Positions 1 to 38,045 of a stretch of 38,045 nucleotides of DNA are shown one piece after another (within the stretch, counting starts at the first letter, position 1; every line of letters starts with the position of its first letter). This stretch comes from Fidelibacterota bacterium. GTDB lineage: Bacteria > Fidelibacterota > UBA8477. Below the pieces are notes generated by a model that was not told where the DNA came from, ran no database searches, and saw nothing but the letters and a program-made list of their open reading frames with translations. The DNA lies in contig JAIPJR010000017.1 in assembly GCA_021734045.1 (NCBI GenBank), positions 1 to 38,045 of the forward strand, written 5' to 3'. The translations under genes were made by a program, and so were the position numbers.

Positions 1-14
1 GAGCGAGAGAGAAA

Positions 15-1199
15 ATGACACCGAGGATTGAATTAACACCCGATTTAGAACAGCACATCATCACTCACCGGCGGGCATTGCATCAGATTCCCGAACTGGG
101 CTTTCAGGAAACCAAAACACAGCATTACATCATGGTGCAGTTAGAGTCTCTGGGACTGACGCCAATAGAGATTGCCGGTACGGGTGTGGTCGCAATTTTG
201 AATGGCGATGCCGGACCCGGACCCTGTATCGCCCTGCGCGCCGATATGGACGGGCTGCCGATTCAGGAGGAAACTGACCGCTCCTTTGCGTCCCAACATC
301 ACGGAAGAATGCACGCCTGCGGTCACGATGGCCACATGGCCATTCTGTTAGGCGTCGTGGAGGCATTGGTGCAGCGCAAACACCACCTGAAAGGTTCTGT
401 AAAATTCATCTTCCAGCCCGGTGAAGAGGGCTACGCCGGCGCAAAATCCATGGTTGAAGCGGGCGTACTGGAGACTCACCCGGCTGTGGATGCCATTTTT
501 GGTGCGCATTTGTGGACCTACCAGCCAGTGGGTGAAATCGGCGTGAAAGCGGGTCCCACCATGGCCGCAGCCGATGAATTTCACATCCACATCAGGGGCA
601 AAGGCGGTCACGGCGCCATGCCACAGGGTACAGTGGATGCGGTGCTGGTTGCCGCCCAGCTGACCAATGCCATTCACACCATTATCAGCCGGACGATTGA
701 TCCTTTGGAGCATGGTGTCATCACAGTTGGAACGCTGAATGGCGGTTCAAACTTTAATGTCATCGCGGAAACAGCAGCGCTTACCGGGACTGTGCGGGCT
801 TACAAGGAAGACATTCGTCAGCATCTGAAACAGCGCCTACTGGAAGTTTGTAACGGAATTGGAGCCACCTTTGGTGCAGAAATCATACTGGATTATCAGG
901 ATGGGTATCCACCGACTGTGAATGCTGACGAACCCACCGACCAGCTTCGTCTCGCAGCTTCACAGGTGGTTGGTGCTGAAAGGGTCGTGCCGCCCTATCT
1001 TACCATGGCAGGCGAAGATATGGCCTATTTTTTACAGGAAAAACAAGGCTGTTTTTTCTTCATCGGCGCTGGGAAGCACGACCAGAGTGCAGACGAAAAA
1101 ATCATCCCGCATCACTGTCCGGTATTTGATTTTGATGAAAAGGCGTTGCGTATCGGCGCACGGGTTTTCATTCAGTTGGTAGAAGATTATTTAGGTTAA
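15..1199 (+). CDS. M20D-family amidohydrolase (hippurate hydrolase / N-acyl-amino-acid deacylase type)
   Basis: A 394-residue cytoplasmic metallopeptidase-fold amidohydrolase that removes acyl groups from N-acylated amino acids. The N-terminus reads RRALHQIPELGFQE, the usual opening of the M20D group. The metal-binding HACGHDGH segment (near residues 100-107), ALRADMDGLP before it and FQPGEEG after it are intact. GKGGHGAMP marks the lid/dimerisation domain, and TMAGEDMAYFL with a late PHHCPVFDFDE segment supplies the last metal ligands. The length is normal for the family. A purine-rich GAGAGA stretch lies just before the ATG, but upstream sequence is cut off by the window edge. An aldo/keto reductase follows 28 bases later and may be co-transcribed. 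The exact substrate cannot be read from the sequence. Confidence 0.93.
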   Translation: MTPRIELTPDLEQHIITHRRALHQIPELGFQETKTQHYIMVQLESLGLTPIEIAGTGVVAILNGDAGPGPCIALRADMDGLPIQEETDRSFASQHHGRMHACGHDGHMAILLGVVEALVQRKHHLKGSVKFIFQPGEEGYAGAKSMVEAGVLETHPAVDAIFGAHLWTYQPVGEIGVKAGPTMAAADEFHIHIRGKGGHGAMPQGTVDAVLVAAQLTNAIHTIISRTIDPLEHGVITVGTLNGGSNFNVIAETAALTGTVRAYKEDIRQHLKQRLLEVCNGIGATFGAEIILDYQDGYPPTVNADEPTDQLRLAASQVVGAERVVPPYLTMAGEDMAYFLQEKQGCFFFIGAGKHDQSADEKIIPHHCPVFDFDEKALRIGARVFIQLVEDYLG

Positions 1200-1227
1200 T
1201 GACACATAAACAGGGGAGACATCTTTT

Positions 1228-2196
1228 ATGAAATATCGAAAATTAGGACAATCGGACATTGAAGTATCAGAAATCAGCCTGGGATGTTGGACCATGGGTG
1301 GTCGCAACTGGGTGCGGGGAAATTCCATCGGCTGGGCGGATGTGGATGAAGCCGAAATTCAACAAGCCATTGACTACGCCCTCGACCATGGCGTGAACCA
1401 TTTTGATAACGCGGATGTGTATGGGAATGGCAAGGCGGAGCGCATGCTGGCCCGGGTTTTGGGCAACCGAACAAAAGAGGTGGTCATTGCCACAAAAGTG
1501 GGACACGCCTGGGGAACCGCCGGTCATCCTTACGAACCGCAGCACATCCGTCATCAATGTGAACAGTCGCTCATTAACCTGAAGCGGGATACCATAGATC
1601 TCTACTATTTCCACCACGGCGATTTCGGACCCAATGATCAATACCTGGATGATGCCATGGCAGTGATGCATCAATTGCGGGACGAGGGAAAAATTCGCCT
1701 GTTAGGATTATCAGCCTACTCCAATGACGATTTTACTCGTCTGGTCCCTAAAATCCAGCCCGATGTGCTCCAGAGCTGGGCGCACATTATGGATGACCAT
1801 TTTATCAGGGCGGGCGAACCGGTTCGAAAGCTTTTGGAGGAGCGCCAGATGTCATTCGTGGCGTTTTCACCTCTGAATCAGGGCTTACTACTCCATAAGT
1901 TCACCGCGAAAAACCCACCCGAATTTGTGGACGGGGATAACCGTAAAGGAAAAGAGAAATTCACCCGGGAAGCGTTGGCGCTTCTTGAGCCCAGATTGGA
2001 AAAGCTGGGAAAACGGTTCGGGGATTCCACAGAAGACCTGGCGCGTGTGGCATTACAATACCTGCTGCACGAACCGGTGGTGGGGGCGGTCATTCCTGGT
2101 TTCCGTAATTTGAAACAGGTTCAAATCAATCTGGCGGCTCAGGAAAGACCCTTAACCGATGAAGAAGTTGATTTTATTCGGTCGACATTTACCTGA
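1228..2196 (+). CDS. Aldo/keto reductase
   Basis: A 322-residue NADP(H)-dependent aldo/keto reductase with the TIM-barrel fold. MKYRKLGQSDIEVSEISLGCW is the typical N-terminal beta-hairpin and first strand. HFDNADVYGNGKAE carries the catalytic Asp/Tyr pair, VIATKVG the catalytic Lys, and DLYYFHHGD the catalytic His region. The C-terminal VVGAVIPGFRNLKQVQINLAA is the cofactor-binding segment. A good ribosome-binding site (AGGGGAG) precedes the ATG. It follows the M20 amidohydrolase closely, so the two are probably one transcript. Substrate unknown; these enzymes reduce sugar or small-molecule carbonyls. A second, only distantly similar family member lies at 11821-12774. Confidence 0.92.
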   Translation: MKYRKLGQSDIEVSEISLGCWTMGGRNWVRGNSIGWADVDEAEIQQAIDYALDHGVNHFDNADVYGNGKAERMLARVLGNRTKEVVIATKVGHAWGTAGHPYEPQHIRHQCEQSLINLKRDTIDLYYFHHGDFGPNDQYLDDAMAVMHQLRDEGKIRLLGLSAYSNDDFTRLVPKIQPDVLQSWAHIMDDHFIRAGEPVRKLLEERQMSFVAFSPLNQGLLLHKFTAKNPPEFVDGDNRKGKEKFTREALALLEPRLEKLGKRFGDSTEDLARVALQYLLHEPVVGAVIPGFRNLKQVQINLAAQERPLTDEEVDFIRSTFT

Positions 2197-2236
2197 AAAT
2201 GCGATAGCTTTTATCCACTAAGGAAAGGGGTTGAAA

Positions 2237-2431
2237 ATGAAGTGTAACATGGGATCCACCGATCGTACGATTCGCATTATCCTGGGAATCGTGATTTTAG
2301 CGTTGGGTTTGATTTACAAAAACTGGTGGGGACTGATAGGTCTTATCCCGCTGGCCACCGGATTCATCCGCTGGTGCCCGCTGTATGTGCCGTTCAAGTT
2401 CAGCACCGACAAGTCAGAAGTGCAGCAATGA
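2237..2431 (+). CDS. Small DUF2892 (YgaP-type) inner-membrane protein
   Basis: A 64-residue protein with the DUF2892 pattern: MKCNMGSTDRTIRIILGI, then two membrane segments (about residues 10-27 and 30-47) and CPLYVPFKFST at the end. In this family the short helical pair is found alone or fused to rhodanese domains; its role is unclear. I start it at the ATG at 2237, six bases after AGGAAAGGGG, rather than at the in-frame TTG at 2231. The conserved Cys residues (near the start and in WCPLY) are present. It lies 40 bases after the aldo/keto reductase on the same strand. The membrane location is firm, the function is not. Confidence 0.82.
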   Translation: MKCNMGSTDRTIRIILGIVILALGLIYKNWWGLIGLIPLATGFIRWCPLYVPFKFSTDKSEVQQ

Positions 2432-2443
2432 TTTAGGAAAGCG

Positions 2444-2470
2444 CCGTACAATTCCCTGCGAATTATACGG
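2444..2470. other. Hairpin between DUF2892 gene and metF
   Basis: An inverted repeat of CCGTAcAATT and AATTaTACGG forms a ten-position stem with one mismatch and a seven-base loop. It sits just after the DUF2892 stop codon. No T-run follows on either strand, so it is not a clear intrinsic terminator. It could be a weak terminator or an mRNA 3'-end stabiliser. Confidence 0.4.
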
Positions 2471-2529
2471 GTCATTTCCAACACATCATTTAAAAATCGT
2501 AACACCACCTTGAGGACCCAAACGGCCCT

Positions 2530-3483
2530 ATGAAAGTCATTGAATACATTGAGCGCGCCAAAGAGACGCTCATCTCCTTCGAAATCATTCCCCCCATGCG
2601 CGGTCGCAGTGCACAGGATGTTTATGATGTAGTGGATAAGCTGATTGAGTTTCAACCGCCCTTTATCGATGTGACCAGTCACGCGGCAGATGCCTATTAT
2701 GTGGAACAACCGGACGGCACATTTAAGCGCCACATCAAGCGGAAGCGTCCCGGCACGCTGGGACTGTGTGCGGGCATTAAATACCGCTACAAAATTGAAG
2801 CGGTTCCCCACCTGTTGTGTCGCGGATTTACCCGCGAGGAAACCGAGGATATGCTCATTGAGCTAAATTATCTGGGCATTGAGAATGTCCTGGCCATTCG
2901 CGGCGATGATCCGGAGTATAAAAAACCGGTGAACCCGGACCGCTCCACCAATAATTATGGCATTGATTTGGTGCGGCAAATCTCGGATATGAACCGGGGA
3001 AGATTTCAGGATGACATTCTGGATTCAGCCCAAACAGACTTTTGTATCGGTGTCGGTGGTTATCCGGAAAAACATGACGAAGCACCGAACCTGGAAGCTG
3101 ACATTCGTTATCTGAAACAAAAGGTGGATGCCGGCGCCCATTATGTGGTAACGCAGATGTTTTTTGATAACCAAAAATTCTTTGCCTTCGAGCAAAAATG
3201 CCGTGAGGCCGGTATTACGGTACCCATTATTCCAGGGCTGAAATTGCTCACCAAACCCTACCAGCTAAAAAGCCTGCCGGCCCATTTTCATGTGAATATT
3301 CCCGATGAACTGGTCTCCGCAATGGAGAATGCCGAATCAAAAACTGAGGTTCAAGAGCTGGGGATGGCCCATTTGAAAAGACAGGCCGAGGAGCTCATCA
3401 ATGCTGGTGTCCCCTGTCTCCACTTTTATGTCATGAATGATGTGCACCTGGTGCGAGATGTGGTGCATGATCTGAAATTCTGA
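2530..3483 (+). CDS. metF: Methylenetetrahydrofolate reductase
   Basis: A 317-residue flavoprotein that reduces 5,10-methylenetetrahydrofolate to 5-methyltetrahydrofolate, the methyl donor for methionine synthesis. ISFEIIPPMRG near the N-terminus is the family signature with the catalytic Glu. Further on come HLLCRGFTREE, NVLAIRGDDP (folate/FAD site), FCIGVGGYPEKH and VVTQMFFDNQKFFAF. The length is close to bacterial MetF. The likely SD (GAGG) is 14 bases from the ATG, farther than usual, but no better start is available because the conserved domain begins within 20 residues. It ends three bases before the stop of the convergent biotin ligase gene, leaving no room for a separate terminator. 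Confidence 0.95.
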   Translation: MKVIEYIERAKETLISFEIIPPMRGRSAQDVYDVVDKLIEFQPPFIDVTSHAADAYYVEQPDGTFKRHIKRKRPGTLGLCAGIKYRYKIEAVPHLLCRGFTREETEDMLIELNYLGIENVLAIRGDDPEYKKPVNPDRSTNNYGIDLVRQISDMNRGRFQDDILDSAQTDFCIGVGGYPEKHDEAPNLEADIRYLKQKVDAGAHYVVTQMFFDNQKFFAFEQKCREAGITVPIIPGLKLLTKPYQLKSLPAHFHVNIPDELVSAMENAESKTEVQELGMAHLKRQAEELINAGVPCLHFYVMNDVHLVRDVVHDLKF

Positions 3484-3485
3484 CG

Positions 3486-4247
3486 CTATCGCTTCCTCAA
3501 TGACAAATCACCAGCAGGAACGGTCACAATGCCGTTCTTGGTCTCTATTTTTGCCTGACCAGTGCTTTCCACACCTCGGAAAATCCCTTCAACAATCGAA
3601 TCTTCTCCGATAATTTCCACCGCCTCATCAAGCCAAAGCGATTCCGCTTCCCATCGCTTCACGAACGATTCAGGGGATTTCAACAACTCCCAGTGTTGGA
3701 AAAAATGCTGTACCAAAGCGGCCAGAAGGTCCGGTCGATGAATCTCTTTTTTCAAGTTTAATTGACGCAAACTGGTGGCAGCCCTTCTCATATCCGGGGC
3801 AAAATCTTCCGGCTGCTGGTAGAGGTTAATCCCAATGCCAATGGTGTAATACAGCGGCTGGTTGCCCTGCCATTTACTCTCAATCAACACACCACCGATT
3901 TTTTTATGATTTGCGTAAATGTCATTAGGCCACTTCAATTTCAGACTGGCGGAGGTCCATTCTTCCAGGGCTATTTTGGTTATCAAACCAGTGTAGAGCG
4001 AAAACAGATTGGGATTTTCGGGAAACCATTCCCGACGCCCCAAAAGCAGACTCCACCATAATCCCTGTCCCGGAGGTGAGTACCAGGTGCGGCGGGATCT
4101 GCCTCTGCCGGCAGTTTGCTCATCCGCAACAAAAAGCCCATTCAGACCGGGATGCTTTTGCACAAACCTTCCCGCCTCCGCATTGGTGGAATCAATGGTC
4201 TCAAAATGTTGAAACGAATCAATATAGGGAAATTCTACCGTCACCAT
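3486..4247 (-). CDS. birA: Biotin--[acetyl-CoA-carboxylase] ligase, catalytic-only form
   Basis: A 253-residue ligase that makes biotinyl-AMP and transfers biotin to the lysine of carrier proteins. Visible signatures are the HFETIDSTNAEAGR substrate loop, DEQTAGRGRSRRTW (biotinyl-adenylate loop), KLKWPNDI with the conserved Lys, and KKIGGVLIESK. The N-terminal helix-turn-helix of the E. coli repressor form is absent, so this is a class I enzyme without DNA-binding function. GGGGAG lies five bases before the ATG. It starts 15 bases after the mutase stop codon and ends the operon that also encodes its likely substrate, the biotin carrier protein at 6633-7133. Confidence 0.94.
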   Translation of the reverse strand: MVTVEFPYIDSFQHFETIDSTNAEAGRFVQKHPGLNGLFVADEQTAGRGRSRRTWYSPPGQGLWWSLLLGRREWFPENPNLFSLYTGLITKIALEEWTSASLKLKWPNDIYANHKKIGGVLIESKWQGNQPLYYTIGIGINLYQQPEDFAPDMRRAATSLRQLNLKKEIHRPDLLAALVQHFFQHWELLKSPESFVKRWEAESLWLDEAVEIIGEDSIVEGIFRGVESTGQAKIETKNGIVTVPAGDLSLRKR

Positions 4248-4262
4248 GAAGCTCCCCGGTGC

Positions 4263-5762
4263 CTAACCGTCATACTCACCAAAAACCTGCCGCAAAGTAT
4301 CGGTAATCTCACCCAGGGTGGCGTACACCTTCACCGCTTCCAGGATAAATGGCATCAGATTCTCGTCGCCACTAGCAGCCTGGGATAATTTTTTTAACGC
4401 ACCATCTACGGCGGCCGAATCACGAGTCGCTTTCACTTGCCGCAGACGTTCCAGCTGTCGGTATGTGGCTTGTTGATCCAGCGCCATGATTTCCGGTGAT
4501 GCCGATTCATCGCCCTGGAATTCATTCACACCCACAATAATCTGCTCACCGGTCTCAATTTTTTGTTGCTGCTCGTACGCGCTGCGGCTGATTTCGTCCT
4601 GGAAATAGCCGCTTTCAATGGCTGCGATGGCGCCACCCATTGCATCCACAATCTTCAGGTAGTCAAATACTTTCGCCTCCAGCTCATCCGTCAACGCTTC
4701 AACTGCTTCAGAACCTGCCAGCGGGTCCACATAATCGGTGATTCCCGCTTCATAAGCGATAATCTGCTGGGTTCGTAGGGCCACCCGGGCGGAATCCTCG
4801 CTGGGTAATGCCAAAGCTTCATCCTTTGCATTGGTGTGCAGTGACTGTGTACCCCCAAGAATGGCGGCCAATGCCTGCAAGGTCACCCGCGCCACATTAT
4901 TGTCAATCTGCTGCGCCGTAAGCGTAGAGCCGCCGGTTTGTGTGTGGAAACGACACATCATAGCCCGGGGCTCCGTAGCGCCAAAGCGGTCTCGCATGAT
5001 TTTCGCCCAAATTCGTCGTGACGCCCGAAACTTGGCAATTTCTTCCAGAAAATGATTGTGGGCATTCCAAAAAAAGGAGAGCCGGGCACCCAGTTGATTT
5101 ACATCCAGACCTGCTGAGAGTGCAGCTTCCACATAAGCAATGCCATTGGCGAAGGTGAAGGCTAACTCCTGCGCCGCCGTGGAGCCGGCTTCACGAATAT
5201 GGTAACCGGAGATGGAGATTGTATTCCAGCGTGGCAAATGCTCATGGCAGAATGAAAAAATGTCCGTAATGATGCGCATGGAGGGTTTTGGTGGGAAAAT
5301 GTAGGTTCCACGAGCGATATATTCTTTCAGAATGTCATTCTGAATGGTGCCGCTCAACTTTTCCGGAGAGACACCCTGTTTTTCCGCCACCGCGATGTAA
5401 AAAGCTAATAGAATCGCGGCGGTGCTGTTAATCGTCATGGATGTGGAAACCTTTCCCAGGGGAATTTTATCCAGTAAAATTTCCATATCCGCCAGAGAAT
5501 TAATAGGCACCCCTACGCGTCCGACCTCCCCCTCGGCCAGTTCATGATCCGAATCATAACCCATCTGTGTTGGGAGATCGAATGCCACCGAAAGCCCTGT
5601 CTGACCATTTTCCAGTAGATAGCGATAACGGGCATTGGAATCCTCCGCGGATGAAAATCCCGCGTATTGTCGCATAGTCCATAAGCGCTGACGGTACATC
5701 TGGGGATAAATCCCCCGGGTGAAAGGAAATTCGCCGGGCTTTTCGTAGTGGGAATTACCCAT
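4263..5762 (-). CDS. Methylmalonyl-CoA mutase, large (catalytic) subunit without B12-binding domain
   Basis: A 499-residue TIM-barrel subunit of a B12-dependent acyl-CoA mutase interconverting (R)-methylmalonyl-CoA and succinyl-CoA. By alignment to the Propionibacterium enzyme, Tyr33 of RQYAGF corresponds to Tyr89 and Arg151 of YIARGTYIF to Arg207. These two residues select the carboxylated substrate and are Phe/Gln in isobutyryl-CoA mutase. SGYHIREAG holds the Tyr243/His244 pair. The C-terminal DxHxxG cobalamin domain is missing, so a separate small subunit must exist elsewhere. The start is the ATG at 5762, five bases after AAGGAG, not the GTG two codons upstream. It lies 27 bases after the DnaJ-like gene and 15 before birA. 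Confidence 0.93.
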
Positions 5763-5789
5763 GATCACTCCTTGGTATGGTGAATCGAA

Positions 5790-6530
5790 TTAGAAACCGC
5801 GCTGGGTTCGGATTTCCTGGTAAGCCTGGTTAATGGCTTTGAATTTTTCCTCAGCCATCTTCTGAAATTCCGGTCCTAAATGGGAGACTTTGTCGGGGTG
5901 AAAGCGGGCCGCCATGCGGCGATATGCTTTTTTAATCTCATCATCACCAGCCTGGGGATCAGCCTCCAAAATCTGATACGCCTGACTGGTGTCTTTTACA
6001 AACTGGGCTTTAATGGCATCAAAATCGCCGGTCGAAATTTTCAAGTGACGGGCAATCTCCTGCAAAGCATCCAGTTCAGAAGCATGAACCTGTCCGTCGG
6101 CAGCGCTAATACCAAATAAAACATGCAGCAACTGTAATTTTTCCGCCATCTGCATGTGACGGTTGATTTGGGTGGCTACTTCATAGATGTAATAATCCTG
6201 CTCCAGGAGGTTTTTCAAAAGCCTCATCATTTCCTGGGCGTCATCCACGCCAAAATTCTGTAAAAAGTACTGCTTGACATATTCAATCTCAGATTTGACC
6301 ACGCGTCCGTCAGCTTTCAGGACTTTGGCCATGAGCACCAGAACAGCGATGGCAAAGTCACCAGAGCGGGTTGAAGACCGGGATTGAGTCGGTTGTGTAC
6401 CAACGCCAAAACCGCCCTCACCATTTTCCTGGCTTAGCTGTCCCCCCAACCACCAGCCAATCAATCCACCGATTGGCCCGGCAAATGCCCAGCCGAGACC
6501 GCCCATGAAAACGCGACCTAACATGCCCAT
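5790..6530 (-). CDS. TerB-DnaJ protein (DjlA-like membrane co-chaperone)
   Basis: A 246-residue protein with a glycine-rich hydrophobic N-terminus (about residues 8-30, probable membrane anchor), a polar linker, a TerB-like helical domain (about 57-175, with two ADGxV repeats at KADGRVVKSE and AADGQVHASE) and a C-terminal J-domain (about 182-246). HPD is at 211-213, the motif that stimulates DnaK ATPase. This order matches DjlA. It sits between the biotin carrier and mutase genes, where a chaperone for carboxylase or mutase assembly is conceivable but unproven. No strong ribosome-binding site is visible before the ATG. Confidence 0.85.
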   Translation of the reverse strand: MGMLGRVFMGGLGWAFAGPIGGLIGWWLGGQLSQENGEGGFGVGTQPTQSRSSTRSGDFAIAVLVLMAKVLKADGRVVKSEIEYVKQYFLQNFGVDDAQEMMRLLKNLLEQDYYIYEVATQINRHMQMAEKLQLLHVLFGISAADGQVHASELDALQEIARHLKISTGDFDAIKAQFVKDTSQAYQILEADPQAGDDEIKKAYRRMAARFHPDKVSHLGPEFQKMAEEKFKAINQAYQEIRTQRGF

Positions 6531-6632
6531 GATTTCATCTTTCTAATTTCCATTCTGCTAAAACACCATCAATTTTCAGAAATCTATCTTTTCGAAACAG
6601 CGAACCAAGTGGGGATTACATACGATTGTGTA

Positions 6633-7133
6633 TCAGGCGATTTCCAAAATCAGTGCGCCTTTTTCAACTGATTGACCGGACTGAACATGAATGGATTGAA
6701 CCGTCCCACTCACCGGCGCTTTCAATTCATTTTCCATTTTCATGGCTTCCATAATCAAAAGCGCATCACCTTCTGTAACAACGTCACCCACCGATTTTAG
6801 CACCTGGGTCACCAGTCCGGGAATGGGCGCCAGAACCTGCCCCATTCGCCTGTCCAGAGCGCTTTCCCAGCCCATCGCCTCCAATTGCAGTGCCATTTCA
6901 TCTTTCAGCACCACTGGTGTGGAGACACCATCCACCTGCACCACTAACTCGCTATTGAACCGCACGGTAATCACATGCGAATGATGATTCAAAATCAAAC
7001 TGTAAACACCCGGATAGAGCATGTGTAAATCCAACGAAATACCGCTGTCTGCCTGGATGGCACGGAGTTGACCATTATCAGCAGCCAACTCAAAGTGCAC
7101 ATCCTGCTCCTGGATCTCTGCCACAAATTTCAT
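6633..7133 (-). CDS. Biotin carboxyl carrier protein of an acyl-CoA carboxylase
   Basis: A 166-residue carrier protein whose C-terminal biotinyl domain (about 98-166) contains EAMKMENE, with the biotinylated lysine at 132. The preceding beta-rich region resembles the BT domain linking biotin carboxylase to carrier in propionyl-/methylcrotonyl-CoA carboxylase alpha chains. The chain therefore looks like an alpha subunit split in two. Its ATG overlaps the biotin carboxylase stop codon (ATGA), which sets the start and indicates translational coupling. An in-frame start 11 codons upstream is rejected for that reason. The acyl-CoA is most likely propionyl-CoA given the mutase nearby, but acetyl-CoA cannot be excluded. 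Confidence 0.93.
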   Translation of the reverse strand: MKFVAEIQEQDVHFELAADNGQLRAIQADSGISLDLHMLYPGVYSLILNHHSHVITVRFNSELVVQVDGVSTPVVLKDEMALQLEAMGWESALDRRMGQVLAPIPGLVTQVLKSVGDVVTEGDALLIMEAMKMENELKAPVSGTVQSIHVQSGQSVEKGALILEIA

Positions 7134-8641
7134 TGCAATTGCTCCCCGCGACGGATTTGAAGCCACCGGTTCATCGGTTGTTTGTTCTTGTTTTTCGATA
7201 TCAGCCGGCCATTGGCGGCTTGCCGTAGTTGATGCGCAGCAGCGGTTAATGCCGCAGCCCGGGCGGCTTCCGGTGTCAGGTCGTTGAGTGTGGCTAACAG
7301 GTCAGATTTGTACATCTCGTAAAAATGCGTATCGTACTGCCCTGAGCGGAAGGTGGGATGCTGCACCACCGCGTCACAAAAACCGATGCTGGTTTCAATA
7401 CCCGCCACCAGGAATTCCGACAACGCCCGGTGCATCCGGTCCAGCGCAGTCTCCCGGTCATTTCCCCAGGTTACCAGTTTTCCCAACATGGGATCGTAAA
7501 AGGGGGTGATTTCGCACCCCGTTTGTATGGCACCGTCAAAGCGGGTTCCAAAACCATTGGGTATAAAGAGCGCTTGAATCACACCGGTTGAAGGTGCGAA
7601 GTCCATCCGGGCATCTTCCGCGTAGATTCGGCATTCAATCGCGTGACCGGTGGATCGAACATCTTTTTGTGTCAGGGATAGTGGCTCACCGCAAGCGATT
7701 TTCAACTGCTCAGCCACAAGGTCTATCTGTGTCACCATCTCTGTCACCGGGTGCTCCACCTGCAGGCGGGTGTTCATTTCCAGAAAATAGAAGTTCCGGT
7801 GTTTATCCACCAAAAACTCAACTGTACCGGCATTGGTATAGCCACAACTTCTGGCGGCTTCAACCGCCGCCTGGCCCATTTTCTCCCTTATTTCAGGGGT
7901 TAAAAAGGGGGAGGGAGATTCTTCCACCACTTTCTGGTAGCGACGCTGAATGGAACACTCTCGTTCGTTCAGATGAATTACATGCCCATGTTCATCCGCT
8001 AAAATCTGGAACTCAATGTGGTGCGGCTCCTCCAGGTATTTCTCAATATAGACCCGCCCGTCACCGAACGCGCTGGCCGCTTCCCGTTGGGCTTGCGCCA
8101 CGGTCTTTTCGAATTCTGAGGCCTTGTGCACCAATCGCATACCTTTACCACCGCCGCCACCGGCTGCTTTCACCAGAACGGGGAGTCCGATTTTTTCCGC
8201 AATCCTGCGAGCCTCGGACACATCCTCAATGGGTTCTTCCGTACCCGGCACAACGGGAACACCAGCCTTGATCATCTGCTGGCGAGCGGCAGTTTTGTCA
8301 CCCATGAGTGTGATGGCGGGAGCCGGCGGACCAATAAATGTTGCACCAGCCTTGATCACCGCCGCAGCAAAAGCAGTGTTTTCCGACAGAAAACCATACC
8401 CGGGATGGACAGCGTCAGCACCCGAGGCTTTCAATACTTCCAGTAATTTTTCCTGCTTCAGGTAGCTTTGATTAGAAGGTGCCGGTCCCAGATGGTACGC
8501 TTCGTCCGCAAATAACACATGAGGCGCGGTACGGTCTGCATCGGAATAAACGGCGACGGTTTGAATACCCATTTCGCGACATGTACGCATTACCCGCAGT
8601 GCAATCTCACCCCGATTAACGATTAGTATTTTTCTAAACAT
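7130..8641 (-). CDS. Biotin carboxylase subunit of acyl-CoA (propionyl-CoA?) carboxylase
   Basis: A 503-residue ATP-grasp enzyme that carboxylates carrier-bound biotin with bicarbonate and ATP. The N-terminus MFRKILIVNRGEIALRVMRT is diagnostic. Other motifs are HPGYGFLSEN, the glycine-rich ATP loop AAGGGGGKGMR, HHIEFQILAD, ECSIQRRYQKVVEE and EMNTRLQVEHPVTE with the catalytic residues. It is about 50 residues longer than stand-alone AccC, as in propionyl-/methylcrotonyl-CoA carboxylase alpha chains. The carrier protein overlaps its stop by four bases. No carboxyltransferase gene is in the window. DNA ligase ends 94 bases upstream and may share the transcript. Confidence 0.95.
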   Translation of the reverse strand: MFRKILIVNRGEIALRVMRTCREMGIQTVAVYSDADRTAPHVLFADEAYHLGPAPSNQSYLKQEKLLEVLKASGADAVHPGYGFLSENTAFAAAVIKAGATFIGPPAPAITLMGDKTAARQQMIKAGVPVVPGTEEPIEDVSEARRIAEKIGLPVLVKAAGGGGGKGMRLVHKASEFEKTVAQAQREAASAFGDGRVYIEKYLEEPHHIEFQILADEHGHVIHLNERECSIQRRYQKVVEESPSPFLTPEIREKMGQAAVEAARSCGYTNAGTVEFLVDKHRNFYFLEMNTRLQVEHPVTEMVTQIDLVAEQLKIACGEPLSLTQKDVRSTGHAIECRIYAEDARMDFAPSTGVIQALFIPNGFGTRFDGAIQTGCEITPFYDPMLGKLVTWGNDRETALDRMHRALSEFLVAGIETSIGFCDAVVQHPTFRSGQYDTHFYEMYKSDLLATLNDLTPEAARAAALTAAAHQLRQAANGRLISKNKNKQPMNRWLQIRRGEQLQ

Positions 8642-8735
8642 AAGCTTTCTCTGACCACCTGGCGGTATTCATAGACATTTCCCCCGTATCACATTTCCGA
8701 TGCAAACGAAGTTCGCAATACTGCCCGACAATAAG

Positions 8736-10916
<2,181 letters not shown>

Positions 10917-10959
10917 TTAATATACCAAAAGGGCGGGTGAATTAACTGAATTGCGCGGG

Positions 10960-10992
10960 AAAATAAAAAGGCTCCGGAACCCCGGAGCCTTT
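10960..10992 (-). terminator. Intrinsic terminator of the 64-residue protein gene
   Basis: AGGCTCCGG and CCGGAGCCT form a perfect nine-base stem with a four-base loop. On the minus strand it is followed by TTTTTATTTT. It lies about 25 bases past the stop codon at 11014 and separates that gene from the ligA leader. Confidence 0.85.
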
Positions 10993-11013
10993 GAATAGAG
11001 AAAAAGAAATGCA

Positions 11014-11208
11014 CTACTGCAACAGGTCCGACATCTTCTCAGCTACAAATTCAGCATAATCTTTTTCAGCAGGAACAACGAGCAATCCTTCTTTAAACCG
11101 CAATCCAGATCCAGATTTCCCCTTCATCGGCAGCACGTACTTCACCATTTTTTTATCGGTCCGAATTTTACCTTTGACCTTGTCGCCGAATGCTTGTGCC
11201 TTAGCCAT
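11014..11208 (-). CDS. Small basic protein of unknown function
   Basis: A 64-residue, lysine-rich protein beginning MAKAQAFGDKVKGKIRTDKK and ending EFVAEKMSDLLQ. I do not recognise its family. It has a basic first half, a short hydrophobic/glycine middle (GKSGSGLRFKEGLLVVP) and an acidic, probably helical tail. No signal peptide or membrane segment is visible. The start is set by AAGGAG six bases before this ATG; the open frame reaches 18 codons farther up but crosses the promoter. It has its own sigma-70-like promoter and intrinsic terminator, so it is a single-gene unit, possibly well expressed. A nucleic-acid-associated role is a guess from charge only. Confidence 0.8.
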   Translation of the reverse strand: MAKAQAFGDKVKGKIRTDKKMVKYVLPMKGKSGSGLRFKEGLLVVPAEKDYAEFVAEKMSDLLQ

Positions 11209-11233
11209 ACAATTCTCCTTTTCTCGCGCGGCA

Positions 11234-11262
11234 ATTATAAACGGCCAAACAGGGTAAAGCAA
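11234..11262 (-). promoter_or_regulatory. Sigma-70-type promoter of the 64-residue protein gene
   Basis: Reading the minus strand, TTGCTT (11262-11257) and a perfect TATAAT (11239-11234) are separated by 17 bases. The expected transcript start is about 20 bases before the ATG at 11208, leaving just enough room for the AAGGAG ribosome-binding site. Confidence 0.65.
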
Positions 11263-11375
11263 CGGATTTTAAAGACAATTTACAAACCCCGCCATTCAAG
11301 GGGAAGACGCGGTAAAATGAGACTGGAATCGTCATGCTTTGCGTTTTAGATTGTACCCTCAAAAAAGGACATGCA

Positions 11376-11759
11376 ATGCCCATACAGATTACCTCCGGAA
11401 TAAAAGTAGAAGTGGAAAGCCGATACCTGGCATCCCACTCCCGTCCGTTGGAACAATACTTTATTTTTCCTTACTACATCCGCATCAGTAATGATTCTGA
11501 TCGGCCAGCCAAACTCATCTCCCGGCATTGGTTGATCACCGATGGATTTGGAACCGTGCGAGAGGTGGAAGGTGACGGTGTGGTCGGCGAGCAGCCCTAC
11601 CTCCTGCCCGGTGAACAATTTGAATACACCTCTTGGTCTTCACTGGTCACACCCACCGGGAAAATGTCCGGCACCTTTCAGATGATTGATGATTTAGCCC
11701 AATTTTTCAAGGTCGCCATCCCCTCCTTTACGCTGGTGGTTCCTGACCTATTGAATTAA
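11376..11759 (+). CDS. apaG: ApaG-domain protein
   Basis: A 127-residue single-domain ApaG protein (fibronectin-type beta fold, also found in some F-box proteins). GIKVEVESRYLASHS, YYIRISNDSDRPAKLISRHWLITDGFG, VVGEQPYLLPGEQFEYTSW and GTFQM follow the family in order and length. ApaG is linked to cobalt/magnesium resistance in Salmonella, but its molecular role is not settled. The ATG at 11376 is used because AAGGA lies six bases upstream and the family starts here; the frame opens 14 codons earlier. It is divergent from the small basic protein gene. A second aldo/keto reductase follows 61 bases later. Confidence 0.93.
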   Translation: MPIQITSGIKVEVESRYLASHSRPLEQYFIFPYYIRISNDSDRPAKLISRHWLITDGFGTVREVEGDGVVGEQPYLLPGEQFEYTSWSSLVTPTGKMSGTFQMIDDLAQFFKVAIPSFTLVVPDLLN

Positions 11760-11820
11760 GCTTATACCTGAAGATTTGAAAAATTATAAAGCACCTGAAA
11801 TCATCAGAAGGAGCTGAATG

Positions 11821-12774
11821 ATGCGTTATCGTAGGTTGAGAAATTCGGGGTTAAAAGTTTCTGAAATCGCCCTGGGCGGCTGGCTCACATTGGGGGGTTC
11901 GGTGGAAGAAAAAACCTCCATAGATCTTATTCTCAAAGCATTCGATGCGGGGATCAATCTGTTTGACATGGCGGATGTCTATTCCGCCGGACAATCGGAA
12001 GTCATGCTTGGTAAAGCCCTGAAATCGCTTCCCCGAGAGCAGGTGGTTGTGGCTACTAAAGTGCGGGGGAGAATGCATGACGGTCCCTTCGGAGCCGGAT
12101 TGTCGAAAAAGCACATCATACAAGCTTGTGAAGCCAGCCTGAAACGGCTGGAAACAGATTACATCGACCTGTATCAGTTTCATGCACCGGATCCGGACAC
12201 GCCGCTGGAAGAATCCTTGGAAGCATTGGACGTGTTGCGCTATCAGGGGAAAATTCTCTATGCGGGGGTTTCCAATTTTAACAGCGACCAGATTCTCCAT
12301 GCTGTTTCCGTGGCAGAAGCGTATGGTTTTCCCCGCGTAATCTCGTCCCAGCCACGCTACAATATGATGCAACGGTCATTTGAGGATGAGGTAGCCCCGG
12401 CCTGCGAATTGAAAGGAATCGGTAACATCATTTACAGCCCTCTGGCGCAGGGTATTCTCACAGGAAAATACAAAACCCGGGGTGATTACCCCCCAGACTC
12501 GCGCGCCGGTACAGCCGCGGGAAAATTTATGCAGGATTTATTGGAGCAGGATACCACCTGGGTGACACTGGACCGGCTGCGAAGCGTGGCAGCAGAGACA
12601 GGGATGACATTGACCCAACTGGCACTGCTCTGGAATCTGCGCTTGCCAGTGGTGACTGCCAATATCGTCGGTGCCACGAAAGTTTCCCATTTAGAGGAGG
12701 CGATTGGCACCATGAAATTTCCTCCGCTGGATCATGAAACACTCACGATGATTGAACGAGCGCTGGCCTCCTGA
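11821..12774 (+). CDS. Aldo/keto reductase (voltage-gated K+ channel beta-subunit-like group)
   Basis: A 317-residue NADPH-dependent oxidoreductase. MRYRRLRNSGLKVSEIALGG, NLFDMADVYSAGQSE (Asp/Tyr), VVATKVRG (Lys) and IDLYQFHAPD (His region) give the catalytic tetrad. NIIYSPLAQGILTGKY and ANIVGATKVSHLEEAIGT are typical of the subgroup related to K+-channel beta subunits. Two adjacent ATGs exist; I prefer the second (11821), seven bases from AAGGAG, though 11818 is possible. Its stop lies five bases before the next gene's GTG, so the two are likely co-translated. Substrate unknown. Confidence 0.92.
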   Translation: MRYRRLRNSGLKVSEIALGGWLTLGGSVEEKTSIDLILKAFDAGINLFDMADVYSAGQSEVMLGKALKSLPREQVVVATKVRGRMHDGPFGAGLSKKHIIQACEASLKRLETDYIDLYQFHAPDPDTPLEESLEALDVLRYQGKILYAGVSNFNSDQILHAVSVAEAYGFPRVISSQPRYNMMQRSFEDEVAPACELKGIGNIIYSPLAQGILTGKYKTRGDYPPDSRAGTAAGKFMQDLLEQDTTWVTLDRLRSVAAETGMTLTQLALLWNLRLPVVTANIVGATKVSHLEEAIGTMKFPPLDHETLTMIERALAS

Positions 12775-12779
12775 GTCCC

Positions 12780-14645
12780 GTGTTTTTTAACACACCAACG
12801 CGTTGGGCTTGGTTTTCCGGGATTCTGCTTACGGTCATTGGACTGCTGGCATGGCAGTGTCAGCCATTAATTCCACCCATACCAACAAGCGCTCCGCCTT
12901 CAGAAACTGCTGAAACCTGGCCTGGGTACTGGCAAAATACCGGATTTGGTGAACAGGAAACGGTTTTTCACTGGGACCCGGAGGTGCGTGTTTACATCAA
13001 TGCGCCGCCACCACAGGTATTTCGCACCAACCGGAAAACAAGCCTGATTCTGTACGCCCTACCCAATGGAAATACCATTGAACAGACGGCCGGGAAACAA
13101 CAAGAACCGGGTGATGATTGGCATTACCAGATTCAGCACATCGCCGCGCAAACCCGGTTCCTGAGAGCGATTGATTCTACCCGAAACTATATAGTGGCCT
13201 ACCTGGAAACCCGTCAACTTTCCTGGCCAGCCTGGAAAAGGGCACATTCTGATTACCAGACACGAATCCCGGATCTTGTGGAGGCGGTCACTCAGCGTGT
13301 GGAAGTGATGGTTGATGCCATCGTATTGAATGGTCATTCGGGAGGCGGTGCGTTTGTGAATGGATTCATCGAAGCATATGATTCTATCCCCAATGAAATC
13401 GAGCGAATCGCTTTTTTGGACAGTAATTATGGTTATTCCATCGAGATTGGGGAAAAACTAAGAATCTGGTTCCAACACTCGCCCGCGCATCATCTTCTGG
13501 TGCTGGCTTACAATGATTCCATTGCACTGTACCAGGGAAAGCCCTTCGTGAGTCCCACCGGTGGGACCTGGTGGCGGACCAGAAAGATGGTGCATGACTG
13601 GTCAGAAAATCTTAGGCTCACCCGCTCAGAGGACTCTGCGTTTGTTCGCTACAGCGGTGGTAATGGCCGGGCTCAGTTTATTCTGAAGAAAAATCCACAC
13701 CGCCAAATTCTCCACACCATTCAGGTGGAACGAAACGGTTTTATCCATAGCATGCTCTCCGGGACGAACCGGGATGAACACGATTACGTGTATTATGGTG
13801 AACCGGTTTACTCAAATTGGATCGGCGGCAAATTACCTTCGTTTCGAAACATGCATTTTCCACATCGCATTCATGATTTGCCCGGTGGCAAAGAGATTCT
13901 CCTGCAAATGGAGAAATTGTCCTTTGACCAGCGTGAACAACTGACCTGGGAACAGTTCGTGAGCGGGAATTTCCCGACATATCTCCGTAATGGGGTGGGC
14001 ATTGACACAACTTTATTCGATGCGGACAGCCTGCCACACTTGGTGCGATTCCAGGTTTTACCGGACTATTGGTCGGTAGGTAATGACACGGACTTTTGTC
14101 GCATACCCATGAGTCCCGGCCAGGCACAACGGATTGCTGATTCTCTGGGGGCAATCCTCCCAACCCGGAAGATGGTGGACATGATTTATGAGCAGTCGAG
14201 AATAAAGCTCATCCCCCTGCCCTTCTGGCCCAGTGGCGACCGCAATGAGCGCCCGCGCACCTGGTGGCTGCACAATGCAGCCGTGGAGGATCAGTTCTTC
14301 GCGGCTCAAGGGAAACGAGATCAACTGGTGGCCGGCTGCAAGAAAGATGTTGTGCTCAGTAATTTGATTGCCGATCCCAGACGGGGCAATCATGTGGTCA
14401 TTTATGGCTGGCATAAGCCGGGCGGTAAACCGATACAGCCCCAATCCAATGTACATGTGTACCGGTACATGGATTACAGCCATGGGATTCGGTTTGTAAA
14501 CCGCCAGGTGTTTGTGGATGGATATCCATACGATATTCTGGAGATATTACAGCACCCGACATTGTATCGATTGTTATCCGATGAAGCGCAGCTATTGACA
14601 ATTGCGGGGTATGGCACAGACACGCACACCAATTCCACAAAATAG
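12780..14645 (+). CDS. Uncharacterised exported protein with alpha/beta-hydrolase-like elbow and conserved C-terminal region
   Basis: A 621-residue protein I cannot name. An N-terminal hydrophobic helix (about residues 9-26) ends in WQC, an unorthodox lipobox with Gln before Cys27, so it is exported and possibly lipidated. Residues 185-190 read GHSGGG, a serine-hydrolase nucleophile elbow (Ser187); FLDSNYGYS (Asp214) and GFIHSM (His323) are candidate triad partners by position only. The C-terminal 190 residues form a second block with PMSPGQAQRIADSLGA, LPTRKMVDMIYEQ, GCKKDVVLS and MDYSHGIRF, which resembles conserved stretches in other secreted hypothetical proteins. The start is GTG, six bases after the previous stop, with no clear SD. 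The next gene overlaps its end. Confidence 0.75.
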   Translation: MFFNTPTRWAWFSGILLTVIGLLAWQCQPLIPPIPTSAPPSETAETWPGYWQNTGFGEQETVFHWDPEVRVYINAPPPQVFRTNRKTSLILYALPNGNTIEQTAGKQQEPGDDWHYQIQHIAAQTRFLRAIDSTRNYIVAYLETRQLSWPAWKRAHSDYQTRIPDLVEAVTQRVEVMVDAIVLNGHSGGGAFVNGFIEAYDSIPNEIERIAFLDSNYGYSIEIGEKLRIWFQHSPAHHLLVLAYNDSIALYQGKPFVSPTGGTWWRTRKMVHDWSENLRLTRSEDSAFVRYSGGNGRAQFILKKNPHRQILHTIQVERNGFIHSMLSGTNRDEHDYVYYGEPVYSNWIGGKLPSFRNMHFPHRIHDLPGGKEILLQMEKLSFDQREQLTWEQFVSGNFPTYLRNGVGIDTTLFDADSLPHLVRFQVLPDYWSVGNDTDFCRIPMSPGQAQRIADSLGAILPTRKMVDMIYEQSRIKLIPLPFWPSGDRNERPRTWWLHNAAVEDQFFAAQGKRDQLVAGCKKDVVLSNLIADPRRGNHVVIYGWHKPGGKPIQPQSNVHVYRYMDYSHGIRFVNRQVFVDGYPYDILEILQHPTLYRLLSDEAQLLTIAGYGTDTHTNSTK

Positions 14646-16512
14646 GATTTTCAGACAAATTTTCAGGGAACGATTCAATCGAGCGGGGGCGCTATGGCAC
14701 CGCTGGTGGGCGAGTCATCCGGGATGGCAAGCCCTGGCGCTGCTGCTGGTGCTGGATTTATTCCTGAACCTTCCCACTCTCTTTTTTTACCGCGAGCCAT
14801 TGCCGTGGGATTGGTCCGCACTCAGGTGGTGGGAATATCTCTGGGCATTACCCTGGTACGGAATTCAGTATGTGTACCTGAGAGATGTGATCTGGCTGAG
14901 CCTGGATTTACTCATTTGTGTGTCACTGATCTTGATTTTCAGGCGCTTCACACCTGGTGCGCTCAATTGGACCAAGCCAATAGTGGCGTGGCTATTGGGT
15001 GTTTGGCTGGCGTATGAACTTTATGATTCGGTAATCCTGTTGGCCTATTCCCGGTCGGGATTATTGTACAATGATATATTTCTCCTACCGGATGTGTACA
15101 TTCTGTTCACTGACCTGTCGGTAATTTATAAAATTGGAATCCTGGCCATTCTGGGACTTGCGTTGATTCTTTTTGTGGCGGTTATCCCAAAAATGTGGTC
15201 TTCCTCAGTGCGTACACTCAATGAGGTTCTCGCTAACCGGGTATCCGCAAAACGTTGGTATTTGGGCGTAAGTATTATCTGGCTCTATATCCTCATCAGT
15301 CAGATTGATCACAGCCCGGCCATTCGGGACAATATCTCCTCCACCACGGCTCGTATGGTAGTCAATGGTATCGAATCTGTCCGTTTACATCGAACGATTG
15401 TGGACCTGCAGGACATTCCGGCCGACTCAAGCTATTTTAGATTTCAGGAAGTCCCGTTTACCAGAAGGCCGAACATTTACCTTTTGATTGTTGAGTCCTA
15501 CGGGGAAGTGGTGGCACGACATCCGGAGATTCAGCCTGAATTTGAACTCTTTTTAACGCGCCTCGCTGATTCTTTGAAGCAAGATGGATGGTACAGTGCC
15601 ACAGCCTATAGTGTATCTCCGGTGGAAGGCGGATTCTCCCGATTAGCCACCGGCTCCGTTCTGACCGGAATGTCGATTTCCAATGAAATCTACTACAACT
15701 TGCTGGATCAATTTTCAGGTCCCACATTGGTCAATACACTCCAGGCGCAAGAGTACCACACCATTACATTGCAGCCCAATTACCGTCCCCGTGTAGGACG
15801 CTCAGCCGTTAATCTATACCACTTTGACACAGAAATTTATTTCAATGACCTGGGTTACCAGGGTCCTCACTACGGTTGGGGCATCGTGCCGGATCAATAT
15901 AGTCTGGGCTTTACCCATGAAAATTTCCTGTCTCAGTCAGACCAACCATTTTTTCTCTATTTTGCTGCGGTCTCCTCTCACATTCCCTGGGAGAGACCAC
16001 CACCACTGGTGGCAGATTGGCGAGCGTTGAATCAACTTTCAGGTGCATCAACACCCAATCCCATTGGGCATTCCCTGCGTTTGAATGCAAAAAAATGGCA
16101 GCAGATTCTTGATCGGGAGCCGGAACCATTTTCTCCGGTCCAGTATCTGGAAACGCTGTTGTACGACTGGGAGGTCTTTTATCATTACATCCGGGATGCC
16201 GCACCAGCCAATAGCCTGTTTATCATCATGGGCGACCATCAACCACCATTTTTAAATCCAACCCCGGAAGAGAGGGCCACGCCGGTACATATCATTTCCA
16301 GGGATTCACTTGTGATTCAAAAGTTGATGGCATATGGTTTCAGCGCCGGATTATGGCGCTCCATTGATGTAGCCTTTCCAGAATGGCATCATGCCGGTTT
16401 GTTCTCGCTGTTCCTGAGCCTGATGACAGACTCAACCCGGCATGTAATTAACCCGCTGGATTACACCCCTGGCGTCACACCCGCGAATTTGAGTCGGTTC
16501 CGCACACCGTAA
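14611..16512 (+). CDS. Membrane-anchored sulfatase-superfamily protein (LtaS/OpgB-like phosphoglycerol transferase family)
   Basis: A 633-residue protein with about five N-terminal membrane helices (between residues 35 and 245) followed by an extracytoplasmic alkaline-phosphatase-fold domain, the topology of lipoteichoic-acid synthase and related phosphoglycerol/phosphoethanolamine transferases. RRPNIYLLIVESYGE carries the metal-site Glu strand, and SVSPVEGGFSRLATGS (334-349) is the region where the catalytic Ser/Thr lies. SSHIPW and IIMGDHQPP (Asp542/His543) are further metal-site elements. The first in-frame start is a TTG at 14602, but the ATG at 14611 is preferred. It overlaps the upstream hydrolase-like gene by 35 bases, so the two are translationally linked and may act on the same envelope substrate. 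Confidence 0.82.
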   Translation: MAQTRTPIPQNRIFRQIFRERFNRAGALWHRWWASHPGWQALALLLVLDLFLNLPTLFFYREPLPWDWSALRWWEYLWALPWYGIQYVYLRDVIWLSLDLLICVSLILIFRRFTPGALNWTKPIVAWLLGVWLAYELYDSVILLAYSRSGLLYNDIFLLPDVYILFTDLSVIYKIGILAILGLALILFVAVIPKMWSSSVRTLNEVLANRVSAKRWYLGVSIIWLYILISQIDHSPAIRDNISSTTARMVVNGIESVRLHRTIVDLQDIPADSSYFRFQEVPFTRRPNIYLLIVESYGEVVARHPEIQPEFELFLTRLADSLKQDGWYSATAYSVSPVEGGFSRLATGSVLTGMSISNEIYYNLLDQFSGPTLVNTLQAQEYHTITLQPNYRPRVGRSAVNLYHFDTEIYFNDLGYQGPHYGWGIVPDQYSLGFTHENFLSQSDQPFFLYFAAVSSHIPWERPPPLVADWRALNQLSGASTPNPIGHSLRLNAKKWQQILDREPEPFSPVQYLETLLYDWEVFYHYIRDAAPANSLFIIMGDHQPPFLNPTPEERATPVHIISRDSLVIQKLMAYGFSAGLWRSIDVAFPEWHHAGLFSLFLSLMTDSTRHVINPLDYTPGVTPANLSRFRTP

Positions 16513-16537
16513 ATCCGCAGTTTATGGGCTTGGCTGA

Positions 16538-17488
16538 TTAATTTTCCGGGATAGGCACCAAGTCGGAAATGTCCACGATTTTGTTGGGATCGGGGTTGAT
16601 GTGATAGTTATAAATCCGTCTCGAAATCTTTGCGCCTAGAGCATGTGCTTCCGAGATATCATCGTACCCGCTGGTAAGAATAACCAGCACATATGGATCG
16701 TTTCCTGCCGGGAAGACGATGGCTGCGTCATGGGCAATGCGCGTAATGGAACCGGTTTTGTGTGCCACCTGAACCTCTGGAGGTAATTCCTTGGGAATCA
16801 TGTCGTTGTAATGTTGATTCTTTAAAATCTCAATCATCTCCCTGCGGGATGAGTCGGAGACCAGATTGGAGCGATACACCGCCGTCATCACATTCATCAT
16901 CCCCGCTGCCGATGTGCGGTTATTCAATCCGGCTTCATAGGCTTTCAAATCCTCCACACCGCGTAGAACCAAAACACCTATTGCCTCAATTTCCCGCATG
17001 GTTTCCGCGATTTGCACCGGATCGGCCAGATCAATGAGCAGATTGGTGGCTAAATTGGAACTCCAGGTAATCATGCGGTCAATAAGATCACGGATAGCCA
17101 TGCGCTTGCCCATAAAGGCATACATGCCGTCCGGATCGTCTGGAGAAACCGGCAGGCGGTACACCGAGCCATCCAGAATGCTCTGAAATTCATTGGAAAT
17201 GACCACGGAGTCAGTCATGCTGAGCTGGCCCGCGTCACGCATTTTGTATAACTGAAACATTACCGGTGTTTTCATGGTGCTGGCAGCATGGAAAATCTCC
17301 ATGGGGCGATAGACTTTCACCTCATCGGTGCCCAGGTTTCGGTAGGCTACCGCGACCATCTTCACCCGGCGCTCGTCTTCATCCGGCACTTCTGATTTTC
17401 CACCAAATGGCCACAGCGCACAGCCATTCATCAATAGGATGCCCGTCAGCATCACGGTCCCGATCTTTGTCTTAATTCCGAATCTCAT
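16538..17488 (-). CDS. Class A beta-lactamase-fold serine hydrolase, lipoprotein
   Basis: A 316-residue exported protein with a lipoprotein signal ending LLMNGC (Cys23). The class A framework is intact: STMK (Ser70, Lys73), SSN (143-145, at the SDN position), EAGLN (Glu185/Asn189, matching ExxLN of the omega loop) and KTG (244-246). A catalytic Glu suggests deacylation is possible, so it could be a true beta-lactamase; homologues of this looser type are often annotated only as serine hydrolases, acting on peptidoglycan or other peptides. A GGGGAG ribosome-binding site precedes the ATG. It starts 29 bases after the YD-repeat-like lipoprotein and is probably in one operon with it. Confidence 0.88.
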   Translation of the reverse strand: MRFGIKTKIGTVMLTGILLMNGCALWPFGGKSEVPDEDERRVKMVAVAYRNLGTDEVKVYRPMEIFHAASTMKTPVMFQLYKMRDAGQLSMTDSVVISNEFQSILDGSVYRLPVSPDDPDGMYAFMGKRMAIRDLIDRMITWSSNLATNLLIDLADPVQIAETMREIEAIGVLVLRGVEDLKAYEAGLNNRTSAAGMMNVMTAVYRSNLVSDSSRREMIEILKNQHYNDMIPKELPPEVQVAHKTGSITRIAHDAAIVFPAGNDPYVLVILTSGYDDISEAHALGAKISRRIYNYHINPDPNKIVDISDLVPIPEN

Positions 17489-17517
17489 GAAAAAAAACTC
17501 CCCTCACCCTTCCCTAT

Positions 17518-19602
17518 TTACCAATCTGCCTGGGAAATGTCTTCGATTTCACGCCGTATCATGCTGCCGTCCGGCGCATAATGGACGGCAACCCTTAGCG
17601 TGTATTTGGGTAAATAATTGTACTCCACGGTTTCGATTAATTGCTCTTCCTGGAGAATCTGTTCCCGGTAAAGCTGACCCTGTGGATTGTAATGATAACG
17701 ATGGTCTTCCAGAAGCGTGCCCGTGGGATCCAACATTTGTTCACGAATCAGGCGGCCGGTATCATCATAGCGACGCCGGGTTTCACCTAATCCGCCGCCC
17801 GCTGAATCCTGCATGGTTGTGGCTACCAGGTTTCCCAGGCTGTCATACTGAAATAAAGTTCTGGTCATAACAGCGTTTTTTGAGTTTCTGCGAACTTTCT
17901 GCCTGAGGGTATCCCGTTGGTATTCATACCATTCAGAATACCGGATTTTACCGAATTCATCCCGGGAGATCATTTTTAATGCCTCACCATCCGGACGCAA
18001 ATAGAGTGAATCCTGACCAACCAATTCTCCGTCGCGGGAAAAATTCTCACGAACCTGGAATGGACTGCCCGATTCAAAATAGCGTACGCGCTGAAAAACG
18101 GTACCACCTTTCCCCAGGTATTCCTCCGCCATGCGACGTCCCGATAGATCGAAATAGACCGTCTGGCCGGAGAGCTCATCCGGTGTGAGTCGCTTCTGGG
18201 CGGTGAGCCGACCATTCCCGTCGTAAAACATGCCCACCCAGATGAAATCCAGTTTTTCGTAAGTTGCCCGGCGCAAAGTATCACCGGCCAGGGAGCGGGT
18301 CACATCCTGAGCGATGATTCCCCGGGAATCTCGCTCGCGGAGAAGCTCAACCGGTGCATCCGCGAAGTATTGGGTGCTGGCTTTCAATTTTCCAAACGGT
18401 CCCCGGTGCTCCGAGAGCATTAAATGCCCCTCCAGCGTGTGATGATAGGTAATTGTTTCGTGCAGCTCATTCTGTCCGTTGTACAGTGTTGACTGTATCG
18501 CTTGCCCGGTCGAATCGCGGTCAAATTGCAGAACCCAGGCAATCTCACCCCCGGGTGTGTAGCTGGTAATCCGGCGGATACGACCGCTTTGGTTAAACAG
18601 ATACCACACCATAGGGTGGCGGGGACCCGAACTGTAGTAGAAAATATCCTCAACCGGAAGATTTGTACGCTGATTGAATTGCTGTTTACGCAAGAGCAGG
18701 TTCCCCTCCAGAACGCGCCAGGTCAGAAGCTGAGTCGAATCGGTTAATGCCTGTCGCTCCAGGTGGAAGACAGAACCATCAGACCAGATACTGGAAATGG
18801 GTTGTGGGATGGAATCCTTTGTGAGAACCACATATCCGGTCTTGGGTCGTTGGGTTTGGAGCAGGAGTTGTCCGGTTCCACTGTAAATTTTCACAAATAC
18901 GCGCCCGGATTCCGGTGGTGATTCGGTATAGTACCAGAGCGGCTGGTCACCCTCCGTCCGAACCTCCCCACGCTGAATGGTTCCAGATTTGGTCAGGAAA
19001 TATTTCCGGAAAAACGGCTCTTGTGAATGCACTTCATAGCTCCGCCACTCACCCTTTGCATCAAAATACTTCATATACCAGTCGTACTCGCTCCGTGATG
19101 GCCGATTCCGGATTCTCAGGAGCGTATCCTCCGGTGAATAGCGCTGCGATGTCAGCAGATTCCCGCCAGCATCATAGGAGAGGGATTCACGACCAAGCAG
19201 TTTGTTCTGAGCATTATACCATTGCCGTTCAACCACCTGCCCTTCCTCCAGCCGGGACGCTACGCGCCAGACCAATTGACTATCGGGCATACTCATAATA
19301 TCCTGCACCAACCGCTCCGCATTGGGGTGGTAAAAATGGTCGATTCGAACCGCATTCCCTGCCAAATCCCGGTAAATCACCTGTTTCGGATTCCCGCGTT
19401 CATCCCATAAAACCTGCCGTACCGGCTCTCCCCGGATGTACGAAATCGTTTCGTCCGGTAGAACCGGAAGGGTTTGCCAGAGTTGGTCTGAATCCGGTTT
19501 TGCCGATGGATGCCACCAACTGCATTGGGTCAATGCGATACTAAAAAGCACGCAGTTTATTATGGATCTGAATTGGATGGTTAGTCCTTTTTCCGCAGCC
19601 AT
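17518..19602 (-). CDS. YD/RHS-repeat-like lipoprotein of unknown function
   Basis: A 694-residue exported protein. The signal (about residues 8-26) ends IALTQC, an atypical lipobox with Gln before Cys27. The rest is a long string of divergent 20-25-residue beta-hairpin units with Y-D/N-x-x-G-x-L patterns, for example SYDAGGNLLTSQRY, FYDGNGRLTAQKR, QYDSLGNLVATT, RYDDTGRLIREQ and HYNPQGQLYREQ. These resemble YD repeats of RHS proteins or MORN-like toxin-antitoxin repeats. There is no RHS core or toxin tail; the chain ends soon after the last repeat (REIEDISQADW). It is probably an envelope scaffold or binding protein. A tiny membrane ORF overlaps its start, and the serine hydrolase follows it. 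Confidence 0.8.
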   Translation of the reverse strand: MAAEKGLTIQFRSIINCVLFSIALTQCSWWHPSAKPDSDQLWQTLPVLPDETISYIRGEPVRQVLWDERGNPKQVIYRDLAGNAVRIDHFYHPNAERLVQDIMSMPDSQLVWRVASRLEEGQVVERQWYNAQNKLLGRESLSYDAGGNLLTSQRYSPEDTLLRIRNRPSRSEYDWYMKYFDAKGEWRSYEVHSQEPFFRKYFLTKSGTIQRGEVRTEGDQPLWYYTESPPESGRVFVKIYSGTGQLLLQTQRPKTGYVVLTKDSIPQPISSIWSDGSVFHLERQALTDSTQLLTWRVLEGNLLLRKQQFNQRTNLPVEDIFYYSSGPRHPMVWYLFNQSGRIRRITSYTPGGEIAWVLQFDRDSTGQAIQSTLYNGQNELHETITYHHTLEGHLMLSEHRGPFGKLKASTQYFADAPVELLRERDSRGIIAQDVTRSLAGDTLRRATYEKLDFIWVGMFYDGNGRLTAQKRLTPDELSGQTVYFDLSGRRMAEEYLGKGGTVFQRVRYFESGSPFQVRENFSRDGELVGQDSLYLRPDGEALKMISRDEFGKIRYSEWYEYQRDTLRQKVRRNSKNAVMTRTLFQYDSLGNLVATTMQDSAGGGLGETRRRYDDTGRLIREQMLDPTGTLLEDHRYHYNPQGQLYREQILQEEQLIETVEYNYLPKYTLRVAVHYAPDGSMIRREIEDISQADW

Positions 19603-19676
19603 CGATTAAAGGTAAGCAATAAAATAATTAGCCCCAGGGTGAGGTACAATCCATCCGGAAACATGAGATCTACCAT
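19581..19676 (-). CDS. Putative 31-residue single-span membrane protein
   Basis: An open frame of 31 codons: MVDLMFPDGLYLTLGLIILL, then a short LTFN stretch and the cationic end RWLRKKD. This is one membrane helix followed by a positive tail, the common shape of small membrane proteins. Its last 22 bases overlap the start of the YD-repeat lipoprotein gene, as in coupled operons. The ribosome-binding site is weak (GGGA). An internal ATG at 19664 is an alternative start. Coding status rests only on the hydrophobic pattern and the overlap. Confidence 0.42.
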   Translation of the reverse strand: MVDLMFPDGLYLTLGLIILLLTFNRWLRKKD

Positions 19677-19703
19677 GGCATTCCCGCAGGAAATATTGTT
19701 GGG

Positions 19704-20963
19704 TTAAAAATCTTTCAGCATTCCCTTCATTTGCTCAAAATCATCGTCATTGTCCGCCGGCTCCAATCCCAGAATCTGGGCCACAACATTGTAAACATTC
19801 ACATTGGGCAATTCCGGCTGAACATAGCCTGTTTTAAACGCCGGCCCAATGGCATAGAAGATAGCTCCCATGTCGGCATTGGCATTGTCATAACCATGGG
19901 TTCCGCCGGTATAGCGCCCCGGCGAGAAGTTTCTTCGCTCAGCCAGACTCCAGGCGCTATCTGCCACCAGTACCACATCGAAAATCCGGGAATTGGTCCC
20001 GTAATAGAGCCGCTCCGGAATTTCGGTCTTTTTCCAGGCTTGCATGTGCTCCACGTCGGATAATGCCAGAATTACGCTGTCGATATAGCCCGGGTTGGGC
20101 TGGAGCAGATAGGTGGGATTAGATCCCAAAACCGTCTCCACCCACGCCGGCTTGAGATAATCCTCGAAAAACACCACCCGGTCAGAGGAAATGGGTCCCA
20201 TGCCGTGATCCGAAACCACGATGAAATTGACCTGGTCTTTTATGGGAAGCCGGTTCAACTGATTTAGAAATCGACCCACCAGAGAATCCAGGTGCATAAT
20301 CATCTGTGCCGTTTCCGGGCTGTCCGGTCCCTCGTGATGCCCCACGGCATCCGGTTCGTGAAAGTAGAACATGATTAACTGCGGGCGGATTGCTTCCGGA
20401 AGCTGCAGCCAGGCGATGACACTGTCCACCCGGCTTTCAAAAGGAAAATTGTGCTCGTATTTCTTCCAAATGTCCGGATGCAATCCCTGCACATCTGCTT
20501 CGGAGCCCACCCAGAAATAGCTGGCTGTTTTCATGCCCTGCTCCCGGGCGGTAATCCAGATAGGTTCCCCGCCATAAAACGCACCATTTTCCACAGCGGC
20601 ACGATTCCCGATTGAATACCCGGCTTGTAAGTCATTCGCATAAAATGTATTCTGGATAATGCCGTGATGATCGGGATAAAGTCCCGTTGCCAGGGTATAG
20701 TGATTGGGGAATGTCTTGGTGGGAAAGCTGGGGATCATAGCGTCCGCCTTTACCCCATTGGCTGCGATGTAGTCCAAATTCGGCGTATGTACCTTGGTGG
20801 TATAATCCCAACGAAACCCGTCCAGGGAAAGCATGACCACATAGGGTTTCTCCAGAGTAGCAATATCTTCTGATGCAGGGGAATGCGTTCGAACGGAACA
20901 AGCGATGAAAAGGAACAACAGCGTGCCAACAGCCAGCAACCAATAACGGCGAGAATACTTCAT
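19704..20963 (-). CDS. NPP-type phosphodiesterase / alkaline phosphatase-superfamily lipoprotein
   Basis: A 419-residue exported enzyme with a signal ending LFIAC (Cys22), so probably lipid-anchored. MLSLDGFRWDY holds the first metal Asp (Asp48). PTKTFPNHYTLATGLYPDHH contains the nucleophile Thr84 in the KTFPNH motif of nucleotide pyrophosphatase/phosphodiesterases. EPDAVGHHEGP, VSDHGMG and GTHGYDN supply the remaining metal ligands. The family cleaves phosphodiester bonds in nucleotides or lipid headgroups; the substrate here is unknown. I use the ATG at 20963 (GAGG six bases upstream, followed at once by the signal peptide), not the upstream frame start 33 codons earlier. Confidence 0.92.
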   Translation of the reverse strand: MKYSRRYWLLAVGTLLFLFIACSVRTHSPASEDIATLEKPYVVMLSLDGFRWDYTTKVHTPNLDYIAANGVKADAMIPSFPTKTFPNHYTLATGLYPDHHGIIQNTFYANDLQAGYSIGNRAAVENGAFYGGEPIWITAREQGMKTASYFWVGSEADVQGLHPDIWKKYEHNFPFESRVDSVIAWLQLPEAIRPQLIMFYFHEPDAVGHHEGPDSPETAQMIMHLDSLVGRFLNQLNRLPIKDQVNFIVVSDHGMGPISSDRVVFFEDYLKPAWVETVLGSNPTYLLQPNPGYIDSVILALSDVEHMQAWKKTEIPERLYYGTNSRIFDVVLVADSAWSLAERRNFSPGRYTGGTHGYDNANADMGAIFYAIGPAFKTGYVQPELPNVNVYNVVAQILGLEPADNDDDFEQMKGMLKDF

Positions 20964-21166
20964 GATGTCCTCAAGATTTGTAGCGGGTTTTTCAGGGTTG
21001 AATCCCCGCAGGATAATGACAAAACGGCGACGTGGGTTGAAACGGTTTCCATTGCCGCGCAAAGTTAACCGTTACGGGAGCATCCGCAAAGTCTGGGTAA
21101 TCCGGGGTGAAAATAATCTTATGGTGATTGTGGCTGAACCGGGTGGCGAATTCAGCCGGAAGGATA

Positions 21167-21664
21167 CTATTGTTCCGCTGGTGCCAGAAACTTTAGTGCC
21201 AAACCGATGCTCTCAGGATTCTTGGTCCCCTGCTCGGCTTTGACGCCCAGAATCTTCAATTCTGCATCAAATGCCTGATTGTATAAATTTCTGGCCGCCT
21301 CCTTCTTCTCAGCTTCTGATTGGAACAGGGTGCGGATTTGGGCCAACTCACCGGCATCCAGCCAAATTCCGCCACAATTGGGGCATTCATCGATTTCGAC
21401 AGCCCGTTTGATACTATAGAAATGCCTCAACATGGTGATTCCCTCACAGTGGGGACATTCGCGCTTAGCCTCATGATCCACTTTTACTTCTGGATTACGA
21501 GGAATGTCCAAAAGCGCTTCTCCGGCAGATTCATGGGGTTCATCCACTTTTTTCAGCTCCAACAGATCAAACCAAATTCCGCCGCAACCGTTATCACAAA
21601 CATCTACTTCCAGGTCACCGACGGTCTTCACCGTGAGTGTATTGTTACAAGCCGGACAATTCAT
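21167..21664 (-). CDS. TFIIB-type zinc-ribbon protein (two ribbons)
   Basis: A 165-residue protein with two zf-TFIIB units: CPACNN...CDNGCGGIWFDLLEL at the start and CPHCEG...CPNCGGIWLDAGEL near residues 68-105. Each has paired CxxC ligands and the GGIWxDxxEL tail that defines this small bacterial family. A charged helical tail follows. The function in bacteria is not established. The start is the ATG at 21664, after GGAAAGGG with seven bases of spacing; the frame opens 15 codons earlier without support. Neighbours give no functional hint. Confidence 0.88.
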   Translation of the reverse strand: MNCPACNNTLTVKTVGDLEVDVCDNGCGGIWFDLLELKKVDEPHESAGEALLDIPRNPEVKVDHEAKRECPHCEGITMLRHFYSIKRAVEIDECPNCGGIWLDAGELAQIRTLFQSEAEKKEAARNLYNQAFDAELKILGVKAEQGTKNPESIGLALKFLAPAEQ

Positions 21665-21830
21665 TTCAGAACCCTTTCCAAAGTTATTAAAAGCCCAAAT
21701 CAGGGGCATTCGATTGGTGATTTTGGCGGCAAATATAAGGGGAAGATGACAATCTTGACCACATTTCTCTTTTTACAATTCCATGGCAAACGAATGGTGA
21801 GTCCCAAATTCATTTCGCGGGTGGCATGAC

Positions 21831-22391
21831 TCACATGGTGAGATGTTCAATCAATATCTTCACACCCAGGCCGATAAGGATGACCCCGCCTAAAATTTCG
21901 AATCGGGAACCGAAACGGCGCCCGGTCTGGCGCCCCAGGTAAACACCTGTCATAGAAAAAATAACGGTAATGACTCCAATTGAGATAACCGGCAGAAGTA
22001 TGGGTGTCTGAACAAGTGCCAGGGTAACGCCAACCACCAGTGCATCAATGCTGGTGGCAATGGCAAGTCCGGTGAGAATTTTCAGATGAAAGGGATTGAT
22101 TCGTGGAGTTTCGGTGTGATTAACAACGGCTTGATAGATCATATGCCCACCGATCAGTGCCAGTAAGATGAACGCAATCCAGTGATCTACCGGTGCCAGG
22201 AATTTATGCAAATGGGTGCCGCCGTACCACCCGATCACAGGCATACCTGCCTGAAAGCCACCGAAGAAAAAGGCCATGAGTAATGCGTCTGGTAAGCGAA
22301 ATCGGGGATGGCTGCATCCACTGGCCAGAGATACCGCGAAAGCATCCATAGCCAGAGAAATTGAGATCAGCAGGATGGTCAAATTGTCCAT
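21831..22391 (-). CDS. mntP: MntP-type manganese efflux pump
   Basis: A 186-residue membrane protein with six predicted helices. LLISISLAMDAFAVSLASG and the matching second-half GLAIATSIDALVVGVTLAL are the paired Asp-containing motifs of MntP (formerly DUF204/YebN), which exports Mn(II). The length matches the family. The start is taken as MDNLTI at 22391; the TTG nine codons upstream is unlikely, and no good ribosome-binding site is seen. It begins 40 bases past the URO-D-family stop, so the two may be co-transcribed. No manganese riboswitch was recognised upstream. Confidence 0.9.
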   Translation of the reverse strand: MDNLTILLISISLAMDAFAVSLASGCSHPRFRLPDALLMAFFFGGFQAGMPVIGWYGGTHLHKFLAPVDHWIAFILLALIGGHMIYQAVVNHTETPRINPFHLKILTGLAIATSIDALVVGVTLALVQTPILLPVISIGVITVIFSMTGVYLGRQTGRRFGSRFEILGGVILIGLGVKILIEHLTM

Positions 22392-22431
22392 TGGATGCAA
22401 GAATAGCGTTATTGCCAATGAAAATGAAGTA

Positions 22432-23460
22432 TCAATCCGAACCAGATCGGATGAGTTGACGACCTGCGCTCATGAACGCGTGAATATTCTCCAGTGGTGC
22501 TTCCAATGGGATATCACACCCAGTGCTGAGGATGAAGTTTGGATTTTCCTTCAATGCGTCCATCAATGTCTGGACTGCTTTCCGAACCGATTCAGCAGTG
22601 CCCTGCACCATTTCCCGCACCGGATCCACGTTGCCAATGAGCACCATTGAAGGCTCTACCTGTTCCAGAATAGCTGGCAGGTGAATGCCGTTTGCTGGTG
22701 AGTCCAGACTCATGGCATCCACGCCGGTAGCGGCTATTGAAGGAATTAAATGGCGGGTATCGCCACAAATATGCAAAATCGCCGGTATATTTCGATTCTG
22801 GCATACTGAGACCAGCTGACGGAGATATCGGGCGGAAAATGTCTCAAATTCGTTGGGACCCAACATCATGGCTGTTGGTTCCAGGATACAAATCATTTCC
22901 GCACCTGCCGATAAGAGCTGAGTCATTAATCTGCTGATTTTGTTTGTCGCCAATTCACACAACTGTTGCAGGTCATGGGGTTTCGTCAGGGTCGCCAAAG
23001 CTGTTTTTTCCGCACCATTGATCAACGCTGCCAGAGTATAGGGTCCCGTGACATAAGCACCCATCAAAACATCTTTCGGCAATTGCGAGCGCATTTTACG
23101 GACGGTTTCCACATAAGCCCAAACCCGGCCATCGCCATCCAGCTCCACAGCGCTCAATTGATTCAAGTCCTCAAAATCGAAGTCCCGTGGCGATACCGTA
23201 GCAGAATCGTTGACCGGGAAGTCCACATATCGCCCCAGGGCGTTCGCTTCCACAGATAGGTCCATGAGTGGGAATAGGGCATCGGGTTTAAATTCACGGT
23301 AGAGCGTCTCTAATACGCGCACATGTGTGTTAACATTTTGTTGTGCTACCTTAATCGTGGTGCCACACATTGCCACGCCGGGAAACCCTAACAGTGGGAC
23401 CACCAGGCGTCGGTTTTGCCCAAAGGCGCGATTTGTCAGATCCTGAAGGTGTCTTGACAT
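22432..23460 (-). CDS. Uroporphyrinogen decarboxylase-family protein (MtaA/CmuA-like corrinoid methyltransferase group)
   Basis: A 342-residue TIM-barrel protein of the URO-D superfamily. HICGD (His230, Cys232) and STGCDIP (Cys315) form the HxC...C zinc site of the methylcobamide:thiol methyltransferase branch, absent from true HemE. GAYVTGPYTLAALI, EPTAMMLGPNEFE and IGNVDPVREM also fit that branch. True haem-pathway HemE is therefore unlikely. Proteins of this group move methyl groups between corrinoid proteins and thiols, but many bacterial members have no assigned partner. No corrinoid protein or MttB-type gene is adjacent. A GGGGGA ribosome-binding site precedes the ATG. Confidence 0.85.
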   Translation of the reverse strand: MSRHLQDLTNRAFGQNRRLVVPLLGFPGVAMCGTTIKVAQQNVNTHVRVLETLYREFKPDALFPLMDLSVEANALGRYVDFPVNDSATVSPRDFDFEDLNQLSAVELDGDGRVWAYVETVRKMRSQLPKDVLMGAYVTGPYTLAALINGAEKTALATLTKPHDLQQLCELATNKISRLMTQLLSAGAEMICILEPTAMMLGPNEFETFSARYLRQLVSVCQNRNIPAILHICGDTRHLIPSIAATGVDAMSLDSPANGIHLPAILEQVEPSMVLIGNVDPVREMVQGTAESVRKAVQTLMDALKENPNFILSTGCDIPLEAPLENIHAFMSAGRQLIRSGSD

Positions 23461-23556
23461 GCAAATCCCCCGGTTTTAAGCAATTACTCCGGCATTTCTG
23501 CAAAATTTCAGCCAGCAGAGTGGAATCCATGTAAATCGGGCATGCGTGGTGGAAAT

Positions 23557-23588
23557 TTAAAAGGGCAGTATTGCGTACTGCCCTTTCT
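23557..23588 (-). terminator. Intrinsic terminator of tRNA-Leu
   Basis: AAGGGCAGTA and TACTGCCCTT form a ten-base stem with a short loop, immediately past the tRNA 3' end on the minus strand. It is followed by TT and an AT-rich stretch. Confidence 0.8.
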
Positions 23589-23589
23589 G

Positions 23590-23672
<83 letters not shown>

Positions 23673-23688
23673 TATCGTGTTTCTGTCA

Positions 23689-23714
23689 ATTTGGTGCGTT
23701 AATCATCACCAAAT
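23689..23714. repeat. Short inverted repeat upstream of tRNA-Leu
   Basis: ATTTGGTG and CACCAAAT form a perfect eight-base inverted repeat with a ten-base spacer, 17 bases upstream of the tRNA 5' end. It could be an operator or chance; no T-run is present. The rest of the stretch to 23812 shows no gene. Confidence 0.35.
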
Positions 23715-23810
23715 ATACACTTAAAAAAGCATGCTATGATAGAAGCCCCTGCGTATGGTTCCAACAGTTTTCAGGATATTTTTTTACAAAATCTACGCGC
23801 TATCACAAAA

Positions 23811-23842
23811 GGAAAGGGCTCCGGTTTTCCGGAGCCCTTGCG
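23811..23842 (-). terminator. Intrinsic terminator of the secreted cohesin-like protein gene
   Basis: AAGGGCTCCGG and CCGGAGCCCTT form a perfect eleven-base stem around a four-base loop, 35 bases past the stop codon at 23875, with TTCCTTTTG after it on the minus strand. Confidence 0.82.
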
Positions 23843-23874
23843 AAAAGTAAGGCCAGATGTTTAGAATCGTTCGC

Positions 23875-25206
23875 TTATTTCAGCAGAACCAATTTTTGCG
23901 TGCTGGTGAAACCAGAGCTGGTGGTCATGCGATAGAAATAAACACCCGAAACCACACGGGAACCATGATTATCTGTTGCATCCCAGACCACCTGATAGCG
24001 ACCGGGTGTATAGTTACCGCGCACCAGGGAACGAACTTCCTGACCCAGGACATTATAAATGCCGAGGTGGACATTGCTGTGTTCCGGAACTTCGAAACCA
24101 ATGGTGGTGGTGGGGTTGAACGGGTTGGGGTAATTCTGTTTCAGAGCAAAATCGGTCGGTACGCCCGTAAGTTCATCAGGAGAAATATCGGTTAGAATTG
24201 TGACCGTCGCTGAATTGGCGTTAGCTGGGAGCGCGACGCCACCGGAAGCGGCGACAACCAGATCGGTAAAGGTGAGTGCCACCGATTCATCTTCACCTGC
24301 TGCACTTGAGACATTAAATGTGATGGATACAATCGCACCGTCGCCGGCCGCAATCTCACCACCATCGGTGTCAATACCAATGACCATGCTGCCGCCATTG
24401 ACTTCGTTGGTCTCAACCGTGAAATCAGCCGCACGACCAAGTCCGCTGACACTGGACACCGTCAGATAGTCCGGATTGTCCTGGATCGTGAACTGGAATC
24501 CTTTGACCGGTTCCGCATTAGTCATAGAAATTTCATAAGTGGCAGTTAGGCCGGAATGCGCGGTTAAATCTTCGGGCAGGCGAACCTGGACACCACCAAT
24601 GGTCAGTTGCCCATTCTCCCAAATCCCATCCACGGCGTTGCCATCAGGATCAGAGATGACCAGTCCCCAGGGAATTTCCGCATTGGGAATTTCATGAAAA
24701 CGTAGGTTGATAATGGCATCGCTTACGGTATTCGGAACCCCAAAAATGACCTGAACGATGGGTGCGTTACCAGCGGGAATACTGCGGCCAGCGTTGTCAA
24801 ACACCAGAATACTGACTGATGTGTCACGGCTTGTAAACTGCACTGAGAACGCGGCATCCCATTCACCATTGTCGTTAAGATCGGTGTAGGGTTCACCTGG
24901 TGTATATTGACCATCTCCTTCACCGAAATCACCTGTGCCGGGTGTCTGGTCCACACCAACATCCTGGTAGGGTTCGGCTGCCGTGCGTCCGGCAGGCTGA
25001 ACACCCAGAACGCTCAGCTGGTTGGGGACATCTTTGATGCTGAACTGCAAACCACCGACAGCGGAGGCATTGTCCAGATTAATGGCAACCGGTACAGCAG
25101 CCTGGCCATTTTCAGCCGATGTGCTTACAATCGACACGGTTGCCTGGCCAAAGGCGACTGTTACCAGCAGTGCTAAACCCAGGCTGAGGGTCATTACTTT
25201 TCGCAT
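23875..25206 (-). CDS. Secreted protein with tandem cohesin-like domains and type IX-style C-terminal sorting domain
   Basis: A 443-residue exported protein. A signal peptide (MRKVMTLSLGLALLVTVAFG) is followed by two beta-sandwich modules resembling cohesin domains (about 22-180 and 195-330). Both contain paired phrases such as GGLQFSIKD and KGFQFTIQD, and both have ITFNV/VIFGV strands. An acidic DLNDNGEWD loop in the first is calcium-site-like. YPNPFNPTTTI precedes an 80-residue FlgD-like domain ending SGVYFYRMTT and STQKLVLLK, the C-terminal signal used for type IX secretion in Bacteroidota-related phyla. GGAGG lies before the ATG at 25206. No enzymatic module is present. A terminator follows. 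Confidence 0.88.
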   Translation of the reverse strand: MRKVMTLSLGLALLVTVAFGQATVSIVSTSAENGQAAVPVAINLDNASAVGGLQFSIKDVPNQLSVLGVQPAGRTAAEPYQDVGVDQTPGTGDFGEGDGQYTPGEPYTDLNDNGEWDAAFSVQFTSRDTSVSILVFDNAGRSIPAGNAPIVQVIFGVPNTVSDAIINLRFHEIPNAEIPWGLVISDPDGNAVDGIWENGQLTIGGVQVRLPEDLTAHSGLTATYEISMTNAEPVKGFQFTIQDNPDYLTVSSVSGLGRAADFTVETNEVNGGSMVIGIDTDGGEIAAGDGAIVSITFNVSSAAGEDESVALTFTDLVVAASGGVALPANANSATVTILTDISPDELTGVPTDFALKQNYPNPFNPTTTIGFEVPEHSNVHLGIYNVLGQEVRSLVRGNYTPGRYQVVWDATDNHGSRVVSGVYFYRMTTSSGFTSTQKLVLLK

Positions 25207-25415
25207 AGTTCCTCCATTAAAAAAACCGCGCAAAACGCTTGGTAATATTTATCAGTCGTTCAAGGCCAAACATATCACCTGTTAACAATAGGCCTCAAAT
25301 GCAACTTTTGTGGTTCCGTTTCGGTAAAATAACGGCTTCCCTATCCTAAACAATCTCTTTTTATAAGCTGGCAAATTGCGTGACTGAAATGTTAACCCCA
25401 ATCACAACACCCTGT

Positions 25416-28433
<3,018 letters not shown>

Positions 28434-28569
28434 GGCGCAAAGATAATCCGTTGCTCTTCATATCGAAATTTTTTAATACGGCTTCATCAGGCGTGATTGC
28501 ATACTGACAAATGGCGGTCAGGTTCCTTCAACCAACGACCGCGCGTCACCAGTTACAAATGTTACAAGG

Positions 28570-28656
28570 CAGGTCATTCAACAACCTGCCCTGGTTTATT
28601 GTTACAGTAGAATTACAAATGCGACGAAGGGCTGAATCCCCCATTTCCGGATTCAG
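28570..28656 (-). other. Two stem-loops in the nusB-secA gap
   Basis: Between nusB and secA (28434-28659) lie two inverted repeats: GGATTCAG/CTGAATCC arms at 28632-28656, directly after the nusB stop, and a GGCAGGT/ACCTGCC pair at 28570-28592. Neither has a T-run on the minus strand, so they are weak terminators or processing sites at most. No ORF was seen in the gap. Confidence 0.35.
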
Positions 28657-28659
28657 AGG

Positions 28660-29088
28660 CTAAGCGATCTTTATCTTTCCCGTGGCCAGCCCGTCATTCA
28701 GTACCGCATCCAGAATACCATTGATAAAACTGCCACTGTCATCGGTGCTGTAGATTTTGGCAATTTCAATGGCTTCAGAAATGGACACTTTGGGTGGGAT
28801 ATCCGGAAAATGGAAAAATTCCGCCATAGCGATACGCAGCAATAACCGATCGATCAAGGCAATTCGGTCAAAATCCCAGTTCTTGGATTTCTGCGCAATG
28901 AGCTCATCGAATTCTTTGCGATGAGCCACGACCTTGTGTGTGAGCTCCCGGGAAAAGGGGATCAGTGATTCCATCAAACCGTGATCGGTAAGAATCGTAT
29001 CGAAAATCTGATCCACATTGTCATCCATTATCTCGTAGGCATAGGTCACCTTCAAGACAAATTCACGCGCTTTTCGTCGCTCTTGCAT
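28660..29088 (-). CDS. nusB: Transcription antitermination factor NusB
   Basis: A 142-residue all-helical protein that with NusE binds boxA RNA in rRNA antitermination. RKAREFVLKVTYAYEI at the start, ALIDRLLLRIAMAEF in the middle and KVSISEAIEIAKIYSTDDSGSFINGILDAV at the end match NusB over its full length. Its ATG is six bases after the leucine dehydrogenase stop, so it is the last gene of that operon. Confidence 0.95.
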   Translation of the reverse strand: MQERRKAREFVLKVTYAYEIMDDNVDQIFDTILTDHGLMESLIPFSRELTHKVVAHRKEFDELIAQKSKNWDFDRIALIDRLLLRIAMAEFFHFPDIPPKVSISEAIEIAKIYSTDDSGSFINGILDAVLNDGLATGKIKIA

Positions 29089-29094
29089 GCACCC

Positions 29095-30189
29095 CTACTT
29101 CTTCAGGTGAAAGGAGCCTGATCTGTGCATCTGTTTCAGGCGCCCCATGTTGTGAATACGCGCTTCAGCGATGGTATTGGCAGCTGACATTGTGGGGATC
29201 TTCTGCTCTTCGCTGAGGTGAAAAATTTCCATGAGCATATCATAAATATGATTTACCCGTGAGTAAGAACGTTTTTCGCTGTATCCCTCAAGTTCACCAT
29301 AGACATTGATTACACCGCCTGCATTGATGCAGAAATCGGGTGCATACAGAATGTTTTTCTCCAGTAAAATCTTACCGTGCTTCTCATAATTAGCCAACTG
29401 ATTGTTGGCAGCGCCGGCAATGATCGGGGTTTTTAACTGTGGGATTGTCTCGTCATTGATGCCGGCTCCCAGCGCGCAGGGTGCAAAAATATCCACCTCC
29501 TGCTGATAAATATCATCGGGGCCACAGGCGGTGACATTTTTATGCTCTTTGGTCACCCGGGTCAGTTTTTCCTCATCAATATCCGTGACAACAACCTCAG
29601 CACCGGCTTTCAAAAGATGCTCAAGCAGGTAGCAGCCCACATGACCCAATCCCTGTAGAGCAACTTTCCGGTTTTCAAATGATTCATTCCCGAAAACCTT
29701 TTTCAATGCGGCCTTCATACCGACGAAAACACCATAGGCAGTAAATGGCGAGGGGTCACCGCTACCACCCAACTCGCTGGCCAGGCCCACCACATATTCG
29801 GTTTCATCGTGAACCCACTCCATCATGCGTGGTGTGGTATTCACATCTTCCGCCGTGATATAGCGGCCACCCAGACTGTCCACCAGCCGGCCAAACGCCC
29901 GGAAAGTGGCTTCATTGCCGATTTCCTTCACATCTCCGATAATGACGGCCTTGCCGCCCCCAAGATTCAATCCGGAAATAGCCGACTTATAGGTCATTCC
30001 CTCAGAAAGACGCAGCACGTCCCGCAAGGCGTCCGTTTCACTCTCATAGTTCCAAACCCGACACCCTCCCAGGGCTGGCCCCAAACTGGTATTGTGAACA
30101 GCAATAATGGCTTTTAAACCGGTCTCCGGATCATGTGTAAAGACAACTTCTTCGTGTCCATGCAGGTCCGGTGCATCAAAAAATCCCAT
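29095..30189 (-). CDS. Leucine (Glu/Leu/Phe/Val family) dehydrogenase
   Basis: A 364-residue NAD-dependent amino-acid dehydrogenase that reversibly deaminates branched-chain amino acids to 2-oxo acids. GLNLGGGKAVI carries the catalytic Lys80, and Lys68 (MTYKSA) is the substrate lysine, both at the numbering known for leucine dehydrogenase. ITAEDVNTT and the Rossmann loop VALQGLGHVGCYLLEHL follow. The length fits LeuDH rather than the longer glutamate dehydrogenases. AGGAG lies seven bases before the ATG. It starts 10 bases after the acyl-CoA dehydrogenase gene, consistent with branched-chain amino-acid breakdown, though precise specificity (Leu, Val, Ile or Phe) is inferred. Confidence 0.92.
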   Translation of the reverse strand: MGFFDAPDLHGHEEVVFTHDPETGLKAIIAVHNTSLGPALGGCRVWNYESETDALRDVLRLSEGMTYKSAISGLNLGGGKAVIIGDVKEIGNEATFRAFGRLVDSLGGRYITAEDVNTTPRMMEWVHDETEYVVGLASELGGSGDPSPFTAYGVFVGMKAALKKVFGNESFENRKVALQGLGHVGCYLLEHLLKAGAEVVVTDIDEEKLTRVTKEHKNVTACGPDDIYQQEVDIFAPCALGAGINDETIPQLKTPIIAGAANNQLANYEKHGKILLEKNILYAPDFCINAGGVINVYGELEGYSEKRSYSRVNHIYDMLMEIFHLSEEQKIPTMSAANTIAEARIHNMGRLKQMHRSGSFHLKK

Positions 30190-30199
30190 AGTCCAACTC

Positions 30200-31342
30200 C
30201 TATACGTTTAATAAATGTCTACTGATAACGAGACGCTGGATTTCATTCGTTCCTTCATAGATCTGGGTGATCTTGGCGTCCCGCATCATACGCTCGACTT
30301 CAAATTCTCGTATGTACCCATATCCGCCATGAATTTGAACTGCCTCCGTGGTAACATACATAGCCGTATCCGATGAGTACATTTTTGCCATGGAGGCTTT
30401 GGCACCAATGGGAATACCCGCATCCTTCATCCAGGCTGCCTGTCGGGTCAAAAGTCGTGACGCCTCTACCCGCGTGGCCATGTCTGCCAGCTTGAAACTC
30501 ACGCCTTGAAAATTCCCGATCTTGGTTCCGAACTGTTCCCGCTCGTTGGCATACTGTATCGCACGTTCCAAAGCTCCTTGGGCAATCCCAACCGCCTGGG
30601 CGGCAATGCCGATTCGTCCGGCATCCAGGGTAGCCAAGGCAATTTTGAAGCCAATTCCCTCCTCACCTATCAAATTGGACTTGTGCACCCGGCAATCTTC
30701 GAAGACCAATTCACTGGTATCCGAACCACGGATACCCAGTTTATCTTCCTTCTTCCCCACCTGAAAACCATCCAGCCCCTTCTCCACCACAAAAGCTGAG
30801 ATGCCACGGTGACCCGCCTCTTTGTCGGTCTTCACAAAGACCACGACAAAATCCGAGCTTCTGCCGTTTGTGACCCAATTCTTGGTTCCATTCAGAACAT
30901 AATAATCACCATCTCTGGTGGCCGTGGTAAGCATGGCTTTAGCATCGGAACCGGATTGAGGCTCACTCAGTGAATAGGCCCCCAGTTTTTCACCGGAAGC
31001 CGTCAACGGTAGATATTTTTGCTTCAATTCCTCACTGCCGAACATCAAAATCGGGTTGGTGAACAGCGAGTTATTCACGGACATGATGACACAGGTAGAG
31101 GCATCCACCCGGGCCACCTCTTCCAACGCAATAACATATGACACTGTATCCAGGCCACTGCCACCATAGGCCTCCGGAACCTGCATACCCATAAAACCAA
31201 GTTCACCCAGTTTTTTAACGATTTCAGTGGGAAATTCAGCCTTTTCATCCCGCTCCCGGACACCGGGTTTAATTTCTGTTTCCGCAAACTCCCGGATGGT
31301 CTCTTGAATCATCTGCTGTTCTTCATTCAATTGAAATTCCAT
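30200..31342 (-). CDS. Short-/branched-chain acyl-CoA dehydrogenase
   Basis: A 380-residue FAD enzyme that introduces the alpha-beta double bond into acyl-CoA. YSLSEPQSGSDA and YVLNGTKNWVTNG are the flavin/substrate motifs. QIYEGTNEIQR holds the catalytic Glu363, at the position used by short-chain enzymes, and GGYGYIREFEVERMMRDAKI is the C-terminal signature. The length is typical of butyryl-CoA dehydrogenases. The start is the ATG at 31342, with GGGGAG nine bases upstream. A hairpin with a T-rich tail (31374-31413) separates it from the upstream hydroxyacyl-CoA dehydrogenase, so it may be transcribed partly on its own. No electron-transfer flavoprotein genes are in the window. Confidence 0.94.
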   Translation of the reverse strand: MEFQLNEEQQMIQETIREFAETEIKPGVRERDEKAEFPTEIVKKLGELGFMGMQVPEAYGGSGLDTVSYVIALEEVARVDASTCVIMSVNNSLFTNPILMFGSEELKQKYLPLTASGEKLGAYSLSEPQSGSDAKAMLTTATRDGDYYVLNGTKNWVTNGRSSDFVVVFVKTDKEAGHRGISAFVVEKGLDGFQVGKKEDKLGIRGSDTSELVFEDCRVHKSNLIGEEGIGFKIALATLDAGRIGIAAQAVGIAQGALERAIQYANEREQFGTKIGNFQGVSFKLADMATRVEASRLLTRQAAWMKDAGIPIGAKASMAKMYSSDTAMYVTTEAVQIHGGYGYIREFEVERMMRDAKITQIYEGTNEIQRLVISRHLLNV

Positions 31343-31373
31343 GATCAACTTCTCCCCTTAAATGGTCCTTCCA

Positions 31374-31413
31374 TAAAAAAATAAACACCCTAAAATGAAA
31401 AACTTGAGGGTGT
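31374..31413 (-). terminator. Probable intrinsic terminator/attenuator inside the acyl-CoA operon
   Basis: ACACCCT and AGGGTGT pair around a 15-base loop. On the minus strand TTATTTTTTT follows. It lies between the hydroxyacyl-CoA dehydrogenase stop and the acyl-CoA dehydrogenase start, so it may reduce read-through within the operon. Confidence 0.6.
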
Positions 31414-31421
31414 CTTGTATG

Positions 31422-32273
31422 TCATTGTCTGTAATCGTAAAACCCAATCCCCGCTTTCCGTCCCAAATAACCGGCTGCCACCATTTTTTTCAATAGCGGA
31501 CAAGGACGATACTTGGGGTCACCCAAGCCTTCGTGTAGCACATTCATGATGGACAAACAGACATCCAGACCGATGAAATCCGCCAGAGTCAGAGGACCCA
31601 TGGGGTGTGCCATGCCCAGTTTCATGATTTCATCAATCGCCTCTTTGGTAGCCACACCTTCCATGAGCGCGTAAATCGCTTCATTAATCATGGGCATTAA
31701 AATGCGATTGGCTACAAATCCGGGATAATCATTGGCCTCTACCGGGATTTTTCCCTGCTCCTTTGTCAGGGTCATAACTGTTTCGACAGTTGTATCGGAA
31801 GTGGCATGTCCCCGAATCACCTCTACCAATTTCATCACCGGTACCGGATTCATAAAATGCATCCCGATTACCTGCTCCGGTCGTTGGGTCCGGGTGGCAA
31901 TTTCAGTGATGGAAATGGAGGAGGTATTGCTGGCCAGAATCGCATCATCCGGCAGTAATTCATCCAGCTTGCGGAATAAAGCAAACTTGATATCGCGATT
32001 TTCCGTAGCCGCTTCAACAGCAAATCCGGCGGATTGTGCATCTTCCAGATTTGTCGTGGCGGTAATTCGTCCCAGAATGTTAGCCTTATCCGCCTCGGTA
32101 ATGATCTCTTTTTTAATCTGGCGATCCAGATTTTTTCCGATTGTAGCCAATGCTTTATCCAGAAATTCCTGCTTCACATCCACCAGAAACACCTGAAATC
32201 CGGTCTGAGCGAACACATGGGCAATGCCATTCCCCATGGTTCCCCCGCCTATCACACATACCGTCTTGGACAT
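31422..32273 (-). CDS. 3-hydroxybutyryl-CoA (3-hydroxyacyl-CoA) dehydrogenase
   Basis: A 283-residue NAD-dependent dehydrogenase of the monofunctional type. [21 protein letters not shown] is the nucleotide-binding loop. [35 protein letters not shown] (catalytic His) and [15 protein letters not shown] follow the family. [14 protein letters not shown] and [11 protein letters not shown] mark the C-terminal dimerisation domain. I start at the ATG at 32273, where homologues begin; the frame extends 20 codons upstream into the thiolase end region. It lies 43 bases after the thiolase stop. It performs the third step of beta-oxidation or the second of butyrate synthesis. Confidence 0.94.
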
Positions 32274-32316
32274 AAAAATACGCTCTCTTTCAATACATTT
32301 TTTGAAAAAACAAAGT

Positions 32317-33516
32317 TTAAACCCGCTCCACAATCAATGCAGACGCCTCACCGCCACCGATGCACAGTGTGGCGAGACCGCGTTTTAACTGGCGTGTCTG
32401 CATTGCATACAGTAGTGTGGTGAGAATTCGCGCTCCCGATGCGCCAATGGGATGTCCCAGAGAAACAGCACCACCATTTACATTCACTTTATCATGGGGA
32501 ATTTTCAGCTCATCCATCGTCACCATGGTCACCACCGAGAAGGCTTCATTAATTTCGTATAGATCAATGTCGTCAACCGTAAAACCGGCCTTTTTCAAAA
32601 CCTTGTTTACCGCTTTTGCCGGTGCGGTGGTAAACCACTCCGGCGCCTGAGCCGCGGACGACTGGGCGATGACTTTTGCTATCGGTGTCAGATCGTACTT
32701 CTTTAACATTTCACCGCTAACCAACACCAGAGCCGCAGCACCATCATTGATTTTAGAGGCGTTGGCCGCCGTGATGGTACCGTCCTTCTGGAATGCCGGT
32801 CGCAAGGCCGGAATTTTATCGAAATTAACCTTTTTCGGTTCATCATCCTGCGTGACCATCACCGGATTCCCTTTGCGATGGGGAATTTCCACCGGTGTGA
32901 TTTCCGCATCAAAATCGCCATTCTCCTGCGCGCGGATAGCCCGCTTGTAGCTTTCCACCGCGAAGGCGTCTTGCGCCTCCCGTGAATAATGATACTCGGT
33001 GGCACACCGCTCACCGGCCAGTCCCATGTGGGTATTATCGTAGGCGTTGAGGAGACCGTCTTTCAAAATCCCGTCCTCCAGCGTGCCATTTCCCAATCGG
33101 TACCCCGACCGACCATTGGGGACATAGTAGGGGACATTGCTCATACTCTCCATGCCGCCGGCCACGATGATATCCGCATCCCCCACCTGAATGGCTTGTG
33201 CTGCCAGCATTACCGATTTTAAGCCCGAGCCGCAGACTTTATTAATGGTCATGCACTCCACATCCACGGGTAAGCCGGCATAAATGGCTGCCTGGCGCGC
33301 GGGGGCTTGTCCTTCACCAGCCGTAATCACATTTCCCATGATGACTTCATCCACCTGATCCGGTTTGAGACCAGCCTGTTTCAGTGCACTATGAATAACA
33401 GTGGCACCCAGTTTTGTGGTGGGCACACTGCTGATACTCCCCTGAAATGCCCCAATTGGTGTGCGCATGGCAGCTACGATATAAACTTCATTCAAGTGTT
33501 CCGGAATTTTTCCCAT
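32317..33516 (-). CDS. Acetyl-CoA C-acetyltransferase (thiolase II family)
   Basis: A 399-residue thiolase. KVCGSGLK contains the acyl-carrying Cys95, NEAFSV and [11 protein letters not shown] (His355) the oxyanion and base residues, and LCIGGGE (Cys385) the second catalytic cysteine. It cleaves or condenses acetoacetyl-CoA and related 3-ketoacyl-CoAs. It is the first gene of the minus-strand run thiolase, hydroxyacyl-CoA dehydrogenase, acyl-CoA dehydrogenase, leucine dehydrogenase, nusB. No enoyl-CoA hydratase is in the run. An IS110-family element is inserted about 77 bases upstream of its ATG, in the probable promoter region. Confidence 0.95.
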
Positions 33517-33582
33517 CGTCCTTCAATCCTTTCTTTGCTCGATTTCCCCCACTGGATCATTCATGGCTTTTTCAACCCTTGC

Positions 33583-33592
33583 CTCCGGTTGT
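33583..33592 (+). repeat. Left half of REP-like palindrome interrupted by the IS
   Basis: CTCCGGTTG plus the last T before the CT core. It is the reverse complement of CAACCGGAG at 34887-34895. The terminal TTGT plus core CT equals the candidate left target guide in the RNA (33673-33678). Confidence 0.6.
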
Positions 33593-33594
33593 CT

Positions 33595-33600
33595 TATAAA
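33595..33600 (+). promoter_or_regulatory. Possible -10 hexamer at the left end
   Basis: TATAAA forms the first six bases of the element after the core. In IS110 elements a promoter can form when the two ends join in the excised circle, with the -10 in the left end. No convincing -35 was found in the right end, so this is tentative. Confidence 0.3.
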
Positions 33601-33604
33601 GGGT

Positions 33605-33797
33605 GCTGTGAAAAATCGGAAGAATTTCTTTACTTGGTTAGAAAGCGATAAAAGTGAGGAGGAGAGACAAACTTGTCTATGGTCAATGAACCACTCAGCG
33701 AGCGATTGTCCCTCCTCACTCAAACCAACTTTGTCAACTCCCATAACAGGTTGTGTCATCAGAACACCTTTAACCAATAAGAAAGAGCAGACAAAGT
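33605..33797 (+). ncRNA. Candidate IS110 bridge RNA (two-loop guide RNA)
   Basis: Two consecutive large hairpins lie directly upstream of the recombinase. Hairpin 1 has a perfect ten-base stem AGTGAGGAGG/CCTCCTCACT (33653-33662/33711-33720), long internal-loop strands and an inner TGGT/ACCA stem. Hairpin 2 has an eight-base stem ACTTTGTC/GACAAAGT (33728-33735/33790-33797), internal-loop strands of about 13 bases and an inner GGTTGTGT/ACAC-AACC stem with a bulge. Loop segments match the target (TTGTCT; CTCAGCGAG, eight of nine to the reverse complement of core plus right flank) and the donor ends (TAACAGGTT versus right end TAACAGGCT; ATAAG versus core plus left end CTTAT). The 5' limit is approximate. 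The family is known; this example is read by eye. Confidence 0.72.
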
Positions 33798-33819
33798 CTA
33801 GCCGGGAAAGGATACGATC

Positions 33820-34839
33820 ATGAAGTCCCGAAGAACAACCCCTAATTTCCTTTTCACTGCCTGTAGTATCGGTGTTGATGTCTGTAAATCGAGTCTGGAT
33901 CTCACTGGTTTTAATAAAGATGGGGGCTGGTACCGACAGATCCCGAATCGCCGTGAACCGATTCTGGCTTTTTTAATGCAGCTTGACAGTTTTTCAGGTC
34001 CAATTATCTGTGAAAGTACCCGCTGGTACCACTTGCTATTTGCTCACTTGTGTTATGAGCGTGGATTTGATATTCGGGTGATAAACCCGTTGTTGTCCAG
34101 CAAGCACAGTAAAAGTGCCATTCGCAAGGTTAAGACAGACCCGGCCGACAGCCGAACTTTGGCCATCATGGGTATCACCGAGCCGGACCTGCCGTCCCGT
34201 GCAGACCTAAGTATGGCTCGGATTCGTTTGAAGAAAAAGCTGGGTCTGCTCCATTCGCTGGAAAAATGGATACAGTCTCAAAGACGGAGTTTGAGAGATT
34301 ATCAAGCTTTTGCCGAGACGATGGGTATTCCCTTAAGCGCCGGCGAGGAGATGTTAAAACAAAGTGTTGAGCAACTGGAACAGACCCGGAAAAGTCTTGA
34401 AAAAGAGATCACGGCTCTCATCGACCAAGCCTCAACGGAAACCGGGCAGTCCAATCAAGCCGTCTTAAATAGTATCCCTGGTTTTTCAACGCCAGTTAGC
34501 GGCCAAGTAGCGACCTTGCTCGATCCACAGGCTCCTTCAGCTAAATCATGGATTGGATTTGTGGGGTTGGATATTTCGGTCCGGATGAGTGGTCACTGGA
34601 AAGGAAAGTGTCGGTTGACGAAGCGGGGCAATCCCTATCTAAGAAAACGGTTATACCAAGCTGCTTGGGGGGCTTGTATAAATTATCCAGAGATCAGGCA
34701 GTACTACGACAAGCTAAAACAAGGTGGCCGTAAACACCGGGAAGCCGTAATTATCGTGGCTCGACGCCTGCTGCGGATCGGGTATACCTTGATTCAAAAA
34801 CAACAAATGTTCGATATGGAGAAGGCTTTTGCTGCATGA
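33820..34839 (+). CDS. IS110-family DEDD recombinase (transposase)
   Basis: A 339-residue RNA-guided recombinase of the IS110 family. The N-terminal RuvC-like domain has Asp20 (GVDVCKSSLDL), Glu65 (ICESTRWYH), Asp107 and Asp110 (KTDPADSRTL), the DEDD set with the family spacing. A coiled-coil of about 140-205 (EKEITALIDQA) links to the Tnp C-terminal domain with SIPGFSTPVSGQVATLL, WIGFVGLDISVRMSGHWKG and TKRGNPYLRKRLYQAA; Ser257 in the SG motif is the predicted catalytic serine. The frame is intact and full length. An AAAGG ribosome-binding site lies about eight bases before the ATG. The long non-coding region is 5', which places it in the IS110 rather than the IS1111 group. Confidence 0.95.
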   Translation: MKSRRTTPNFLFTACSIGVDVCKSSLDLTGFNKDGGWYRQIPNRREPILAFLMQLDSFSGPIICESTRWYHLLFAHLCYERGFDIRVINPLLSSKHSKSAIRKVKTDPADSRTLAIMGITEPDLPSRADLSMARIRLKKKLGLLHSLEKWIQSQRRSLRDYQAFAETMGIPLSAGEEMLKQSVEQLEQTRKSLEKEITALIDQASTETGQSNQAVLNSIPGFSTPVSGQVATLLDPQAPSAKSWIGFVGLDISVRMSGHWKGKCRLTKRGNPYLRKRLYQAAWGACINYPEIRQYYDKLKQGGRKHREAVIIVARRLLRIGYTLIQKQQMFDMEKAFAA

Positions 34840-34867
34840 GTTCAGGAACTTTTACCTTTAACAGGCT

Positions 34868-34895
34868 CCCTGAGCCTGTCGAAGGGCAACCGGAG
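34868..34895 (+). repeat. Right part of REP-like palindrome (target of the IS)
   Basis: Starts CCCTGAGCCTGTCGAAGGG and ends CAACCGGAG. With the left half it folds as a nine-base stem, a TCT bulge that contains the CT core, a CCCT/AGGG stem and an eleven-base loop. The GAGCCTGTCGAAGGG-type sequence resembles widespread REP-like intergenic palindromes. Nothing else is seen in 34896-34996. Confidence 0.65.
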
Positions 34896-34996
34896 CTTAG
34901 AATTCCCTGCGCGTACTTCGCCCCTGCTATGCTCTCTTCGCCCGGGCAGGCAGCTTCAGCAAGATCCGCAGACTACATTTCCCCAAAAGCGCCATC

Positions 34997-36229
34997 TTAC
35001 TTCACCAATCGTCGTAGTGAAAACAAATCCATATTGGTGTTCTCACCATCCAGCATAACCTGAGCAGCCAGACGACCCATGGAGAAACCAAATCCCATGC
35101 CATGCCCCGTATAACCCCCGGCCGCAAAGATATTGCTCTTGCCTGGCAGGCTGCCTAACATGGGGATACCGTCGCGTGAAAATCCCATTATCCCGGCCCA
35201 TTCATAGTCGACAGTGAACTTTTTCAGGTCAGAAAAATTGTCTTTTAAATACGCGCTTAATTTCGTGGTAACCCGCTCATCAGGCAGTTCATTAAAATGT
35301 TGCGCATCACCACCCGGCACAGACTCGCGCATTCCGCCCATCAGTACGCGGCCATCCGGTAACTGGCGGAAATACTCGTAACCAAAATTGGCGTAGATGA
35401 CCGGCTCCCACAGTTTTTGTGGAATGGGTGAGGTAACCATGGCATGCCCGCGTACCGGCAGAATCTTGTCGGTAAAAAAATCATCCATAAGCTGGCTGTA
35501 AGCGTTCGTCCCCAAAAGTAATAGATAGCCGGAGACGCGACCTTTTGGTGTTTCCACCGTCACGCTATCATAATCGTCGTGGATGATTTGGGTCACCGGT
35601 GTGTTTTCGAAAATCAGGGCGTCACGATCTCTGGCAGCTCGCGCCATACCGGAAACCAGCCGCGCCGGATGGACGCCGGCGTCCGCAGGCGTGAAAAGTC
35701 CGCCTTTGAATAGCGAGGAGCGGGTCAGGTCTGCAATCTCGGTTTCATTCCGGTATTCGACGCTAAAGCCATCCGCTTGCATGAGCGCCACACTCTCTTT
35801 CAGTTCGGCATCCTCTTCAGTTGAAATTGCGGCATGGAGTGAACCGGTTTCGTCCAGATCACAACCAACCTGATGCTCCCGGATGAAGTCCTTCATTAGA
35901 CGAATATTGTCAACTGTAAACGCAAATAGCCGGCGTGTTTTCTCGCGCCCAATGAGGGCAACAGCCCGGGCATAATGTTCCACTGTCCCGGTAAGTAAAA
36001 ACCCACCATTACGACCGGAAGCACCACTGGCCACCAGTTCTTCTTCCAGCACAACCACCCGGGCACCGGCCTGACGCATCCAGTACGCCGCTGCAGTACC
36101 GGTAATGCCTCCACCGATAATGATTATATCACAGGTGAGATTCCGGTCCAGCGACGGGAATTGCTGCTCCGCATCCCGCAGCCAATACACCCGCTGGTGT
36201 TCAGATTTTCCCGTTGATTTCTCTGTCAT
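34997..36229 (-). CDS. FAD-dependent oxidoreductase of the DAO family (D-amino-acid / gamma-glutamylputrescine oxidase-like)
   Basis: A 410-residue flavoprotein. CDIIIIGGGITGTAAAYWMRQ is the FAD-binding Rossmann loop, VVLEEELVASGASGRNGGF the conserved GASGRNGG segment of PuuB-like oxidases. AGVHPARLVSGMA and ILPVRGHAMVTSP are mid-domain features, and GYTGHGMGFGFSMGRL is the C-terminal FAD motif. It oxidises a primary or secondary amine or amino acid; which one is unknown. I start it at the ATG at 36229; the frame extends 14 codons farther. It overlaps the end of phoH by 29 bases in another frame, so translation is likely coupled. The IS110 element lies just downstream. Confidence 0.88.
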   Translation of the reverse strand: MTEKSTGKSEHQRVYWLRDAEQQFPSLDRNLTCDIIIIGGGITGTAAAYWMRQAGARVVVLEEELVASGASGRNGGFLLTGTVEHYARAVALIGREKTRRLFAFTVDNIRLMKDFIREHQVGCDLDETGSLHAAISTEEDAELKESVALMQADGFSVEYRNETEIADLTRSSLFKGGLFTPADAGVHPARLVSGMARAARDRDALIFENTPVTQIIHDDYDSVTVETPKGRVSGYLLLLGTNAYSQLMDDFFTDKILPVRGHAMVTSPIPQKLWEPVIYANFGYEYFRQLPDGRVLMGGMRESVPGGDAQHFNELPDERVTTKLSAYLKDNFSDLKKFTVDYEWAGIMGFSRDGIPMLGSLPGKSNIFAAGGYTGHGMGFGFSMGRLAAQVMLDGENTNMDLFSLRRLVK

Positions 36230-37178
36230 AAGCCTGAATGATATGGCGGACCAATTTGTGGCGGACGACATCCGCGTCTGTGAAGGTTACCGTGGCGATT
36301 CCTGGTACGGATTTCAAAATACGGGTACTCTGCACCAGACCCGATTCTTCCCGTGCTGGCAAATCGATTTGCGATAAATCTCCGGTTACAATGACTTTGG
36401 AATTTACACCCATGCGGGTGAGGAACATCTTCATCTGAATGGCGGTTGTATTTTGCGCTTCATCCAGAATAATAAAAGCATTATCCAATGTACGACCACG
36501 CATATATGCCAAGGGGACAATCTCAATGGTTTTCTGGTCCAGGAGCTGGCGTACGCGATCGGCGGGCAGCATGTCGTACAGCGCATCGTACAGCGGCGTC
36601 AGGTAGGGATCGATTTTTTCTTTTAAATCACCGGGTAAAAAGCCCAGCCGCTCTCCCGATTCAACCGCCGGACGAGTGAGAATGATTTTCTTCACCTCCC
36701 GGTTTTTGAATGCCGAAACAGCAAATGCTACGGCCAGGTAGGTTTTACCCGTTCCCGCCGGTCCCAGAGCAAAGGTGAGATCCGAATTTTTAACCGCTTC
36801 GAAATAGGCTTCCTGACCTTCGGTGCGGGGTTTGATGACATCGGACCGGGTAAACAGGATTACAGAACCCAGACCCGGTTCTCCAACAGGCGTGGTTCCC
36901 GCCCGCATCAACTTGATGATGGTGACCACATCCTCTTTATCCAGGTATTTTTTCCTGCTGAGAACTGTCAGCATTTCCCCCACAATTGCCTCGGCTTCAA
37001 CAATATCCTGCTGTTCACCGGAAAGGGTAATGTCATTGCCACGGACAAAAATTTCCACCGCCAGTTCCTGCTGCAAAATCTTCAGATTGGTGTCATTCAC
37101 ACCTAGAAAATCCACCGGATTGAGATCACGCAGGCTGATTTTTTTCTGTTGGGATCCTGTCACTGGTTTCGACTCCAT
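36201..37178 (-). CDS. phoH: PhoH-family ATPase
   Basis: A 325-residue P-loop ATPase of the PhoH/YbeZ type, linked to RNA metabolism and often near the ybeY RNase gene. Walker A is GPAGTGKT (139-146), Walker B AFIILDEAQN (Asp239, Glu240), with VIVTGDLSQIDLP as sensor and RGRTLDNA before Walker B. The N-terminal 100 residues form the KH-like region. AAGGAG is 13 bases from the ATG, long for a ribosome-binding site; an in-frame ATT nine bases upstream would be at better spacing but is not assumed. It overlaps the FAD oxidoreductase start by 29 bases. Neither ybeY nor another RNA-processing gene is present downstream here. Confidence 0.93.
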   Translation of the reverse strand: MESKPVTGSQQKKISLRDLNPVDFLGVNDTNLKILQQELAVEIFVRGNDITLSGEQQDIVEAEAIVGEMLTVLSRKKYLDKEDVVTIIKLMRAGTTPVGEPGLGSVILFTRSDVIKPRTEGQEAYFEAVKNSDLTFALGPAGTGKTYLAVAFAVSAFKNREVKKIILTRPAVESGERLGFLPGDLKEKIDPYLTPLYDALYDMLPADRVRQLLDQKTIEIVPLAYMRGRTLDNAFIILDEAQNTTAIQMKMFLTRMGVNSKVIVTGDLSQIDLPAREESGLVQSTRILKSVPGIATVTFTDADVVRHKLVRHIIQAYDREINGKI

Positions 37179-37555
37179 TTCAACAATCCATTCTCCTTAG
37201 TCAGTCTGAAATTCTACGGAAACATCCTGATCCGTGCAGGCAAGTATGTAGGCCGGGGAGGGCAATAAATCAGTGTGATTGACAGCATAACCACAGTTAA
37301 GATAGCCGCAGGAAATCAACTTCAAACTGATAATTCTGAGTCGGGATTCAGCCGCCCTCCGCATCGCGACAGGGCGTTAATCAGCCTATCCTTAACAAAT
37401 ACAAGATGATTGCTCAAAGAGGCAATTTTTTACTACGCAGCTGGATAAACAGATAACCTGAATATTTTACACCACTTAACATCTATCATAATGTTTTTAA
37501 TGGTTTTACGGGTCCATCATTAAAAGAGGTCTTCCACCGCTTCAGGAGACATTCA

Positions 37556-37624
37556 ATGGTTGACAGTAGAAAGGGCAATCGCTATCTTCGCAGACAGGAT
37601 ATGGGAGTTAGGGTTGATCGATAA
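37556..37624 (+). CDS. Possible 22-residue leader peptide
   Basis: A short frame reading MVDSRKGNRYLRRQDMGVRV then DR and TAA, with CAGGAG seven bases before the ATG. It is strongly basic, with no signal peptide and no run of a single amino acid to indicate attenuation. It lies about 100 bases upstream of the receptor gene on the same strand. It may be a leader ORF or chance. Confidence 0.28.
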   Translation: MVDSRKGNRYLRRQDMGVRVDR

Positions 37625-37644
37625 GGTCGTTTTTGAGGGATCCC

Positions 37645-37680
37645 CCAGTGTTGGTGGGAAGGCCGGATCACCCCCTGATC
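37645..37680 (+). promoter_or_regulatory. Two hairpins in the 5' leader of the outer-membrane receptor gene
   Basis: A CCCA/TGGG stem (about 37645-37660) and a perfect GATCA/TGATC stem with a C5 loop (37666-37680) lie 30-75 bases before the AGGAGG ribosome-binding site. They may influence leader stability or translation. No known riboswitch consensus was recognised. Confidence 0.3.
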
Positions 37681-37720
37681 TCGAAGTGAATCACTACAAA
37701 ACCAAAACCAGGAGGAAAGC

Positions 37721-38045
37721 ATGAAAAAGCGCTTATCGCTTTTCGTGTGGGTAATTGTGCTCGTTCCGGCCCTTGCATTCGGCCAGGGCGTTATCAAGGG
37801 TACAGTTACTGACGCTGCAACAGGTGAAGCTCTTCCGGGTGCCAATGTGGTTGTTCAAGGACAACCGTATGGAAGCGCATCCGATTTAAGTGGCGAGTAC
37901 ATGATTGAAGGTGTACCCGTAGGGACCTACACCATCACCGCTTCGGTGATCGGGTATGAAAAAGCCAGCCAGACCGTGGCTGTGGCTTCAGGCATTACCG
38001 TAACCGTGAATTTCCAGTTGGCGCAGGAAGCCATTATGGGTTCGG
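37721..38045 (+). CDS. Outer-membrane protein with carboxypeptidase-regulatory-like domain, probable TonB-dependent receptor (partial)
   Basis: The first 108 residues of a longer gene cut by the window end. A signal peptide (MKKRLSLFVWVIVLVPALAF, cleavage near GQG) is followed by the CarboxypepD_reg-like beta-sandwich: GVIKGTVTDAATGEALPGAN, a DLSGEYMIEGVPVGTYTI loop and VNFQL. In FCB bacteria this domain commonly precedes a TonB plug in SusC-like receptors; the plug itself is outside the window, so the receptor assignment is inference. A perfect AGGAGG lies five bases before the ATG. Its long leader region is noted separately. Confidence 0.82.
   Translation, partial: MKKRLSLFVWVIVLVPALAFGQGVIKGTVTDAATGEALPGANVVVQGQPYGSASDLSGEYMIEGVPVGTYTITASVIGYEKASQTVAVASGITVTVNFQLAQEAIMGS

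What the first reader, a model, noticed from the sequence alone, without database searches (positions are those of the whole stretch)
33583..34895. IS110 element splits a REP-like palindrome exactly at the RNA-predicted core
Removing 33595-34867 joins CTCCGGTTG-TCT (33583-33594) to CCCTGAGC...AGGG-CAACCGGAG (34868-34895). The result is a hairpin with a perfect nine-base outer stem, a three-base bulge containing the CT core, and an inner CCCT/AGGG stem. The outer-stem match was not used to choose the boundary, so it is independent evidence. It also suggests this IS targets REP-type palindromes, as some IS110/IS1111 elements are known to do.
Basis: partly seen in the sequence, partly recalled or inferred. 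Interest (0 to 1): 0.8.

Follow-up and report, generated by a model that had tools for sequence, protein, structure and literature searches.

The report
RNA-guided insertion element splits palindromic repeat
A jumping gene whose own RNA picks its landing site has landed inside a small hairpin-shaped repeat, and two related bacteria still carry that repeat unbroken at the same place; this is a well-supported new example of a known behaviour, with an unusual version of the repeat as the target.

Summary
An IS110-group element (33595-34867, 1273 bp, one copy in the genome) is flanked by two halves of a 40-base imperfect palindrome. Two genomes of the same genus carry the empty site between the same two genes. 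The closer one (G001) is identical to the window across the join: CTCCGGTTGTCT^CCCTGAG before its loop, TCGAAGGGCAACCGGAG after it. The insertion neither lost nor duplicated bases beyond the shared CT core. All five IS621 catalytic positions are kept. The leader folds into two hairpins; its donor guides match the joined element ends (18 of 19 positions, 0 of 2000 shuffles), its target guides match the split site (14 of 18, 32 of 2000).

The target is a repeat, but the outer stem is not what is read. The invariant part is a GTC-tagged hairpin, TGTCT-CCCTGAG...TCGAAGGG, resembling published CGTC-tagged REPs; the element cuts between tag and hairpin. In this genus (Ca. Neomarinimicrobiota) most copies sit inside a stem of locus-specific sequence (33 of 52 pair at 8 or more of 10 positions; 0 of 30 in sister-order genomes).

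IS110-type elements in REPs are known, so this is a new member of a known kind; the locus-specific stems are the less familiar part.

The parts
33595..34867 (+). IS110-group insertion sequence, 1273 bp (one CT core copy counted inside)
   Evidence: Absent from the orthologous gap in G001 and G002 with the two flanks joined exactly there; single copy
33583..33594 (+). left part of the split palindrome: 9-nt outer arm CTCCGGTTG plus TCT (tag end and core)
   Evidence: identical in G001 empty site
34868..34895 (+). right part of the split palindrome: CCCTGAGCCTGTCGAAGGG hairpin plus arm CAACCGGAG
   Evidence: CCCTGAG and TCGAAGGGCAACCGGAG kept in G001, inner loop differs
33593..33594 (+). CT core, left copy
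   Evidence: CT is the only direct repeat at the two ends (read)
34866..34867 (+). CT core, right copy
33820..34839 (+). IS110 transposase/recombinase, 339 aa; D20, E65, D107, D110, S257 align with IS621 D11, E60, D102, D105, S241
   Evidence: PF01548 and PF02371; NF033542 at 128.8 bits, under its 140 cut-off; phmmer to IS621 8wt6 E=1.8e-13; positions; IS621 residues from PMC11208158
33653..33720 (+). predicted target-binding hairpin of the bridge RNA
   Evidence: fold of 33652-33795: -40.3 kcal/mol, z -3.49, 0 of 200 shuffles as good
33670..33678 (+). left target guide candidate AACTTGTCT (6 of 9 match CGGTTGTCT, the last six in a row)
33694..33702 (+). right target guide candidate CTCAGCGAG (8 of 9 complementary to CTCCCTGAG)
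33731..33794 (+). predicted donor-binding hairpin of the bridge RNA
33744..33752 (+). left donor guide candidate TAACAGGTT (8 of 9 match TAACAGGCT)
33767..33781 (+). right donor guide candidate CCTTT-AACCA-ATAAG (two halves, 10 of 10 complementary to CTTATAAAGG)
   Evidence: a discontinuous right donor guide is described for IS110 (PMC11208160, passages)

Best explanation
A bridge-RNA-guided IS110-group element inserted, as a circle and by CT-core recombination, into a GTC-tagged palindromic repeat in the gap between a thiolase and an FAD oxidoreductase gene. The element's leader RNA folds into two hairpins. The first carries guides for the repeat: TTGTCT (end of the outer arm and tag) on the left and CT..CTGAG (5' arm of the hairpin) on the right. 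The second carries guides for the element's own joined ends. Shown: the insertion, its exact boundary, the pre-existing palindrome, the repeat family, the conserved catalytic residues. Inferred: RNA expression, circle formation, and that base pairing chose this site.
For: Empty orthologous sites with the joined palindrome in 2 of 2 genus genomes. Intact paralogue in the same genome. Donor guides 18 of 19, 0 of 2000 shuffles; target guides 14 of 18, 32 of 2000 shuffles. Leader fold z -3.49. IS110 domains and active-site residues. Target core TTGTCTCCCTGAG is repeated: 7 exact copies listed in G000 and 8 in G002, where about 0.08-0.09 per genome would be expected at equal base frequencies (expectation is my arithmetic). 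Counts at up to 2 mismatches are 65, 73 and 118 in G000, G001, G002 against 31, 29 and 25 for the reversed control.
Against: Single copy, so site choice cannot be shown to repeat. The left target guide matches only 6 of 9 positions and the right guide has one mismatch; 75 of 1785 other CT sites in the window score as well on this leader. The contiguous form of the donor test was not significant (376 of 2000); only the form with a gap in the right donor guide was, and that form was written after I had read the leader by eye. No promoter-like site was found by the scan of 33500-35000, which does not cover the circle junction.
Confidence: 0.9

Rival explanations
1. The palindrome halves are ends of the mobile element itself (a terminal inverted repeat) and not target DNA.
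For: They are inverted and flank the element; IS1111-type elements have subterminal inverted repeats (PMC11187229, passages).
Against: The same palindrome is present without the element at the orthologous place in two genomes and at another place in this genome. The donor guides match ends at 33595 and 34867, inside the palindrome halves. The long noncoding region is upstream of the gene, as in the IS110 group.
Confidence: 0.02
2. Chance insertion at a CT in intergenic DNA that happened to hold a hairpin; no REP targeting.
For: One copy only; target guide match moderate.
Against: The split falls exactly at the tag-hairpin boundary that is invariant across the repeat family, and the first leader hairpin holds matches to both sides of it in the expected order.
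Confidence: 0.06
3. The element recognises the hairpin shape, not the sequence.
For: The outer stems differ in sequence between loci while staying paired.
Against: IS621-type recombinases read both strands of the target by RNA pairing (PMC11208158, passages), and guide matches to the invariant letters are present.
Confidence: 0.03

Closest known systems
IS621 and its bridge RNA (IS110 group; REP-targeting in E. coli)
   Same: DEDD plus serine recombinase, leader RNA with target and donor loops in the same order, CT core, insertion in a REP (PMC11208160 and PMC11208158, passages; IS621 in REPs from a reference title)
   Different: Distant protein (phmmer 53.8 bits over residues 17-333); right target guide candidate longer, with one mismatch; the repeat is of the GTC-tagged kind
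ISPpu9, ISPpu10 and ISPa11 in Pseudomonas REPs
   Same: All copies inside REPs at a fixed position (between bases 9 and 10, or 6 and 7); ISPpu9/10 leave a 2-bp repeat (PMC1525189, abstract and Results read). ISPpu10 and ISPa11 are treated as IS110/IS1111 elements in PMC11208160; for ISPpu9 this is recalled
   Different: Multi-copy in their hosts; here a single copy, so the preference rests on guides and on one site
CGTC-tagged REPs (Di Nocera 2013)
   Same: Unpaired CGTC or TGTC tag next to a hairpin, found over several phyla, no dedicated transposase found beside them (PMC3733652, abstract, passages and sections 6, 7, 16)
   Different: The letters CCCTGAG do not occur in that paper's main text (its figures and files were not seen); in this genus an extra locus-specific stem encloses tag and hairpin. 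That paper reports some REPs inside palindromes, but of fixed consensus

Membership tests
IS110 group (bridge-RNA recombinases) | DEDD RuvC-like domain plus Transposase_20 domain with catalytic serine | tested here: met
   NF033542 hit lies under its curated cut-off
IS110 group (bridge-RNA recombinases) | Long noncoding region upstream of the gene (IS110) rather than downstream (IS1111) | tested here: met
   225 bp upstream of the start, 28 bp downstream of the stop
IS110 group (bridge-RNA recombinases) | Leader RNA with target guides then donor guides around a shared core | tested here: met
   target side moderate, donor side strong in gapped form; no covariation possible without relatives
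IS110 group (bridge-RNA recombinases) | Circular intermediate and RNA-guided recombination | not testable with these tools
   needs a bench assay
REP-targeting IS | Insertion splits a REP at a fixed position, intact REP reconstituted on joining | tested here: met
   (one insertion)
REP-targeting IS | Several copies all in REPs | tested here: inconclusive
   only one copy exists
CGTC-tagged REP | CGTC or TGTC tag unpaired beside a stem-loop | tested here: met
   YGTC[TA] before CCCTGAG in 17 of 30 sister-order rows (my count), without outer stem; in this genus the YG is taken into the outer stem
CGTC-tagged REP | 8-9 bp stem beginning with A-T pairs, loop 4-5, CCA tail, as in families 1-4 | tested here: not met
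   inner stem is CCCT/AGGG, no A-T start and no CCA tail; so like that kind, not of families 1-4
RAYT-associated REP | Y1 transposase gene flanked by the repeat | tested here: not met
   PF01797 hits: 2 in G000, 0 in G001, 3 in G002; no CCCTGAG unit in the loci around them

The most novel reading that the evidence does not exclude
In this genus a GTC-tagged REP core sits at the tip of hairpin stems whose sequence differs between loci, and inner loops are swapped independently of the stems. Either the core enters loops of extruded hairpins on single-stranded DNA, or replication template-switching around the core builds a perfect stem from whatever flank is there. The IS110 element's guides cover the only invariant stretch of this structure.
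Probability: 0.35. Interest if true: 0.65.

Novelty: new member of a known kind. Interest (0 to 1): 0.42.

Why it matters
It shows a bridge-RNA element in a little-studied phylum with readable target and donor guides and a proven empty site, and it suggests that such an element can use the invariant tag-hairpin junction of a repeat whose outer stem is free to vary. The genus-specific outer stems make a testable case for how palindromic repeats gain or keep paired arms.

Tried and rejected
Transposase relatives: peptide-pattern scans of genome contigs and viral contigs found none; 2 of 100 relatives at 1e-30, one of them the window's own genome; 1 of 245 phylum genomes at 1e-35, the own one; plasmids only under 60% identity, listed rows 27-29%. 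So guide-target covariation over relatives could not be tested.

Outer stems as intrinsic terminators: rejected; 1 of 33 stem loci has a T-rich tail and 0 an A-rich lead, against 3.3% each at random places.

Unit inserted into a hairpin that was already there: not supported so far. Of the ten G001 loci sent, seven were aligned with orthologous stretches. Four G000 stretches lacking the unit (for L096, L029, L035, L099) also lacked the stem, but these gaps have diverged. Stem kept with a different inner loop: L029 and L100 against G002, and the IS locus itself.

RAYT as mobiliser: no repeat beside any Y1 transposase found.

Literature searches for the repeat letters and for nested palindromes gave 0 papers; Marinimicrobia with insertion sequence and palindromic gave 1, not relevant by its listing. 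This is no proof that the repeat is unpublished.

Full report
The region. The window's own genome is G000 (2.54 Mb, 119 contigs). The element lies between a thiolase (32317-33516, minus) and an FAD oxidoreductase (34997-36271, minus).

The element. The 339-residue protein matches both IS110 Pfam domains and aligns over 17-333 with IS621 (8wt6, E=1.8e-13). The residues needed by IS621 (D11, E60, D102, D105, S241; PMC11208158, passages) correspond to D20, E65, D107, D110 and S257 (I read the correspondence from the printed alignment). NCBIfam's IS110 model is hit at 128.8 bits, below its cut-off of 140, so the protein is a divergent member. It is single-copy, and no other Transposase_20 match was found in the three genus genomes.

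The boundary. CT is the only repeat shared by the two ends (33593-33594, 34866-34867). Removing 33595-34867 restores the sequence seen at the orthologous gap. G001 is identical to the joined window through CTCCGGTTGTCTCCCTGAG and TCGAAGGGCAACCGGAG; only the inner loop differs (window CCTG, G001 CTTGTCCCGAGCCTGACGAGGGGCCCCG, ahead of TCGAAGGG). G002 keeps CCGGTTG and CAACCGG but reads TTC where the others read TCT, with a third inner loop. So the palindrome is older than the insertion.

The RNA. The 225-base leader folds better than shuffles (z -2.79; the two-hairpin part z -3.49, 0 of 200). The first hairpin holds AACTTGTCT (6 of 9 against the left target) and CTCAGCGAG (8 of 9 against the right target): 14 of 18, reached by 32 of 2000 shuffled leaders; 75 of 1785 other CT sites in the window also reach 14 on the real leader. 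The second hairpin holds TAACAGGTT (8 of 9) and CCTTT-AACCA-ATAAG (10 of 10 in two halves) against the joined element ends: 18 of 19, reached by 0 of 2000 shuffles scored in the same way. With a contiguous right donor guide the donor test was not significant (376 of 2000). The discontinuous form is the published one for IS110 (PMC11208160, passages), but I had seen the match by eye before writing that test.

The target family. TTGTCTCCCTGAG occurs exactly at 7 places in G000 and 8 in G002 (the list was cut before G001, for which one search shows 5 loci with an exact copy). CCCTGAG N3-33 TCGAAGGG occurs 13, 17 and 24 times in G000, G001 and G002, against 0, 1 and 0 for the reversed pattern. From these 54 places 53 distinct rows were read and 52 kept for the pairing test (flanks of 14 or more, duplicate arms removed; the IS-split copy is among them, paired with the IS end, and counts against).

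The outer stems. In the genus, the ten positions outside the TCT bulge pair at 7.48 of 10 on average; re-dealing right arms among loci gives 4.14, maximum 4.88, 0 of 2000 as high; 33 of 52 loci pair at 8 or more; there are 34 distinct 7-base left arms among 52 loci. In the sister-order genomes (30 rows from the loci) the same unit has no such stem: 2.70 against 2.32, 120 of 2000, 0 of 30 at 8 or more; 17 of the 30 rows carry a TGTC or CGTC tag (my count). In other taxa (75 rows from the 80 loci listed of 105 stretches; 11 genus rows set aside) the mean is 4.07 against 3.68, 8 of 2000, and 4 of 75 reach 8; I suspect these are Chitinophagaceae copies that share one stem, but did not check. An unbroken outer run of 4 or more pairs was seen in 9 of 11 genus rows and 0 of 69 others (my count). 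So the stem is not needed for the repeat and is a feature of this genus among the genomes examined. It is not a terminator by its tails, and 4 of 52 units lie in open frames of 150 codons or more.

Loops. CTTTGCCTGTCCGGCTCTCGACGGA fills the loop in 9 of 24 G002 copies, 1 of 13 G000 copies and 0 of 17 G001 copies, across different stems. At orthologous loci the stem is kept while the loop changes: the IS locus, L029 and L100; in L100 the stem also shows a paired change, CTG/CAG to CCG/CGG. Inner modules thus seem to turn over independently of the stems.

Mechanism. The best reading is RNA-guided insertion at the tag-hairpin junction. The guides cover letters that are invariant in the family plus the last arm letters TTG, so the element could use any copy with a TTG arm end, whatever the rest of its stem. 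Whether this happened by RNA pairing in the cell is inferred, not shown.

Known and new. Insertion of IS110/IS1111-type elements into REPs is published (PMC1525189, abstract and Results; PMC11208160 and PMC11187229, passages). REPs with CGTC or TGTC tags are published (PMC3733652), including some lying within palindromes of fixed consensus. What I did not meet in these sources, or in the searches, is a REP whose enclosing stem has its own sequence at each locus; that is a limited search, not a claim of absence.

Noticed in passing
L026, L029, L036, L039, L048, L096, L097 and others: A GTC-tagged hairpin repeat sits inside outer stems of locus-specific sequence in this genus; such stems were not seen in the sister-order rows examined and hardly in other phyla.
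   Followed up: partly
G002, 9 of 24 copies: One 25-base inner loop has spread through copies with different outer stems, as if inner modules were exchanged between loci.
   Followed up: partly
G009:C25:24776-24818, G013:C22:3803-3845 and similar: Repeat within repeat: a CACTGAG...CGAAGTG hairpin, preceded by GTCA or similar, lies inside the loop of a CCCTGAGG...CTCTCGAAGGG hairpin in sister-order genomes.
   Followed up: no
G002:C245:18744-19201: Three copies of the same hairpin unit at exactly 219-base spacing, a tandem array.
   Followed up: no
window 33820-34839 and 33669-33702: The transposase has no near relative in 245 genomes of its phylum at E<=1e-35 beyond its own genome, and its guides spell CTTGTCTCGCTGAG, slightly different from the host repeat, which would fit arrival from another host.
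   Followed up: no

Follow-up and report, generated by a model that had tools for sequence, protein, structure and literature searches.

A highly divergent and probable bridge RNA in an IS110-group element inserted at the tip of a hairpin repeat in Fidelibacterota

The window analysed here, a 38,045-nucleotide stretch of DNA from a Fidelibacterota bacterium, contains an IS110-group insertion sequence with a long non-coding region upstream of its recombinase gene. The question raised by this locus is whether that region specifies a bridge RNA, and which of its bases would recognise the insertion target and the ends of the element. By analogy with IS621, the left non-coding end would encode a bridge (seek) RNA with two hairpin loops. 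Loop 1 would pair with both strands of the chromosomal target, here the constant tip of a repeat around GT-CT-CCCTGAG, and loop 2 with the RE-CT-LE junction of the circularised element, again on both strands. The RNA would be bound by the recombinase, which would exchange strands at the shared CT and insert the element. Transcription, formation of the RNP, the circular intermediate and strand exchange are all attributed to this element on the strength of that analogy.

The borders of the element were established by comparison with sister genomes, in which the neighbouring oxidoreductase gene was located first and the intergenic region was then read for an empty site. The genome of a sister species of the same genus (G002) carries the site without the element, CCTTGCCTCCGGTTGTCTCCCTGAGC (...CCTCCGGTTGTCTCCCTGAGC...), in DNA that is 86% and 84% identical to the window on the two sides of the site; in the window the occupied site is CCTTGCCTCCGGTTGTCT-[element]-AACAGGCTCCCTGAGC. 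Placing the boundary against this empty site leaves an ambiguity of exactly CT, and the core is therefore the CT found at 33593-33594 and 34866-34867. This dinucleotide is common to the target and to both ends, and there is no longer target-site duplication. The CT boundaries had been deduced from the sequence of the window in the original prediction, which named displaced boundaries as a finding that would count against it; the independent empty site places them precisely where they had been drawn. A second genome of the genus (G001) has a repeat at the same place and no insertion sequence. The element is asymmetric, with 225 nt before the gene and 28 nt after it. It is present once in its own genome and in neither of the other two genomes available for the genus, and a search of the genus for degraded copies of the bridge RNA found none.

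The recombinase was also described correctly as intact, since its frame is open, all five catalytic residues align, and the Pfam domains are present. It combines a DEDD RuvC-like domain with a Transposase_20 domain that includes the catalytic serine, the features that define membership of the IS110 group, and matches PF01548 at 7e-11 and PF02371 at 1e-13. Residues D20, E65, D107, D110 and S257 are invariant in an alignment with relatives (A1), and a profile built on this alignment retrieves the IS621 and ISCro4 structures at 1e-69. The NCBIfam model ‘IS110 family RNA-guided transposase’ gives 128.8 bits, below its cut-off of 140. By sequence, the protein is a divergent member of the IS110 family. 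A peptide-pattern search, which synthetic alignments served solely to steer, found no close homologues in genome contigs or viral contigs, and among 1496 plasmid records the matches listed, at about 27-29% identity, likewise included no close homologue. In phylum-wide and wider genome searches, including 392 related genomes, the best match to the recombinase was 28% identical.

The guides were sought by scoring all ordered placements of four 9-nt segments across the element's first 215 nt, with the core as anchor and no positions supplied. The best solution ends the left target guide (LTG) at 33678, the right target guide (RTG) at 33702, the left donor guide (LDG) at 33752 and the right donor guide (RDG) at 33781. 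These are exactly the four segments assigned in the original prediction, and the matches reported for them are present letter for letter (Table 1). The four matches go beyond chance, with a score of 26.3 against a null mean of 16.8 (sd 1.85). Only 1 of 24,000 random CT-cored end pairs scored as high (about 4e-5), as did 0 of 12,144 other 215-nt stretches of the window scanned with the real ends. Cruder scores part the real ends from random ones less well than this ordered, core-anchored chain score; a hamming score, for example, gave 0.003 for the target and 0.034 for the donor against random ends. The crossed assignment, with the target read by hairpin 2 and the donor by hairpin 1, was rejected because it scored at chance level in a simpler comparison. 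An additional feature that had not been used in the prediction concerns the handshake bases that follow RTG and RDG, for which a rule has been described in IS621 (PMC11208158). The first position fits in both loops and the second in neither.

Table 1. Positions of the features of the element, its predicted RNA and its target in the window
Feature	Position	Strand	Description and evidence
IS110-group insertion sequence	33595..34867	+	1273 bp counting one CT core copy; empty site in G002 (locus L023)
Left core dinucleotide CT	33593..33594	+	Boundary ambiguity against the empty site exactly CT
Right core dinucleotide CT	34866..34867	+	Same G002 empty-site comparison
Left half of interrupted hairpin repeat	33580..33594	+	Arm CTCCGGTT, then GTCT
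Right half of interrupted hairpin repeat	34868..34901	+	CCCTGAGCCTGTCGAAGGGC, then arm AACCGGAG
Predicted bridge RNA with closing helix	33607..33812	+	Presumed 5′ end; two loops 33655-33797; fold and ordered guide scan
Helix closing both hairpins	33626..33641 (5′ side) with 33798-33812	+	Minimum-energy fold
Hairpin 1, target-binding loop (predicted)	33655..33718	+	Fold z -3.38; 0/200 shuffles as stable
Hairpin 2, donor-binding loop (predicted)	33728..33797	+	Closed by ACUUUGUC/GACAAAGU; fold z -2.49
LTG AACTTGTCT	33670..33678	+	6/9 match to left flank and core CGGTTGTCT; TTGTCT (33673-33678) identical to 33589-33594
RTG CTCAGCGAG	33694..33702	+	8/9 match to reverse complement of core and right flank (34866-34874), CTCAGGGAG
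LDG TAACAGGTT	33744..33752	+	8/9 match to right end and core TAACAGGCT (34859-34867); exception a possible U-G pair at core C
RDG ATAAG	33777..33781	+	Reverse complement of core and left end CTTAT (33593-33597), 5/5 contiguous
Handshake base C	33703	+	Can pair with G34865, position 7 of the donor; no fit at the following base, G33704
Handshake base A	33782	+	Can pair with T33592, position 7 of the target; no fit at the following base, A33783
Target sequence for this element			CCGGTTGTCTCCCTGAGC
Donor sequence for this element			TTTAACAGGCTTATAAAG
IS110 recombinase	33820..34839	+	339 aa; DEDD/RuvC and Transposase_20, catalytic Ser257; Pfam and alignment A1

Outside the core, LTG matches its flank at 4/7 positions and RTG at 6/7, so that specificity would rest mainly on the long RTG. 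The insertion site differs from the guides at 4/14 non-core positions, more than the usual zero to two guide-target mismatches in PMC11208160. The weaker fit to the target than to the donor lends some weight to an alternative in which the bridge RNA is real and at least one guide has been misassigned, for instance an LTG that is shifted or an RDG that is too short. With a 5-nt loop-out, CCTTT at 33767-33771 could pair with the five bases that follow (AAAGG) and lengthen RDG; joined to ATAAG, it would span ten left-end bases. The RDG of IS621 pairs discontiguously. The blind scan nevertheless returns the registers of the original prediction, and a misassigned guide is considered improbable.

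Nine IS110 elements from the same phylum (L006-L014), with recombinases 23-28% identical to that of the window where aligned, served as controls. Their borders were read from flanks and guides with no empty sites, and are therefore less independent than those of the window. In the same ordered scan all nine beat 3,000/3,000 nulls (the LTG of L009 is unscored, its left flank lying beyond the contig). The four guides recur in an unchanged order and at comparable offsets: in the relatives they end at RNA offsets 77-100, 105-123, 140-165 and 171-204, and in the window at 84, 108, 158 and 187. In folds that keep the guides open, each element has a target loop made up of a closing stem, LTG, an apical stem, RTG, and a closing stem. 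Guides and flanks also change together, as in L009 (RTG GTCCAGGAG, flank CTCCTGGAC) and L012 (RTG GTTCGGAAG, flank CTTCCGAAG), and the guides follow the flanks between L007 (...TTCAGGAT) and L008 (...TTCAGAAT). In a cross table of RNAs against ends, high scores are confined to members of close groups; for the RNA of the window, only its own ends fit. This covariation is seen among distant relatives, the collections searched having yielded no close ones. L010, L011, L013 and L014 have U instead of C at the LDG core, as does the window element, which suggests from sequence that G-U pairing has recurred at the core of the donor.

The predicted RNA folds as a whole more stably than expected (33594-33825, z -2.66), and each of the two hairpins of the original prediction is more stable than its shuffled versions (z -3.4 for hairpin 1, -2.5 for hairpin 2). 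Its description of their internal loops as open does not hold for the free RNA: in the minimum-energy fold part of LTG is paired with RTG (5 weak bp), and GGUU of LDG is paired with AACC. Open loops would therefore correspond to the DNA-bound state, by analogy, and not to the predicted structure. Helices enclosing both hairpins are also seen in the guides-open folds of L006, L007 and L008. None of the Rfam 15 models matched the window RNA or the RNA of any of the nine relatives.

The outer closing helix overlaps the Shine-Dalgarno region of the recombinase, GGGAAAGGA, upstream of the ATG at 33820, and in this model folding of the bridge RNA might limit recombinase translation. The overlap lends some weight to an alternative in which the structure is an mRNA leader controlling recombinase translation and the guide matches are coincidental. 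A precedent is provided by ISPpu9, another REP-inserted insertion sequence, which is reported to be regulated by a structured mRNA 5′ leader (PMC8450116). Coincidence would have to account for guide matches in the right order, strand and loop at the frequency found with random ends, and for the same layout in nine relatives, making a leader function in place of guiding very improbable indeed. A leader role could exist in addition to guiding. The bridge-RNA reading is supported by the intact recombinase, the non-coding region upstream of it, the CT empty site, the recovery of guides above chance in a blind scan, and the shared anatomy of nine relatives. The RNA is thus very probably an IS110-group bridge RNA whose loops pair with target and donor. 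It is a highly divergent representative of a kind already known and does not constitute a new one. The claim that the RNA of this lineage and its guide assignment are new stands for the sequence; the logic of the assignment had already been published for IS110 elements (PMC11208160).

A promoter across the RE-LE junction has been described for IS621 and is not required of every IS110 member. A sigma-70-like promoter with a 17-nt spacer spans this junction in 8/9 relatives with a null fraction no higher than 0.02 (0.08 in L009), whereas a consensus scan for the sigma-70 type found none in the window element (null fraction 0.31). The ninth RTG position is G in nine of nine relatives, like G72 of IS621, and C in the window RTG, a base that can pair with the target. 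Either the protein and its RNA have thus diverged a long way, or another promoter is used for expression. The lack of a recognisable junction promoter, together with the single copy, its absence from both other genomes of the genus, and the four guide-target mismatches, could also indicate a decayed element, in which the RNA was a bridge RNA and the one remaining copy is no longer mobile. Such decay is compatible with the best explanation of the parts. An open recombinase frame with all catalytic residues, clean CT borders, and donor guides that match both ends (8/9 and 5/5) speak against it, and it is regarded as unlikely, though less so than a misassigned guide.

With the bridge-RNA reading preferred, the nature of its target can be considered. 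The insertion lies in the constant tip of a hairpin repeat that is present throughout the genus. GTCTCCCTGAGC occurs 25 times at one mismatch or fewer in the element's own genome, where the reversed pattern occurs 3 times, and both sister genomes are similar. Each copy (window, L023, L026-L055) forms a hairpin: the tip, GTCTCCCTGAGC...GTCGAAGGGC, is constant, and the arms vary from one copy to another but are complementary to each other inside a copy (the average over 24 copies is 8.3 bp, and random re-pairing of arms lowers it to 3.4). None of the papers listed by a literature search on its letters described the repeat. RTG and the core-proximal part of LTG read the constant tip, and the variable arm falls at the unmatched positions of LTG. 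The genus has nine sites within two mismatches of the combined guides, and eight of these belong to the repeat, AAATTGTCTCCCTGAG; once a third mismatch is allowed, there is no longer an excess over the reversed-pattern control. The actual insertion site has four mismatches, and the insertion therefore sits in a less-than-ideal copy of the repeat. Insertion into REP-type repeats, by IS110 members among others, has long been known (PMC1525189; PMC11208160). In L006-L008, members of a distant IS110 lineage whose core is AT, the right flanks fall in a comparable repeat (GTC-AT-CCTGAGC), offset by a single base from the position that corresponds to the window's target.

A broader reading, possible but tentative, is that the element represents a deep IS110 lineage in which the target is chosen mostly by a long RTG reading the constant tip of an arm-variable repeat, and in which the bridge RNA does not come from a sigma-70-type circle-junction promoter; the tip of a similar repeat would have been hit independently by L006-L008 with a different core. 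More generally, with the empty site known, one lone element was enough for the guide code to be read correctly. The locus adds a candidate recombinase whose nearest relatives share about 26-28% identity with it, widening the sequence space for programmable recombination, and links IS110 targeting in this phylum to a family of hairpin repeats that none of the papers listed described.

Among known systems, the IS110-type seekRNA of ISEc21 (PMC11187229) is similar in that it arises from the non-coding stretch preceding the transposase gene and has short matches to both target strands. ISEc21 has another target, and its seekRNA is described as 70-100 nt, whereas the window RNA is a predicted one. 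Compared with IS621, the recombinase of the window element is far diverged, the longer RTG carries most of the target match and LTG is weaker, and there is neither a recognisable junction promoter nor a G at the position of IS621 G72. The likeness to IS621 (PMC11208160, PMC11208158) extends to a DEDD and serine recombinase, an RNA in the long left end, loops with LTG and RTG and with LDG and RDG, a CT core, a target in a REP-like repeat, and the first handshake bases.
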